Assembly: GCA_023267275.1 (NCBI GenBank)
Contig: JAHFNO010000013.1
Location: forward strand, 1-37,844
Direction: 5' to 3'
From: Candidatus Nomurabacteria bacterium
GTDB taxonomy: Bacteria > Patescibacteriota > Minisyncoccia > Phycocordibacterales > UBA9973
DNA: 37,844 nucleotides
The notes beneath the pieces are model-generated. The model was not told the origin of the DNA. It saw only the letters and a program-made list of their open reading frames with translations, and searched no databases. Both the position numbers and the translations under genes were made by a program. Shown here in pieces: positions 1 through 37,844 of this stretch (the stretch's first letter is position 1; each line of letters opens with the position of its first letter).

Positions 1-789
<789 letters not shown>

Positions 790-812
790 AAAAGCACATA
801 CAAAAGTAGTGC

Positions 813-980
813 TTAATAAATAAGATGGTAGATAAATGTGGTTGCTAGCAAATTGAATAATAATATAATAAAGAAAAACAAAAAATTATTCTGAGAACTT
901 CTCCTTTCAATTTTTTGTATATATTCAACAAGATCTGCTTCTGTTTTTATCCAACTGTATTTGTTTTTTAGCACAGCCAT
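813..980 (-). CDS. possible small membrane protein (55 aa) between atpD and atpC, antisense
   Basis: ORF read by hand: MAVLKNKYSWIKTEADLVEYIQKIERRSSQNNFLFFFIILLFNLLATTFIYHLIY; charged N-terminus then one hydrophobic helix; no clear Shine-Dalgarno. Confidence 0.3.
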   Translation of the reverse strand: MAVLKNKYSWIKTEADLVEYIQKIERRSSQNNFLFFFIILLFNLLATTFIYHLIY

Positions 981-1025
981 AAAAAATGTTTTTGTTAATA
1001 AGCAAAATACTTTAATTTATACAAA

Positions 1026-1523
1026 ATGTCAACCAAACTCCTAAAACTTAAAATCGTCACCCCAGAACGTCTCATTCTTGAAGAGGAAGTTGAATCTGTA
1101 ACTATTCCAACAGTAGAAGGGGAGATTGGCGTATTTCCAGGACACCTTGCGCTTATTTCTGCAATCAAAAGTGGAGATATTGTTGCAAAGAAAAATGGGG
1201 AAGATATTCCAATGGCAGTCTCTGGTGGCTTCGTTGAAATACGTTCCGGATTTGTTAAGGACGGTCCTTTGCAGAGTGAGCACCGGGCTGAAAAGGACCG
1301 TCCTTCACAAACCGAAGTTGTAATTCTCGCCGATTTCGCCGAACATGTTGCAGAAATATCTCCTGACGCAATTGTAAAAGCAAAAGCACGTGCGGAAGAA
1401 CTCATGAAGCAAAAACAAAATGGAGAAGTAGTAGACTTCGAACATTTTGAATCTGAACTCGAACGCTCACTCACAAGAGTTAGAATTGCAGATAAGTGGA
1501 AGAAACGGAAGTACAGAATGTAA
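1026..1523 (+). CDS. atpC: F0F1 ATP synthase subunit epsilon
   Basis: LKIVTPERLILEEEVESVTIPTVEGEIGVFPGHLALISAIKSGDI; follows atpD. Confidence 0.92.
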   Translation: MSTKLLKLKIVTPERLILEEEVESVTIPTVEGEIGVFPGHLALISAIKSGDIVAKKNGEDIPMAVSGGFVEIRSGFVKDGPLQSEHRAEKDRPSQTEVVILADFAEHVAEISPDAIVKAKARAEELMKQKQNGEVVDFEHFESELERSLTRVRIADKWKKRKYRM

Positions 1524-1534
1524 ATTGTATTTTT

Positions 1535-1631
1535 TCCTCCCCTTACTGAGGGGAGGATTAAGGTGGGGTGATTACACTTTGAATTACCCCTCGCCTTGAT
1601 TACAAGACACTCCCCCTTGAAAATGGGGAGA
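1535..1631. repeat. intergenic palindromic element (TCCTCCCCttactgAGGGGAGGA ... CTCCCCCttgaaAATGGGGAG)
   Basis: Two GC-rich hairpins around an inner pairing aaggtggggt / acccctcgcctt, in the atpC 3' intergenic region. Confidence 0.6.
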
Positions 1632-1718
1632 GGAATCCACAACTTGTTGTAAAAAATCTTTGCAAAAATATAGTATGCAGGTATAATACTTGTATAAGTG
1701 GTCGACAAAAAAAGAAAG

Positions 1719-1756
1719 AGCCCTCGTTGCCTATCAGCGAAGGGCTTTTTCTTTTT
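1719..1756 (+). terminator. Rho-independent terminator-like hairpin
   Basis: agccctcg..cgaagggct followed by tttttcttttt. Confidence 0.6.
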
Positions 1757-1784
1757 CTCATTTTGTATTTTTATATAAAAAAAT

Positions 1785-1804
1785 CCCCACACGATTGTGT
1801 GGGG
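1785..1804 (-). terminator. terminator of the lipoprotein gene
   Basis: Perfect stem CCCCACAC-gatt-GTGTGGGG; on - strand followed by a T-run; downstream of 1865..2392. Confidence 0.75.
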
Positions 1805-1864
1805 AAGTGTTCGTTTTCGAACAGAATTCACTTTAGTTCATAAGATAGTCTAAGGGGCTGATTA

Positions 1865-2392
1865 TTACTGCGCGTTGTATCTGTATGCAGCAATTCTTTT
1901 TGCTAAATGTTGTTTTACTATAGGGGATTTGTATCCCTGATGTTTGAGTACAACCCAACCATCAAATGTTACATATTGGCTCAAGCGAGGCAATGCCTTG
2001 CTTGTTTTGTACCAGTTAATATCGAAGCCGGTTGCAGATAAATTAAAGTCAACTGTAATCCCGGTTATAACTTGGGGCAACGTGAACCAGCTCGCTACTT
2101 GTTTGATTTCAATAATATAAGCGACAAAATCGCTCATATTTCTGTCTGGCTGTGTAAAGCCAGCATAGAAACCATTAATTGAAGAATCAAAAAACCATTG
2201 AGATGAATCTATCGTAAATTCATTCATAAACACCGTATCATACAGTGGTGTTGTCACTGTCGTTGTAGGTGTTACTACCGGCGATGTGCCATTGTTACTT
2301 GGTGTAGTTGGTTGCACGTTGTAGTTGTTTGTTGTTTTACAACTACCAAAAGTGAGGGCAATCAATACCCCTAAAATTGCGAACTTTTTCAT
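1865..2392 (-). CDS. putative secreted lipoprotein
   Basis: MKKFAILGVLIALTFGSCKTTNN has a lipobox-like LTFGSC; then low-complexity Thr/Pro linker; own terminator. Confidence 0.7.
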   Translation of the reverse strand: MKKFAILGVLIALTFGSCKTTNNYNVQPTTPSNNGTSPVVTPTTTVTTPLYDTVFMNEFTIDSSQWFFDSSINGFYAGFTQPDRNMSDFVAYIIEIKQVASWFTLPQVITGITVDFNLSATGFDINWYKTSKALPRLSQYVTFDGWVVLKHQGYKSPIVKQHLAKRIAAYRYNAQ

Positions 2393-2636
2393 GTTTCTCT
2401 GTTATTAAATTAGAAAGAATTTTCTAAAAATATTATACACTACATATACAAAAAAGTCAACTAATCTGCCAAAGCATGGTTGTGATACTATATATGCATA
2501 TGGATCCGGTAGTAGAAAATGACATTGAAAGGATACATTAATTTAGATTTGAGGGTACAAGTGTCGAAATTTTTACTTACATAAATTAACAGGTATGACT
2601 GCTCTTTTAAGAGCTATGTCATTTCTCACTAACCGG

Positions 2637-3473
2637 ATGGAAATCGTAAAATCAGATGGTGTAAAAGAGAAGTTTAGCGCAGATAAGTTTTGCCTTTCTA
2701 TGCGCAAGGCGGGTGCTCCACGCGAGGTTGCCGACACAGTATGTAAAGCTGTTTCAAACAATATTCCTCCGAATGCATCGACGACTACTATCTTTCGCAA
2801 GGCGCTGAAATATTTGGTAAAAGAAAGTCCAGAAGTTGCTGCTCGATACAGTTTGCGACGTGCGATTGAAGCTCTTGGACCCGCAGGATTTGTGTTTGAA
2901 CAATATTTTGAAACTGTTTTACAAGCGTATGATTTTACAACAAAACGGGATGTGATTTTGAAGGGCAAATGTGTTTCGCACGAGATCGACATCATTGCCG
3001 AAACAGGAAGCAAACGTTTTCTTGTGGAAGCAAAATATCACAACATTCCACGACTCAAAACGCATGTCGATGTCATTATGTATGCCGATGCGCGACTCAT
3101 CGATGTGCTCGGCAACGAATCAGAATCAAACAAAAAGAAATTTGAATACGGTATGTGGGTGGTAACCAATACAAAGTTTACCGATACAGCAATAGAATAT
3201 GCAAAATGTCGTGGTATCCGTCTCACCGGATGGAATTATCCGCGTGGTGCGAGCCTTGAAGATATTATTGCTGATAAAAAAATGTATCCGGTCACAATCC
3301 TACCATCGCTTCCAAAATTGTTATTACCAATACTCGCACAAAAAAATATTATTCTTGTGCAGGATTTGATTACATACGATATCGAAAGCATGATACGACA
3401 ATTTGGTATTACACGAGAAGTAGCCGCAAAACTTATCAACGAAGTTTCCGCAATAATCGGACCAAAACAATAG
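2637..3473 (+). CDS. ATP-cone domain fused to a PD-(D/E)XK/Mrr-like nuclease domain
   Basis: MEIVKSDGVKEKFSADKFCLSMRKAGA (ATP-cone pattern); HEIDIIAETGSKRFLVEAKYHN (D-x(n)-ExK nuclease core). ORF track starts at 2595; ATG at 2637 fits the ATP-cone start. Confidence 0.75.
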   Translation: MEIVKSDGVKEKFSADKFCLSMRKAGAPREVADTVCKAVSNNIPPNASTTTIFRKALKYLVKESPEVAARYSLRRAIEALGPAGFVFEQYFETVLQAYDFTTKRDVILKGKCVSHEIDIIAETGSKRFLVEAKYHNIPRLKTHVDVIMYADARLIDVLGNESESNKKKFEYGMWVVTNTKFTDTAIEYAKCRGIRLTGWNYPRGASLEDIIADKKMYPVTILPSLPKLLLPILAQKNIILVQDLITYDIESMIRQFGITREVAAKLINEVSAIIGPKQ

Positions 3474-3476
3474 AAC

Positions 3477-4199
3477 ATGAAAACACGGGAACATAAAAAC
3501 AAAACCCAAGAAAATTCCGTTGGAATTTTATACGTGGTTGCCACTCCGATAGGTAATCTCGAAGACATTACACTCCGAGCTCTTCGTGTACTCAAGGAGG
3601 TGTCACTCGTGCTTTGTGAAGATACGCGTCATTCACGAATACTTCTTTCTCATTATGGTATTACCACGAAGACCGAGAGTTATCACGCACGGTCAGACGA
3701 TGCAAAAATGCGTGGCATTGCAAATCGTCTTATTGAAGGTGAAAATCTTGCTCTTATTTCTGATGCGGGCACACCGCTCATTTCAGATCCTGGTTCACCA
3801 CTCCTTATATATTTACGAGAAACACTTGGTGAAGATTTTCATGTTGTTCCGATTCCGGGAGTGAGCGCACTTACAACGGCACTTTCCGTAGTTCCTGTAC
3901 CAAGTGGCAGATTTTCATTTATTGGTTTTATTCCACACAAAAAGGGAAGACAGACTGCCATCAAAGCCATGAAGGAGAGTGAAGATTCTGTTGTTTGTTA
4001 CGAATCGTCACATCGCATTGTAAAACTCCTCAGTGAACTCGAAGAATTTTTCCCAGAAGCTCATGTTTGGATTGCTCGCGAACTCACAAAACAATTTGAG
4101 GAAATCAAAGAGGGAAGTCCTGCCGAATTAAAAGCACTCCTCGAATCAAAACCCGAAAAACAAAAAGGCGAATTTGTAGTTATAGTTTCAAAAAAGTAG
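3477..4199 (+). CDS. rsmI: 16S rRNA (cytidine(1402)-2'-O)-methyltransferase
   Basis: GILYVVATPIGNLEDITLRALRVLKEVSLVLCEDTRHSRILLSHYGI ... ISDAGTPLISDPG. Confidence 0.96.
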   Translation: MKTREHKNKTQENSVGILYVVATPIGNLEDITLRALRVLKEVSLVLCEDTRHSRILLSHYGITTKTESYHARSDDAKMRGIANRLIEGENLALISDAGTPLISDPGSPLLIYLRETLGEDFHVVPIPGVSALTTALSVVPVPSGRFSFIGFIPHKKGRQTAIKAMKESEDSVVCYESSHRIVKLLSELEEFFPEAHVWIARELTKQFEEIKEGSPAELKALLESKPEKQKGEFVVIVSKK

Positions 4200-4220
4200 T
4201 TTTTGCGTTATACTAGATGC

Positions 4221-4436
4221 ATGCGTTACTTACACGAAAAACTTATTATCGGTGGCGGTATTTGGCTTGTTGTTTTGCCATACACAGGTCTTCCAAGTAG
4301 TTGGAAAACCGTACTTACTATTCTTACTGGACTCATGTTTTTGTACAGCGGTCTTTTGCAATACAAGAAAGTAAAAAATGCGAATCGAATGGAAGGAGTA
4401 GAGACAAAAACAGAAACGTTTACCGAAGTGATATAA
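4221..4436 (+). CDS. small membrane protein (two hydrophobic segments)
   Basis: MRYLHEKLIIGGGIWLVVLPYTGLPSSWKTVLTILTGLMFLYSGLLQYKK; ATG at 4221 preferred over TTG at 4203. Confidence 0.6.
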   Translation: MRYLHEKLIIGGGIWLVVLPYTGLPSSWKTVLTILTGLMFLYSGLLQYKKVKNANRMEGVETKTETFTEVI

Positions 4437-4443
4437 TACAATA

Positions 4444-5583
4444 ATGCAGCTACCTCATAAAAAATATGTCTGGTATATCGGAGGTGCTTTTGTTGTGGCT
4501 TGCGCGATGTACTTTGTTGTACCGCATTTCTTTGGCGTGAGTTACAATCGCGCTGATGCTGATGTTGCAGCAAAAGTAGATGCAAAGACAGAAACGACGG
4601 CGCCTGTAGCACCGCTCGTGCTTGATACTGTCGCGTACGATGCAAAATTGCTCGCACTCGCAAATCTACCACCACCACTTCCTCCTACACCCGCAAAAGA
4701 GATTACAAACAAAGATGGAACAAAGACGGTCGTTCCAGCAAAAGTACCTGCGCCAATTGCTTACAAATGGCCAGTAAAAACCGTGTACCCGATTGCAGGA
4801 GCGCTTCTTCCATTCAATCGTATCGTTGCGTATTATGGCAATTTCTATTCCAAAGGCATGGGTGTACTTGGCCAATATCCGCCAGACGAGATGCTTCAGC
4901 GTTTGACGACTGAAGTTGAAAAATGGAAGGCTGCCGATCCTACCACTCCAGTGATTCCCGCTATCGACTATATTGCCGTGACTGCACAAGGAAGTCCTGG
5001 TGTAGCAAAAAAATATCGTTTACGAATGCCAGACTCAGAGATAGACAAGGCGCTTGTACTTGCCGACAAAATGCACGGCATTGTTATTCTTGAAATCCAA
5101 CCAGGGCTTTCAACATTTCAAACAGAAATTCCCGAACTCGAAAAATATTTGAAAATGCCACAGGTGCATCTTGCAATGGATCCAGAATTTTCAATGAAGA
5201 GTGGAGCAAAACCAGGTACTGAAATCGGCACGATTGATGCTACTGATGCAAATTGGGCTGCACAATATCTTGCAAATCTTGTTCGTACCTACAATCTTCC
5301 ACCAAAAATTTTGATTCTACATCGTTTTACTGCGCCGATGATTACCAACGCCAAAAGTATCAAACCATTGCCTGAAGTACAAATAGTAATGGATATGGAC
5401 GGTTGGGGATCACCTGCAAAGAAGAACGGTACATACAAAAATGTTGTCGCACACGAGCCAGTACAATTTACTGGATTTAAGTTGTTCTACAAAAATGATT
5501 TGCGTGCACCATCTACGCGCATGCTCACCACGGCCGACATACTCAGTTTGACACCTCGTCCTTCTTTCATTCAATATCAATAA
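4444..5583 (+). CDS. secreted/membrane-anchored protein of unknown function, TIM-barrel-like
   Basis: N-terminal TM helix, Ala/Thr/Pro linker, then conserved-looking domain (RIVAYYGNFYSKGMGVLGQYP..., HLAMDPEFSM, ILILHRFTAPM). Confidence 0.75.
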   Translation: MQLPHKKYVWYIGGAFVVACAMYFVVPHFFGVSYNRADADVAAKVDAKTETTAPVAPLVLDTVAYDAKLLALANLPPPLPPTPAKEITNKDGTKTVVPAKVPAPIAYKWPVKTVYPIAGALLPFNRIVAYYGNFYSKGMGVLGQYPPDEMLQRLTTEVEKWKAADPTTPVIPAIDYIAVTAQGSPGVAKKYRLRMPDSEIDKALVLADKMHGIVILEIQPGLSTFQTEIPELEKYLKMPQVHLAMDPEFSMKSGAKPGTEIGTIDATDANWAAQYLANLVRTYNLPPKILILHRFTAPMITNAKSIKPLPEVQIVMDMDGWGSPAKKNGTYKNVVAHEPVQFTGFKLFYKNDLRAPSTRMLTTADILSLTPRPSFIQYQ

Positions 5584-5635
5584 ATAGGAGTTATCAACGT
5601 ACAATTTTTATTGTTCGTTGATATACTTTATATAT

Positions 5636-6856
5636 ATGAAAACCAAAACAAAAATTTTATTTATCGCGGGCTCAGTGTTTGTGCTTGCGAGTGTTTTTGC
5701 TCTTGGTATGTACATTGGCTACGCACATCGTCCATACGAATCTCGCATCGGAAATGTTATAGACAAAGAAGTTCCTGCTGGAGATACTGCCGACTTCGAA
5801 CCGTTCTGGAAAGTATGGAGCATTATTGATCAAGAGCACCCTGGTGCGGACAAGATTACCGCGCAACAGCGCGTGTACGGTGCTATCAAGGGATTGGTAA
5901 GCTCACTAGACGATCCATATTCTGTATATTTTCCTCCACAGGATTCAAAAGATTTTCACGATACAATCAATGGTAGTTTTGAAGGTATTGGAATGGAAGT
6001 AGGAATTAAAGACAAAATTCTTACTGTCATTGCTCCACTCAAAGATACGCCGTCTGAAAAAGCAGGTATCAAGGCTGGTGATAAAATCATCAAAATTGAT
6101 ACAACAAGCACAAATGATATGTCTGTCGATAAGGCAGTTCAACTTATTCGTGGCGTCGCTGGTACTATTGTGAAGCTTACAATTTTCCGCGATGGTGATA
6201 CAAAGCCACGCGAGATTGCGGTTACGCGTGAAGTAATCAATATTCCTACACTCGATGCAAAGCTTCGACCGGACGGAGTATTTGATATTCAACTTTACAA
6301 TTTTAGTGCCTCTTCCGCGAGTTTGATGTCACAAGCGTTGCATCAGTTTGCAAAAAGTGGATCGACAAAACTCATTATTGATTTGCGTGGAAATCCCGGA
6401 GGCTATCTTGATTCTGCTGTTGATATCGCAAGTTACTTCTTGCCTGAGGGTGACACGATTGTACAAGAAGATTTCGGTACAAACGGCGCTCCTCGACTCT
6501 ATCGCAGTAAGGGATATGAATTGCTCAATTTAAAAAAAATAAAAGTGGCTGTGCTTGTCGACAAAGGTTCTGCTTCTGCATCTGAAATTCTTGCCGGTGC
6601 ACTTTCTGAACACGGTGTGGCTCCACTTATCGGAGAAACTACTTATGGAAAAGGTTCGGTGCAAAAGGTGATGGACGTTACTGATAACACGACACTTAAG
6701 CTTACGATTGCAAAATGGCTCACTCCAAATGGTATCTCTATTTCTCTAAAAGGCCTGACTCCAACAATCCCTGTGGCTGTAACAGATCAAGATATTGCAA
6801 ACAAAGCGGATCCTGTTCTCAATCGTGCACTAGAATATTTCAAAACAGGAAAATAG
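5636..6856 (+). CDS. S41 family C-terminal processing peptidase (CtpA-like, PDZ)
   Basis: PDZ (GIKAGDKIIKIDTTS), LIIDLRGNPGGYLDSAVDIASYFLP, VDKGSASASEILAGALSEH, TYGKGSVQ; ATG at 5636 precedes the signal helix. Confidence 0.95.
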   Translation: MKTKTKILFIAGSVFVLASVFALGMYIGYAHRPYESRIGNVIDKEVPAGDTADFEPFWKVWSIIDQEHPGADKITAQQRVYGAIKGLVSSLDDPYSVYFPPQDSKDFHDTINGSFEGIGMEVGIKDKILTVIAPLKDTPSEKAGIKAGDKIIKIDTTSTNDMSVDKAVQLIRGVAGTIVKLTIFRDGDTKPREIAVTREVINIPTLDAKLRPDGVFDIQLYNFSASSASLMSQALHQFAKSGSTKLIIDLRGNPGGYLDSAVDIASYFLPEGDTIVQEDFGTNGAPRLYRSKGYELLNLKKIKVAVLVDKGSASASEILAGALSEHGVAPLIGETTYGKGSVQKVMDVTDNTTLKLTIAKWLTPNGISISLKGLTPTIPVAVTDQDIANKADPVLNRALEYFKTGK

Positions 6857-6916
6857 TTAGAATTAGGCTCTAGATAATTAGGCGCTAGGGATTGAGGGGT
6901 GGTGCATTTGTTGCAT

Positions 6917-6950
6917 TGTGTCATCCTGAACTTGATTCAGGATCCATGAC
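6917..6950. repeat. REP-like palindrome (copy 1): tgtgtcatcctgaacttgattcaggatccatgac
   Basis: Stem atcctgaa..ttcaggat; recurs at 9801, 11544, 28738, 35931 and 35985. Confidence 0.8.
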
Positions 6951-6980
6951 TTTTTTGTATTTTTCATATAATATGGAGGC

Positions 6981-7424
6981 ATGAAAGTCATATTCATCAA
7001 AGACCTCAAAGGAGTAGGGTATAAGAACGATATCAAGGACCAGCCAGATGGCTACGCCCGCAATTTCTTGTTACCAAGGGGGTATGTAGTACCTGCCACT
7101 GCCGAGGCGATCAAAAAAGTTGAACGAGCTCAGAATGAAATCCGTGTTGAAAAGGAAGTCCAGACCGATCTCTTCAAGCGCAATCTAGAAGCTATCAATG
7201 GCGCTGGTGTCACCATCAAGGCAAAGACAAATGAGAAGGGACACCTTTTTAAAGCAATTCACGCAAAAGACATCGCTGATGCACTTAAAAAAGATTTACG
7301 CATTATCATCTCTTCAGAATATATAAAAGTAGTTGAACCAATAAAAGAAACAGGCACATTCACTATTGGTGTTGAAGCACTTGGAATGAAGGAATCAATT
7401 ACTGTAAATATTATAAAGGCATAA
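6981..7424 (+). CDS. rplI: 50S ribosomal protein L9
   Basis: MKVIFIKDLKGVGYKNDIKDQPDGYARNFLLPRGYVVPAT. Confidence 0.97.
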   Translation: MKVIFIKDLKGVGYKNDIKDQPDGYARNFLLPRGYVVPATAEAIKKVERAQNEIRVEKEVQTDLFKRNLEAINGAGVTIKAKTNEKGHLFKAIHAKDIADALKKDLRIIISSEYIKVVEPIKETGTFTIGVEALGMKESITVNIIKA

Positions 7425-7436
7425 TATAACTAAAAC

Positions 7437-7465
7437 AAAACCCGCACATCAGTGCGGGTTTTGTT
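7437..7465 (+). terminator. rplI terminator
   Basis: aaaACCCGCACatcaGTGCGGGTtttgtt. Confidence 0.85.
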
Positions 7466-7467
7466 AA

Positions 7468-7692
7468 TTATTTTTTATCTGGGTACTCAGTGAATCCTGG
7501 TTCATCAGTAACACGCCAATTTAGTTTTAAAAAAATATTTTCGTGAAAACAATTTCTATCAGAAAATATTTGTTGTTGAGGTCTTGTTTTGTCTGTTGGA
7601 TAGTCAAAATGAGTTGTAATCGCAATAACTTCATCCTGTATATCTTCTCCACAGAAACAGCAAACATAACCTCCGTGATTTTCTTTATTCAT
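7468..7692 (-). CDS. small putative zinc-binding protein (74 aa)
   Basis: MNKENHGGYVCCFCGEDIQDEVIAITTHFDY; CxxC near N-terminus; upstream neighbour is rpmA on the same strand. Confidence 0.55.
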   Translation of the reverse strand: MNKENHGGYVCCFCGEDIQDEVIAITTHFDYPTDKTRPQQQIFSDRNCFHENIFLKLNWRVTDEPGFTEYPDKK

Positions 7693-7701
7693 AATTTTTA
7701 T

Positions 7702-7974
7702 TTAATCAACGTGAACGATTTTCTTCATTGAGTGTGTTCCGTCGAAGTGTGTCTTGCGCTTGTTTGCAAAAGAAACTTTTCCTTCTTTCATCGCAAAGAT
7801 TGTGTGATCCTTTCCGAGAGCAACGTTGCGTCCTGCCATGATGACAGTACCACGCTGACGGATGATGATAGAACCAGCTTTGGTTTTCTCACCAGCATAG
7901 AGTTTTGTTCCAAGATATTTAGGATTTGAGTCCCGTAGGTTTCTCGCGGTTCCTCCCGCTTTTCGATGTGCCAT
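7702..7974 (-). CDS. rpmA: 50S ribosomal protein L27
   Basis: [65 protein letters not shown]. Confidence 0.96.
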
Positions 7975-7976
7975 GG

Positions 7977-8009
7977 TTTAGGGGTTAGGATTTAGGGTTT
8001 AGGGTTTAG
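7977..8009. repeat. short tandem repeat of TTTAGGG type
   Basis: gtttaggggttaggatttagggtttagggtttag upstream of rpmA. Confidence 0.6.
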
Positions 8010-8053
8010 TAATTCCCAGCCCAATACCTTTTAATACTATATAATAAACTTGC

Positions 8054-8464
8054 ATGAGTATACCTGCTTTTGTAGAAAAAATCAAGACCTGGGCAGGGGA
8101 GAGGCGCACTACCCTTATTTTTATAGGTATTTTGACCCTTGTAGCTATCTCCTCTTTCTATCTCGGCTATATTGCCCGACTTGAGACCTCCGACAGTACC
8201 CCAGAAGCCCTAAAACCCTTTGAGAATAGCCTTTCAGTGTCCGAAGGAGACCAAGTCGCGGGGGCAGGAAATACCCCTACTTTGAGCGATTTAACCACTC
8301 CTCTGGGGGCTAGTTCAGGCTCATTTATAGCCTCAAAAAATGGCACAAAATACTACCCAGTAGCTTGTGCTTCGGCAAAACGAATCAAGGATGCCAACAA
8401 GGTTTTCTTTACCACAGCAAAAGATGCAGAAAAAGAAGGATACACTTTAGCTTCGGGATGTTAG
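8054..8464 (+). CDS. membrane-anchored protein with small C-terminal Cys-containing domain
   Basis: TM helix TLIFIGILTLVAISSFYLGYIA; C-terminus ASKNGTKYYPVACASAKRIKDANKVFFTTAKDAEKEGYTLASGC resembles Ada-type/nuclease-associated Cys domains. Confidence 0.65.
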   Translation: MSIPAFVEKIKTWAGERRTTLIFIGILTLVAISSFYLGYIARLETSDSTPEALKPFENSLSVSEGDQVAGAGNTPTLSDLTTPLGASSGSFIASKNGTKYYPVACASAKRIKDANKVFFTTAKDAEKEGYTLASGC

Positions 8465-8473
8465 AATATACTT

Positions 8474-9370
8474 ATGGAACGATCATTGTTTGGAAGTACT
8501 ATCATTCTTCTCTTCGTCGCAGCGTCGATGATTTTTTTATTGAAAACTCATTCTCTTCCGAGTTTTCTTCTTCCTTCTTCTACGAGCAATCCAGCGGTGA
8601 TACAATTGCCTGCAATTCCAAAAAAGCCGGCAGTGGTACTGCCAGGAACAATTGAAAAAATCAGCAATCAAAAAGATATTGCTGTGCCGGCAGTACCAAG
8701 TGAGTATGTTCTCACACGCCTCGGAATAATCACAAAGACAAACAACGAACGCGATTCACGCGGAATCGCAAAACTCACCGAATCAAAACAACTCGATCTT
8801 TCAGCTCAAGCAAAAGCAGATGATATTCTCGTACGACATTATTTCGCACACGTTGCTCCCGATGGTAAAACAGTGAGTGATCTTGTTTCAACACAAGGCT
8901 ACATGTATATAAAAATTGGAGAAAATTTGGCACTCGGAAATTTCACAAGTGATGCCGATGTGGTGACAGCATGGATGAATAGTCCCGGTCATCGAGCCAA
9001 CATTCTCGATACTGCTTTTTCAAATATCGGCATTGGTGTGGCATATGGTATGTACAATGGTCACAATGTATACGTCGCAGTACAACATTTCGGACGTCCT
9101 CGTTCAGATTGTCCCGATATAAATTCTGATTTAAAAAAACAAGTCGTTGATGCAGAAAATTATTTGAACGAACTCGTTGCTTCATTGAAGGCTCAAAAGA
9201 GTGCCATCGACCAGGGGAGTGTGACCACCGATATCACAAGTGCTGTTACAAACTACAACAACGCGATTGCTTTGTATAAAAAATTCTACGCCGACACGAT
9301 TGCGTTAAGTCAAAAATATAATGCAGAAGTATCTGCATTTAATGACTGTCTCAATTCTATAACAAAATAA
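8474..9370 (+). CDS. CAP (SCP/YkwD-like) domain secreted protein
   Basis: ADDILVRHYFAHVAPDGKTVSDLVSTQGYMYIKIGENLALGNF ... VVTAWMNSPGHRANILDTAFSNIGIGVAYG. Confidence 0.92.
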   Translation: MERSLFGSTIILLFVAASMIFLLKTHSLPSFLLPSSTSNPAVIQLPAIPKKPAVVLPGTIEKISNQKDIAVPAVPSEYVLTRLGIITKTNNERDSRGIAKLTESKQLDLSAQAKADDILVRHYFAHVAPDGKTVSDLVSTQGYMYIKIGENLALGNFTSDADVVTAWMNSPGHRANILDTAFSNIGIGVAYGMYNGHNVYVAVQHFGRPRSDCPDINSDLKKQVVDAENYLNELVASLKAQKSAIDQGSVTTDITSAVTNYNNAIALYKKFYADTIALSQKYNAEVSAFNDCLNSITK

Positions 9371-9458
9371 ACAACGAGCCTGGGGGGACATACGTTCTCA
9401 GACGTGTAAAGCCTTTTATAGTAAGTGTGGATAACTTTATGGTAACGTCGCACAATAT

Positions 9459-9562
9459 ATCTTTTACGACACTATATTATATATAATAAGCTTAATAACC
9501 AACGAAATCTCAAACAACTCTTTTAATCGAAAATTATTCTCGACTATAGTGTCGTAAAAGAT
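9459..9562. repeat. long inverted repeat, arms ATCTTTTACGACACTATA / TATAGTGTCGTAAAAGAT
   Basis: 18-nt arms matched by eye, about 68-nt AT-rich interior; non-coding. Confidence 0.8.
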
Positions 9563-9563
9563 A

Positions 9564-9626
9564 GTAATCATTTTCCAACATGATAGCTTTGCATAAGTGT
9601 ACCCTTACACATCGGAAAATGATTAC
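9564..9626. repeat. inverted repeat GTAATCATTTTCC ... GGAAAATGATTAC
   Basis: 13-nt perfect arms, 37-nt loop containing gtgtacccttacac; directly follows the previous IR. Confidence 0.8.
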
Positions 9627-9800
9627 CGAATTCTTCCCCGTCATCTACACTGATGAATTTTTTTATTTTTTTAAAATTTTTTTTAACTTTAAATTTCAGA
9701 TTTGGTTGTCCGTGTTAGATGACTAGTTTATCAGCTCAAAAAATCAAGGCACCTTAAAACGCATTTTAGAGCCTCGAATTTTGGTATTTTGGGTTGTAAT

Positions 9801-9830
9801 TGTGTCATTCCGGACTTGATCCGGAATCCA
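9801..9830. repeat. REP-like palindrome (copy 2): tgtgtcattccggacttgatccggaatcca
   Basis: Stem attccgga..tccggaat; same family as copy 1. Confidence 0.8.
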
Positions 9831-9891
9831 TTCATTTTAAAAATTTATAAATATTAGGGGACTGACTTCCCTATTTTTTGCAAAAAAATAA

Positions 9892-9911
9892 ACCCCATTT
9901 AACAATGGGGT
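9892..9911 (-). terminator. terminator of 9948..10880
   Basis: ACCCCATTtaacAATGGGGT; on - strand followed by ttattttttt. Confidence 0.75.
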
Positions 9912-9947
9912 CTTTAGAATATAAACAATTCATTTAATTTATTACCA

Positions 9948-10880
9948 CTAACGGAACCTCTGAGTAATTTCAATTTTACCTTTTTGCCTATTTCGGTTGT
10001 ACAGCTCAACGAATAGTTGGATGTATTCCTCGACACGGAGAGATTTTGCTCGGCTGAGAGATATTATCGGAAATTTCTCCATCTTTGTAATCATGAACGC
10101 ATGATCATAATCAAGCGTATTTAGGAGGATTAGTATCGCCTCCACACAATTACGTGATTTCCAGGCAAACGGATGAAACCTCTTCATTTCCATTATTTTT
10201 TTTGCCTTAAGGATTGCAGATGTAATATGTCCCTCATCTACAAGCATCTCTCCAGCCCGGAATTTGTCATCCGCTGTTCTGTTGTGTGATCTTTCACCTA
10301 GCACAATCATCTGGCAGGTAGTAATATCAAATTCATGGTTGTTAAAAAACTCTCTGAAGCGAATGTAATTTATATTACCCTGATTTGCGTAACTTTCCAT
10401 AAAGTCCTTTGTCGTCCAAACTTTTGAATTCACATTAAGTACAGTTACCTCTTTGATTCCCCATCCGGGTTGAATCATAAATCGTACCGGAACATTTTTT
10501 CTCATTGCTGATTCAAATCTGTGCTGGCCGTCTATCTCTTCGAGTTTTTCATTGAGGTACAGCAGTGTAAAGTAATATCCATCCTCGTCATAAGATTTCA
10601 TTAAGGCCTGAATGTGAGCTTCAATTAGGTGCCTGTTTTCATCTAATAGTTTGGATGATTCTTTTACTTCTTCTGACTTCTCCACAATTGTCTCATAAAT
10701 TGCGTATCTGCCAGCCAGCGTTCCAACTAGAACACGACAGTTGTTTTTAAGAAAATCAAGAAGGGTATTGTTTACCCCCCCCGCCTTAATTTTATACATA
10801 AGCATTTCCTGTGTTAGTTCATTAACCTCATGTACAACTACAGGTTTTGGATCGACGTTTGGTTCGTTACAGTTTCTCAT
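9948..10880 (-). CDS. ParB-like/DGQHR-type protein of unknown role
   Basis: LYLNEKLEEIDGQHRFESAMRKNVPVRFMI (DGQHR motif of ParB/DndB-like fold); no ParA partner nearby. Confidence 0.6.
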   Translation of the reverse strand: MRNCNEPNVDPKPVVVHEVNELTQEMLMYKIKAGGVNNTLLDFLKNNCRVLVGTLAGRYAIYETIVEKSEEVKESSKLLDENRHLIEAHIQALMKSYDEDGYYFTLLYLNEKLEEIDGQHRFESAMRKNVPVRFMIQPGWGIKEVTVLNVNSKVWTTKDFMESYANQGNINYIRFREFFNNHEFDITTCQMIVLGERSHNRTADDKFRAGEMLVDEGHITSAILKAKKIMEMKRFHPFAWKSRNCVEAILILLNTLDYDHAFMITKMEKFPIISLSRAKSLRVEEYIQLFVELYNRNRQKGKIEITQRFR

Positions 10881-10991
10881 TTTACCTTTTTTTTGTTATG
10901 AAATAATTTAGTTTCACTTAAAATACTAGCATGTTTTTACTTAAAAGTCAATAGATTGCATAATGTTGAATAACCATTGATAAATAAGGCT

Positions 10992-11528
10992 TTAGTACTT
11001 TTTGAGCTCTTTTTTGAGTTGTTTCCAGTTTGGAATTTCGCTGGCAACATGAGCCCAGAAACGCTCGCTGTGGTTCATTTCCTTTAGATGGCAGAGTTCG
11101 TGGACCACAATATAGTCCTGTAACTCCTTGGGAAGAAATACAATTTTGTAATTGAAATTGAGGTTGCCTCGTCGGCTACAACTCCCCCATCTAGATTTTT
11201 GATTTCCGATGCGGATCGAACCGAATGTGCATGTGGGTTTTTCTGCAAAAAAATATACACGTTCGTGTACGAGCGCTCGAGCTTTTTCTTTATGGAGTCG
11301 ATAATCGCGAGCTGAAAAATGAGCAAGAAGCGGTGCCGGATGTTTTTGAATATAATCGATTCGTTTCAGAATCCAATCGGTATGTTTTGCTACAAATTGT
11401 TCTACAACAATCTCAGAAATATATGCAGGCTTTGTCACACGCACACTACAGTCATGTTGTACCGACAATCTTAGATTTCTTGATCGCGGAGATATGCGAA
11501 CTTCATATTGTATTTGTTCCTGGGCCAT
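10992..11528 (-). CDS. YgjP-like (WLM/M48-type) metallopeptidase
   Basis: IRIGNQKSRWGSCSRRGNLNFNYKIVFLPKELQDYIVVHELCHLKEMNHSERFWAHV; ATG at 11528 (MAQEQIQYEV) likely the real start. Confidence 0.85.
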   Translation of the reverse strand: MAQEQIQYEVRISPRSRNLRLSVQHDCSVRVTKPAYISEIVVEQFVAKHTDWILKRIDYIQKHPAPLLAHFSARDYRLHKEKARALVHERVYFFAEKPTCTFGSIRIGNQKSRWGSCSRRGNLNFNYKIVFLPKELQDYIVVHELCHLKEMNHSERFWAHVASEIPNWKQLKKELKKY

Positions 11529-11543
11529 CCTGATTTCGGATTG

Positions 11544-11572
11544 GGTCATCCTGAACTTGTTTCAGGATCTAT
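11544..11572. repeat. REP-like palindrome (copy 3), overlapping the PAP2 3' end
   Basis: gtcatcctgaacttgtttcaggatctat. Confidence 0.75.
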
Positions 11573-12226
11573 TGGTATATTTGAACCTGTATTTCTCAGT
11601 TTTTTTTTAAATGCTTTTCCTACGGTGATACCAATGACAGTTCCAAGAATTATTCCGGCAATAAAATCACTGAACCAATGAAAAGCGACTGATGCTCCAA
11701 GTCCAATAAACAATGCATATCCGATGGCCCAATATCGCAATCGTTTCTTTTCTGGAAAAAGCGTAATCAATGCGACGCTCATGGCAAATGCCACTGTCGT
11801 ATGTGAAGATGGCCATCCTTGAAAGGCTCCGCCACGTAAAAACCCAAATTGAAATTGGTGACTTGTATCGATTAGGGTTGCGGTGTGTGGCAGTCCTACG
11901 CGTCCGGTAAATACTTTGTAGAGAGATGAAATCGCAAGACCAAGCAAGCCTGCCTGTGCTGTAGCCGTCCCGGCAACTTTCATTTTTTTGTTACGCGATG
12001 CGAGAAGTAATCCCGCGAGAATTATTGGAATCAAAAAACCGAGCATTCCTGCCGAAAATCCAACTATTTGGAGAATTGTATTGCGAGTTGTTTCGTAATA
12101 CCACCAATCAAATCCCAAAAGAACAAGAATCGCAGTGAGTGCAATAAAAACAAACTGCCAGAATAGATTTTTTCCAGTGAATATACGAGAGATTGTTTGC
12201 TGTAATTGATATGCAATATTTTTCAC
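11546..12226 (-). CDS. PAP2-family phosphatase membrane protein
   Basis: GGAFQGWPSSHTTVAFAMSVALI ... HWFSDFIAGIILGTVIG (PSSH / SDxxAG motifs). Confidence 0.9.
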   Translation of the reverse strand: MKNIAYQLQQTISRIFTGKNLFWQFVFIALTAILVLLGFDWWYYETTRNTILQIVGFSAGMLGFLIPIILAGLLLASRNKKMKVAGTATAQAGLLGLAISSLYKVFTGRVGLPHTATLIDTSHQFQFGFLRGGAFQGWPSSHTTVAFAMSVALITLFPEKKRLRYWAIGYALFIGLGASVAFHWFSDFIAGIILGTVIGITVGKAFKKKLRNTGSNIPIDPETSSG

Positions 12227-12311
12227 TTTTATATTTTACCATGAGTATTTACTCTTAAACAAAAATACTGAATATAGAGAAAATATGCAGACAATATACA
12301 GAAAATATTAG

Positions 12312-12361
12312 GAATCCGTATAGCACTTTACGACAGCTGTCGTAAAGTGCTATACGGATTC
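12312..12361. repeat. perfect 50-bp palindrome
   Basis: GAATCCGTATAGCACTTTACGACAG|CTGTCGTAAAGTGCTATACGGATTC, zero spacer. Confidence 0.95.
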
Positions 12362-12372
12362 GACAGAGTTTT

Positions 12373-12406
12373 TATAGCACCAACTACGGCCGTAGTTGGT
12401 GCTATA
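12373..12406. repeat. perfect 34-bp palindrome
   Basis: TATAGCACCAACTACGG|CCGTAGTTGGTGCTATA, zero spacer. Confidence 0.95.
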
Positions 12407-12489
12407 TAATTACGACAGTACGAGCTTCTCTCAAGTCGGTCGAGTCTTGAATTTGCATTTTAGTAAAAATTATGTTCTAATTTGAATAC

Positions 12490-13239
12490 ATGATGAAAAA
12501 ACGCACTGCCACTCCAGCTCCAGTTTCAGCTCCGGCAAAAACAAAATCAACTGTTCGTATCAACAAGCACATGGCCGACATGGGCCTTGCTTCACGTCGC
12601 GAAGCAGACGAACTTATCACAAAAGGTTTGGTTTTGGTAAATGATAAAAAAGCAGTTCCTGGCATGCAGATCAATCCCCTTTCCGACAAGGTTACTCTCA
12701 AGGGCAACAAGCAATCGCTCGTATATTACGCGTACAACAAGCCACAAGGCATTGTAACCACAGGTGCGCAAGGTGATGAGGAAGATATACTCGACGTGAC
12801 AAAATTCCGTACGGCAGTCTTCCCTGTTGGACGTCTCGACAAAGATTCTCGTGGACTTATTTTGATGACCAACGACCGTCGTATTACACACCGCTTACTC
12901 GATCCAAAATTTGAACACGAAAAAGAATATCGTGTGACACTCGCAAAAGGTATCACCAATAAATTTATTAAAGCGCTTGAACACGGAATGATTGTGGATG
13001 GAGTGCGTACAAAAAGTACAAAAATCACTCGTGAGGGCGACAATAGTTTTCGTATTATTTTGAAAGAAGGACGAAATCGTCAGATTCGAAAAATGGTGGA
13101 AGCTGCCGGCGATCAAGTAGTGAATCTCATTCGTCTTCGCATTGAACACATCGAACTCGGCAATCTCCAAGCCGGCGTTCACCGTAACCTCACTGGTCTC
13201 GAAGCCAAGGATCTACTCACAAAATTGGGATTAAAATAA
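12490..13239 (+). CDS. RsuA/RluB-family rRNA pseudouridine synthase
   Basis: S4 domain INKHMADMGLASRREADELITKGLVLVND; NKPQGIVTT; FPVGRLDKDSRGLILMTND; EGRNRQIRKMVEAAG. Confidence 0.93.
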   Translation: MMKKRTATPAPVSAPAKTKSTVRINKHMADMGLASRREADELITKGLVLVNDKKAVPGMQINPLSDKVTLKGNKQSLVYYAYNKPQGIVTTGAQGDEEDILDVTKFRTAVFPVGRLDKDSRGLILMTNDRRITHRLLDPKFEHEKEYRVTLAKGITNKFIKALEHGMIVDGVRTKSTKITREGDNSFRIILKEGRNRQIRKMVEAAGDQVVNLIRLRIEHIELGNLQAGVHRNLTGLEAKDLLTKLGLK

Positions 13240-13245
13240 GTAATC

Positions 13246-13270
13246 AAAAACCGCCAGCTAGGCGGTTTTT
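13246..13270. terminator. bidirectional terminator AAAAACCGCCagctaGGCGGTTTTT
   Basis: Perfect stem with flanking A/T tracts immediately after the rluB-type stop. Confidence 0.85.
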
Positions 13271-13428
13271 GTAAAGTTTTTTTTATCTAGTATTTTTCTC
13301 TGGTCTTCAGTCGCTTTTTCTAGTACATCCATAAATACCTTCTTTTTTTCACCAGAAGAAGCTTCTCGTATGAATTTTGAGAAATCTGAATCTTTTTTTT
13401 CTTCTTTTTTGAATAGTTTTGCGAACAT
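13258..13428 (-). CDS. small ORF (56 aa) directly downstream of the zeta-toxin-like gene; candidate antitoxin/partner
   Basis: Read by hand: MFAKLFKKEEKKDSDFSKFIREASSGEKKKVFMDVLEKATEDQRKILDKKNFTKTA*; starts 5 nt after the toxin stop. Confidence 0.55.
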   Translation of the reverse strand: MFAKLFKKEEKKDSDFSKFIREASSGEKKKVFMDVLEKATEDQRKILDKKNFTKTA

Positions 13429-13433
13429 ATAAT

Positions 13434-14150
13434 TTATATTAGCATGTTATTTAATGTTTCAACAGTATAGCGTTCTTCAACATGATTGTCAATTATGTCA
13501 ATATTTTCTTTATAATAACGGTCGGATCCATCAATATTTTTAACAAGAAGGTCTACTTGAATTTGATTGCCAAATTCTTGCTTTAATGTATTAACACTGT
13601 CGTGTGCAGAAAAATATTGCTTAATGAAAGTGCTGAGTTCTATTCTTCTACCCTCTCGTTTTTCTCTTTCTTGAACAAAGTTCCATGCCTGGATTGGATC
13701 TTGATACACATAAAAAATTTGCACAAACCTCTTTCGTTTCAATGATCGTTGAATGTTTTCTCTGGCAATTTTTGTATTCGAAAGTGTTCCGTCAAAAATG
13801 AAACTTTGATTATTTTTTAGTGCGAGATCATGAATCCTGGATACAAGAATTGAGACAGCACCATGAAATAAATAGGAATTGTTTCCAGTGTATCCTGGAA
13901 TTAAGCACCGCAATTCGTCCGGGTCTATTCGGAGAATCTGGTTACCATTTTGCGAAAATTTCTTAATAAGGTTTATGGATGACTCTGTTTTTCCTGCACC
14001 TGGCGAGCCAGCCATGAATACTGATACTGGATTTTTTTCAGATAAATATATATCGTTGCGGGTGATTTTCTCAGCAATAATATATTTTTCAGCATTTGCG
14101 AAGGCATCAGCTGCCTCTTTAATTATTTTTTCCTCTTGAGAAAGTTCCAT
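13434..14150 (-). CDS. zeta-toxin-like P-loop kinase
   Basis: VFMAGSPGAGKTESS (Walker A), ILRIDPDELRCLIPGYTGNNS, NQSFIFDGTLSN, VREREKREGRRI-type helix. Confidence 0.88.
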   Translation of the reverse strand: MELSQEEKIIKEAADAFANAEKYIIAEKITRNDIYLSEKNPVSVFMAGSPGAGKTESSINLIKKFSQNGNQILRIDPDELRCLIPGYTGNNSYLFHGAVSILVSRIHDLALKNNQSFIFDGTLSNTKIARENIQRSLKRKRFVQIFYVYQDPIQAWNFVQEREKREGRRIELSTFIKQYFSAHDSVNTLKQEFGNQIQVDLLVKNIDGSDRYYKENIDIIDNHVEERYTVETLNNMLI

Positions 14151-14209
14151 GTTTACATTTTATCATACTTACAAAAACAAAATTGTTGATATTCTATAGG
14201 TAAGACAAA

Positions 14210-14382
14210 AAGGACGCAATCGTCAGATTCGCAAAATGGTGGAAGCTGCCGGCGATCAAGTAGTGGATCTCATTCGTCTTCGCATCGAGCACATTGAACT
14301 CGGCAATCTTCAAGCCGGCGTTCACCGTAATCTCACTGGTCTCGAAGCCAAAGATTTACTCACAAAATTGGGATTGAAATAA
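14210..14382 (+). pseudogene. second, truncated copy of the 3' end of the RluB-type gene
   Basis: About 173 nt aligning gaplessly (offset 1143) to 13067..13239 with about 11 differences counted by eye; encodes GRNRQIRKMVEAAGDQVVDLIRLRIEHIELGNLQAGVHRNLTGLEAKDLLTKLGLK*. Confidence 0.93.
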
Positions 14383-14384
14383 TC

Positions 14385-14414
14385 AAAAAAATCACTCATG
14401 TGAGTGATTTTTTT
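14385..14414. terminator. terminator AAAAAAATCACTCAtgTGAGTGATTTTTTT
   Basis: Palindromic stem with A/T tails right after the truncated-copy stop codon. Confidence 0.85.
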
Positions 14415-14415
14415 A

Positions 14416-14691
14416 TTATTTTCGCCAATAACATTTTGGGCACTCCCAGTATTCTACATACTTGTAAGCCTTTGGTTCTTTATTTATAATCTCAAATTCA
14501 AATCCATCCCTTTTGTATGTATGAGTTCCAGCCTTCAGTACTCTTTCCCATTCTGTTTTTGTAGAGATAGGAATTTCAAAAAAATAATGCCCTCCTCGGA
14601 ACGATCTGTCTGTGTATTGAATAATATGAATTTTCCTTACACAAACTGAACATTCTTTTTCAAGTCTATCTTTTATCAATTTTTTCCCCAT
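14416..14691 (-). CDS. small putative Zn-ribbon protein
   Basis: ECSVCVRKIHI ... YWECPKCYWRK, two CxxC knuckles; last gene of the hsd operon. Confidence 0.65.
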   Translation of the reverse strand: MGKKLIKDRLEKECSVCVRKIHIIQYTDRSFRGGHYFFEIPISTKTEWERVLKAGTHTYKRDGFEFEIINKEPKAYKYVEYWECPKCYWRK

Positions 14692-14697
14692 AAAAAA

Positions 14698-15402
14698 TTA
14701 TATTCCTATACCTAGAATTTCTAATTTTTCTTTAATTTTTTTCCACCCCGGACACTTTTTTTGGAATAATTCAAAAAATTTTTTGTTATGATTTTTGTAT
14801 TTCAGATGACAGAGTTCGTGAACAATTACATAATCAATACATTCTTTCGGAGTTGTGATAAGTTTTGGATTTAAAAATATTTTGTTTTTATTTAGAAAAC
14901 TACCCCAGCGTTTTTTCATTTCTCGAATACCTAATGCAGGGGTATTTTTGTAATCAAATTTCAATAACATAGCCAAAAATCTTTCGCGAAAGATTTTTTC
15001 TGTTTTTTCAGAAAACCAAGCATTAATTAATTTCTTGTTATAATTTCCGTTTGAAACCAGTTTGGTTGTAGACACTAAAAGCTTACCTTTGGTAAGCGAA
15101 ACAAGGTCTTGATTACTACGTTTAACAACAAGTTTATACTGCTTGCCAAGATACAAATATCCTTCGCCTGTAATATATTCTTTCTTATATATATTTCTTT
15201 GATATTTCTTAAAAAAGGAAAGTTGTTTTTCAAGCCAAAACCATTTCCGTTTCAAAAAAGACTCAATTTTTTCTTCCGTTGCATTGTTCGGGCATTTGAG
15301 AATTATTTTCAAATCTGGAGTTACTGTAAGAGAAAGAGTTTTTCGGTTTTGCTTTATAAGCAGATATTCATATATGAAAGTTCCAAAAATAAACTTTTTC
15401 AT
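14698..15402 (-). CDS. YgjP-like metallopeptidase, linked to hsdR
   Basis: LGIREMKKRWGSFLNKNKIFLNPKLITTPKECIDYVIVHELCHLKYKNHNKKFFELF; starts 2 nt after the hsdR stop. Confidence 0.88.
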   Translation of the reverse strand: MKKFIFGTFIYEYLLIKQNRKTLSLTVTPDLKIILKCPNNATEEKIESFLKRKWFWLEKQLSFFKKYQRNIYKKEYITGEGYLYLGKQYKLVVKRSNQDLVSLTKGKLLVSTTKLVSNGNYNKKLINAWFSEKTEKIFRERFLAMLLKFDYKNTPALGIREMKKRWGSFLNKNKIFLNPKLITTPKECIDYVIVHELCHLKYKNHNKKFFELFQKKCPGWKKIKEKLEILGIGI

Positions 15403-15404
15403 AA

Positions 15405-18400
15405 TTATGTGAATAGTTCAAAGTTATTTTCTGCTAGCAACATAACAGTCGTTATTGTTGCCTTAATAAAATCACTGTCGATATCTAACCCTTTTTGTCC
15501 TTTTACCACATCATAAAGATAGTCATCAAGAATATTCATAATCTTTCTTTTTACATCCATATTCTTCTGCCAATCGATTATGGCTTCTTTTTTCAGGATT
15601 GAAAAAAAATCAAGAATTATTGAAATATATACATCATCATTTATTTTTAGATTTTTAAATGATGACTGTAGATTGTGATAAAAGACATCTGAACCAAAAT
15701 GTTCCTTTATCTCTTTTGGCAAGTCGATATCTTTTTTACTGAGTACATCGTCACTAATAAGTTTCATCTGCTTGAGAGCTTCAATATCTGCCAGTTTACC
15801 CAATCGCATTTTTTCAATAATATCTTCAATCTTTTTTGAAAAACGCTCGTAGAACTCTGGGTCTTTATCCATTTGTTCACTAATCGTTCTTTGAGTTTGT
15901 GAGGCAATGGCTTCGGCTTTTGATTTATCAGAACAAAGATTTTCAACTGCTTCCTTGAATTGCTCACGGTCTGTAATATTTACTTGCTTTGTAAGTAATT
16001 CCACTCCTTTTGCATCAACATATTTATCGAGAATTTTTATTAATGATTCTTTATATTCTGATAAATCTACCGTTTCCCTATAAAGCAAACTCGCAGACTT
16101 ACGGATTTCCATAAATTTCTTCAAGTCCTTTTTGTACATTTCAAACTTGTCTTTGAATTCACTGACAAAATCTTGGAGTACAAAACATTCATTCAAGTTT
16201 CGGATAAAACCATTAAGGTATTCATAAAACATTTCGCGCTTTGCTTCATCATTCAGAAACTGCAAATATACCTCGTCGTCATTTGAATTTTTAATTTCGT
16301 TGAATAAGTCATGAATTAATCCATAACTTTGCTCAAGCTCGTTCACTTTTTCTGTTACATCAATTAATGCTCCTTTTACATCGTTTTCATCATAACTACC
16401 AAAAAGCTTCATAGCTGTGTCTATGTTTTTTGCATTTTCTGAATAGTCCACAATATACCCAGCTGTTTTTGGCAGTTTATTATTCTCAAAAAGTCTGTTT
16501 ACACGAGCTATTGCTTGGAGTAACCCATGATCATGTAAATCCTTCGCAAGATACAATACCGTGTTTCTAGGAGCATCAAATCCCGTAAGCAACTTGTCTA
16601 CAACAATGATTATTTCAACTCCGCCATCATTATGCTTAAAACTATCAATAACGTCCTTTTCGTACGTTGCGACACTTGTGTGATTTTTGCGAATCTTTTC
16701 CAAATACTTCAATACTTCTCTCTTGTGTGTATCTTCTTCGTCCCCGTCATCATGTTCGTCTGAAATAACAACAGCAGTATGTATATTTGCTCGCTTTTCA
16801 AAAAAGTTTTGAAAAACAATCGCTGAGTATTTTGTCGGAGCGACAATTTGCGCTTTGAGTCCTGTATCTTTAAAGTGTTCAATAAAATGCTTTTCGATAT
16901 CTCCAGCAGTTTCCTCGATTATTTGTGGATTATTTTTTAGAACCCCTCTCGTTATTTGTTTTTGTAGTTTTATAATATGTTCTTTGCTTACCGTTTCAGC
17001 ATTATATTTCTTACTCATATCTTCTGATACACGATCCATATGTTTGTCAATCTGAGCTTTGTTCTGCTCCATGTTTACATATCGTCCTTCGTAAATAAGA
17101 GGCAAAATAATTTTGTCTGAAAGAGCATCGTCAATTGTGTACTTATCAATATATCCCCCAAATTTTCTCCAACTTTCTTTTTCGTCTTTCATGAGTGGAG
17201 TTCCTGTAAATCCGATGTAACAAGCATTTGGGATAATCCTATTCATTTCAAAATTTGCCACACCATTCTGGCTTCGATGAGCTTCGTCAATGAGCACAAA
17301 TATATTGCTATCAGTATCAGAAAAATTAACAGATTTTTTGCGAGCAGATTCGAATTTATCAATAATAGTCGTTACGACTCCCAAATTCTTTTCCTGAATC
17401 AAATCAAGCAGGTGTTGTCCACTTGTTGCTTGTACCACCTCTTTTTTCAAATTACAGTTTTTGAATGTATCTCGTATTTGTCTATCAAGGTCACGTCTGT
17501 CGGTAACAATAATTACTCGAGGATTGATTATTTTCGGGTCTTCAATAAGAGCTTTTACAAACATCACCATAGTGAGAGATTTTCCTGAACCTTGTGTGTG
17601 CCAAACAAGCCCGCCTTTACGACGAGTGATATCATTATTTATGATTTCTACTTCCTCAATGCGCTTAAGCATTTTCTCAATCGCAAAATATTGTTGATAG
17701 CGAGATATTTTTTTCACACCTGCATCAAAAAGAATATGATTCTTTGTTAAATCAAGAAGTCTTTTAGGCTCAAAGAGTGATATAACCCCTCTATCTTGCT
17801 CTGTAACCATTCTATTTAATGATTGCCTATGTTCTTTTGTACATCCGTTCAAATCAGCAAGTAGTTGCTCATAGACATCTTTATCAATAGCTTTAGATAT
17901 GAGTGTCTTTATATCATTATTTATTTCTTCAACATCTTTACCTTTTTCTTTCCATACAGCATAAAACTTATTTGGCGTGCTTGTTGTACCATATTGCAAC
18001 TCACTGCCATTCGTTCCGACGAGAAGCTGAGCATAGGTAAAAAGCTTTGGACAATATTCCGGACTTTGCTTTTTTATCAAATCTCCAATCGCGTCTTTTA
18101 TTGAAACGCTCTTTTTTTTGTTCTCAATCACAGCAAAAGGAATGCCGTTCACAAAGCACACAATATCGGGGCGGACATTTTGTTTTCCACTCGCAGTAAA
18201 TTCAACACTGACATGAAAATCGTTGTTCTTGATAGTATTAAAATCTATAAATCGGAAATTCTTTGAAATTATTTTGCCATCATGACTGACTTTGATGGTC
18301 TTACCCCCTGAGGTGGGCATAATCATGTTGTAAATATTTTGAGCAGTATCAATCAATCCCTCGTACTGAATATGTTCTATTTCATCTATGACATCACGAA

Positions 18401-18623
18401 TATCTTTCTCACTAAATTTATATTTCACATCATCAACATCGTATCCGTTTATTTCCATGAGTTTTTTCACGGCAATATCGGAGAGTATGAAATTGGAGGT
18501 ATCACCTCCACGTTGTCGTAAAGCTTCTTCTTCCGAAATATACTTATAACCCATGTTCAATAGAAGCTCTACAAATGGGAGCTGTGACTGTCGGGCTTCA
18601 TCAAAATTTACTTTTTCTAACAT
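15405..18623 (-). CDS. hsdR: type I restriction endonuclease subunit R
   Basis: VRPDIVCFVNGIPFAVIENKKK (nuclease), VWHTQGSGKSLTMVMFVKAL (Walker A), VLIDEAHRSQ (DEAH), GFDAPRNTVLYLAKDLHDHGLLQAIARVNR; start at MLEKVNFDEARQ (18623) avoids hsdS overlap. Confidence 0.96.
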   Translation of the reverse strand: MLEKVNFDEARQSQLPFVELLLNMGYKYISEEEALRQRGGDTSNFILSDIAVKKLMEINGYDVDDVKYKFSEKDIRDVIDEIEHIQYEGLIDTAQNIYNMIMPTSGGKTIKVSHDGKIISKNFRFIDFNTIKNNDFHVSVEFTASGKQNVRPDIVCFVNGIPFAVIENKKKSVSIKDAIGDLIKKQSPEYCPKLFTYAQLLVGTNGSELQYGTTSTPNKFYAVWKEKGKDVEEINNDIKTLISKAIDKDVYEQLLADLNGCTKEHRQSLNRMVTEQDRGVISLFEPKRLLDLTKNHILFDAGVKKISRYQQYFAIEKMLKRIEEVEIINNDITRRKGGLVWHTQGSGKSLTMVMFVKALIEDPKIINPRVIIVTDRRDLDRQIRDTFKNCNLKKEVVQATSGQHLLDLIQEKNLGVVTTIIDKFESARKKSVNFSDTDSNIFVLIDEAHRSQNGVANFEMNRIIPNACYIGFTGTPLMKDEKESWRKFGGYIDKYTIDDALSDKIILPLIYEGRYVNMEQNKAQIDKHMDRVSEDMSKKYNAETVSKEHIIKLQKQITRGVLKNNPQIIEETAGDIEKHFIEHFKDTGLKAQIVAPTKYSAIVFQNFFEKRANIHTAVVISDEHDDGDEEDTHKREVLKYLEKIRKNHTSVATYEKDVIDSFKHNDGGVEIIIVVDKLLTGFDAPRNTVLYLAKDLHDHGLLQAIARVNRLFENNKLPKTAGYIVDYSENAKNIDTAMKLFGSYDENDVKGALIDVTEKVNELEQSYGLIHDLFNEIKNSNDDEVYLQFLNDEAKREMFYEYLNGFIRNLNECFVLQDFVSEFKDKFEMYKKDLKKFMEIRKSASLLYRETVDLSEYKESLIKILDKYVDAKGVELLTKQVNITDREQFKEAVENLCSDKSKAEAIASQTQRTISEQMDKDPEFYERFSKKIEDIIEKMRLGKLADIEALKQMKLISDDVLSKKDIDLPKEIKEHFGSDVFYHNLQSSFKNLKINDDVYISIILDFFSILKKEAIIDWQKNMDVKRKIMNILDDYLYDVVKGQKGLDIDSDFIKATITTVMLLAENNFELFT

Positions 18624-18627
18624 AGGA

Positions 18628-19881
18628 TTATTTTTTAGGGGCTGATAATTTTTCTGGTGTACGAATTGTGCCAGCAATTAAATTATTTAGAAGATATTTC
18701 TTTTGGTCTTTGAGAATCGATAATTTCTTTTCAAGTTCCATAATTTGCTTATCGACTATAGTCAATATTTCCGAAATCGCTTTTTGTTCTTCGATTGAGG
18801 GTAAGTTTATAGTCGCTTTTTCGAAAACAGGTTTAGATAAAGTAAATCTTGTAACTCCCGCTGAAACACTAGATAAATATTTTCTAAATGAAACTTGATT
18901 AAAACAATAACCAGAGTATAAAATATTTAAAACATTTTTATTAGGTCGAAATCTAACTAAATGATAACTAAATAACAAATTTGGTAATGTACTTTGAATA
19001 ACAGAGGAGTGTCCAATATCCTCAGGAGTTTCAGAAGATGGTGTAAATAAAATATCTCCAATTTCTAAAGAAGAAGATTCGAATTGACTTTCTTTGGCGG
19101 TAATTTTTTGAAATATATCTGTACTTTTTATTACTTTTCTTTTGTAAACATCCATATAGTTACACAAGAACGCCATCTTTTCATTTTGAATTGTCTTTTT
19201 ATCGACACTACTTGTTCTAAATTCACCAATATCTCCTAGTAAAACGACCTTCCATTTATCTTTAAATCCACTCAATCGTTTTTTACCGGTCAATAAATCC
19301 TGCGTTAAGCCTTTTTTGATTTGCTTTTTGATCTCAATTTTTTGCGCAAGTTTTTCGATTGCCTTATCCCAAGTTTCAAGCACCGAAACAATGCGGTTTT
19401 GTTCGGGGAGGGGTGGAAGATTAAGTTTTATTTTTTTGAGTTCGTTTTGCTGAATACCCGAAACAGTACTGCCTGAACCAAGTTTTTTAATAAATTCCTT
19501 TTTTGAAATAAACCAATAGAAAAGATATTGATTAAGCAAATCATTTTTAGGATATAGTGCTTTAAGGTCTTGATTTATTGCAACATCAACATTAAAAATT
19601 ACAGCGTGACCCAATGCCATACGAGTGGGAACAATTATTGTTCCCTTGGAAACAAGTCGTGAAGAACTGTTTTTTAACCCAAGCTCGCTTATGTGATCTT
19701 GGGTATTATTTGGATTATGAGTTACCACATCTTTAACACTCGCCCACGGAATAGAACCTTTCCAATAATCAGGATTTTCTTTAGATGGAGTACCTCCACC
19801 TTCAAGTCTATTCAAAAAATCTCCTAGTGTTCCTTGAGTCCATTCATTTGAAATATTTTTTTGTAATTGATTAATTTTCAT
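18628..19881 (-). CDS. hsdS: type I restriction specificity subunit S (two TRDs)
   Basis: GDFLNRLEGGGTPSKENPDYWKGSIPWASVKDV; LPPLPEQNRIVSVLETWDKAIEKLAQKI; second TRD GDIGEFRTSSVDK; NLPSIEEQKAISEILTIVDKQI. Confidence 0.95.
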   Translation of the reverse strand: MKINQLQKNISNEWTQGTLGDFLNRLEGGGTPSKENPDYWKGSIPWASVKDVVTHNPNNTQDHISELGLKNSSSRLVSKGTIIVPTRMALGHAVIFNVDVAINQDLKALYPKNDLLNQYLFYWFISKKEFIKKLGSGSTVSGIQQNELKKIKLNLPPLPEQNRIVSVLETWDKAIEKLAQKIEIKKQIKKGLTQDLLTGKKRLSGFKDKWKVVLLGDIGEFRTSSVDKKTIQNEKMAFLCNYMDVYKRKVIKSTDIFQKITAKESQFESSSLEIGDILFTPSSETPEDIGHSSVIQSTLPNLLFSYHLVRFRPNKNVLNILYSGYCFNQVSFRKYLSSVSAGVTRFTLSKPVFEKATINLPSIEEQKAISEILTIVDKQIMELEKKLSILKDQKKYLLNNLIAGTIRTPEKLSAPKK

Positions 19882-19882
19882 G

Positions 19883-20140
19883 TTATGAATTTTCCAAATC
19901 AATTAGCTTAACAACATGTTCCCATGAAATAATATTAAAAATACTTTTGGTTTGCTGGGGATGATTTGCTACTACCCCAATGAGATTATTGTCATCATCT
20001 ACTACAGGTGAACCGCTAAATCCACCTTCTACAAAGCCAGAAATCTTTATTTCCTTCATAGGTTTTAGTGTACCTATACTTTTAACACTATCAAGTAAAA
20101 CATTATTATCAATTTCCTTGGTGATTATCTTTTTTGCCAT
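19883..20140 (-). CDS. short trypsin-like serine protease C-terminal segment
   Basis: KISGFVEGGFSGSPVVDDDNNLIGVVANHPQ (GxSGSPV nucleophile motif) but no catalytic His/Asp region in 85 aa. Confidence 0.6.
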   Translation of the reverse strand: MAKKIITKEIDNNVLLDSVKSIGTLKPMKEIKISGFVEGGFSGSPVVDDDNNLIGVVANHPQQTKSIFNIISWEHVVKLIDLENS

Positions 20141-20144
20141 ATCA

Positions 20145-20975
20145 TTATTTTAATTTTTTACTACCCGCGACTTTTAATTCCTTTTTTCTTCGACTTTCAA
20201 CTTTTTTCAAATCTTCTTCGGCTTTGAGATTTTCGGGTTTAATTCCACGCGAAATAAGTGTTTGGCGTGTAGCCTTACTATTCTTCACTACCTCTTCCGT
20301 CATCTGATATTGCCCACGAAGATTTTTATCTTTAATATTATGATCAGTCATTGCAAGAATAAAATCTTTTGCTTTTAGCTCAACATGACTGTCAAAGTCT
20401 GCCAGTGATCGCCCCGATGGAATTTTTCGAATTCGTTTCAATTGTCCAGCAGTAATCCCGCCATACAGTGCCTCTATGTGCTTATTTTTAAAAGTCGCAA
20501 ATTCAACTGGTAGTTTTATTCCTCTATGGTATACAGTGGACTCGATGATTTTTTCCGTTTCTTTTAATTTTGCCCGTGCTTCTAGTCGTCTATCTTCATA
20601 AGCACGCTGCTCAAGTAGTTGTTGTTTGCGTGTCTGGGTTGCAAAGTATGTCTGAGATAAAGCAATTTGTGGTTTTCTGGAATCACCATTCTGGGCAATC
20701 AAATAACAAGCGTATCGCGTAAGAAAAACATCCTCTTTTGGACGGCCTCCGGAACTTTTTACCGGAGCCGGTAAAAAGTGTCCTTCTATGGAATTACCGC
20801 TTATTTTACAAGCTTCTTTTGCTTTTTCGATAACCTCAGTAAATTTTTGCCATTTCACGTACCCGAGTACCTCCATAAGATCACGTGCAGACCAAAACTC
20901 CATTGGATTTTCGTCCTGGGTGATCTTTTTGACTGCCTCTAAATTTTCTTGTATTTGTATGACTGCCTTATCCAT
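20145..20975 (-). CDS. dinD: DinD-like DNA-damage-inducible protein (BRO-N-like domain)
   Basis: NPMEFWSARDLMEVLGYVKWQKFTEVIEKAKEACKISGN ... VFLTRYACYLIAQNGDSRKPQIALSQTYFATQTRKQQLLEQR. Confidence 0.92.
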   Translation of the reverse strand: MDKAVIQIQENLEAVKKITQDENPMEFWSARDLMEVLGYVKWQKFTEVIEKAKEACKISGNSIEGHFLPAPVKSSGGRPKEDVFLTRYACYLIAQNGDSRKPQIALSQTYFATQTRKQQLLEQRAYEDRRLEARAKLKETEKIIESTVYHRGIKLPVEFATFKNKHIEALYGGITAGQLKRIRKIPSGRSLADFDSHVELKAKDFILAMTDHNIKDKNLRGQYQMTEEVVKNSKATRQTLISRGIKPENLKAEEDLKKVESRRKKELKVAGSKKLK

Positions 20976-20976
20976 A

Positions 20977-22491
20977 TTATTTTGTTATTCCTAACTCCTT
21001 TAAATACACGACCATCTGCTTTTCCAGTTTTTGAAGCTGTGGCTCAAGCTCGGCAAGTTCTTTGAGATTCGCTCGTATGTTCACTGTCTCTTCTTCCACA
21101 AAAGTATCAACATAACGAGTAATATTGAGATTAAAATCGTTTTCTTCAAGTTCCTTGAAATCAACTTTGCGAGCAAACTTTTCTACGTTTTTTCGTGCTT
21201 TGTAAGTTGAGTAAATCTTTTCGATGTTTTCTTGTGCAAGAATATTTTGCGCTTTGTTTGCTTTGAATTCTTTTGAAGCTTCAATAAAGAAAATATTTTT
21301 TTTGTTTTCGTTTACTCCCCCTTTTTCTCGAGACCTATCTATAATAAGGACTGCGACTGGGATGCCTGTGGTTTGAAATAATCCCGCAGGAAGTCCAATA
21401 ACTGCATCAATTATATTTTCTTTTATCAACTGCTCACGAATTTTTCCCTCTGCTCCGCTACGGAAAAGCACACCGTGAGGAACGATAACAACAATGCGTC
21501 CTGTTTTCGGTTTTGCCGTTTCAATCATGTGTGTAATGAAAGCAAAATCACCTTTGTCTTTTGGAGGAACGCCACGCCAAAAACGTTTATATTTGTCTGT
21601 GTCCGCTTGCTCAGCACCCCATTTTTTTAGAGAGAACGGAGGGTTAGATACAATATTGTCAAATTTCATTAAGTGATCATTTTCTACAAGCAGAGGATTG
21701 TTGAGTGTGTCACCCCATTCAAGACGAGCAGAATCCTTGCCATGAAGAAACATATTCATGCGAGCGAGTTGGTATGTCGAACCCGTTGATTCTTGTCCGT
21801 AGAGTGCATAATTTTTTGAACCCAACTTTTCAACTTCTTCACCTGCAAGGAGTAAAAGTCCACCCGAACCCATACATGGGTCACAGATACGAGCTCCTGC
21901 TTTTGGTTCGGCAAGTCTCGCAACGAGATTTGCAACATTACGAACAGTGAAAAATTCTCCGGCTTTTTTACCTGCATCAGCTCCAAAGCGTTCAATCATA
22001 TACATGTATGAATTGCCGATTATATCGTCCTTTACATCTCTTAGGTCGATTTTAGCAAAATCATTCACAAGATTTCGCAACATTTTATTTCTCTCGTTTA
22101 TTTTGCCTAATGAAGCCTCCGAGTTGAAGTCCACGCTAAATACACCATCGAGTTTTTCTTTGTTGGCATCTTCAATACGGCCGAGAACTTTGTTTATCTC
22201 CTCACCGAGATTGTCATGTTCGAGCACAGAATAGATATAATCAAATGAAGCTTTGGGTGGCAGGTAAAAACGGTCAAGTTTCATTTTTTCTTCAATGCGC
22301 TTTTCATCACTCGGAAAACGTGCTTTATATATTTCATGAGCTTTTTTTGATTTATCGCTGAGATACTTTAGAAAAAGCATTGGCAATACATAATTCATAT
22401 AATCTGCAGCGTTGAGTTGGCTACGTGAAGAATTTGCTGAATCCCAAAGTATTTTATTTAACTCCTCTTGTTTTTTTTGATCTTCGTTCAT
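20977..22491 (-). CDS. hsdM: type I restriction-modification DNA methyltransferase subunit M
   Basis: LPMLFLKYLSDK; AGEFFTVRNVANLVARLAEPKAGARICDPCMGSGGLLL; FDNIVSNPPFSLKKWG. Confidence 0.97.
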   Translation of the reverse strand: MNEDQKKQEELNKILWDSANSSRSQLNAADYMNYVLPMLFLKYLSDKSKKAHEIYKARFPSDEKRIEEKMKLDRFYLPPKASFDYIYSVLEHDNLGEEINKVLGRIEDANKEKLDGVFSVDFNSEASLGKINERNKMLRNLVNDFAKIDLRDVKDDIIGNSYMYMIERFGADAGKKAGEFFTVRNVANLVARLAEPKAGARICDPCMGSGGLLLLAGEEVEKLGSKNYALYGQESTGSTYQLARMNMFLHGKDSARLEWGDTLNNPLLVENDHLMKFDNIVSNPPFSLKKWGAEQADTDKYKRFWRGVPPKDKGDFAFITHMIETAKPKTGRIVVIVPHGVLFRSGAEGKIREQLIKENIIDAVIGLPAGLFQTTGIPVAVLIIDRSREKGGVNENKKNIFFIEASKEFKANKAQNILAQENIEKIYSTYKARKNVEKFARKVDFKELEENDFNLNITRYVDTFVEEETVNIRANLKELAELEPQLQKLEKQMVVYLKELGITK

Positions 22492-22494
22492 AAA

Positions 22495-22824
22495 TTATTT
22501 ATTATTAAAATTTTCCAATAAAAGAATTTTCTTCAACTTTGTATCACTGATTTTTGTACGGTAATAATATGCCACACCACTAAAGACAAGTGCCAGAAGT
22601 GAAAAAGCAATACTTGATCCAAATAATGCTTTATTAAAAGACACAGATGCAAATGAAACCCAAAACGCAGACGCAGTTGATGCAGACAGTGTAACTAACC
22701 AAAGAAAAATCTCATAATGTTTTAAGTCATTAGCTTGTACAAGTTCAATATGGACACATTCAGGAAAGGCAACTTCTACTTTCATTGATTCTCCCATTGT
22801 TGTTTTTTCAGCTTTTGTATTCAT
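22495..22824 (-). CDS. two-TM membrane protein of unknown function in the hsd operon
   Basis: HYEIFLWLVTLSASTASAFWVSFASVSFNKALFGSSIAFSLLALVFSGVAYYYRTKI; overlaps the upstream gene by 4 nt. Confidence 0.65.
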   Translation of the reverse strand: MNTKAEKTTMGESMKVEVAFPECVHIELVQANDLKHYEIFLWLVTLSASTASAFWVSFASVSFNKALFGSSIAFSLLALVFSGVAYYYRTKISDTKLKKILLLENFNNK

Positions 22825-23402
22825 GGTGTTAGTTTTTTAAGACTTGCGTTAATAATTTGTTGTTTAAGAAACTTTTTTCTTTCATGAATTAATTCTTGCT
22901 GTTGTATATTCTGATTTAAGTTGATTAAAGATTTTTGTTTATCTAGTGAGGGTATCGGGATTTCTATTTCTTTTTCAAACTTTTTTCTTGATATCGCGTG
23001 TATATATGAACCGACAACCGTTTCTAAAATTTTGTTTTGCCCTTCTGTTGAATTCAAATAAAGTGAGATATATTCGGGAAGCACTTCCTTCATTTTTATT
23101 CGAAGTATCAAAAGTGACGATGAAGCAATAACATTCTCATCTGAGGCAAAAATAGCTGAACGAAACGAACCTGCTCCAGTACCGCGAGAGACTATGACAA
23201 CATCATTCTTTTGAAGAAATGATGTTGTGCGAGTGCCTTTAAAAGCGATAGGAGTTAGTTTGTCTGCATTACTGATATTCTGACCTTGAACTATATCTTT
23301 TGCCTGCAGAACAAAAATCTCTTTATTGATAGCGGTTTTTATTGCCCCTCGGAATGTATAGCCATTTATTACCTTCGCAAATTGTAATATTTTTTTTTCC
23401 AC
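22821..23402 (-). CDS. single-TRD (half-size) type I specificity-like subunit, GTG start
   Basis: VINGYTFRGAIKTAINKEIFVLQAKDIVQG ... EIEIPIPSLDKQKSLINLNQNIQQQELIHERKKFLKQQII (TRD plus one conserved helix). Confidence 0.8.
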   Translation of the reverse strand: MEKKILQFAKVINGYTFRGAIKTAINKEIFVLQAKDIVQGQNISNADKLTPIAFKGTRTTSFLQKNDVVIVSRGTGAGSFRSAIFASDENVIASSSLLILRIKMKEVLPEYISLYLNSTEGQNKILETVVGSYIHAISRKKFEKEIEIPIPSLDKQKSLINLNQNIQQQELIHERKKFLKQQIINASLKKLTP

Positions 23403-23418
23403 ACAGTAATGTTACTGT
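23403..23418. promoter_or_regulatory. short palindrome ACAGTAAtgTTACTGT abutting the half-hsdS start
   Basis: 7-nt perfect arms, 2-nt spacer, adjacent to the GTG start codon. Confidence 0.4.
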
Positions 23419-23425
23419 ATTTAAA

Positions 23426-24088
23426 TTAAAAAATCAAGTTTTTCTGCTGAAAACTCAAATATCCTTGTTTTGAAAGGATTATATGGTCAAGAAAATCAAT
23501 TCCGAGGAGCTGAGCGGCCTCCAAGAGACGTTTTGTTACCTGTTTATCTTCTACTGATGGTGTTGTGTCGCCGGAAGGATGATTGTGGACCACAATTATG
23601 CTTGCAGCCGATAGCTTAAGCGCTGGTTCAAATACTTCACGTGGATGCACGAGGCTCGCGTTTAGTGTGCCAATAGAGATAGTTTCTTTTTCGATAACAT
23701 GGTTTTGTGTGTCCAAATAAATTACTACAAAATGTTCTCTTTTTTGTGAGCGAATATCATTACAAAAGTTCCACACGTCCTCCGGAGTAATAATTTCTGG
23801 TTTATTTTCGGCATTGTAACGATTACCGAATTCAAGCGCAGCCAAAATCTGAGTTGCTTTTGCCTTACCTAAACCTTTGATTTCCAACAAATCATCGAGT
23901 GAAGTTTTTTCAAGCCCCGTCTTTTTGATTTTTGTAATTATTTTTTTCGAAAGCTCGATCACATTAAGTCCTTTTATTCCAGATCCAAGTAAAATAGCCA
24001 AGAGTTCATGATCTCGCATTTTTTGCGGGCCGTATTTTTCAAATTTTTCGCGAGGGAGTTCTGTCTTATGCAGATCCTTAAGCTTCAT
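23426..24088 (-). CDS. radC: RadC/JAB-domain DNA repair-like protein
   Basis: LLAILLGSGIKGLNVIELSKKII; helix-hairpin-helix LLEIKGLGKAKATQILAALEFG; HPREVFEPALKLSAASIIVVHNHPSGDTTPS. Confidence 0.95.
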   Translation of the reverse strand: MKLKDLHKTELPREKFEKYGPQKMRDHELLAILLGSGIKGLNVIELSKKIITKIKKTGLEKTSLDDLLEIKGLGKAKATQILAALEFGNRYNAENKPEIITPEDVWNFCNDIRSQKREHFVVIYLDTQNHVIEKETISIGTLNASLVHPREVFEPALKLSAASIIVVHNHPSGDTTPSVEDKQVTKRLLEAAQLLGIDFLDHIILSKQGYLSFQQKNLIF

Positions 24089-24126
24089 ACGTACACATTG
24101 TACTCCAGATTTTTCGCGTTACAAGC

Positions 24127-24158
24127 AAATTAAAAGTTGAGACATTAACTTTTAATTT
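24127..24158. repeat. inverted repeat AAATTAAAAGTT-(8 nt)-AACTTTTAATTT, with third direct copy of the core near 24170
   Basis: 12-nt arms upstream of radC; attaaaagtt repeated at the VOC gene 3' end. Confidence 0.65.
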
Positions 24159-24177
24159 GGGCTAAATGAATTAAAAG

Positions 24178-24657
24178 TTAGTTCAATTCTGCGAGTAACC
24201 CCTCAATATCAAGTGCTTCTGTCACCATTTCCACCTCGCCGTCGTTGCTGACTTTCCATTCTGAACGTGGTCGGTCGGCGTAAAGTTCGACTCCGTTTCT
24301 GTCCGGGTCTTCCAGATAAATTGCTTCCGATACTCCATGATCGGCTGTTCCAGTGAGTGGGTATTTTTCGTCGATGAGGCGTTTCAAAACCTTGGCGAGC
24401 TCTTTCCTCGATGGATAGAGTATTGCGGTGTGATAGAGCCCTGTGTGGCCTCGAGGAGGAGGTGTGGCACCACGGCCTGCCCAAGTATTGAGTGCGATGT
24501 GATGATGATAGCCACCAGCTGAAAGAAAGACGGCGGAATCGCCATAGCGAGCGGTGATTTCAAAGCCGAGAATGTCTCGATAAAAAACAAGTGCTCGATC
24601 AAGATCGGAGACGGTAAGATGTACATGACCAATAGTGACTTCAGGGTGAATGCTCAT
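24178..24657 (-). CDS. VOC-family glyoxalase/dioxygenase-like protein (CatE type)
   Basis: IGHVHLTVSDLDRALVFYRDILGFEITAR; YHHHIALNTWAGRGATPPPRGHTGLYHTAILYPSRKELA; DHGVSEAIYLEDPDRNGVELYADRP. Confidence 0.93.
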   Translation of the reverse strand: MSIHPEVTIGHVHLTVSDLDRALVFYRDILGFEITARYGDSAVFLSAGGYHHHIALNTWAGRGATPPPRGHTGLYHTAILYPSRKELAKVLKRLIDEKYPLTGTADHGVSEAIYLEDPDRNGVELYADRPRSEWKVSNDGEVEMVTEALDIEGLLAELN

Positions 24658-24675
24658 ACGTGTAGTATACGATTT

Positions 24676-26418
24676 TTATACTCGTTCACCAATTTGCTGG
24701 CGCCACATTGCTGAATACAAGCCTTTTTGTGCGAGCAGTGCTTCGTGCGAACCAGACTCGATGATTTTACCTTTTTCCAACACGTGAATCGTATCGGCAT
24801 GCATAATCGTGGAGAGTCGATGTGCGATGAGTACGGTGATGTACGAGCGCACTTTGGAAATTTCTTTTATCGTCTTCCCTATCTCTTCTTCAGTGAGTGA
24901 ATCAAGTGCGGATGTTGCTTCATCGAATACCAAAATATTTGGTTCACGCAAAAGCGCACGGGCAATAGAGAGACGCTGTTTTTCTCCACCAGAAACTTTG
25001 ACTCCACCTTCGCCGATCACCGTGTCGAGTCCGCGACCACCGCGCTCGAGCAAATTCTGACATTGTGCCTTGTTGAGTGCGTCGAGACATTGTTCATCAG
25101 AGGCATCTGGATTTACGAACAATAGATTTTCGCGAATCGTGCCAGCGAAGAGTTGAGTATCTTGCGTGACAAAGCCTATTTGTTTACGGAGCTCGTTTTT
25201 TACTATCTTGTCGTGTGAGATACCATTGTATGAGATATCGCCTTCTGTTGGCGCGTATAGCCCCACTAGGAGCTTTACCAGAGACGTCTTTCCCGAGCCA
25301 GACGGACCAACGAATGCCACAGTTTGTCCGCGAGCTACGTCGTACGAAATGCCATCGAGCGCTGAGTAATCGGCGGTCTTATATTTGAATGATACATTGC
25401 TGAATGCGAGTGTTTCAACTGCGCCAAGGTGCACAGGATTTTCCGCCATTTTTTCTTTTGGCATTTCCATAAGTTTTTGGAAATTGATGAGTGATGCCTC
25501 AGCTTCGCGATAGTTCGAGATAACATTTCCCATTTCCTGCAACGGATTAAAAATATAAAACGAGTAAATGTAAAGAGAGAAGAATTGTCCAAATGTAATT
25601 GTTCGCGCGTAAATGAGATACAACAAGAAAAAGAGAATACTCACACGAATGAAATTGATCACCGTGCCTTGAATAAATGACAAGCTGCGCAAATAGCGAA
25701 GTTTTTTCAGCTCGAGTTTGAGAATTTTGTCTGTCGTTGTATTGAGGCGATTGATTTCCTGTCCGGCAAGACCAAGACTTTTTACAAGTTCGATGTTGCG
25801 GAGTGATTCTGTGGTAGATCCGGCAAGTGCTGTAGTTTCAGAAACAATAATCTTTTGAATATTTTTTATTTTTGTCGAAAGGAGTAGCGAGAGTCCACCA
25901 ATGGTAGGAATAGTCAGCAAAAATGCTACAGCAACGCCCCAATAAATATGGATGGCATAGATGGCGACAAAAATAAATCCAATGAACGATACGAACAAGA
26001 CGTTGATGAGTGAGGCAATGAGTTTTTCAGTGTCCTGACGAGTCTTTTGTAATTTGCCGAGTGTCTCGCCACTGCGTTCATCTTCGAAATTTTCATATGG
26101 GAGCGAAAGCGAATGCTCGACGCCGTCGCGGTAGATATCGGCACCGACGCGTTGTGCTACACCGTTGAGGAAATAATCCTGGAAATTCTTGGCAATGCGA
26201 GAAATGAGTGCCACACCCATACTGGCAAGCAAAAGAAGCACGACACCATGAAAGAATTCGGCGCGAGTGTATTCATTGAACTTGGTTGCATATCCATCGA
26301 TCACTCGACTGAAGATATATGGATCAAACAATGAAAATGTTTGGTTGATTGCCGCAAGAAGAAGTGTGAGCGAACACAGCTTCCAGTATTTTTTGAGATA
26401 ACGATAAAAAATTTTCAT
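24676..26418 (-). CDS. ABC transporter, fused TM and ATPase domains (exporter)
   Basis: GPSGSGKTSLVKLLVGLYAPTEG; VSGGEKQRLSIARALLREPNILVFDEATSALDS; IAHRLSTIMHAD. Confidence 0.96.
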   Translation of the reverse strand: MKIFYRYLKKYWKLCSLTLLLAAINQTFSLFDPYIFSRVIDGYATKFNEYTRAEFFHGVVLLLLASMGVALISRIAKNFQDYFLNGVAQRVGADIYRDGVEHSLSLPYENFEDERSGETLGKLQKTRQDTEKLIASLINVLFVSFIGFIFVAIYAIHIYWGVAVAFLLTIPTIGGLSLLLSTKIKNIQKIIVSETTALAGSTTESLRNIELVKSLGLAGQEINRLNTTTDKILKLELKKLRYLRSLSFIQGTVINFIRVSILFFLLYLIYARTITFGQFFSLYIYSFYIFNPLQEMGNVISNYREAEASLINFQKLMEMPKEKMAENPVHLGAVETLAFSNVSFKYKTADYSALDGISYDVARGQTVAFVGPSGSGKTSLVKLLVGLYAPTEGDISYNGISHDKIVKNELRKQIGFVTQDTQLFAGTIRENLLFVNPDASDEQCLDALNKAQCQNLLERGGRGLDTVIGEGGVKVSGGEKQRLSIARALLREPNILVFDEATSALDSLTEEEIGKTIKEISKVRSYITVLIAHRLSTIMHADTIHVLEKGKIIESGSHEALLAQKGLYSAMWRQQIGERV

Positions 26419-26458
26419 ATGAGTTTGCTGATTATAGCAGAAATTTGTGACAATAAAA

Positions 26459-26483
26459 AAACGACACCTTTTGGGTGTCGTTT
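26459..26483 (-). terminator. terminator of 26506..28011
   Basis: AAACGACACCttttgGGTGTCGTTT; on - strand followed by a T tract. Confidence 0.8.
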
Positions 26484-26505
26484 CGAGTTTATATGTCCTC
26501 CACTT

Positions 26506-28011
26506 CTAATTCCGTATCATTTTTTCCTTGAAGATCGTACTTCCATCACTGTTTTTTGCAACTATGAAATACATGCCGGCAGGTACTGAGGGGTTGATTT
26601 TTACCACCTCATTTCCTTCTTCCCGCACAATTTCTTTACCCAAAATGTCATACATAATCACAGTATGTTCATTTTTATCTTCAAATTGAACTGTAAAGTT
26701 CTCGTTGAATGGGTTTGGAAAAGCAGTTATTCCGGTTGGTTTTGCAATACCATCGATGCCGGTAACGCAATTACTCACAACATACGGTGATGTTCCTGTG
26801 CAACCACTACGCGTCTCTTTTATTGCATAAAAGCCGGGCTCGTATGCGGTAAAAAACGGTGATGTAGCTCCCGGTATCGGAGTAAATCCCGAGTACCATT
26901 GGTAAGTATTACTTACATCCGGTACAGTTACTGTCATTAAACAGGCTGTGACGTTAACATTAGGATACGGTGGCATCACAAAATTTAATGTGATCGGCGA
27001 ACTTGTCGCTGTACAACCAAGCGAGTCAACAATTTGTACGGTATATGTACCACTCCAAAATGCTTTAATTGACTGCTCGTGTGAGCCTGTCATATACCAA
27101 TTGTAGGTATAGCCAGCTGGTGCTGTAAGCATTACTGTATCACCAAAACAGAGTGGTCCTGTTGCTGAAGAAGTAATCGTTGTATCTGCTATGTTTATAA
27201 TTTTAACGTAGGTTTTAGCAGAATCAATACAACCATTCATATCTTCAACTGTAAATTTGTATTCACCAGATGCAGTTAATGGAAAACTTGTTCCACTAGA
27301 GCTTGAGCTCCATGATGAGGTTACAGGATATGTTCCTCCAGACCAATAACCGCTTATAAATGGACTACTGTTTTTGCAAACGAGTAAAGTATCTCCTGCT
27401 GTTGTAGCAGTAGGATACACATTTATATGTGCTGTAACTGCTGGATATGTTCCGATAAATACTGTGCTGGGATATAGGTTTGCACAACCATGACTTGAAA
27501 CTGCTCTTGCTGTATACGCACCGGCTACATTCGCCGTAATACTGGCAGCAGTATCAAACAATAGACTCGGCCGTTGCCAAACAATTGTGGCGGGGATAGA
27601 ACTTGTTGCTGAAAGAACTACTGAATCTGTTCCACAGCCAAGCATTGGCGACCAGGGTGTAACCCCAGTAATGTTTGGTACTGCCCATACAGTTAAAACT
27701 AAATGGTAGCTTATCGTGCTACCGTCAGTTGAGTCATACATGCTGAGCCATACTGTGGGCGAACCTGCGCTCCAGTAAGTAACATCCGGCGGGTTAAATG
27801 CATAGGAATTGAATGGACTCGAAGTTGCGCCCATGTCCCAGGTAAACGAGCACCGCGCCATATGTGGCGAGGTAGACGTGTTGGTAAAATGCGCGTAGTC
27901 GTTCTGACAGAACGTTACGTGGTTTACTGTAAAAGATACAGTATTTACGGCTTTTGCCGGAATGTTCGCGAGTAGCGCTGCTACTGCAAAAAATGTGAAG
28001 ATCTTCTTCAT
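26506..28011 (-). CDS. secreted multi-domain protein with T9SS type A C-terminal sorting domain
   Basis: MKKIFTFFAVAALLANIPAKA signal peptide; PKD/Ig-like segments (FTWDMGATS, CFGDTVMLTAPAGYTYNWY); C-terminus ITAFPNPFNENFTVQFEDKNEHTVIMYDILGKEIVREE...INPSVPAGMYFIVAKNSDGSTIFKEKMIRN. Confidence 0.88.
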   Translation of the reverse strand: MKKIFTFFAVAALLANIPAKAVNTVSFTVNHVTFCQNDYAHFTNTSTSPHMARCSFTWDMGATSSPFNSYAFNPPDVTYWSAGSPTVWLSMYDSTDGSTISYHLVLTVWAVPNITGVTPWSPMLGCGTDSVVLSATSSIPATIVWQRPSLLFDTAASITANVAGAYTARAVSSHGCANLYPSTVFIGTYPAVTAHINVYPTATTAGDTLLVCKNSSPFISGYWSGGTYPVTSSWSSSSSGTSFPLTASGEYKFTVEDMNGCIDSAKTYVKIINIADTTITSSATGPLCFGDTVMLTAPAGYTYNWYMTGSHEQSIKAFWSGTYTVQIVDSLGCTATSSPITLNFVMPPYPNVNVTACLMTVTVPDVSNTYQWYSGFTPIPGATSPFFTAYEPGFYAIKETRSGCTGTSPYVVSNCVTGIDGIAKPTGITAFPNPFNENFTVQFEDKNEHTVIMYDILGKEIVREEGNEVVKINPSVPAGMYFIVAKNSDGSTIFKEKMIRN

Positions 28012-28049
28012 GTTTTTTATTAAATTTTTAAGGTTAAACAATGGTACAC

Positions 28050-28089
28050 ATAATAGCATATATATTGACAATCTGTCAATATATATGCT
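28050..28089 (-). promoter_or_regulatory. predicted sigma70-type promoter overlapped by a 35-bp palindromic operator-like site
   Basis: IR AGCATATATATTGACA-atc-TGTCAATATATATGCT (28055..28089); on - strand TTGACA-N18-TATTAT, upstream of ATG at 28011. Confidence 0.65.
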
Positions 28090-28121
28090 GAGTACTAAAT
28101 TTGGTCAGAAAACGGGATATT

Positions 28122-28682
28122 TTAATACTTTCTAATAACGCCTTTGACTACGGCGCGGATTTGCAAGTCGTTTTCTGGATAAATTGGTTTGAATTTTTTG
28201 TTGGCTGGTTCGAGCCAAACTTTGTTGCTGGATTTTTTGAAATACTTCATGGTAAATTCACCATCGACTTCGGCAATGACAATCTCGCCGTCTTTTGCAG
28301 TATCGGTACGCTCAGCTATCACAAGATCACCATCGGCAATGTGCGCATCGATCATGGAGTCACCATCCACTTCTAAAATATATGTTTTATCTTTTTTTTG
28401 TATTAAAAAATTGTCGATGTTCATCGTTGTTTCGAGAACATCTTCGCCAGGTGATGGAAATCCAGCCTTCACGAGTCCAAGAAGTGGTACCTCGCTGAAT
28501 GAGCTGGTAGGCAAAAGTCGACCAAGTGAATCCTTGGTGACCATGCCAGCATCTATGAGCTTTTCGACGAGTCGAGCCACTGCATTCTTTGATTTGAAAC
28601 CGAAGAGTTTCGTCATCTCAGAATAGCTTGGCATTCGTTTTTCTCGTTCGTAAAATTTTTGCAGTATATTTTTGTAATCCAT
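28122..28682 (-). CDS. lexA: LexA-like S24 repressor
   Basis: wHTH N-terminus; VKAGFPSPGED (AG cleavage site); LEVDGDSMIDAHIADGDLVIAER (Ser); GEFTMKYFKK (Lys). Confidence 0.92.
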   Translation of the reverse strand: MDYKNILQKFYEREKRMPSYSEMTKLFGFKSKNAVARLVEKLIDAGMVTKDSLGRLLPTSSFSEVPLLGLVKAGFPSPGEDVLETTMNIDNFLIQKKDKTYILEVDGDSMIDAHIADGDLVIAERTDTAKDGEIVIAEVDGEFTMKYFKKSSNKVWLEPANKKFKPIYPENDLQIRAVVKGVIRKY

Positions 28683-28737
28683 GAATTAGGTTTTAGGTGT
28701 TTGGTTTTTGGTGTTAGCTTAAAATAAATTTGAGAAT

Positions 28738-28770
28738 CATGGATCCCGGATCGGAGCCCGGGATGACACA
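28738..28770. repeat. REP-like palindrome (copy 4): catggatcccggatcggagcccgggatgacaca
   Basis: Reverse orientation relative to copies 1-3. Confidence 0.8.
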
Positions 28771-28776
28771 TACAGT

Positions 28777-28971
28777 TTAAAACTGGAATACTCGGGGCAT
28801 AAGTCGGTTAAAAAACGTACTGCGTGTGTTCTGTCGAATCTTTTTCAAAAGGAGTTTGTGGTCGCGTGCCTCCTGTGTGTATTCGAGTCCGTGAATGATT
28901 TTGTAATCGATCACTTTGTTTATTCTTTGTAATTCTTTCTCAATGATTTTGAGATATTCTTGGTGCTTCAT
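28777..28971 (-). CDS. small helical protein of unknown function (64 aa)
   Basis: MKHQEYLKIIEKELQRINKVIDYKIIHGLEYTQEARDHKLLLKKIRQNTRSTFFNRLMPRVFQF; promoter-like sequence upstream. Confidence 0.55.
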   Translation of the reverse strand: MKHQEYLKIIEKELQRINKVIDYKIIHGLEYTQEARDHKLLLKKIRQNTRSTFFNRLMPRVFQF

Positions 28972-29014
28972 AATGATGTATAAAATTATTTTTTAACTGC
29001 CCGACCTTGTGTAC

Positions 29015-29046
29015 ATAGTGTATGTGAACGCTCGTTCACAAGCAAC
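29015..29046 (-). promoter_or_regulatory. predicted LexA-type (GAAC-N4-GTTC) box between -35 and -10 elements
   Basis: TGTGAACGctCGTTCACA (29023..29040); on - strand TTGCTT-17 nt-TACACT upstream of ATG at 28971. Confidence 0.6.
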
Positions 29047-29110
29047 TGTGGATAAGCGAAATACATGATTTGTCGGGTGGTGTAAAGAAAAATTCTATCT
29101 GAAGCTTATA

Positions 29111-30277
29111 TCACTTGGATTTTTTTGAGGTAGTTTTTTTGACTGCCAATGCAACAGCTTTTGCGACACGTTTATCAAACGCATCGGGAATAATATATTT
29201 TTTACTGAGCTTATTTTTCGGTACCAAGTTTGCAATTGCGAGTGCTGCAGCCACCTTCATTGTATCAGTGATTTGTGATACACCGGCATCGAGTACTCCA
29301 CGAAAGAGTCCTGGAAATACGAGCACATTGTTGATTTGATTTGGATAGTCAGAACGCCCTGTACCGAATACTGCAACTTTTGTTTTCACTGCTTCTTCGT
29401 ATGCAATTTCCGGAGTTGGATTTGCCATAGCAAAGATGATTGGGTCTTTTGCCATTGTTGCCACATGTTCTTTTGTAAGCACATTGCCAGAAGAGACACC
29501 AATAAATACATCTGCGTTCGCAACTGCCTCAGCATATCCACCGATTCGATTTTCTTTGTTGGTGATTTTTGCAATTGCAGATTTGTGACTATCGAGATCA
29601 TTGCGGTGTGTGCCAATAATTCCCTTTCGGTCGAGCATGATGATATTGCCAGCAGTAAATCCGGCGACAGTGAGGAGGTGGAATACTGCTTGAGCTGCGG
29701 CACCGGCGCCACTAATGACAATAGAAACACTTTTGGTTTTCTTTACGACTTTGAGTGCGTTGGTGAGTGCGGCAAGAAGCACGATGGCGGTGCCGTGCTG
29801 GTCGTCGTGAAAAACAGGAATCGACAATTCTTTTTTGAGCCGCTCTTCGATTTCAAAACAGCGCGGTGCAGAAATGTCTTCGAGATTGATTCCGCCAAAA
29901 ACCGGCGCAATGTTTTTTATTGTTTGAATGATTTCTTCAACATCCTGTGTTGCGAGACAAATGGGAAATGCATCCACATTGGCAAATGTTTTAAAAAGAA
30001 GAGCCTTCCCTTCCATGACAGGTAATGCAGCTTCTGGACCAATATTGCCGAGTCCGAGCACGGCAGAGCCATCAGTGACGATTGCCACAGTGTTGGCTTT
30101 GATTGTGTGAGTGAATACTGCCTTCGGATTCTCGTGAATATACGAAGAAACCGCAGCTACTCCAGGAGTATAGACGACAGAGAGATCTTGTTTGTTGCGA
30201 ACAGGCACAGTGCCTGTGAGAGCGATTTTACCTTTATGTTTTTTATGCAGGGCGAGTGATATTTTTCCGTAATTCAT
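29111..30277 (-). CDS. NAD(P)-dependent malic enzyme
   Basis: VYTPGVAAVSSYI; IVTDGSAVLGLGNIGPEAALPVMEGKALLFK; PVFHDDQHGTAIVLLAALTNALK; ISGAGAAAQAV. Confidence 0.96.
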   Translation of the reverse strand: MNYGKISLALHKKHKGKIALTGTVPVRNKQDLSVVYTPGVAAVSSYIHENPKAVFTHTIKANTVAIVTDGSAVLGLGNIGPEAALPVMEGKALLFKTFANVDAFPICLATQDVEEIIQTIKNIAPVFGGINLEDISAPRCFEIEERLKKELSIPVFHDDQHGTAIVLLAALTNALKVVKKTKSVSIVISGAGAAAQAVFHLLTVAGFTAGNIIMLDRKGIIGTHRNDLDSHKSAIAKITNKENRIGGYAEAVANADVFIGVSSGNVLTKEHVATMAKDPIIFAMANPTPEIAYEEAVKTKVAVFGTGRSDYPNQINNVLVFPGLFRGVLDAGVSQITDTMKVAAALAIANLVPKNKLSKKYIIPDAFDKRVAKAVALAVKKTTSKKSK

Positions 30278-30292
30278 AGAGGCGATTATACA

Positions 30293-30952
30293 CTAGCTTT
30301 GATAGCCTTGCTTGCGTGTATCCTCTTTGAATAAACCTAAATCTTTCTTGAAAAAGAGTTTTGCCATGTGGTAAATAGAAAAAGTAATAAAAAATGCAGA
30401 CAAGACATCGATAGAATAATGGAGATGACCAAGCAGAACAATGGTGCCGAAATAGAGTGAAGATGCGATAAAGAAAATACGCAATGGTTTGATGTCCCAG
30501 AAAATAAGCGCGAAGAGAAATGGAATACCAGTATGTCCTGAAAAAAAGAGATCACCACCAAAAGACCACTTGCTCATAATATTACTCGTCCAAGCGATTT
30601 GATCAGCGAATGGACCAATGTGTGTGAGAGTTATAAAAACAGATCGAATAACGATAAAGAGACTGAGAGCTTTTATTGAAAAAGGCAATCTATCGATATG
30701 ATGGACCCAGACAGCAACAAGTATGCTCCAAAAGAAGAATGTACCATATACAAAATATGAGTCGACATCAAACACGCGAATATTGTTGAGAATAATGTCA
30801 GTCACTGAATTGCTCGCACGTTCTGTGGCATATGTACCCGCGTAAAAGTTGATGATATTTGCAACAACGAGCATAGCGAGCGCAGCAAAAAAAGGAACCA
30901 AAAAATCTTTGGTCTTTATGAAGCTCACATGGTTTTTGACATATTCTTTCAT
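30293..30952 (-). CDS. PAP2-like membrane protein
   Basis: GGDLFFSGHTGIPFLFALIFWD ... LGHLHYSIDVLSAFFITFSIYHMAK. Confidence 0.8.
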   Translation of the reverse strand: MKEYVKNHVSFIKTKDFLVPFFAALAMLVVANIINFYAGTYATERASNSVTDIILNNIRVFDVDSYFVYGTFFFWSILVAVWVHHIDRLPFSIKALSLFIVIRSVFITLTHIGPFADQIAWTSNIMSKWSFGGDLFFSGHTGIPFLFALIFWDIKPLRIFFIASSLYFGTIVLLGHLHYSIDVLSAFFITFSIYHMAKLFFKKDLGLFKEDTRKQGYQS

Positions 30953-30991
30953 TAAGAGGATTTGAATGTGTACATATAGTACGCGCTAGAA

Positions 30992-31696
30992 TTATTTTTG
31001 GTGCTCTTTTTGCTTTGAAAAGGTTCCTTTTATGAAGTGATAGAGATAGTTACCTATTATTTTGCCCGTGCCCTCAGATTGAAAACGACGAGCAGAGGTG
31101 TGCATTACAACGCTTGGACTAAAATGAATTTTACCATGTTTTGAGAGCTTTTTGGCAGTATCGGTGTCTTCTCCATAGAAAAGAATCGAAGTGTCGTATC
31201 CACCATGCTTTTGCATTGGATCGGCACGAAAGAGTGTATTTCCGCCAATGAGAATACCATTTTTACCTATGAGTTGTAACAACTTGCTTCCGATTGCGTA
31301 CACATATTTTTGTGTACCAAAAAAAAGAATGCGCGATGGAGCGGGGCTGTCAAAATAATAATACGGCCCTGAAACCGCGACAATATTTTTGTTTTTAAAG
31401 TGTTGCATTGCATTTTTCAGCCAGTCTTTTGTGGGTCGGCAGTCAGCATCAATGTTGGCAATAATTTCTCCAGTTGCTTCCTTGCGACCACGTTCACGCG
31501 CGTGGAGAATCCCCTTTTTTTCTTCGTGTACTACTTTGACAGGAAATTGTTTTGCTATTTCGGCAGTCTTGTCAGAGCTCGCGTTGTCTACAACAATCAC
31601 TTCAAAATCTGGATAGTCGAGTGCAGTAACCGCACGCAGCGTTTCTGCGATATAGGCCTCTTCGTTGTGTGCAGGAATAACAATCGATACTTTCAT
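30992..31696 (-). CDS. family 2 glycosyltransferase
   Basis: MKVSIVIPAHNEEAYIAETLRAV; EVIVVDNASSDKTAEIAKQF; GEIIANIDADCRP. Confidence 0.93.
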   Translation of the reverse strand: MKVSIVIPAHNEEAYIAETLRAVTALDYPDFEVIVVDNASSDKTAEIAKQFPVKVVHEEKKGILHARERGRKEATGEIIANIDADCRPTKDWLKNAMQHFKNKNIVAVSGPYYYFDSPAPSRILFFGTQKYVYAIGSKLLQLIGKNGILIGGNTLFRADPMQKHGGYDTSILFYGEDTDTAKKLSKHGKIHFSPSVVMHTSARRFQSEGTGKIIGNYLYHFIKGTFSKQKEHQK

Positions 31697-31699
31697 AGA

Positions 31700-32290
31700 T
31701 TACAGAGCGAGATTTTTTCGCATTTTTTTACTATAGAGATAGATGAGCGAGAAAACAACTGCTGTTGCAATGATAAAAAATACTTTTCCAGCCACAGATT
31801 CGATGCGAGTGTATGATTCGCTAAAGAAATATCCAATACCAAGCAGAATTCCGGACCAAATCATTTGACCGACGACGTTGATAGTGATGTATCGCTTGAA
31901 TGGAATACGCGCGATACCAGCAGTCATAAGGACTACTAGCGCAAAGCCGAAACCGTTGGTGATTTTAGAAATAAATAAGATTTTATGTTTATGTTTATGA
32001 AAGAGTGCCTCGGTTTTTTCAACATCAGATTCTGTAATCTTGAAACGCTTTCCAAAACGACTGATTGCTCGGCGGCCATAATGGTAGCCGATGTAATACC
32101 ATACAACATCGCCAATAAGATCGCCGAGCATGAGGGCGCAGTACACAGGAATAAAGCTAAAGTATCCAAGATGGAGCAAAATACCAAAAAAGATTGAAAG
32201 AAAAGGTCCCTCAAGGATTGCCACAACTATCACTGGCAGATATACCAGGATGCTGTGATGTATTCCGAACTGAATGAGCCAAGTTTGCAT
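31700..32290 (-). CDS. DedA/SNARE-associated family membrane protein
   Basis: VVAILEGPFLSIFFGILL; MLGDLIGDVVWYYIGYHYGRRAISRFGKRF. Confidence 0.88.
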   Translation of the reverse strand: MQTWLIQFGIHHSILVYLPVIVVAILEGPFLSIFFGILLHLGYFSFIPVYCALMLGDLIGDVVWYYIGYHYGRRAISRFGKRFKITESDVEKTEALFHKHKHKILFISKITNGFGFALVVLMTAGIARIPFKRYITINVVGQMIWSGILLGIGYFFSESYTRIESVAGKVFFIIATAVVFSLIYLYSKKMRKNLAL

Positions 32291-32299
32291 AATTTTTTC

Positions 32300-33040
32300 T
32301 TATCGAATTACTTTCCACTCCTTATTATACGACTTATTAAATAATTTGACGTAGAGTTGATTGATGCCCCATGCCCAAAGTACTTTGTGCCACCCGATTG
32401 TGTGTGGTCGTCGAGCAGTGTGATATACAAAAAGTGAAGTACTCATGTATGTGCGCCCATTTTTTGCTAGTCGCGCAAACATATCGTTGTCTTCTGCAAC
32501 TGCAAGATGTTCCTGAAAACCATTTAGTTTTTTGAATGCATCAGAACGAATCATTTGAAATTCCCCAGAAGCACTTCCAGAATGAAGAAAATTATTATTA
32601 AACCGATGTGCAAAATTGACTATGCCAAAAATAATGTTATCGGCCGAGGTTGCAACTTCCGGAAACACCTTTTGCTTGACTGTTATAGCTATAATTTTTT
32701 CATTTGAACTGAAAATATCTATTGCGTTTTTAAAAAAAGAGTCAGGATTTGGAATAATCACATCAGCATCAATAAAAACAAAAAAATCTCCAGTAGCATT
32801 TTCAGCGCCACGATTTCGATTCCAGGCAATCGTTTTTCCAGAGGGTTTTTCAATACCCAGTACGGTTGCATATTTCTTTGCTATTTCGACTGTTGCATCA
32901 GAACTACCACTATCTGCGACTATGAGTTCGTATGGAAACAGACTCAGATTTTCATAAATATTTCTGAGCGTAGACTCAATAATTTTTTCTTCGTTGAGTG
33001 TAGGGATGATTATTGAAAAAAGTGGTTTATTTGTTTGCAT
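32300..33040 (-). CDS. family 2 glycosyltransferase
   Basis: FSIIIPTLNEEKIIESTLRNI; LIVADSGSSDATVEIAKKYA; GDFFVFIDADVIIPN. Confidence 0.93.
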   Translation of the reverse strand: MQTNKPLFSIIIPTLNEEKIIESTLRNIYENLSLFPYELIVADSGSSDATVEIAKKYATVLGIEKPSGKTIAWNRNRGAENATGDFFVFIDADVIIPNPDSFFKNAIDIFSSNEKIIAITVKQKVFPEVATSADNIIFGIVNFAHRFNNNFLHSGSASGEFQMIRSDAFKKLNGFQEHLAVAEDNDMFARLAKNGRTYMSTSLFVYHTARRPHTIGWHKVLWAWGINQLYVKLFNKSYNKEWKVIR

Positions 33041-33060
33041 AGTTTAAAGGTGCACGCGGT

Positions 33061-33825
33061 CTATTTTTTTGCTTCAAGCATCATGAAAAGAGGAATTTCT
33101 TTTCGGGCGATGTCTTCGGCTTTTTGACGAGGACCTTTTTCGCTTTTCTTGTGTGAGATCCATTCCTCGAGGCGAGTAACGGCAAAGTTGTTCTTCGAGA
33201 GTGTTTTGAAAAATTCTTGGAGCGAACGATGGTACGAAATTGTGGTCTCGCTTCCCGCCTTTCCAGGGTTCATGATAATTTCATTTTTTGTTGCGGAAAG
33301 ATAGCCATCAATGCGACGATACTGCACGCCACTTTTTGGATCAAAGTCCCAACTTGAACGCTTGGGAATACGAAATGTTGGATGATTGAGTACGAGTACA
33401 AGGCGACCGCCTGGTGCAAGCACGCGATGTGCCTCGGCGAATGTTTCAGAAAATTCTGCAATGTTTTGAATTGCAAGAACTATCGTTACGGCATCAACGG
33501 AGTTGTTTTTTAAGAACGGAAGTTTGTGTGCTGGCGAAACAGAATACACAATATCACGCGAATGTTTTTTGGCTTGCTCGATGAGCTCTTTTGATATATC
33601 TGATCCAGTCACCACTGCGCCAGCGCTGGCAAATTTACGTGAGAAAAAACCCTGGCCACAGGCAAGATCATGAATGCGCATTTCTTTTTTGATATCAAGA
33701 ATGCGAATGAGGTTTGGTGCGATTACTTTTTCCTGATAGCTGTCTTTATTTGTTTCCAAATAATTGTCATACCAGTCGGCGACCTCGCCCCACGACGTAT
33801 TATTATTTGTTTTGGTTTTTTTCAT
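33061..33825 (-). CDS. class I SAM-dependent methyltransferase
   Basis: MRIHDLACGQGFFSRKFASAGAVVTGSDISKELIEQAKK; EAHRVLAPGGRLVLVLNHPTF. Confidence 0.93.
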   Translation of the reverse strand: MKKTKTNNNTSWGEVADWYDNYLETNKDSYQEKVIAPNLIRILDIKKEMRIHDLACGQGFFSRKFASAGAVVTGSDISKELIEQAKKHSRDIVYSVSPAHKLPFLKNNSVDAVTIVLAIQNIAEFSETFAEAHRVLAPGGRLVLVLNHPTFRIPKRSSWDFDPKSGVQYRRIDGYLSATKNEIIMNPGKAGSETTISYHRSLQEFFKTLSKNNFAVTRLEEWISHKKSEKGPRQKAEDIARKEIPLFMMLEAKK

Positions 33826-33930
33826 AAAAAAAAGAATTTTTAATTTTTACATTTTTAATTTTATAAATAATGTTTAATATTTGAATATTTAAATATTAAT
33901 GCATTTGGATATTTTTTAAAAATTATAAAA

Positions 33931-34788
33931 TTATTTAGTAAACTGGTTGACTAATTCATCAGAATAATAGAAGGTTGCACCAAGTTCACCATAGGTGATA
34001 TCTTTGCCTCCTGTAGTGATTGTAGAGCCTCCTACGAGTGGTGTGGCATTCGGATGTGATGCTTGAAAACCTAAATTGAAGAGCGTTACAACAACACCAG
34101 GATTTTGATCGATAGGAAAACCAGCTGTACTCCATTCCTCCTCTATCTCCTTAATGAAAAGTGCTGTGTAGAGATATTGATAATAATGATCCTTAGCGTC
34201 AGTCAAACGATTGTAGAGTTCGGCGTCATGATTTGCAGGATTTGTGTAGGTAATGAGCGAACTGAAATCTGTACCTGGATAGAGTGGTGATGTTCTGTCA
34301 GCAATATTTTTTTCGATACTATTTGCTGTCTCTTGTTTGATACCAGATATGCCGAGAGAAAATTGTGAAAGTGATCCCAATATTTTGAGTGGTTCGAAAT
34401 ATCGCTTGAATACTTCACGGTTTGCGGTAAAAAAGCGTGTTTGTTCAGGTACAACAACAGATGCGATCATGCGAGCCGGTACACCAGTCTCACTTGAAAC
34501 TTTTGCAATGACCGCGGAATCCTTTTGCAAACCGCCCTTTACTACTTGCCACTCGGGAGTTTGATTCCAGTCACAAATAGTTTGTTGATTGATGCATGGA
34601 GGTGTGTAGATGGTGATTTCTTTTGTTGGTTGATTTCCAAAAAATGCGTTGCGTTCGGCGATCGATCCGCGCACATTGAAAAGTCCGTGTTGCATGCCAA
34701 AAAATACGACTGTGAATACAAAGCCGATTATCGCAAAAATATAGGTAAGTGCCTTAAGCACAATATGCAGTTCCCTTTTCATCGGCAT
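33931..34788 (-). CDS. membrane-anchored, lysozyme/transglycosylase-like protein of unknown function
   Basis: N-terminal TM; VSSETGVPARMIASVVVPEQTRFFTANREVFKRYFEPLKILGSLSQFSLGISGIKQETANSIEKNI (ExxR/GISGIK pattern). Confidence 0.65.
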   Translation of the reverse strand: MPMKRELHIVLKALTYIFAIIGFVFTVVFFGMQHGLFNVRGSIAERNAFFGNQPTKEITIYTPPCINQQTICDWNQTPEWQVVKGGLQKDSAVIAKVSSETGVPARMIASVVVPEQTRFFTANREVFKRYFEPLKILGSLSQFSLGISGIKQETANSIEKNIADRTSPLYPGTDFSSLITYTNPANHDAELYNRLTDAKDHYYQYLYTALFIKEIEEEWSTAGFPIDQNPGVVVTLFNLGFQASHPNATPLVGGSTITTGGKDITYGELGATFYYSDELVNQFTK

Positions 34789-34797
34789 CAGTATACC

Positions 34798-35898
34798 CTA
34801 TTTTGTATCTACGACAAATGGGACGATGGCCGCGCTGTTGCTGACAGTAAAATTCATGCGACCGATGGTCTGCCCAGTATTTGTTTTGACATTCACACGC
34901 CATTTTCCTTCGGTGAGCCCGTTGTTGAGCGAGTATGTGCGATAGCCGTTTTCTCGTCCACCAAGTACAGAAAGAGCAATAGTCTCTTTTGTAACCCACG
35001 ATCCACTTGCTGGCTCATATTTCTGCCACTCGTGAATTATTTTTGTATTGAACGCTGTTGGAGAAAATATTGCGCTATATGCATACACGGGTGCATCAAC
35101 CGAAGTGTGGTAAGTCGGATATAAATTTAAATAACTAAGAAAAGTATCCCAAGAAGTTTCTGTTTCTTTCACTATTTGATAATTGCCATCGTTTGTTCGA
35201 GAAATCGAGTGAAAAATTCCCGCGTCCTGCAAAGAAAGTGGCAATGGAGGAATAATATCAAGGAAGTACAATGCGTTCATGACACAAAAGATACCAATAA
35301 TTCCGGCAAGCAAACTTTTCTTACTTTCTGTAAAGTGCTTATGAGCAAATGTACGCAATAGCCAAAGGAAAAGAACGAGTACAACAAGTGTACAAGCGCC
35401 ACTCAAAAGAAAAATCCATTGGCCAGTCTGATGTACGAGTACTGGAATAAAGAAAATAAAGAACAAATAGGTACATAAATAAAAATACGCAATTTGAAAT
35501 GAGAGCGCAGTATATTTTGCTTTAAACTTCTCATTGGCGATAAATGCGACAGCAAGTATTGCAAAAAATGGCCATGCAACGGCGAGTACTGCGCTGCGGA
35601 AATAGAAAACGATAAATGTGGAGAGCAATCCTCCGTAGAAAAATTGCAGAACGGTTGTTGTCCAGAAATGGAGTGGTGATGGATTTGCTTCACTTCCCTC
35701 GCTTGTTGTTTTTCGTGTATTGAGAATGATGATACAGATTGCCACTATAAGAAGGTGTGCAATGACCCAAAAATTCTCGACAAACAAATCAACGCGCTTA
35801 AGTGTAAGCGCGTTGAAAATAAAGCCTCCTACGAGGGATACAATTCCGATTGGTCGTTCAAATTTTGTGTACCAAGAATGGATTTTATGAAGCACCAT
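34798..35898 (-). CDS. polytopic membrane protein with C-terminal extracytoplasmic domain (DUF2914-like)
   Basis: About 7 hydrophobic segments, then EKWRV-type C-terminus: NNGLTEGKWRVNVKTNTGQTIGRMNFTV. Confidence 0.65.
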   Translation of the reverse strand: MVLHKIHSWYTKFERPIGIVSLVGGFIFNALTLKRVDLFVENFWVIAHLLIVAICIIILNTRKTTSEGSEANPSPLHFWTTTVLQFFYGGLLSTFIVFYFRSAVLAVAWPFFAILAVAFIANEKFKAKYTALSFQIAYFYLCTYLFFIFFIPVLVHQTGQWIFLLSGACTLVVLVLFLWLLRTFAHKHFTESKKSLLAGIIGIFCVMNALYFLDIIPPLPLSLQDAGIFHSISRTNDGNYQIVKETETSWDTFLSYLNLYPTYHTSVDAPVYAYSAIFSPTAFNTKIIHEWQKYEPASGSWVTKETIALSVLGGRENGYRTYSLNNGLTEGKWRVNVKTNTGQTIGRMNFTVSNSAAIVPFVVDTK

Positions 35899-35930
35899 AT
35901 GCGGATTATATCACGAATTGCAAGTATGAA

Positions 35931-36040
35931 TTGTGTCATCCCGGACTCTGATCCGGGATCCATTTTGTAATTGTATTGTAGCACTCTGGATTCCCGAACT
36001 TGCTCCAGGAGTGAATCTGCCGATTCAGGAATGACACAAG
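35931..36040. repeat. composite pair of REP-like palindromes (copies 5 and 6) in inverted orientation
   Basis: ttgtgtcatcccggactctgatccgggatccat ... ctggattcccgaacttgctccaggagtgaatctgccgattcaggaatgacacaag. Confidence 0.8.
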
Positions 36041-36051
36041 AAATCAAGAAT

Positions 36052-36579
36052 TTATTCAGCTTCTTTGAGTTCTACTGTAGCTTCGAGGGTTACGTCTTCA
36101 CTCACGGCTACTCCACCAGCTTCAAGGGCTGCGTTCCAGTTTACACCGTAGTCTGTACGCTTGATTGTTCCAGACACGTCAAATGAAGCAACTTTTTTAC
36201 CATAAGAATCAGTCGCAGTACCATTCAAAATAGCATCGATAGTGATTTCTTTTGTAACTCCACGCATGGTGAAGTCGCCAGTGATAGTGTATTTTTTGTC
36301 ACCAGCTGGAGCAAATGATTTTGAAACAAATGTAATCTTTGGGAAATTTGCTGTATCAAAAAAATCTGGTGATTGGAGATGTCCATCACGCATTGCGTTG
36401 TTTGTAGTGATACTTGCCGCATCGATAGATACAAAAAGTTTTGCATCGCTAAATGTTTCGTCGCTTGCAGTGAGAGAACCTTCAAATGTTGCAAAGCGTC
36501 CGCGAACAGTAGAGATAAGAAGATGCTTGACAGTGAATCCAACCTCGGAATGTGCCTGGTCTATTGTCCATGTTTTCAT
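36052..36579 (-). CDS. YceI-family protein
   Basis: MKTWTIDQAHSEVGFTVKHLLISTVRGRFATFEGSL ... GDFTMRGVTKEITIDAIL. Confidence 0.95.
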   Translation of the reverse strand: MKTWTIDQAHSEVGFTVKHLLISTVRGRFATFEGSLTASDETFSDAKLFVSIDAASITTNNAMRDGHLQSPDFFDTANFPKITFVSKSFAPAGDKKYTITGDFTMRGVTKEITIDAILNGTATDSYGKKVASFDVSGTIKRTDYGVNWNAALEAGGVAVSEDVTLEATVELKEAE

Positions 36580-36632
36580 AAGAATATATTGCTAGTTTCT
36601 AATAATGTGTGTCCATTGTATACTACTCCAAC

Positions 36633-37523
36633 ATGGAAAACAAAAAAACATATATAGCTATTGGAATACTGGCCGTGCTGACGGCTGTTGCCGGTTATGG
36701 GTATAAAAACTATAAGCAAACAATAAGCAATATACGGAAAGAATCTGCATCTCTTTCTGAAAAATTGGCTTCTACTCAAGCAGATTTGCAAAAAACGCAA
36801 GATTCGCTTGCCACTCTCGAGAAAAAAGCTTCACTCCTTGGAAATGTACTTCTTGACGAACAGGCAAGAAATATTTCCACCGAGTCTCAAGTAAATCAGG
36901 TCAGCACGACTGTCGGAGTATTGGACAAGCTAAGCAAAACAGACCGTGAGCTTTTGAAGCAATATTCAAAAGTATATTTTTTGAACGAGCACTATGTTCC
37001 GGAATCACTTGCACTTATTGATCCAAAATATATCTATACGCAAGGAAAAACATTGCAAATTCATACAAGCGTTGCTCCGTATCTTTCTACTCTCCTTGAT
37101 GCTGCAAAAACTGCCGGTCTTGGATTGAAACTTGATTCGGCATACCGATCATTTGGAACCCAGGCAACACTCAAGGCTAGTTACAAGGTGATATATGGAG
37201 CAGGTACCGCCAACTCATTTTCCGCAGAGCAAGGATATTCGGAGCATCAACTTGGAACAACTGTCGATTTTACAACGGATTCGCTGAAGGGCGAATTGTC
37301 CGGCTTCAACGCGACGCCTGAATACGCCTGGCTTTTGCAAAATGCCTATCAGTTTGGTTTTATTATTTCTTACCCGCAAAACAATACTTCGTATCAATTC
37401 GAACCGTGGCATTGGCGTTTTGTCGGAAAAGATCTTGCTTTGTATTTACATCAAAACAATATGTATTTTTACAACATGGACCAGCGAAAAATAGATACCT
37501 ATCTTGCTAATATTTTTGACTAA
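36633..37523 (+). CDS. VanY-like D-alanyl-D-alanine carboxypeptidase
   Basis: LDSAYRSFGTQATLKASY; SEHQLGTTVDFTT; FEPWHWRFVG; ATG at 36633 (MENKKTYIAIGI) preferred over GTG at 36609. Confidence 0.94.
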   Translation: MENKKTYIAIGILAVLTAVAGYGYKNYKQTISNIRKESASLSEKLASTQADLQKTQDSLATLEKKASLLGNVLLDEQARNISTESQVNQVSTTVGVLDKLSKTDRELLKQYSKVYFLNEHYVPESLALIDPKYIYTQGKTLQIHTSVAPYLSTLLDAAKTAGLGLKLDSAYRSFGTQATLKASYKVIYGAGTANSFSAEQGYSEHQLGTTVDFTTDSLKGELSGFNATPEYAWLLQNAYQFGFIISYPQNNTSYQFEPWHWRFVGKDLALYLHQNNMYFYNMDQRKIDTYLANIFD

Positions 37524-37526
37524 TAA

Positions 37527-37556
37527 AAAAACCGGATGAAAAAAATCCGGTTTTGT
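37527..37556 (+). terminator. terminator of the VanY-like gene
   Basis: AAAACCGGAtgaaaaaaaTCCGGTTTTgttt. Confidence 0.8.
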
Positions 37557-37560
37557 TTCC

Positions 37561-37665
37561 AGGCTCACTGAGCCTCTCCTGCTACCAGAGAGCAACCGCC
37601 CTCAATGCTTTTAAAAATTTTGCAGGAATTGTCCTGCGATAAATGTCTTCCGGCCAGGGTTGGCC
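37561..37665. other. run of four short stem-loops in non-coding sequence (possible structured RNA or leader)
   Basis: aggctca-c-tgagcct; ctctc..gagag; gcagga-attg-tcctgc; ggcca-gggt-tggcc in about 105 nt. Confidence 0.35.
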
Positions 37666-37768
37666 AGGTTGCCAATTACTTACAAGTGTCATATAGGCAA
37701 GATTTAGAGATTAGAAATCCGGCTTTCCGAATTTCCGTTTTGTATTGCATCAAAGTATTCTGTATTGT

Positions 37769-37844
37769 ATGAAAGCAAAAAAAAATTTCTCGAATACAGA
37801 AGGAAGACAGAAATCAAATTTACATATTAAAAAAGCGTGGATGT
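37769..37844 (+). CDS. possible start of a CDS running off the window
   Basis: ATG followed by open frame MKAKKNFSNTEGRQKSNLHIKKAWM to the window end. Confidence 0.3.
   Translation, partial: MKAKKNFSNTEGRQKSNLHIKKAWM

Follow-up and report, generated by a model that had tools for sequence, protein, structure and literature searches.

Tandem perfect palindromes in a Candidatus Nomurabacteria genome and their possible kinship with palindrome-bracketed winged-helix/Cas2-like genes

The tandem palindromes P1 and P2

The stretch of DNA analysed here (the window, 37,844 nucleotides of a Candidatus Nomurabacteria genome) carries two perfect palindromes in the divergent intergenic region between a gene for a PAP2-superfamily phosphatase (11546-12226, minus strand; PF01569) and a gene for a RluB-type protein with S4 and pseudouridine synthase domains (12490-13239, plus strand; PF00849 and PF01479). 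P1 (12312-12361) is 50 bp long and P2 (12373-12406) is 34 bp long; their arms, of 25 and 17 bp, respectively, meet without a spacer and contain 0 mismatches, and neither palindrome is assigned to a strand. An 11 bp spacer (12362-12372) separates them, so that their centres lie 53 bp, or approx. five helical turns, apart. A preliminary description of this DNA had given the lengths, the interval and the location exactly. P1 reads GAATCCGTATAGCACTTTACGACAG/CTGTCGTAAAGTGCTATACGGATTC, where the slash marks the centre, and P2 reads TATAGCACCAACTACGG/CCGTAGTTGGTGCTATA. The 36 bp core of P1 can be written as TATAGCAC-TTTA-CGACAG/CTGTCG-TAAA-GTGCTATA, and P2 is laid out as TATAGCAC-CAACTACGG/CCGTAGTTG-GTGCTATA. 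At the base composition of the window, the chance expectation is 1e-10 for arms of at least 25 bp and 5e-6 for arms of at least 17 bp. Moreover, all four copies of TATAGCAC in the window (0.65 expected) lie inside P1 and P2.

A probable promoter of the rluB-type gene (TTGCAT-N17-TCTAAT, 12453-12481, plus strand), proposed by sequence comparison, ends 8 nt upstream of the ATG, and the congener G002 has a matching layout. P1 and P2 end 46 bp upstream of this candidate and would therefore be outside the rluB transcript. Directly before P1, three 16 nt copies (AATATAGAGAA, AATATGCAGAC and AATATACAGAA) follow one another in an 11 bp register (12271-12308) and possibly constitute bent, helically phased DNA. 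On the other side of the palindromes, a 187 bp direct repeat (13064-13250 and 14207-14389, 91% identical) spans the 3' end of the rluB-type gene. Between its two copies lies a zeta-toxin-like gene (13434-14150, minus strand), as if this gene had come with, or caused, the duplication of the rluB end.

It is exceedingly improbable that P1 and P2 act at the RNA level as bidirectional terminators or stem-loops. As single-stranded DNA, each folds into a full-length hairpin with a 4 nt loop (z = -12.7, DNA parameters), so that very stable hairpins are predicted, and P1 gives one weak terminator-like match with a T-rich tail on the minus strand. However, P2 has no T-tract, no Rfam family matches P1 or P2 at its gathering score, and in every perfect copy the symmetry runs through the central 4 bp, although a hairpin loop would have no need of it. 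Ordinary terminators are also common in this genome, with loops of 3-5 nt and A/T tracts (T-tracts in the canonical form), and most of the palindromes differ from them. The candidate identification of P1 and P2 as terminators was dropped on account of the missing T-tract at P2 and the weak minus-strand match at P1, as the preliminary description had anticipated in calling them untypical of terminators.

Related sites and the palindrome load of the genome

The genome comprises 1.02 Mb in 33 contigs. The motif TATAGCAC, rightly singled out at the outset as common to both palindromes, matters because it defines a family with seven or more members in this genome and almost none elsewhere in the order. 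Palindromes of the form TATAGCAC...GTGCTATA are found on contigs 5 (P1 and P2), 22, 10 and 30, and variant sites are found on contigs 2 (TATAGCAG) and 4 (CATAGCAC). A copy of P1 at contig 22:56361-56399 is identical over 39 bp and has other flanks, and imperfect relatives of P2 (88% over 34 bp) lie on contigs 30 and 2. The scan for TATAGCAC that had been suggested earlier gave 27 matches in the genome, of which 10 are in palindromes, compared with 37 for the reversed control. Thus, a promoter reading, in which GTGCTATA would be an extended -10 element, was rejected as an account of the motif in general, because there is no genome-wide excess of TATAGCAC beyond the palindromes and because the rluB promoter lies downstream. 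The comparison with relatives, likewise suggested earlier, detected no TATAGCAC palindrome by strict pattern in 146 further genomes from the family or in approx. 396 others from the order; a single variant TATAGCAT site, TATAGCATCAAACGACGG/CCGTCGTTAATGCTATA, which resembles P2, occurs in G015, a member of another genus of the same family, between the convergent genes glmU and trxB (names read from the translations). No relatives of the palindromes were found in viral contigs.

A sister family of sites has the form TTAACA-N5-CGTCAG/CTGACG-N5-TGTTAA and is represented by four sites here and six in the congener G001. Contig 30 holds a mixed tandem, in which 11 bp separate a sister-type site from a TATAGCAC-type site and the distance between the two centres is 51 bp; this layout is common to the contig 30 pair and the pair in the window and therefore ties the two site families together. 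The TATAGCAC site on contig 10 lies between convergent genes. One gene there (L053:10083-10913), whose 3' end is 2 bp from the palindrome, encodes a 276 aa protein that has no Pfam match and an N-terminus resembling a winged helix. Also on contig 10, a 36 bp perfect palindrome (L053:3929-3964) lies 5' of a RelB-like antitoxin gene and is probably its operator.

Long perfect palindromes are a general property of this genome. A scan for others, also proposed in the preliminary description, found 14 zero-spacer palindromes with arms of at least 17 bp (range 34-52 bp) in the 450 kb sample from which the genome-wide counts derive. In 411 kb, 24 zero-spacer quasi-palindromes had 15 or more of 18 positions paired, compared with 0 after a Markov shuffle, and in a 50 kb control from E. 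coli K-12, no zero-spacer palindrome with arms of at least 10 bp was present. The earlier worry about instability or assembly artefacts is therefore not supported for palindromes of this size, which are common here. It is very unlikely that P1 and P2 are sequencing artefacts, since P1 recurs on another contig within different flanks and independently assembled relatives carry perfect palindromes like them.

Such abundance raises the question of whether the palindromes are functionless by-products of replication template switching, which in this lineage would turn any quasi-palindrome into a perfect one. In other organisms, inverted repeats are known to be perfected in this way (PMC8794818, PMC8604942). 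In this genome, a perfect 34 bp zero-spacer palindrome lies within the coding sequence of an alanine racemase on contig 2 (L058:9241-9274), and the protein aligns to PDB 4y2w with no insertion; ordinary terminators, too, have unusually long perfect arms. Nonetheless, the idea that nothing more is involved appears improbable, because it accounts neither for families of sites that recur with their outer and inner blocks fixed nor for the palindromes that specifically bracket Cas2-like genes (see below). The identity of the arms may well be maintained by template switching, and the alanine racemase palindrome supports the operation of some such process in this genome. The same palindrome was also considered as proof of mobility and was dropped, since the protein aligns without an insertion.

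Winged-helix/Cas2-like genes bracketed by palindromes

On contig 23, two sister-type sites, here of the form TTAACA-N5-CGTCA-NN-TGACG-N5-TGTTAA, flank a single gene, and a homologue located elsewhere in the genome of G001 is flanked likewise. The product combines an N-terminal winged helix with a Cas2-like domain (PF20803, PaaX_M). All 45 aligned proteins match PF20803, and the bracketed genes of this genome score above the Pfam cut-off; HTH_45 was found in 11 of the 45. An AlphaFold model built from 45 relatives (mean pLDDT 85.7) predicts a winged helix and a ferredoxin fold, and in a Foldseek search of the PDB its top match was E. coli PaaX (8a39, E 1.4e-3), followed by Cas2 structures. One Asp, within an FD motif, is invariant across the 45 sequences. 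Family members are 120-200 aa long, and the genome has seven such genes; the number per genome varies from 0 to 19 across 146 genomes of the family.

Six of the seven PaaX_M genes have long inverted repeats on both sides that are specific to the paralog. For five of them, these are palindromes with a zero- or 2-nt spacer on each side. The gene on contig 8 has a palindrome downstream and, upstream, an inverted repeat of 63 bp whose arms are 29 nt apart. The seventh gene, of a type widespread in the family, has a palindrome upstream only, and its relatives have a conserved TTGACAAGTATTTCGCG-type palindrome in the equivalent position; this is as expected of a putative self-repressor. When bracketing was defined as palindromes on both sides of a gene that resemble each other, it was found for 52 of 110 Cas2-like loci from many species and for only 1 of 386 ordinary genes. 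The latter count comes from this genome, where 4 of all 389 genes qualified: three Cas2-like genes and, as the fourth, an ABC-transporter gene bracketed by sister-type sites. At a laxer cut-off, re-pairing upstream and downstream palindromes between loci gave a mean of 16, compared with 54 true pairs. The units so defined are 387-698 bp long, with the upstream centre at a median of 36 bp before the start codon and the downstream centre at a median of 27 bp after the stop codon. In several units (for example, L209, L210 and L211), the two palindromes differ in the middle while each remains internally perfect, an anatomy like that of P1 compared with P2. No description of such gene-plus-palindrome units was found in the literature searched.

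The units have features in common with several known systems. With PaaX repressors (PF20803; E. coli PaaX, PDB 8a39), they share the winged helix and the Cas2-like dimerisation domain, and E. coli PaaX also has a wide inverted-repeat operator (TGATTC-N27-GAATCA, PMC9493321) and is reported to be autoregulated. However, the proteins described here are shorter (158-193 aa among those scored) and reach only 16-34 bits with the NCBIfam PaaX model TIGR02277, far under its cut-off of 264.55; they are not PaaX proper, i.e., the full-length protein with its C-terminal domain. In addition, the units differ from PaaX in the presence of up to 19 paralogs in a genome, of perfect paralog-specific palindromes on both sides of the gene, and of solo palindromes. 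The Cas2-like domain matches the model of CRISPR-associated Cas2 (TIGR01573), and four of the six tested proteins exceed its cut-off; therefore, databases may file them as CRISPR Cas2. Unlike CRISPR Cas2, these proteins have an extra winged helix and match only part of the model, and no cas1 was present among the annotated immediate neighbours of the several units examined. Integron attC cassettes, too, are genes delimited by structured sites whose ends are conserved and whose middles vary but stay paired, whereas the sites in the window have no RYYYAAC/GTTRRRY boxes and the units are scattered singly rather than in arrays.

A close architectural parallel is found in the REPtrons, in which RAYT genes are flanked by REP palindromes that also occur as stand-alone intergenic copies (PMC3733652). 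It could thus be asked whether the palindromes are REP- or MITE-like ends moved by a tyrosine or DDE transposase encoded elsewhere, with the Cas2-like genes as passengers, and a separate REP-like repeat, GGTCATCCTGAACTTGTTTCAGGATCT, is indeed dispersed in the genome. This appears very doubtful. By inspection, there is no GTAG/CGTC tag on P1, P2 or the sister sites, and there is no loop. The protein encoded in the units is not a tyrosine transposase, the palindromes are perfect with zero spacers, and there are few copies per family and many families per genome, all in contrast to REP/RAYT. Moreover, each Cas2-like paralog has bracketing palindromes of its own; this suggests that they are recognised by the paralog itself and not by one shared transposase.

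Recognition, copying and regulation

Taken with these units, P1 and P2 are on balance best explained as tandem stand-alone, gene-less sites of a family that also occurs in the form of units in which a Cas2-like gene lies between two palindromes. They are called stand-alone sites and not a unit because contig 5 has no PF20803 match, i.e., no Cas2-like gene lies beside them. Three observations tentatively tie them to the units: the anatomy, the mixed tandem pair on contig 30, and half-site identities of 12-13 of 17 positions. Specifically, the P1 half-site is identical to the sister type of the contig 23 unit at 12 of 17 positions, and the contig 10 TATAGCAC site is identical to the palindromes bracketing the contig 22 gene at 13 of 17. 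With a pooled matrix of bracketing half-sites, the matches of P1 (p 0.09) and P2 (p 0.05) are weak, as are those of several true members. Against this explanation, the cognate protein for TATAGCAC is missing or unrecognised: none of the seven PaaX_M genes of the genome is bracketed by TATAGCAC palindromes. Among the roles proposed in the preliminary description, those of mobile-element site and of target for a dimeric protein are now favoured jointly, as sites of the kind that bracket mobile-looking winged-helix/Cas2-like genes, whereas a cruciform is not favoured.

Within this explanation, a homodimer would bind a 34-36 bp palindrome such that its Cas2-like ferredoxin domains sit over the dyad and each outer arm is contacted by one winged helix. 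Such a model fits the length of the palindromes, their conserved outer and inner blocks and their free middle; E. coli PaaX is reported to bind a similarly wide dyad (TGATTC-N27-GAATCA, PMC9493321). Two dimers on sites approx. five turns apart might bind side by side and cooperatively. In the units, the upstream palindrome sits where the promoter of the gene is expected, so self-repression is probable, and the second palindrome would form the 3' boundary of the unit. From one copy to the next, half-sites appear to keep their outer and inner blocks while the middle drifts. Since binding does not explain the perfect pairing of this free middle, the arms may be made identical again at the site itself, for which template switching from one arm to the other during replication would be the simplest mechanism.

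The main rival, which we consider unlikely though serious, holds that P1 and P2 are plain operators through which a PaaX-like repressor controls the divergent PAP2 and rluB promoters, with nothing mobile involved. P1 and P2 do lie between two divergent promoters at a spacing of approx. five helical turns, PaaX-like repressors bind wide dyads, and the widely shared relatives keep a conserved palindrome only at their own promoter. However, similar solo sites on contig 10 and in G015 lie in convergent intergenic regions, in which a promoter would not be expected, and complete units have a palindrome after the stop codon as well. Furthermore, operators do not need perfect symmetry over 34-50 bp across a variable middle, and the identity of P1 with its contig 22 copy over 39 bp extends to non-conserved positions.

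The explanation of P1 and P2 as gene-less members of a unit-forming family also implies that units and solo palindromes may be copied into new intergenic places. In five of five congeners, ksgA comes immediately after uvrD, whereas here the contig 23 unit lies between them; similarly, a HIT-family gene adjoins recJ in five of five congeners and is here separated from it by an extra gene and the contig 7 unit. Because these two complete units (contigs 23 and 7) interrupt neighbourhoods that are intact in five congeners, they appear to be gained, mobile-looking units, so that presence and absence at orthologous places is seen for both. Their gain could also be a transfer of ordinary genes with their operators. 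The intergenic region of P1 and P2 is not syntenic in congeners. In G001, a 34 bp site is present in three identical copies, and the 63 bp element 5' of the contig 8 gene (L131) recurs inverted on contig 30 (L055:2762-2824) with 62 of 63 positions identical. Together with the contig 22 twin of P1, these repeats suggest, at the level of sequence, that palindromes have been copied. The 63 bp element is an inverted repeat with a 29 nt non-palindromic centre, and a 44 bp piece of it (91%) is also present in L118. No target-site duplication was evident by eye at contigs 5, 10, 22 and 23, and to our knowledge, no transposase chemistry is known for a Cas2-like protein alone.

A bolder proposal, put forward tentatively and judged possible rather than probable, is that the winged-helix Cas2-like protein recognises and helps to move the palindromes that bracket its own gene. 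The units would then represent an undescribed minimal class of mobile element in Patescibacteria, with sites such as P1 and P2 as gene-less copies or landing sites, in effect a REPtron-like selfish system built on a Cas2 fold without Cas1. If mobile, the units would rank with the smallest known autonomous elements, and the Cas2 fold would have a transposition-related role outside CRISPR. If they are only regulatory, then genomes considered poor in regulation would have undergone an unusual multiplication of self-contained repressors. The findings point to a little-noticed kind of gene-plus-palindrome unit in Paceibacterota genomes, and the data suggest that many such Cas2-like genes, rather than encoding CRISPR Cas2, form a large, fast-changing family of DNA-binding proteins with palindromes of their own, present in 0-19 copies in genomes of only approx. 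0.4-1 Mb. Their paired yet variable arms also offer a natural test bed for the perfection of inverted repeats by template switching.

Other dispersed repeats were observed in passing. A REP-like hairpin repeat, GGTCATCCTGAACTTGTTTCAGGATCTATT, has many copies in the genome, including two in the window (11544-11573, where it reaches into the end of the PAP2 gene and the beginning of the YgjP gene, and 6920-6944); matches of 24-29 bp occur in other genomes of the family. A further dispersed inverted-repeat family (L071:1169-1247, L055:15784-15832 and L059:17892-17932) is MITE-like, with ends of the form TATACCC[GA]CACACTTAC and unrelated interiors of differing length.
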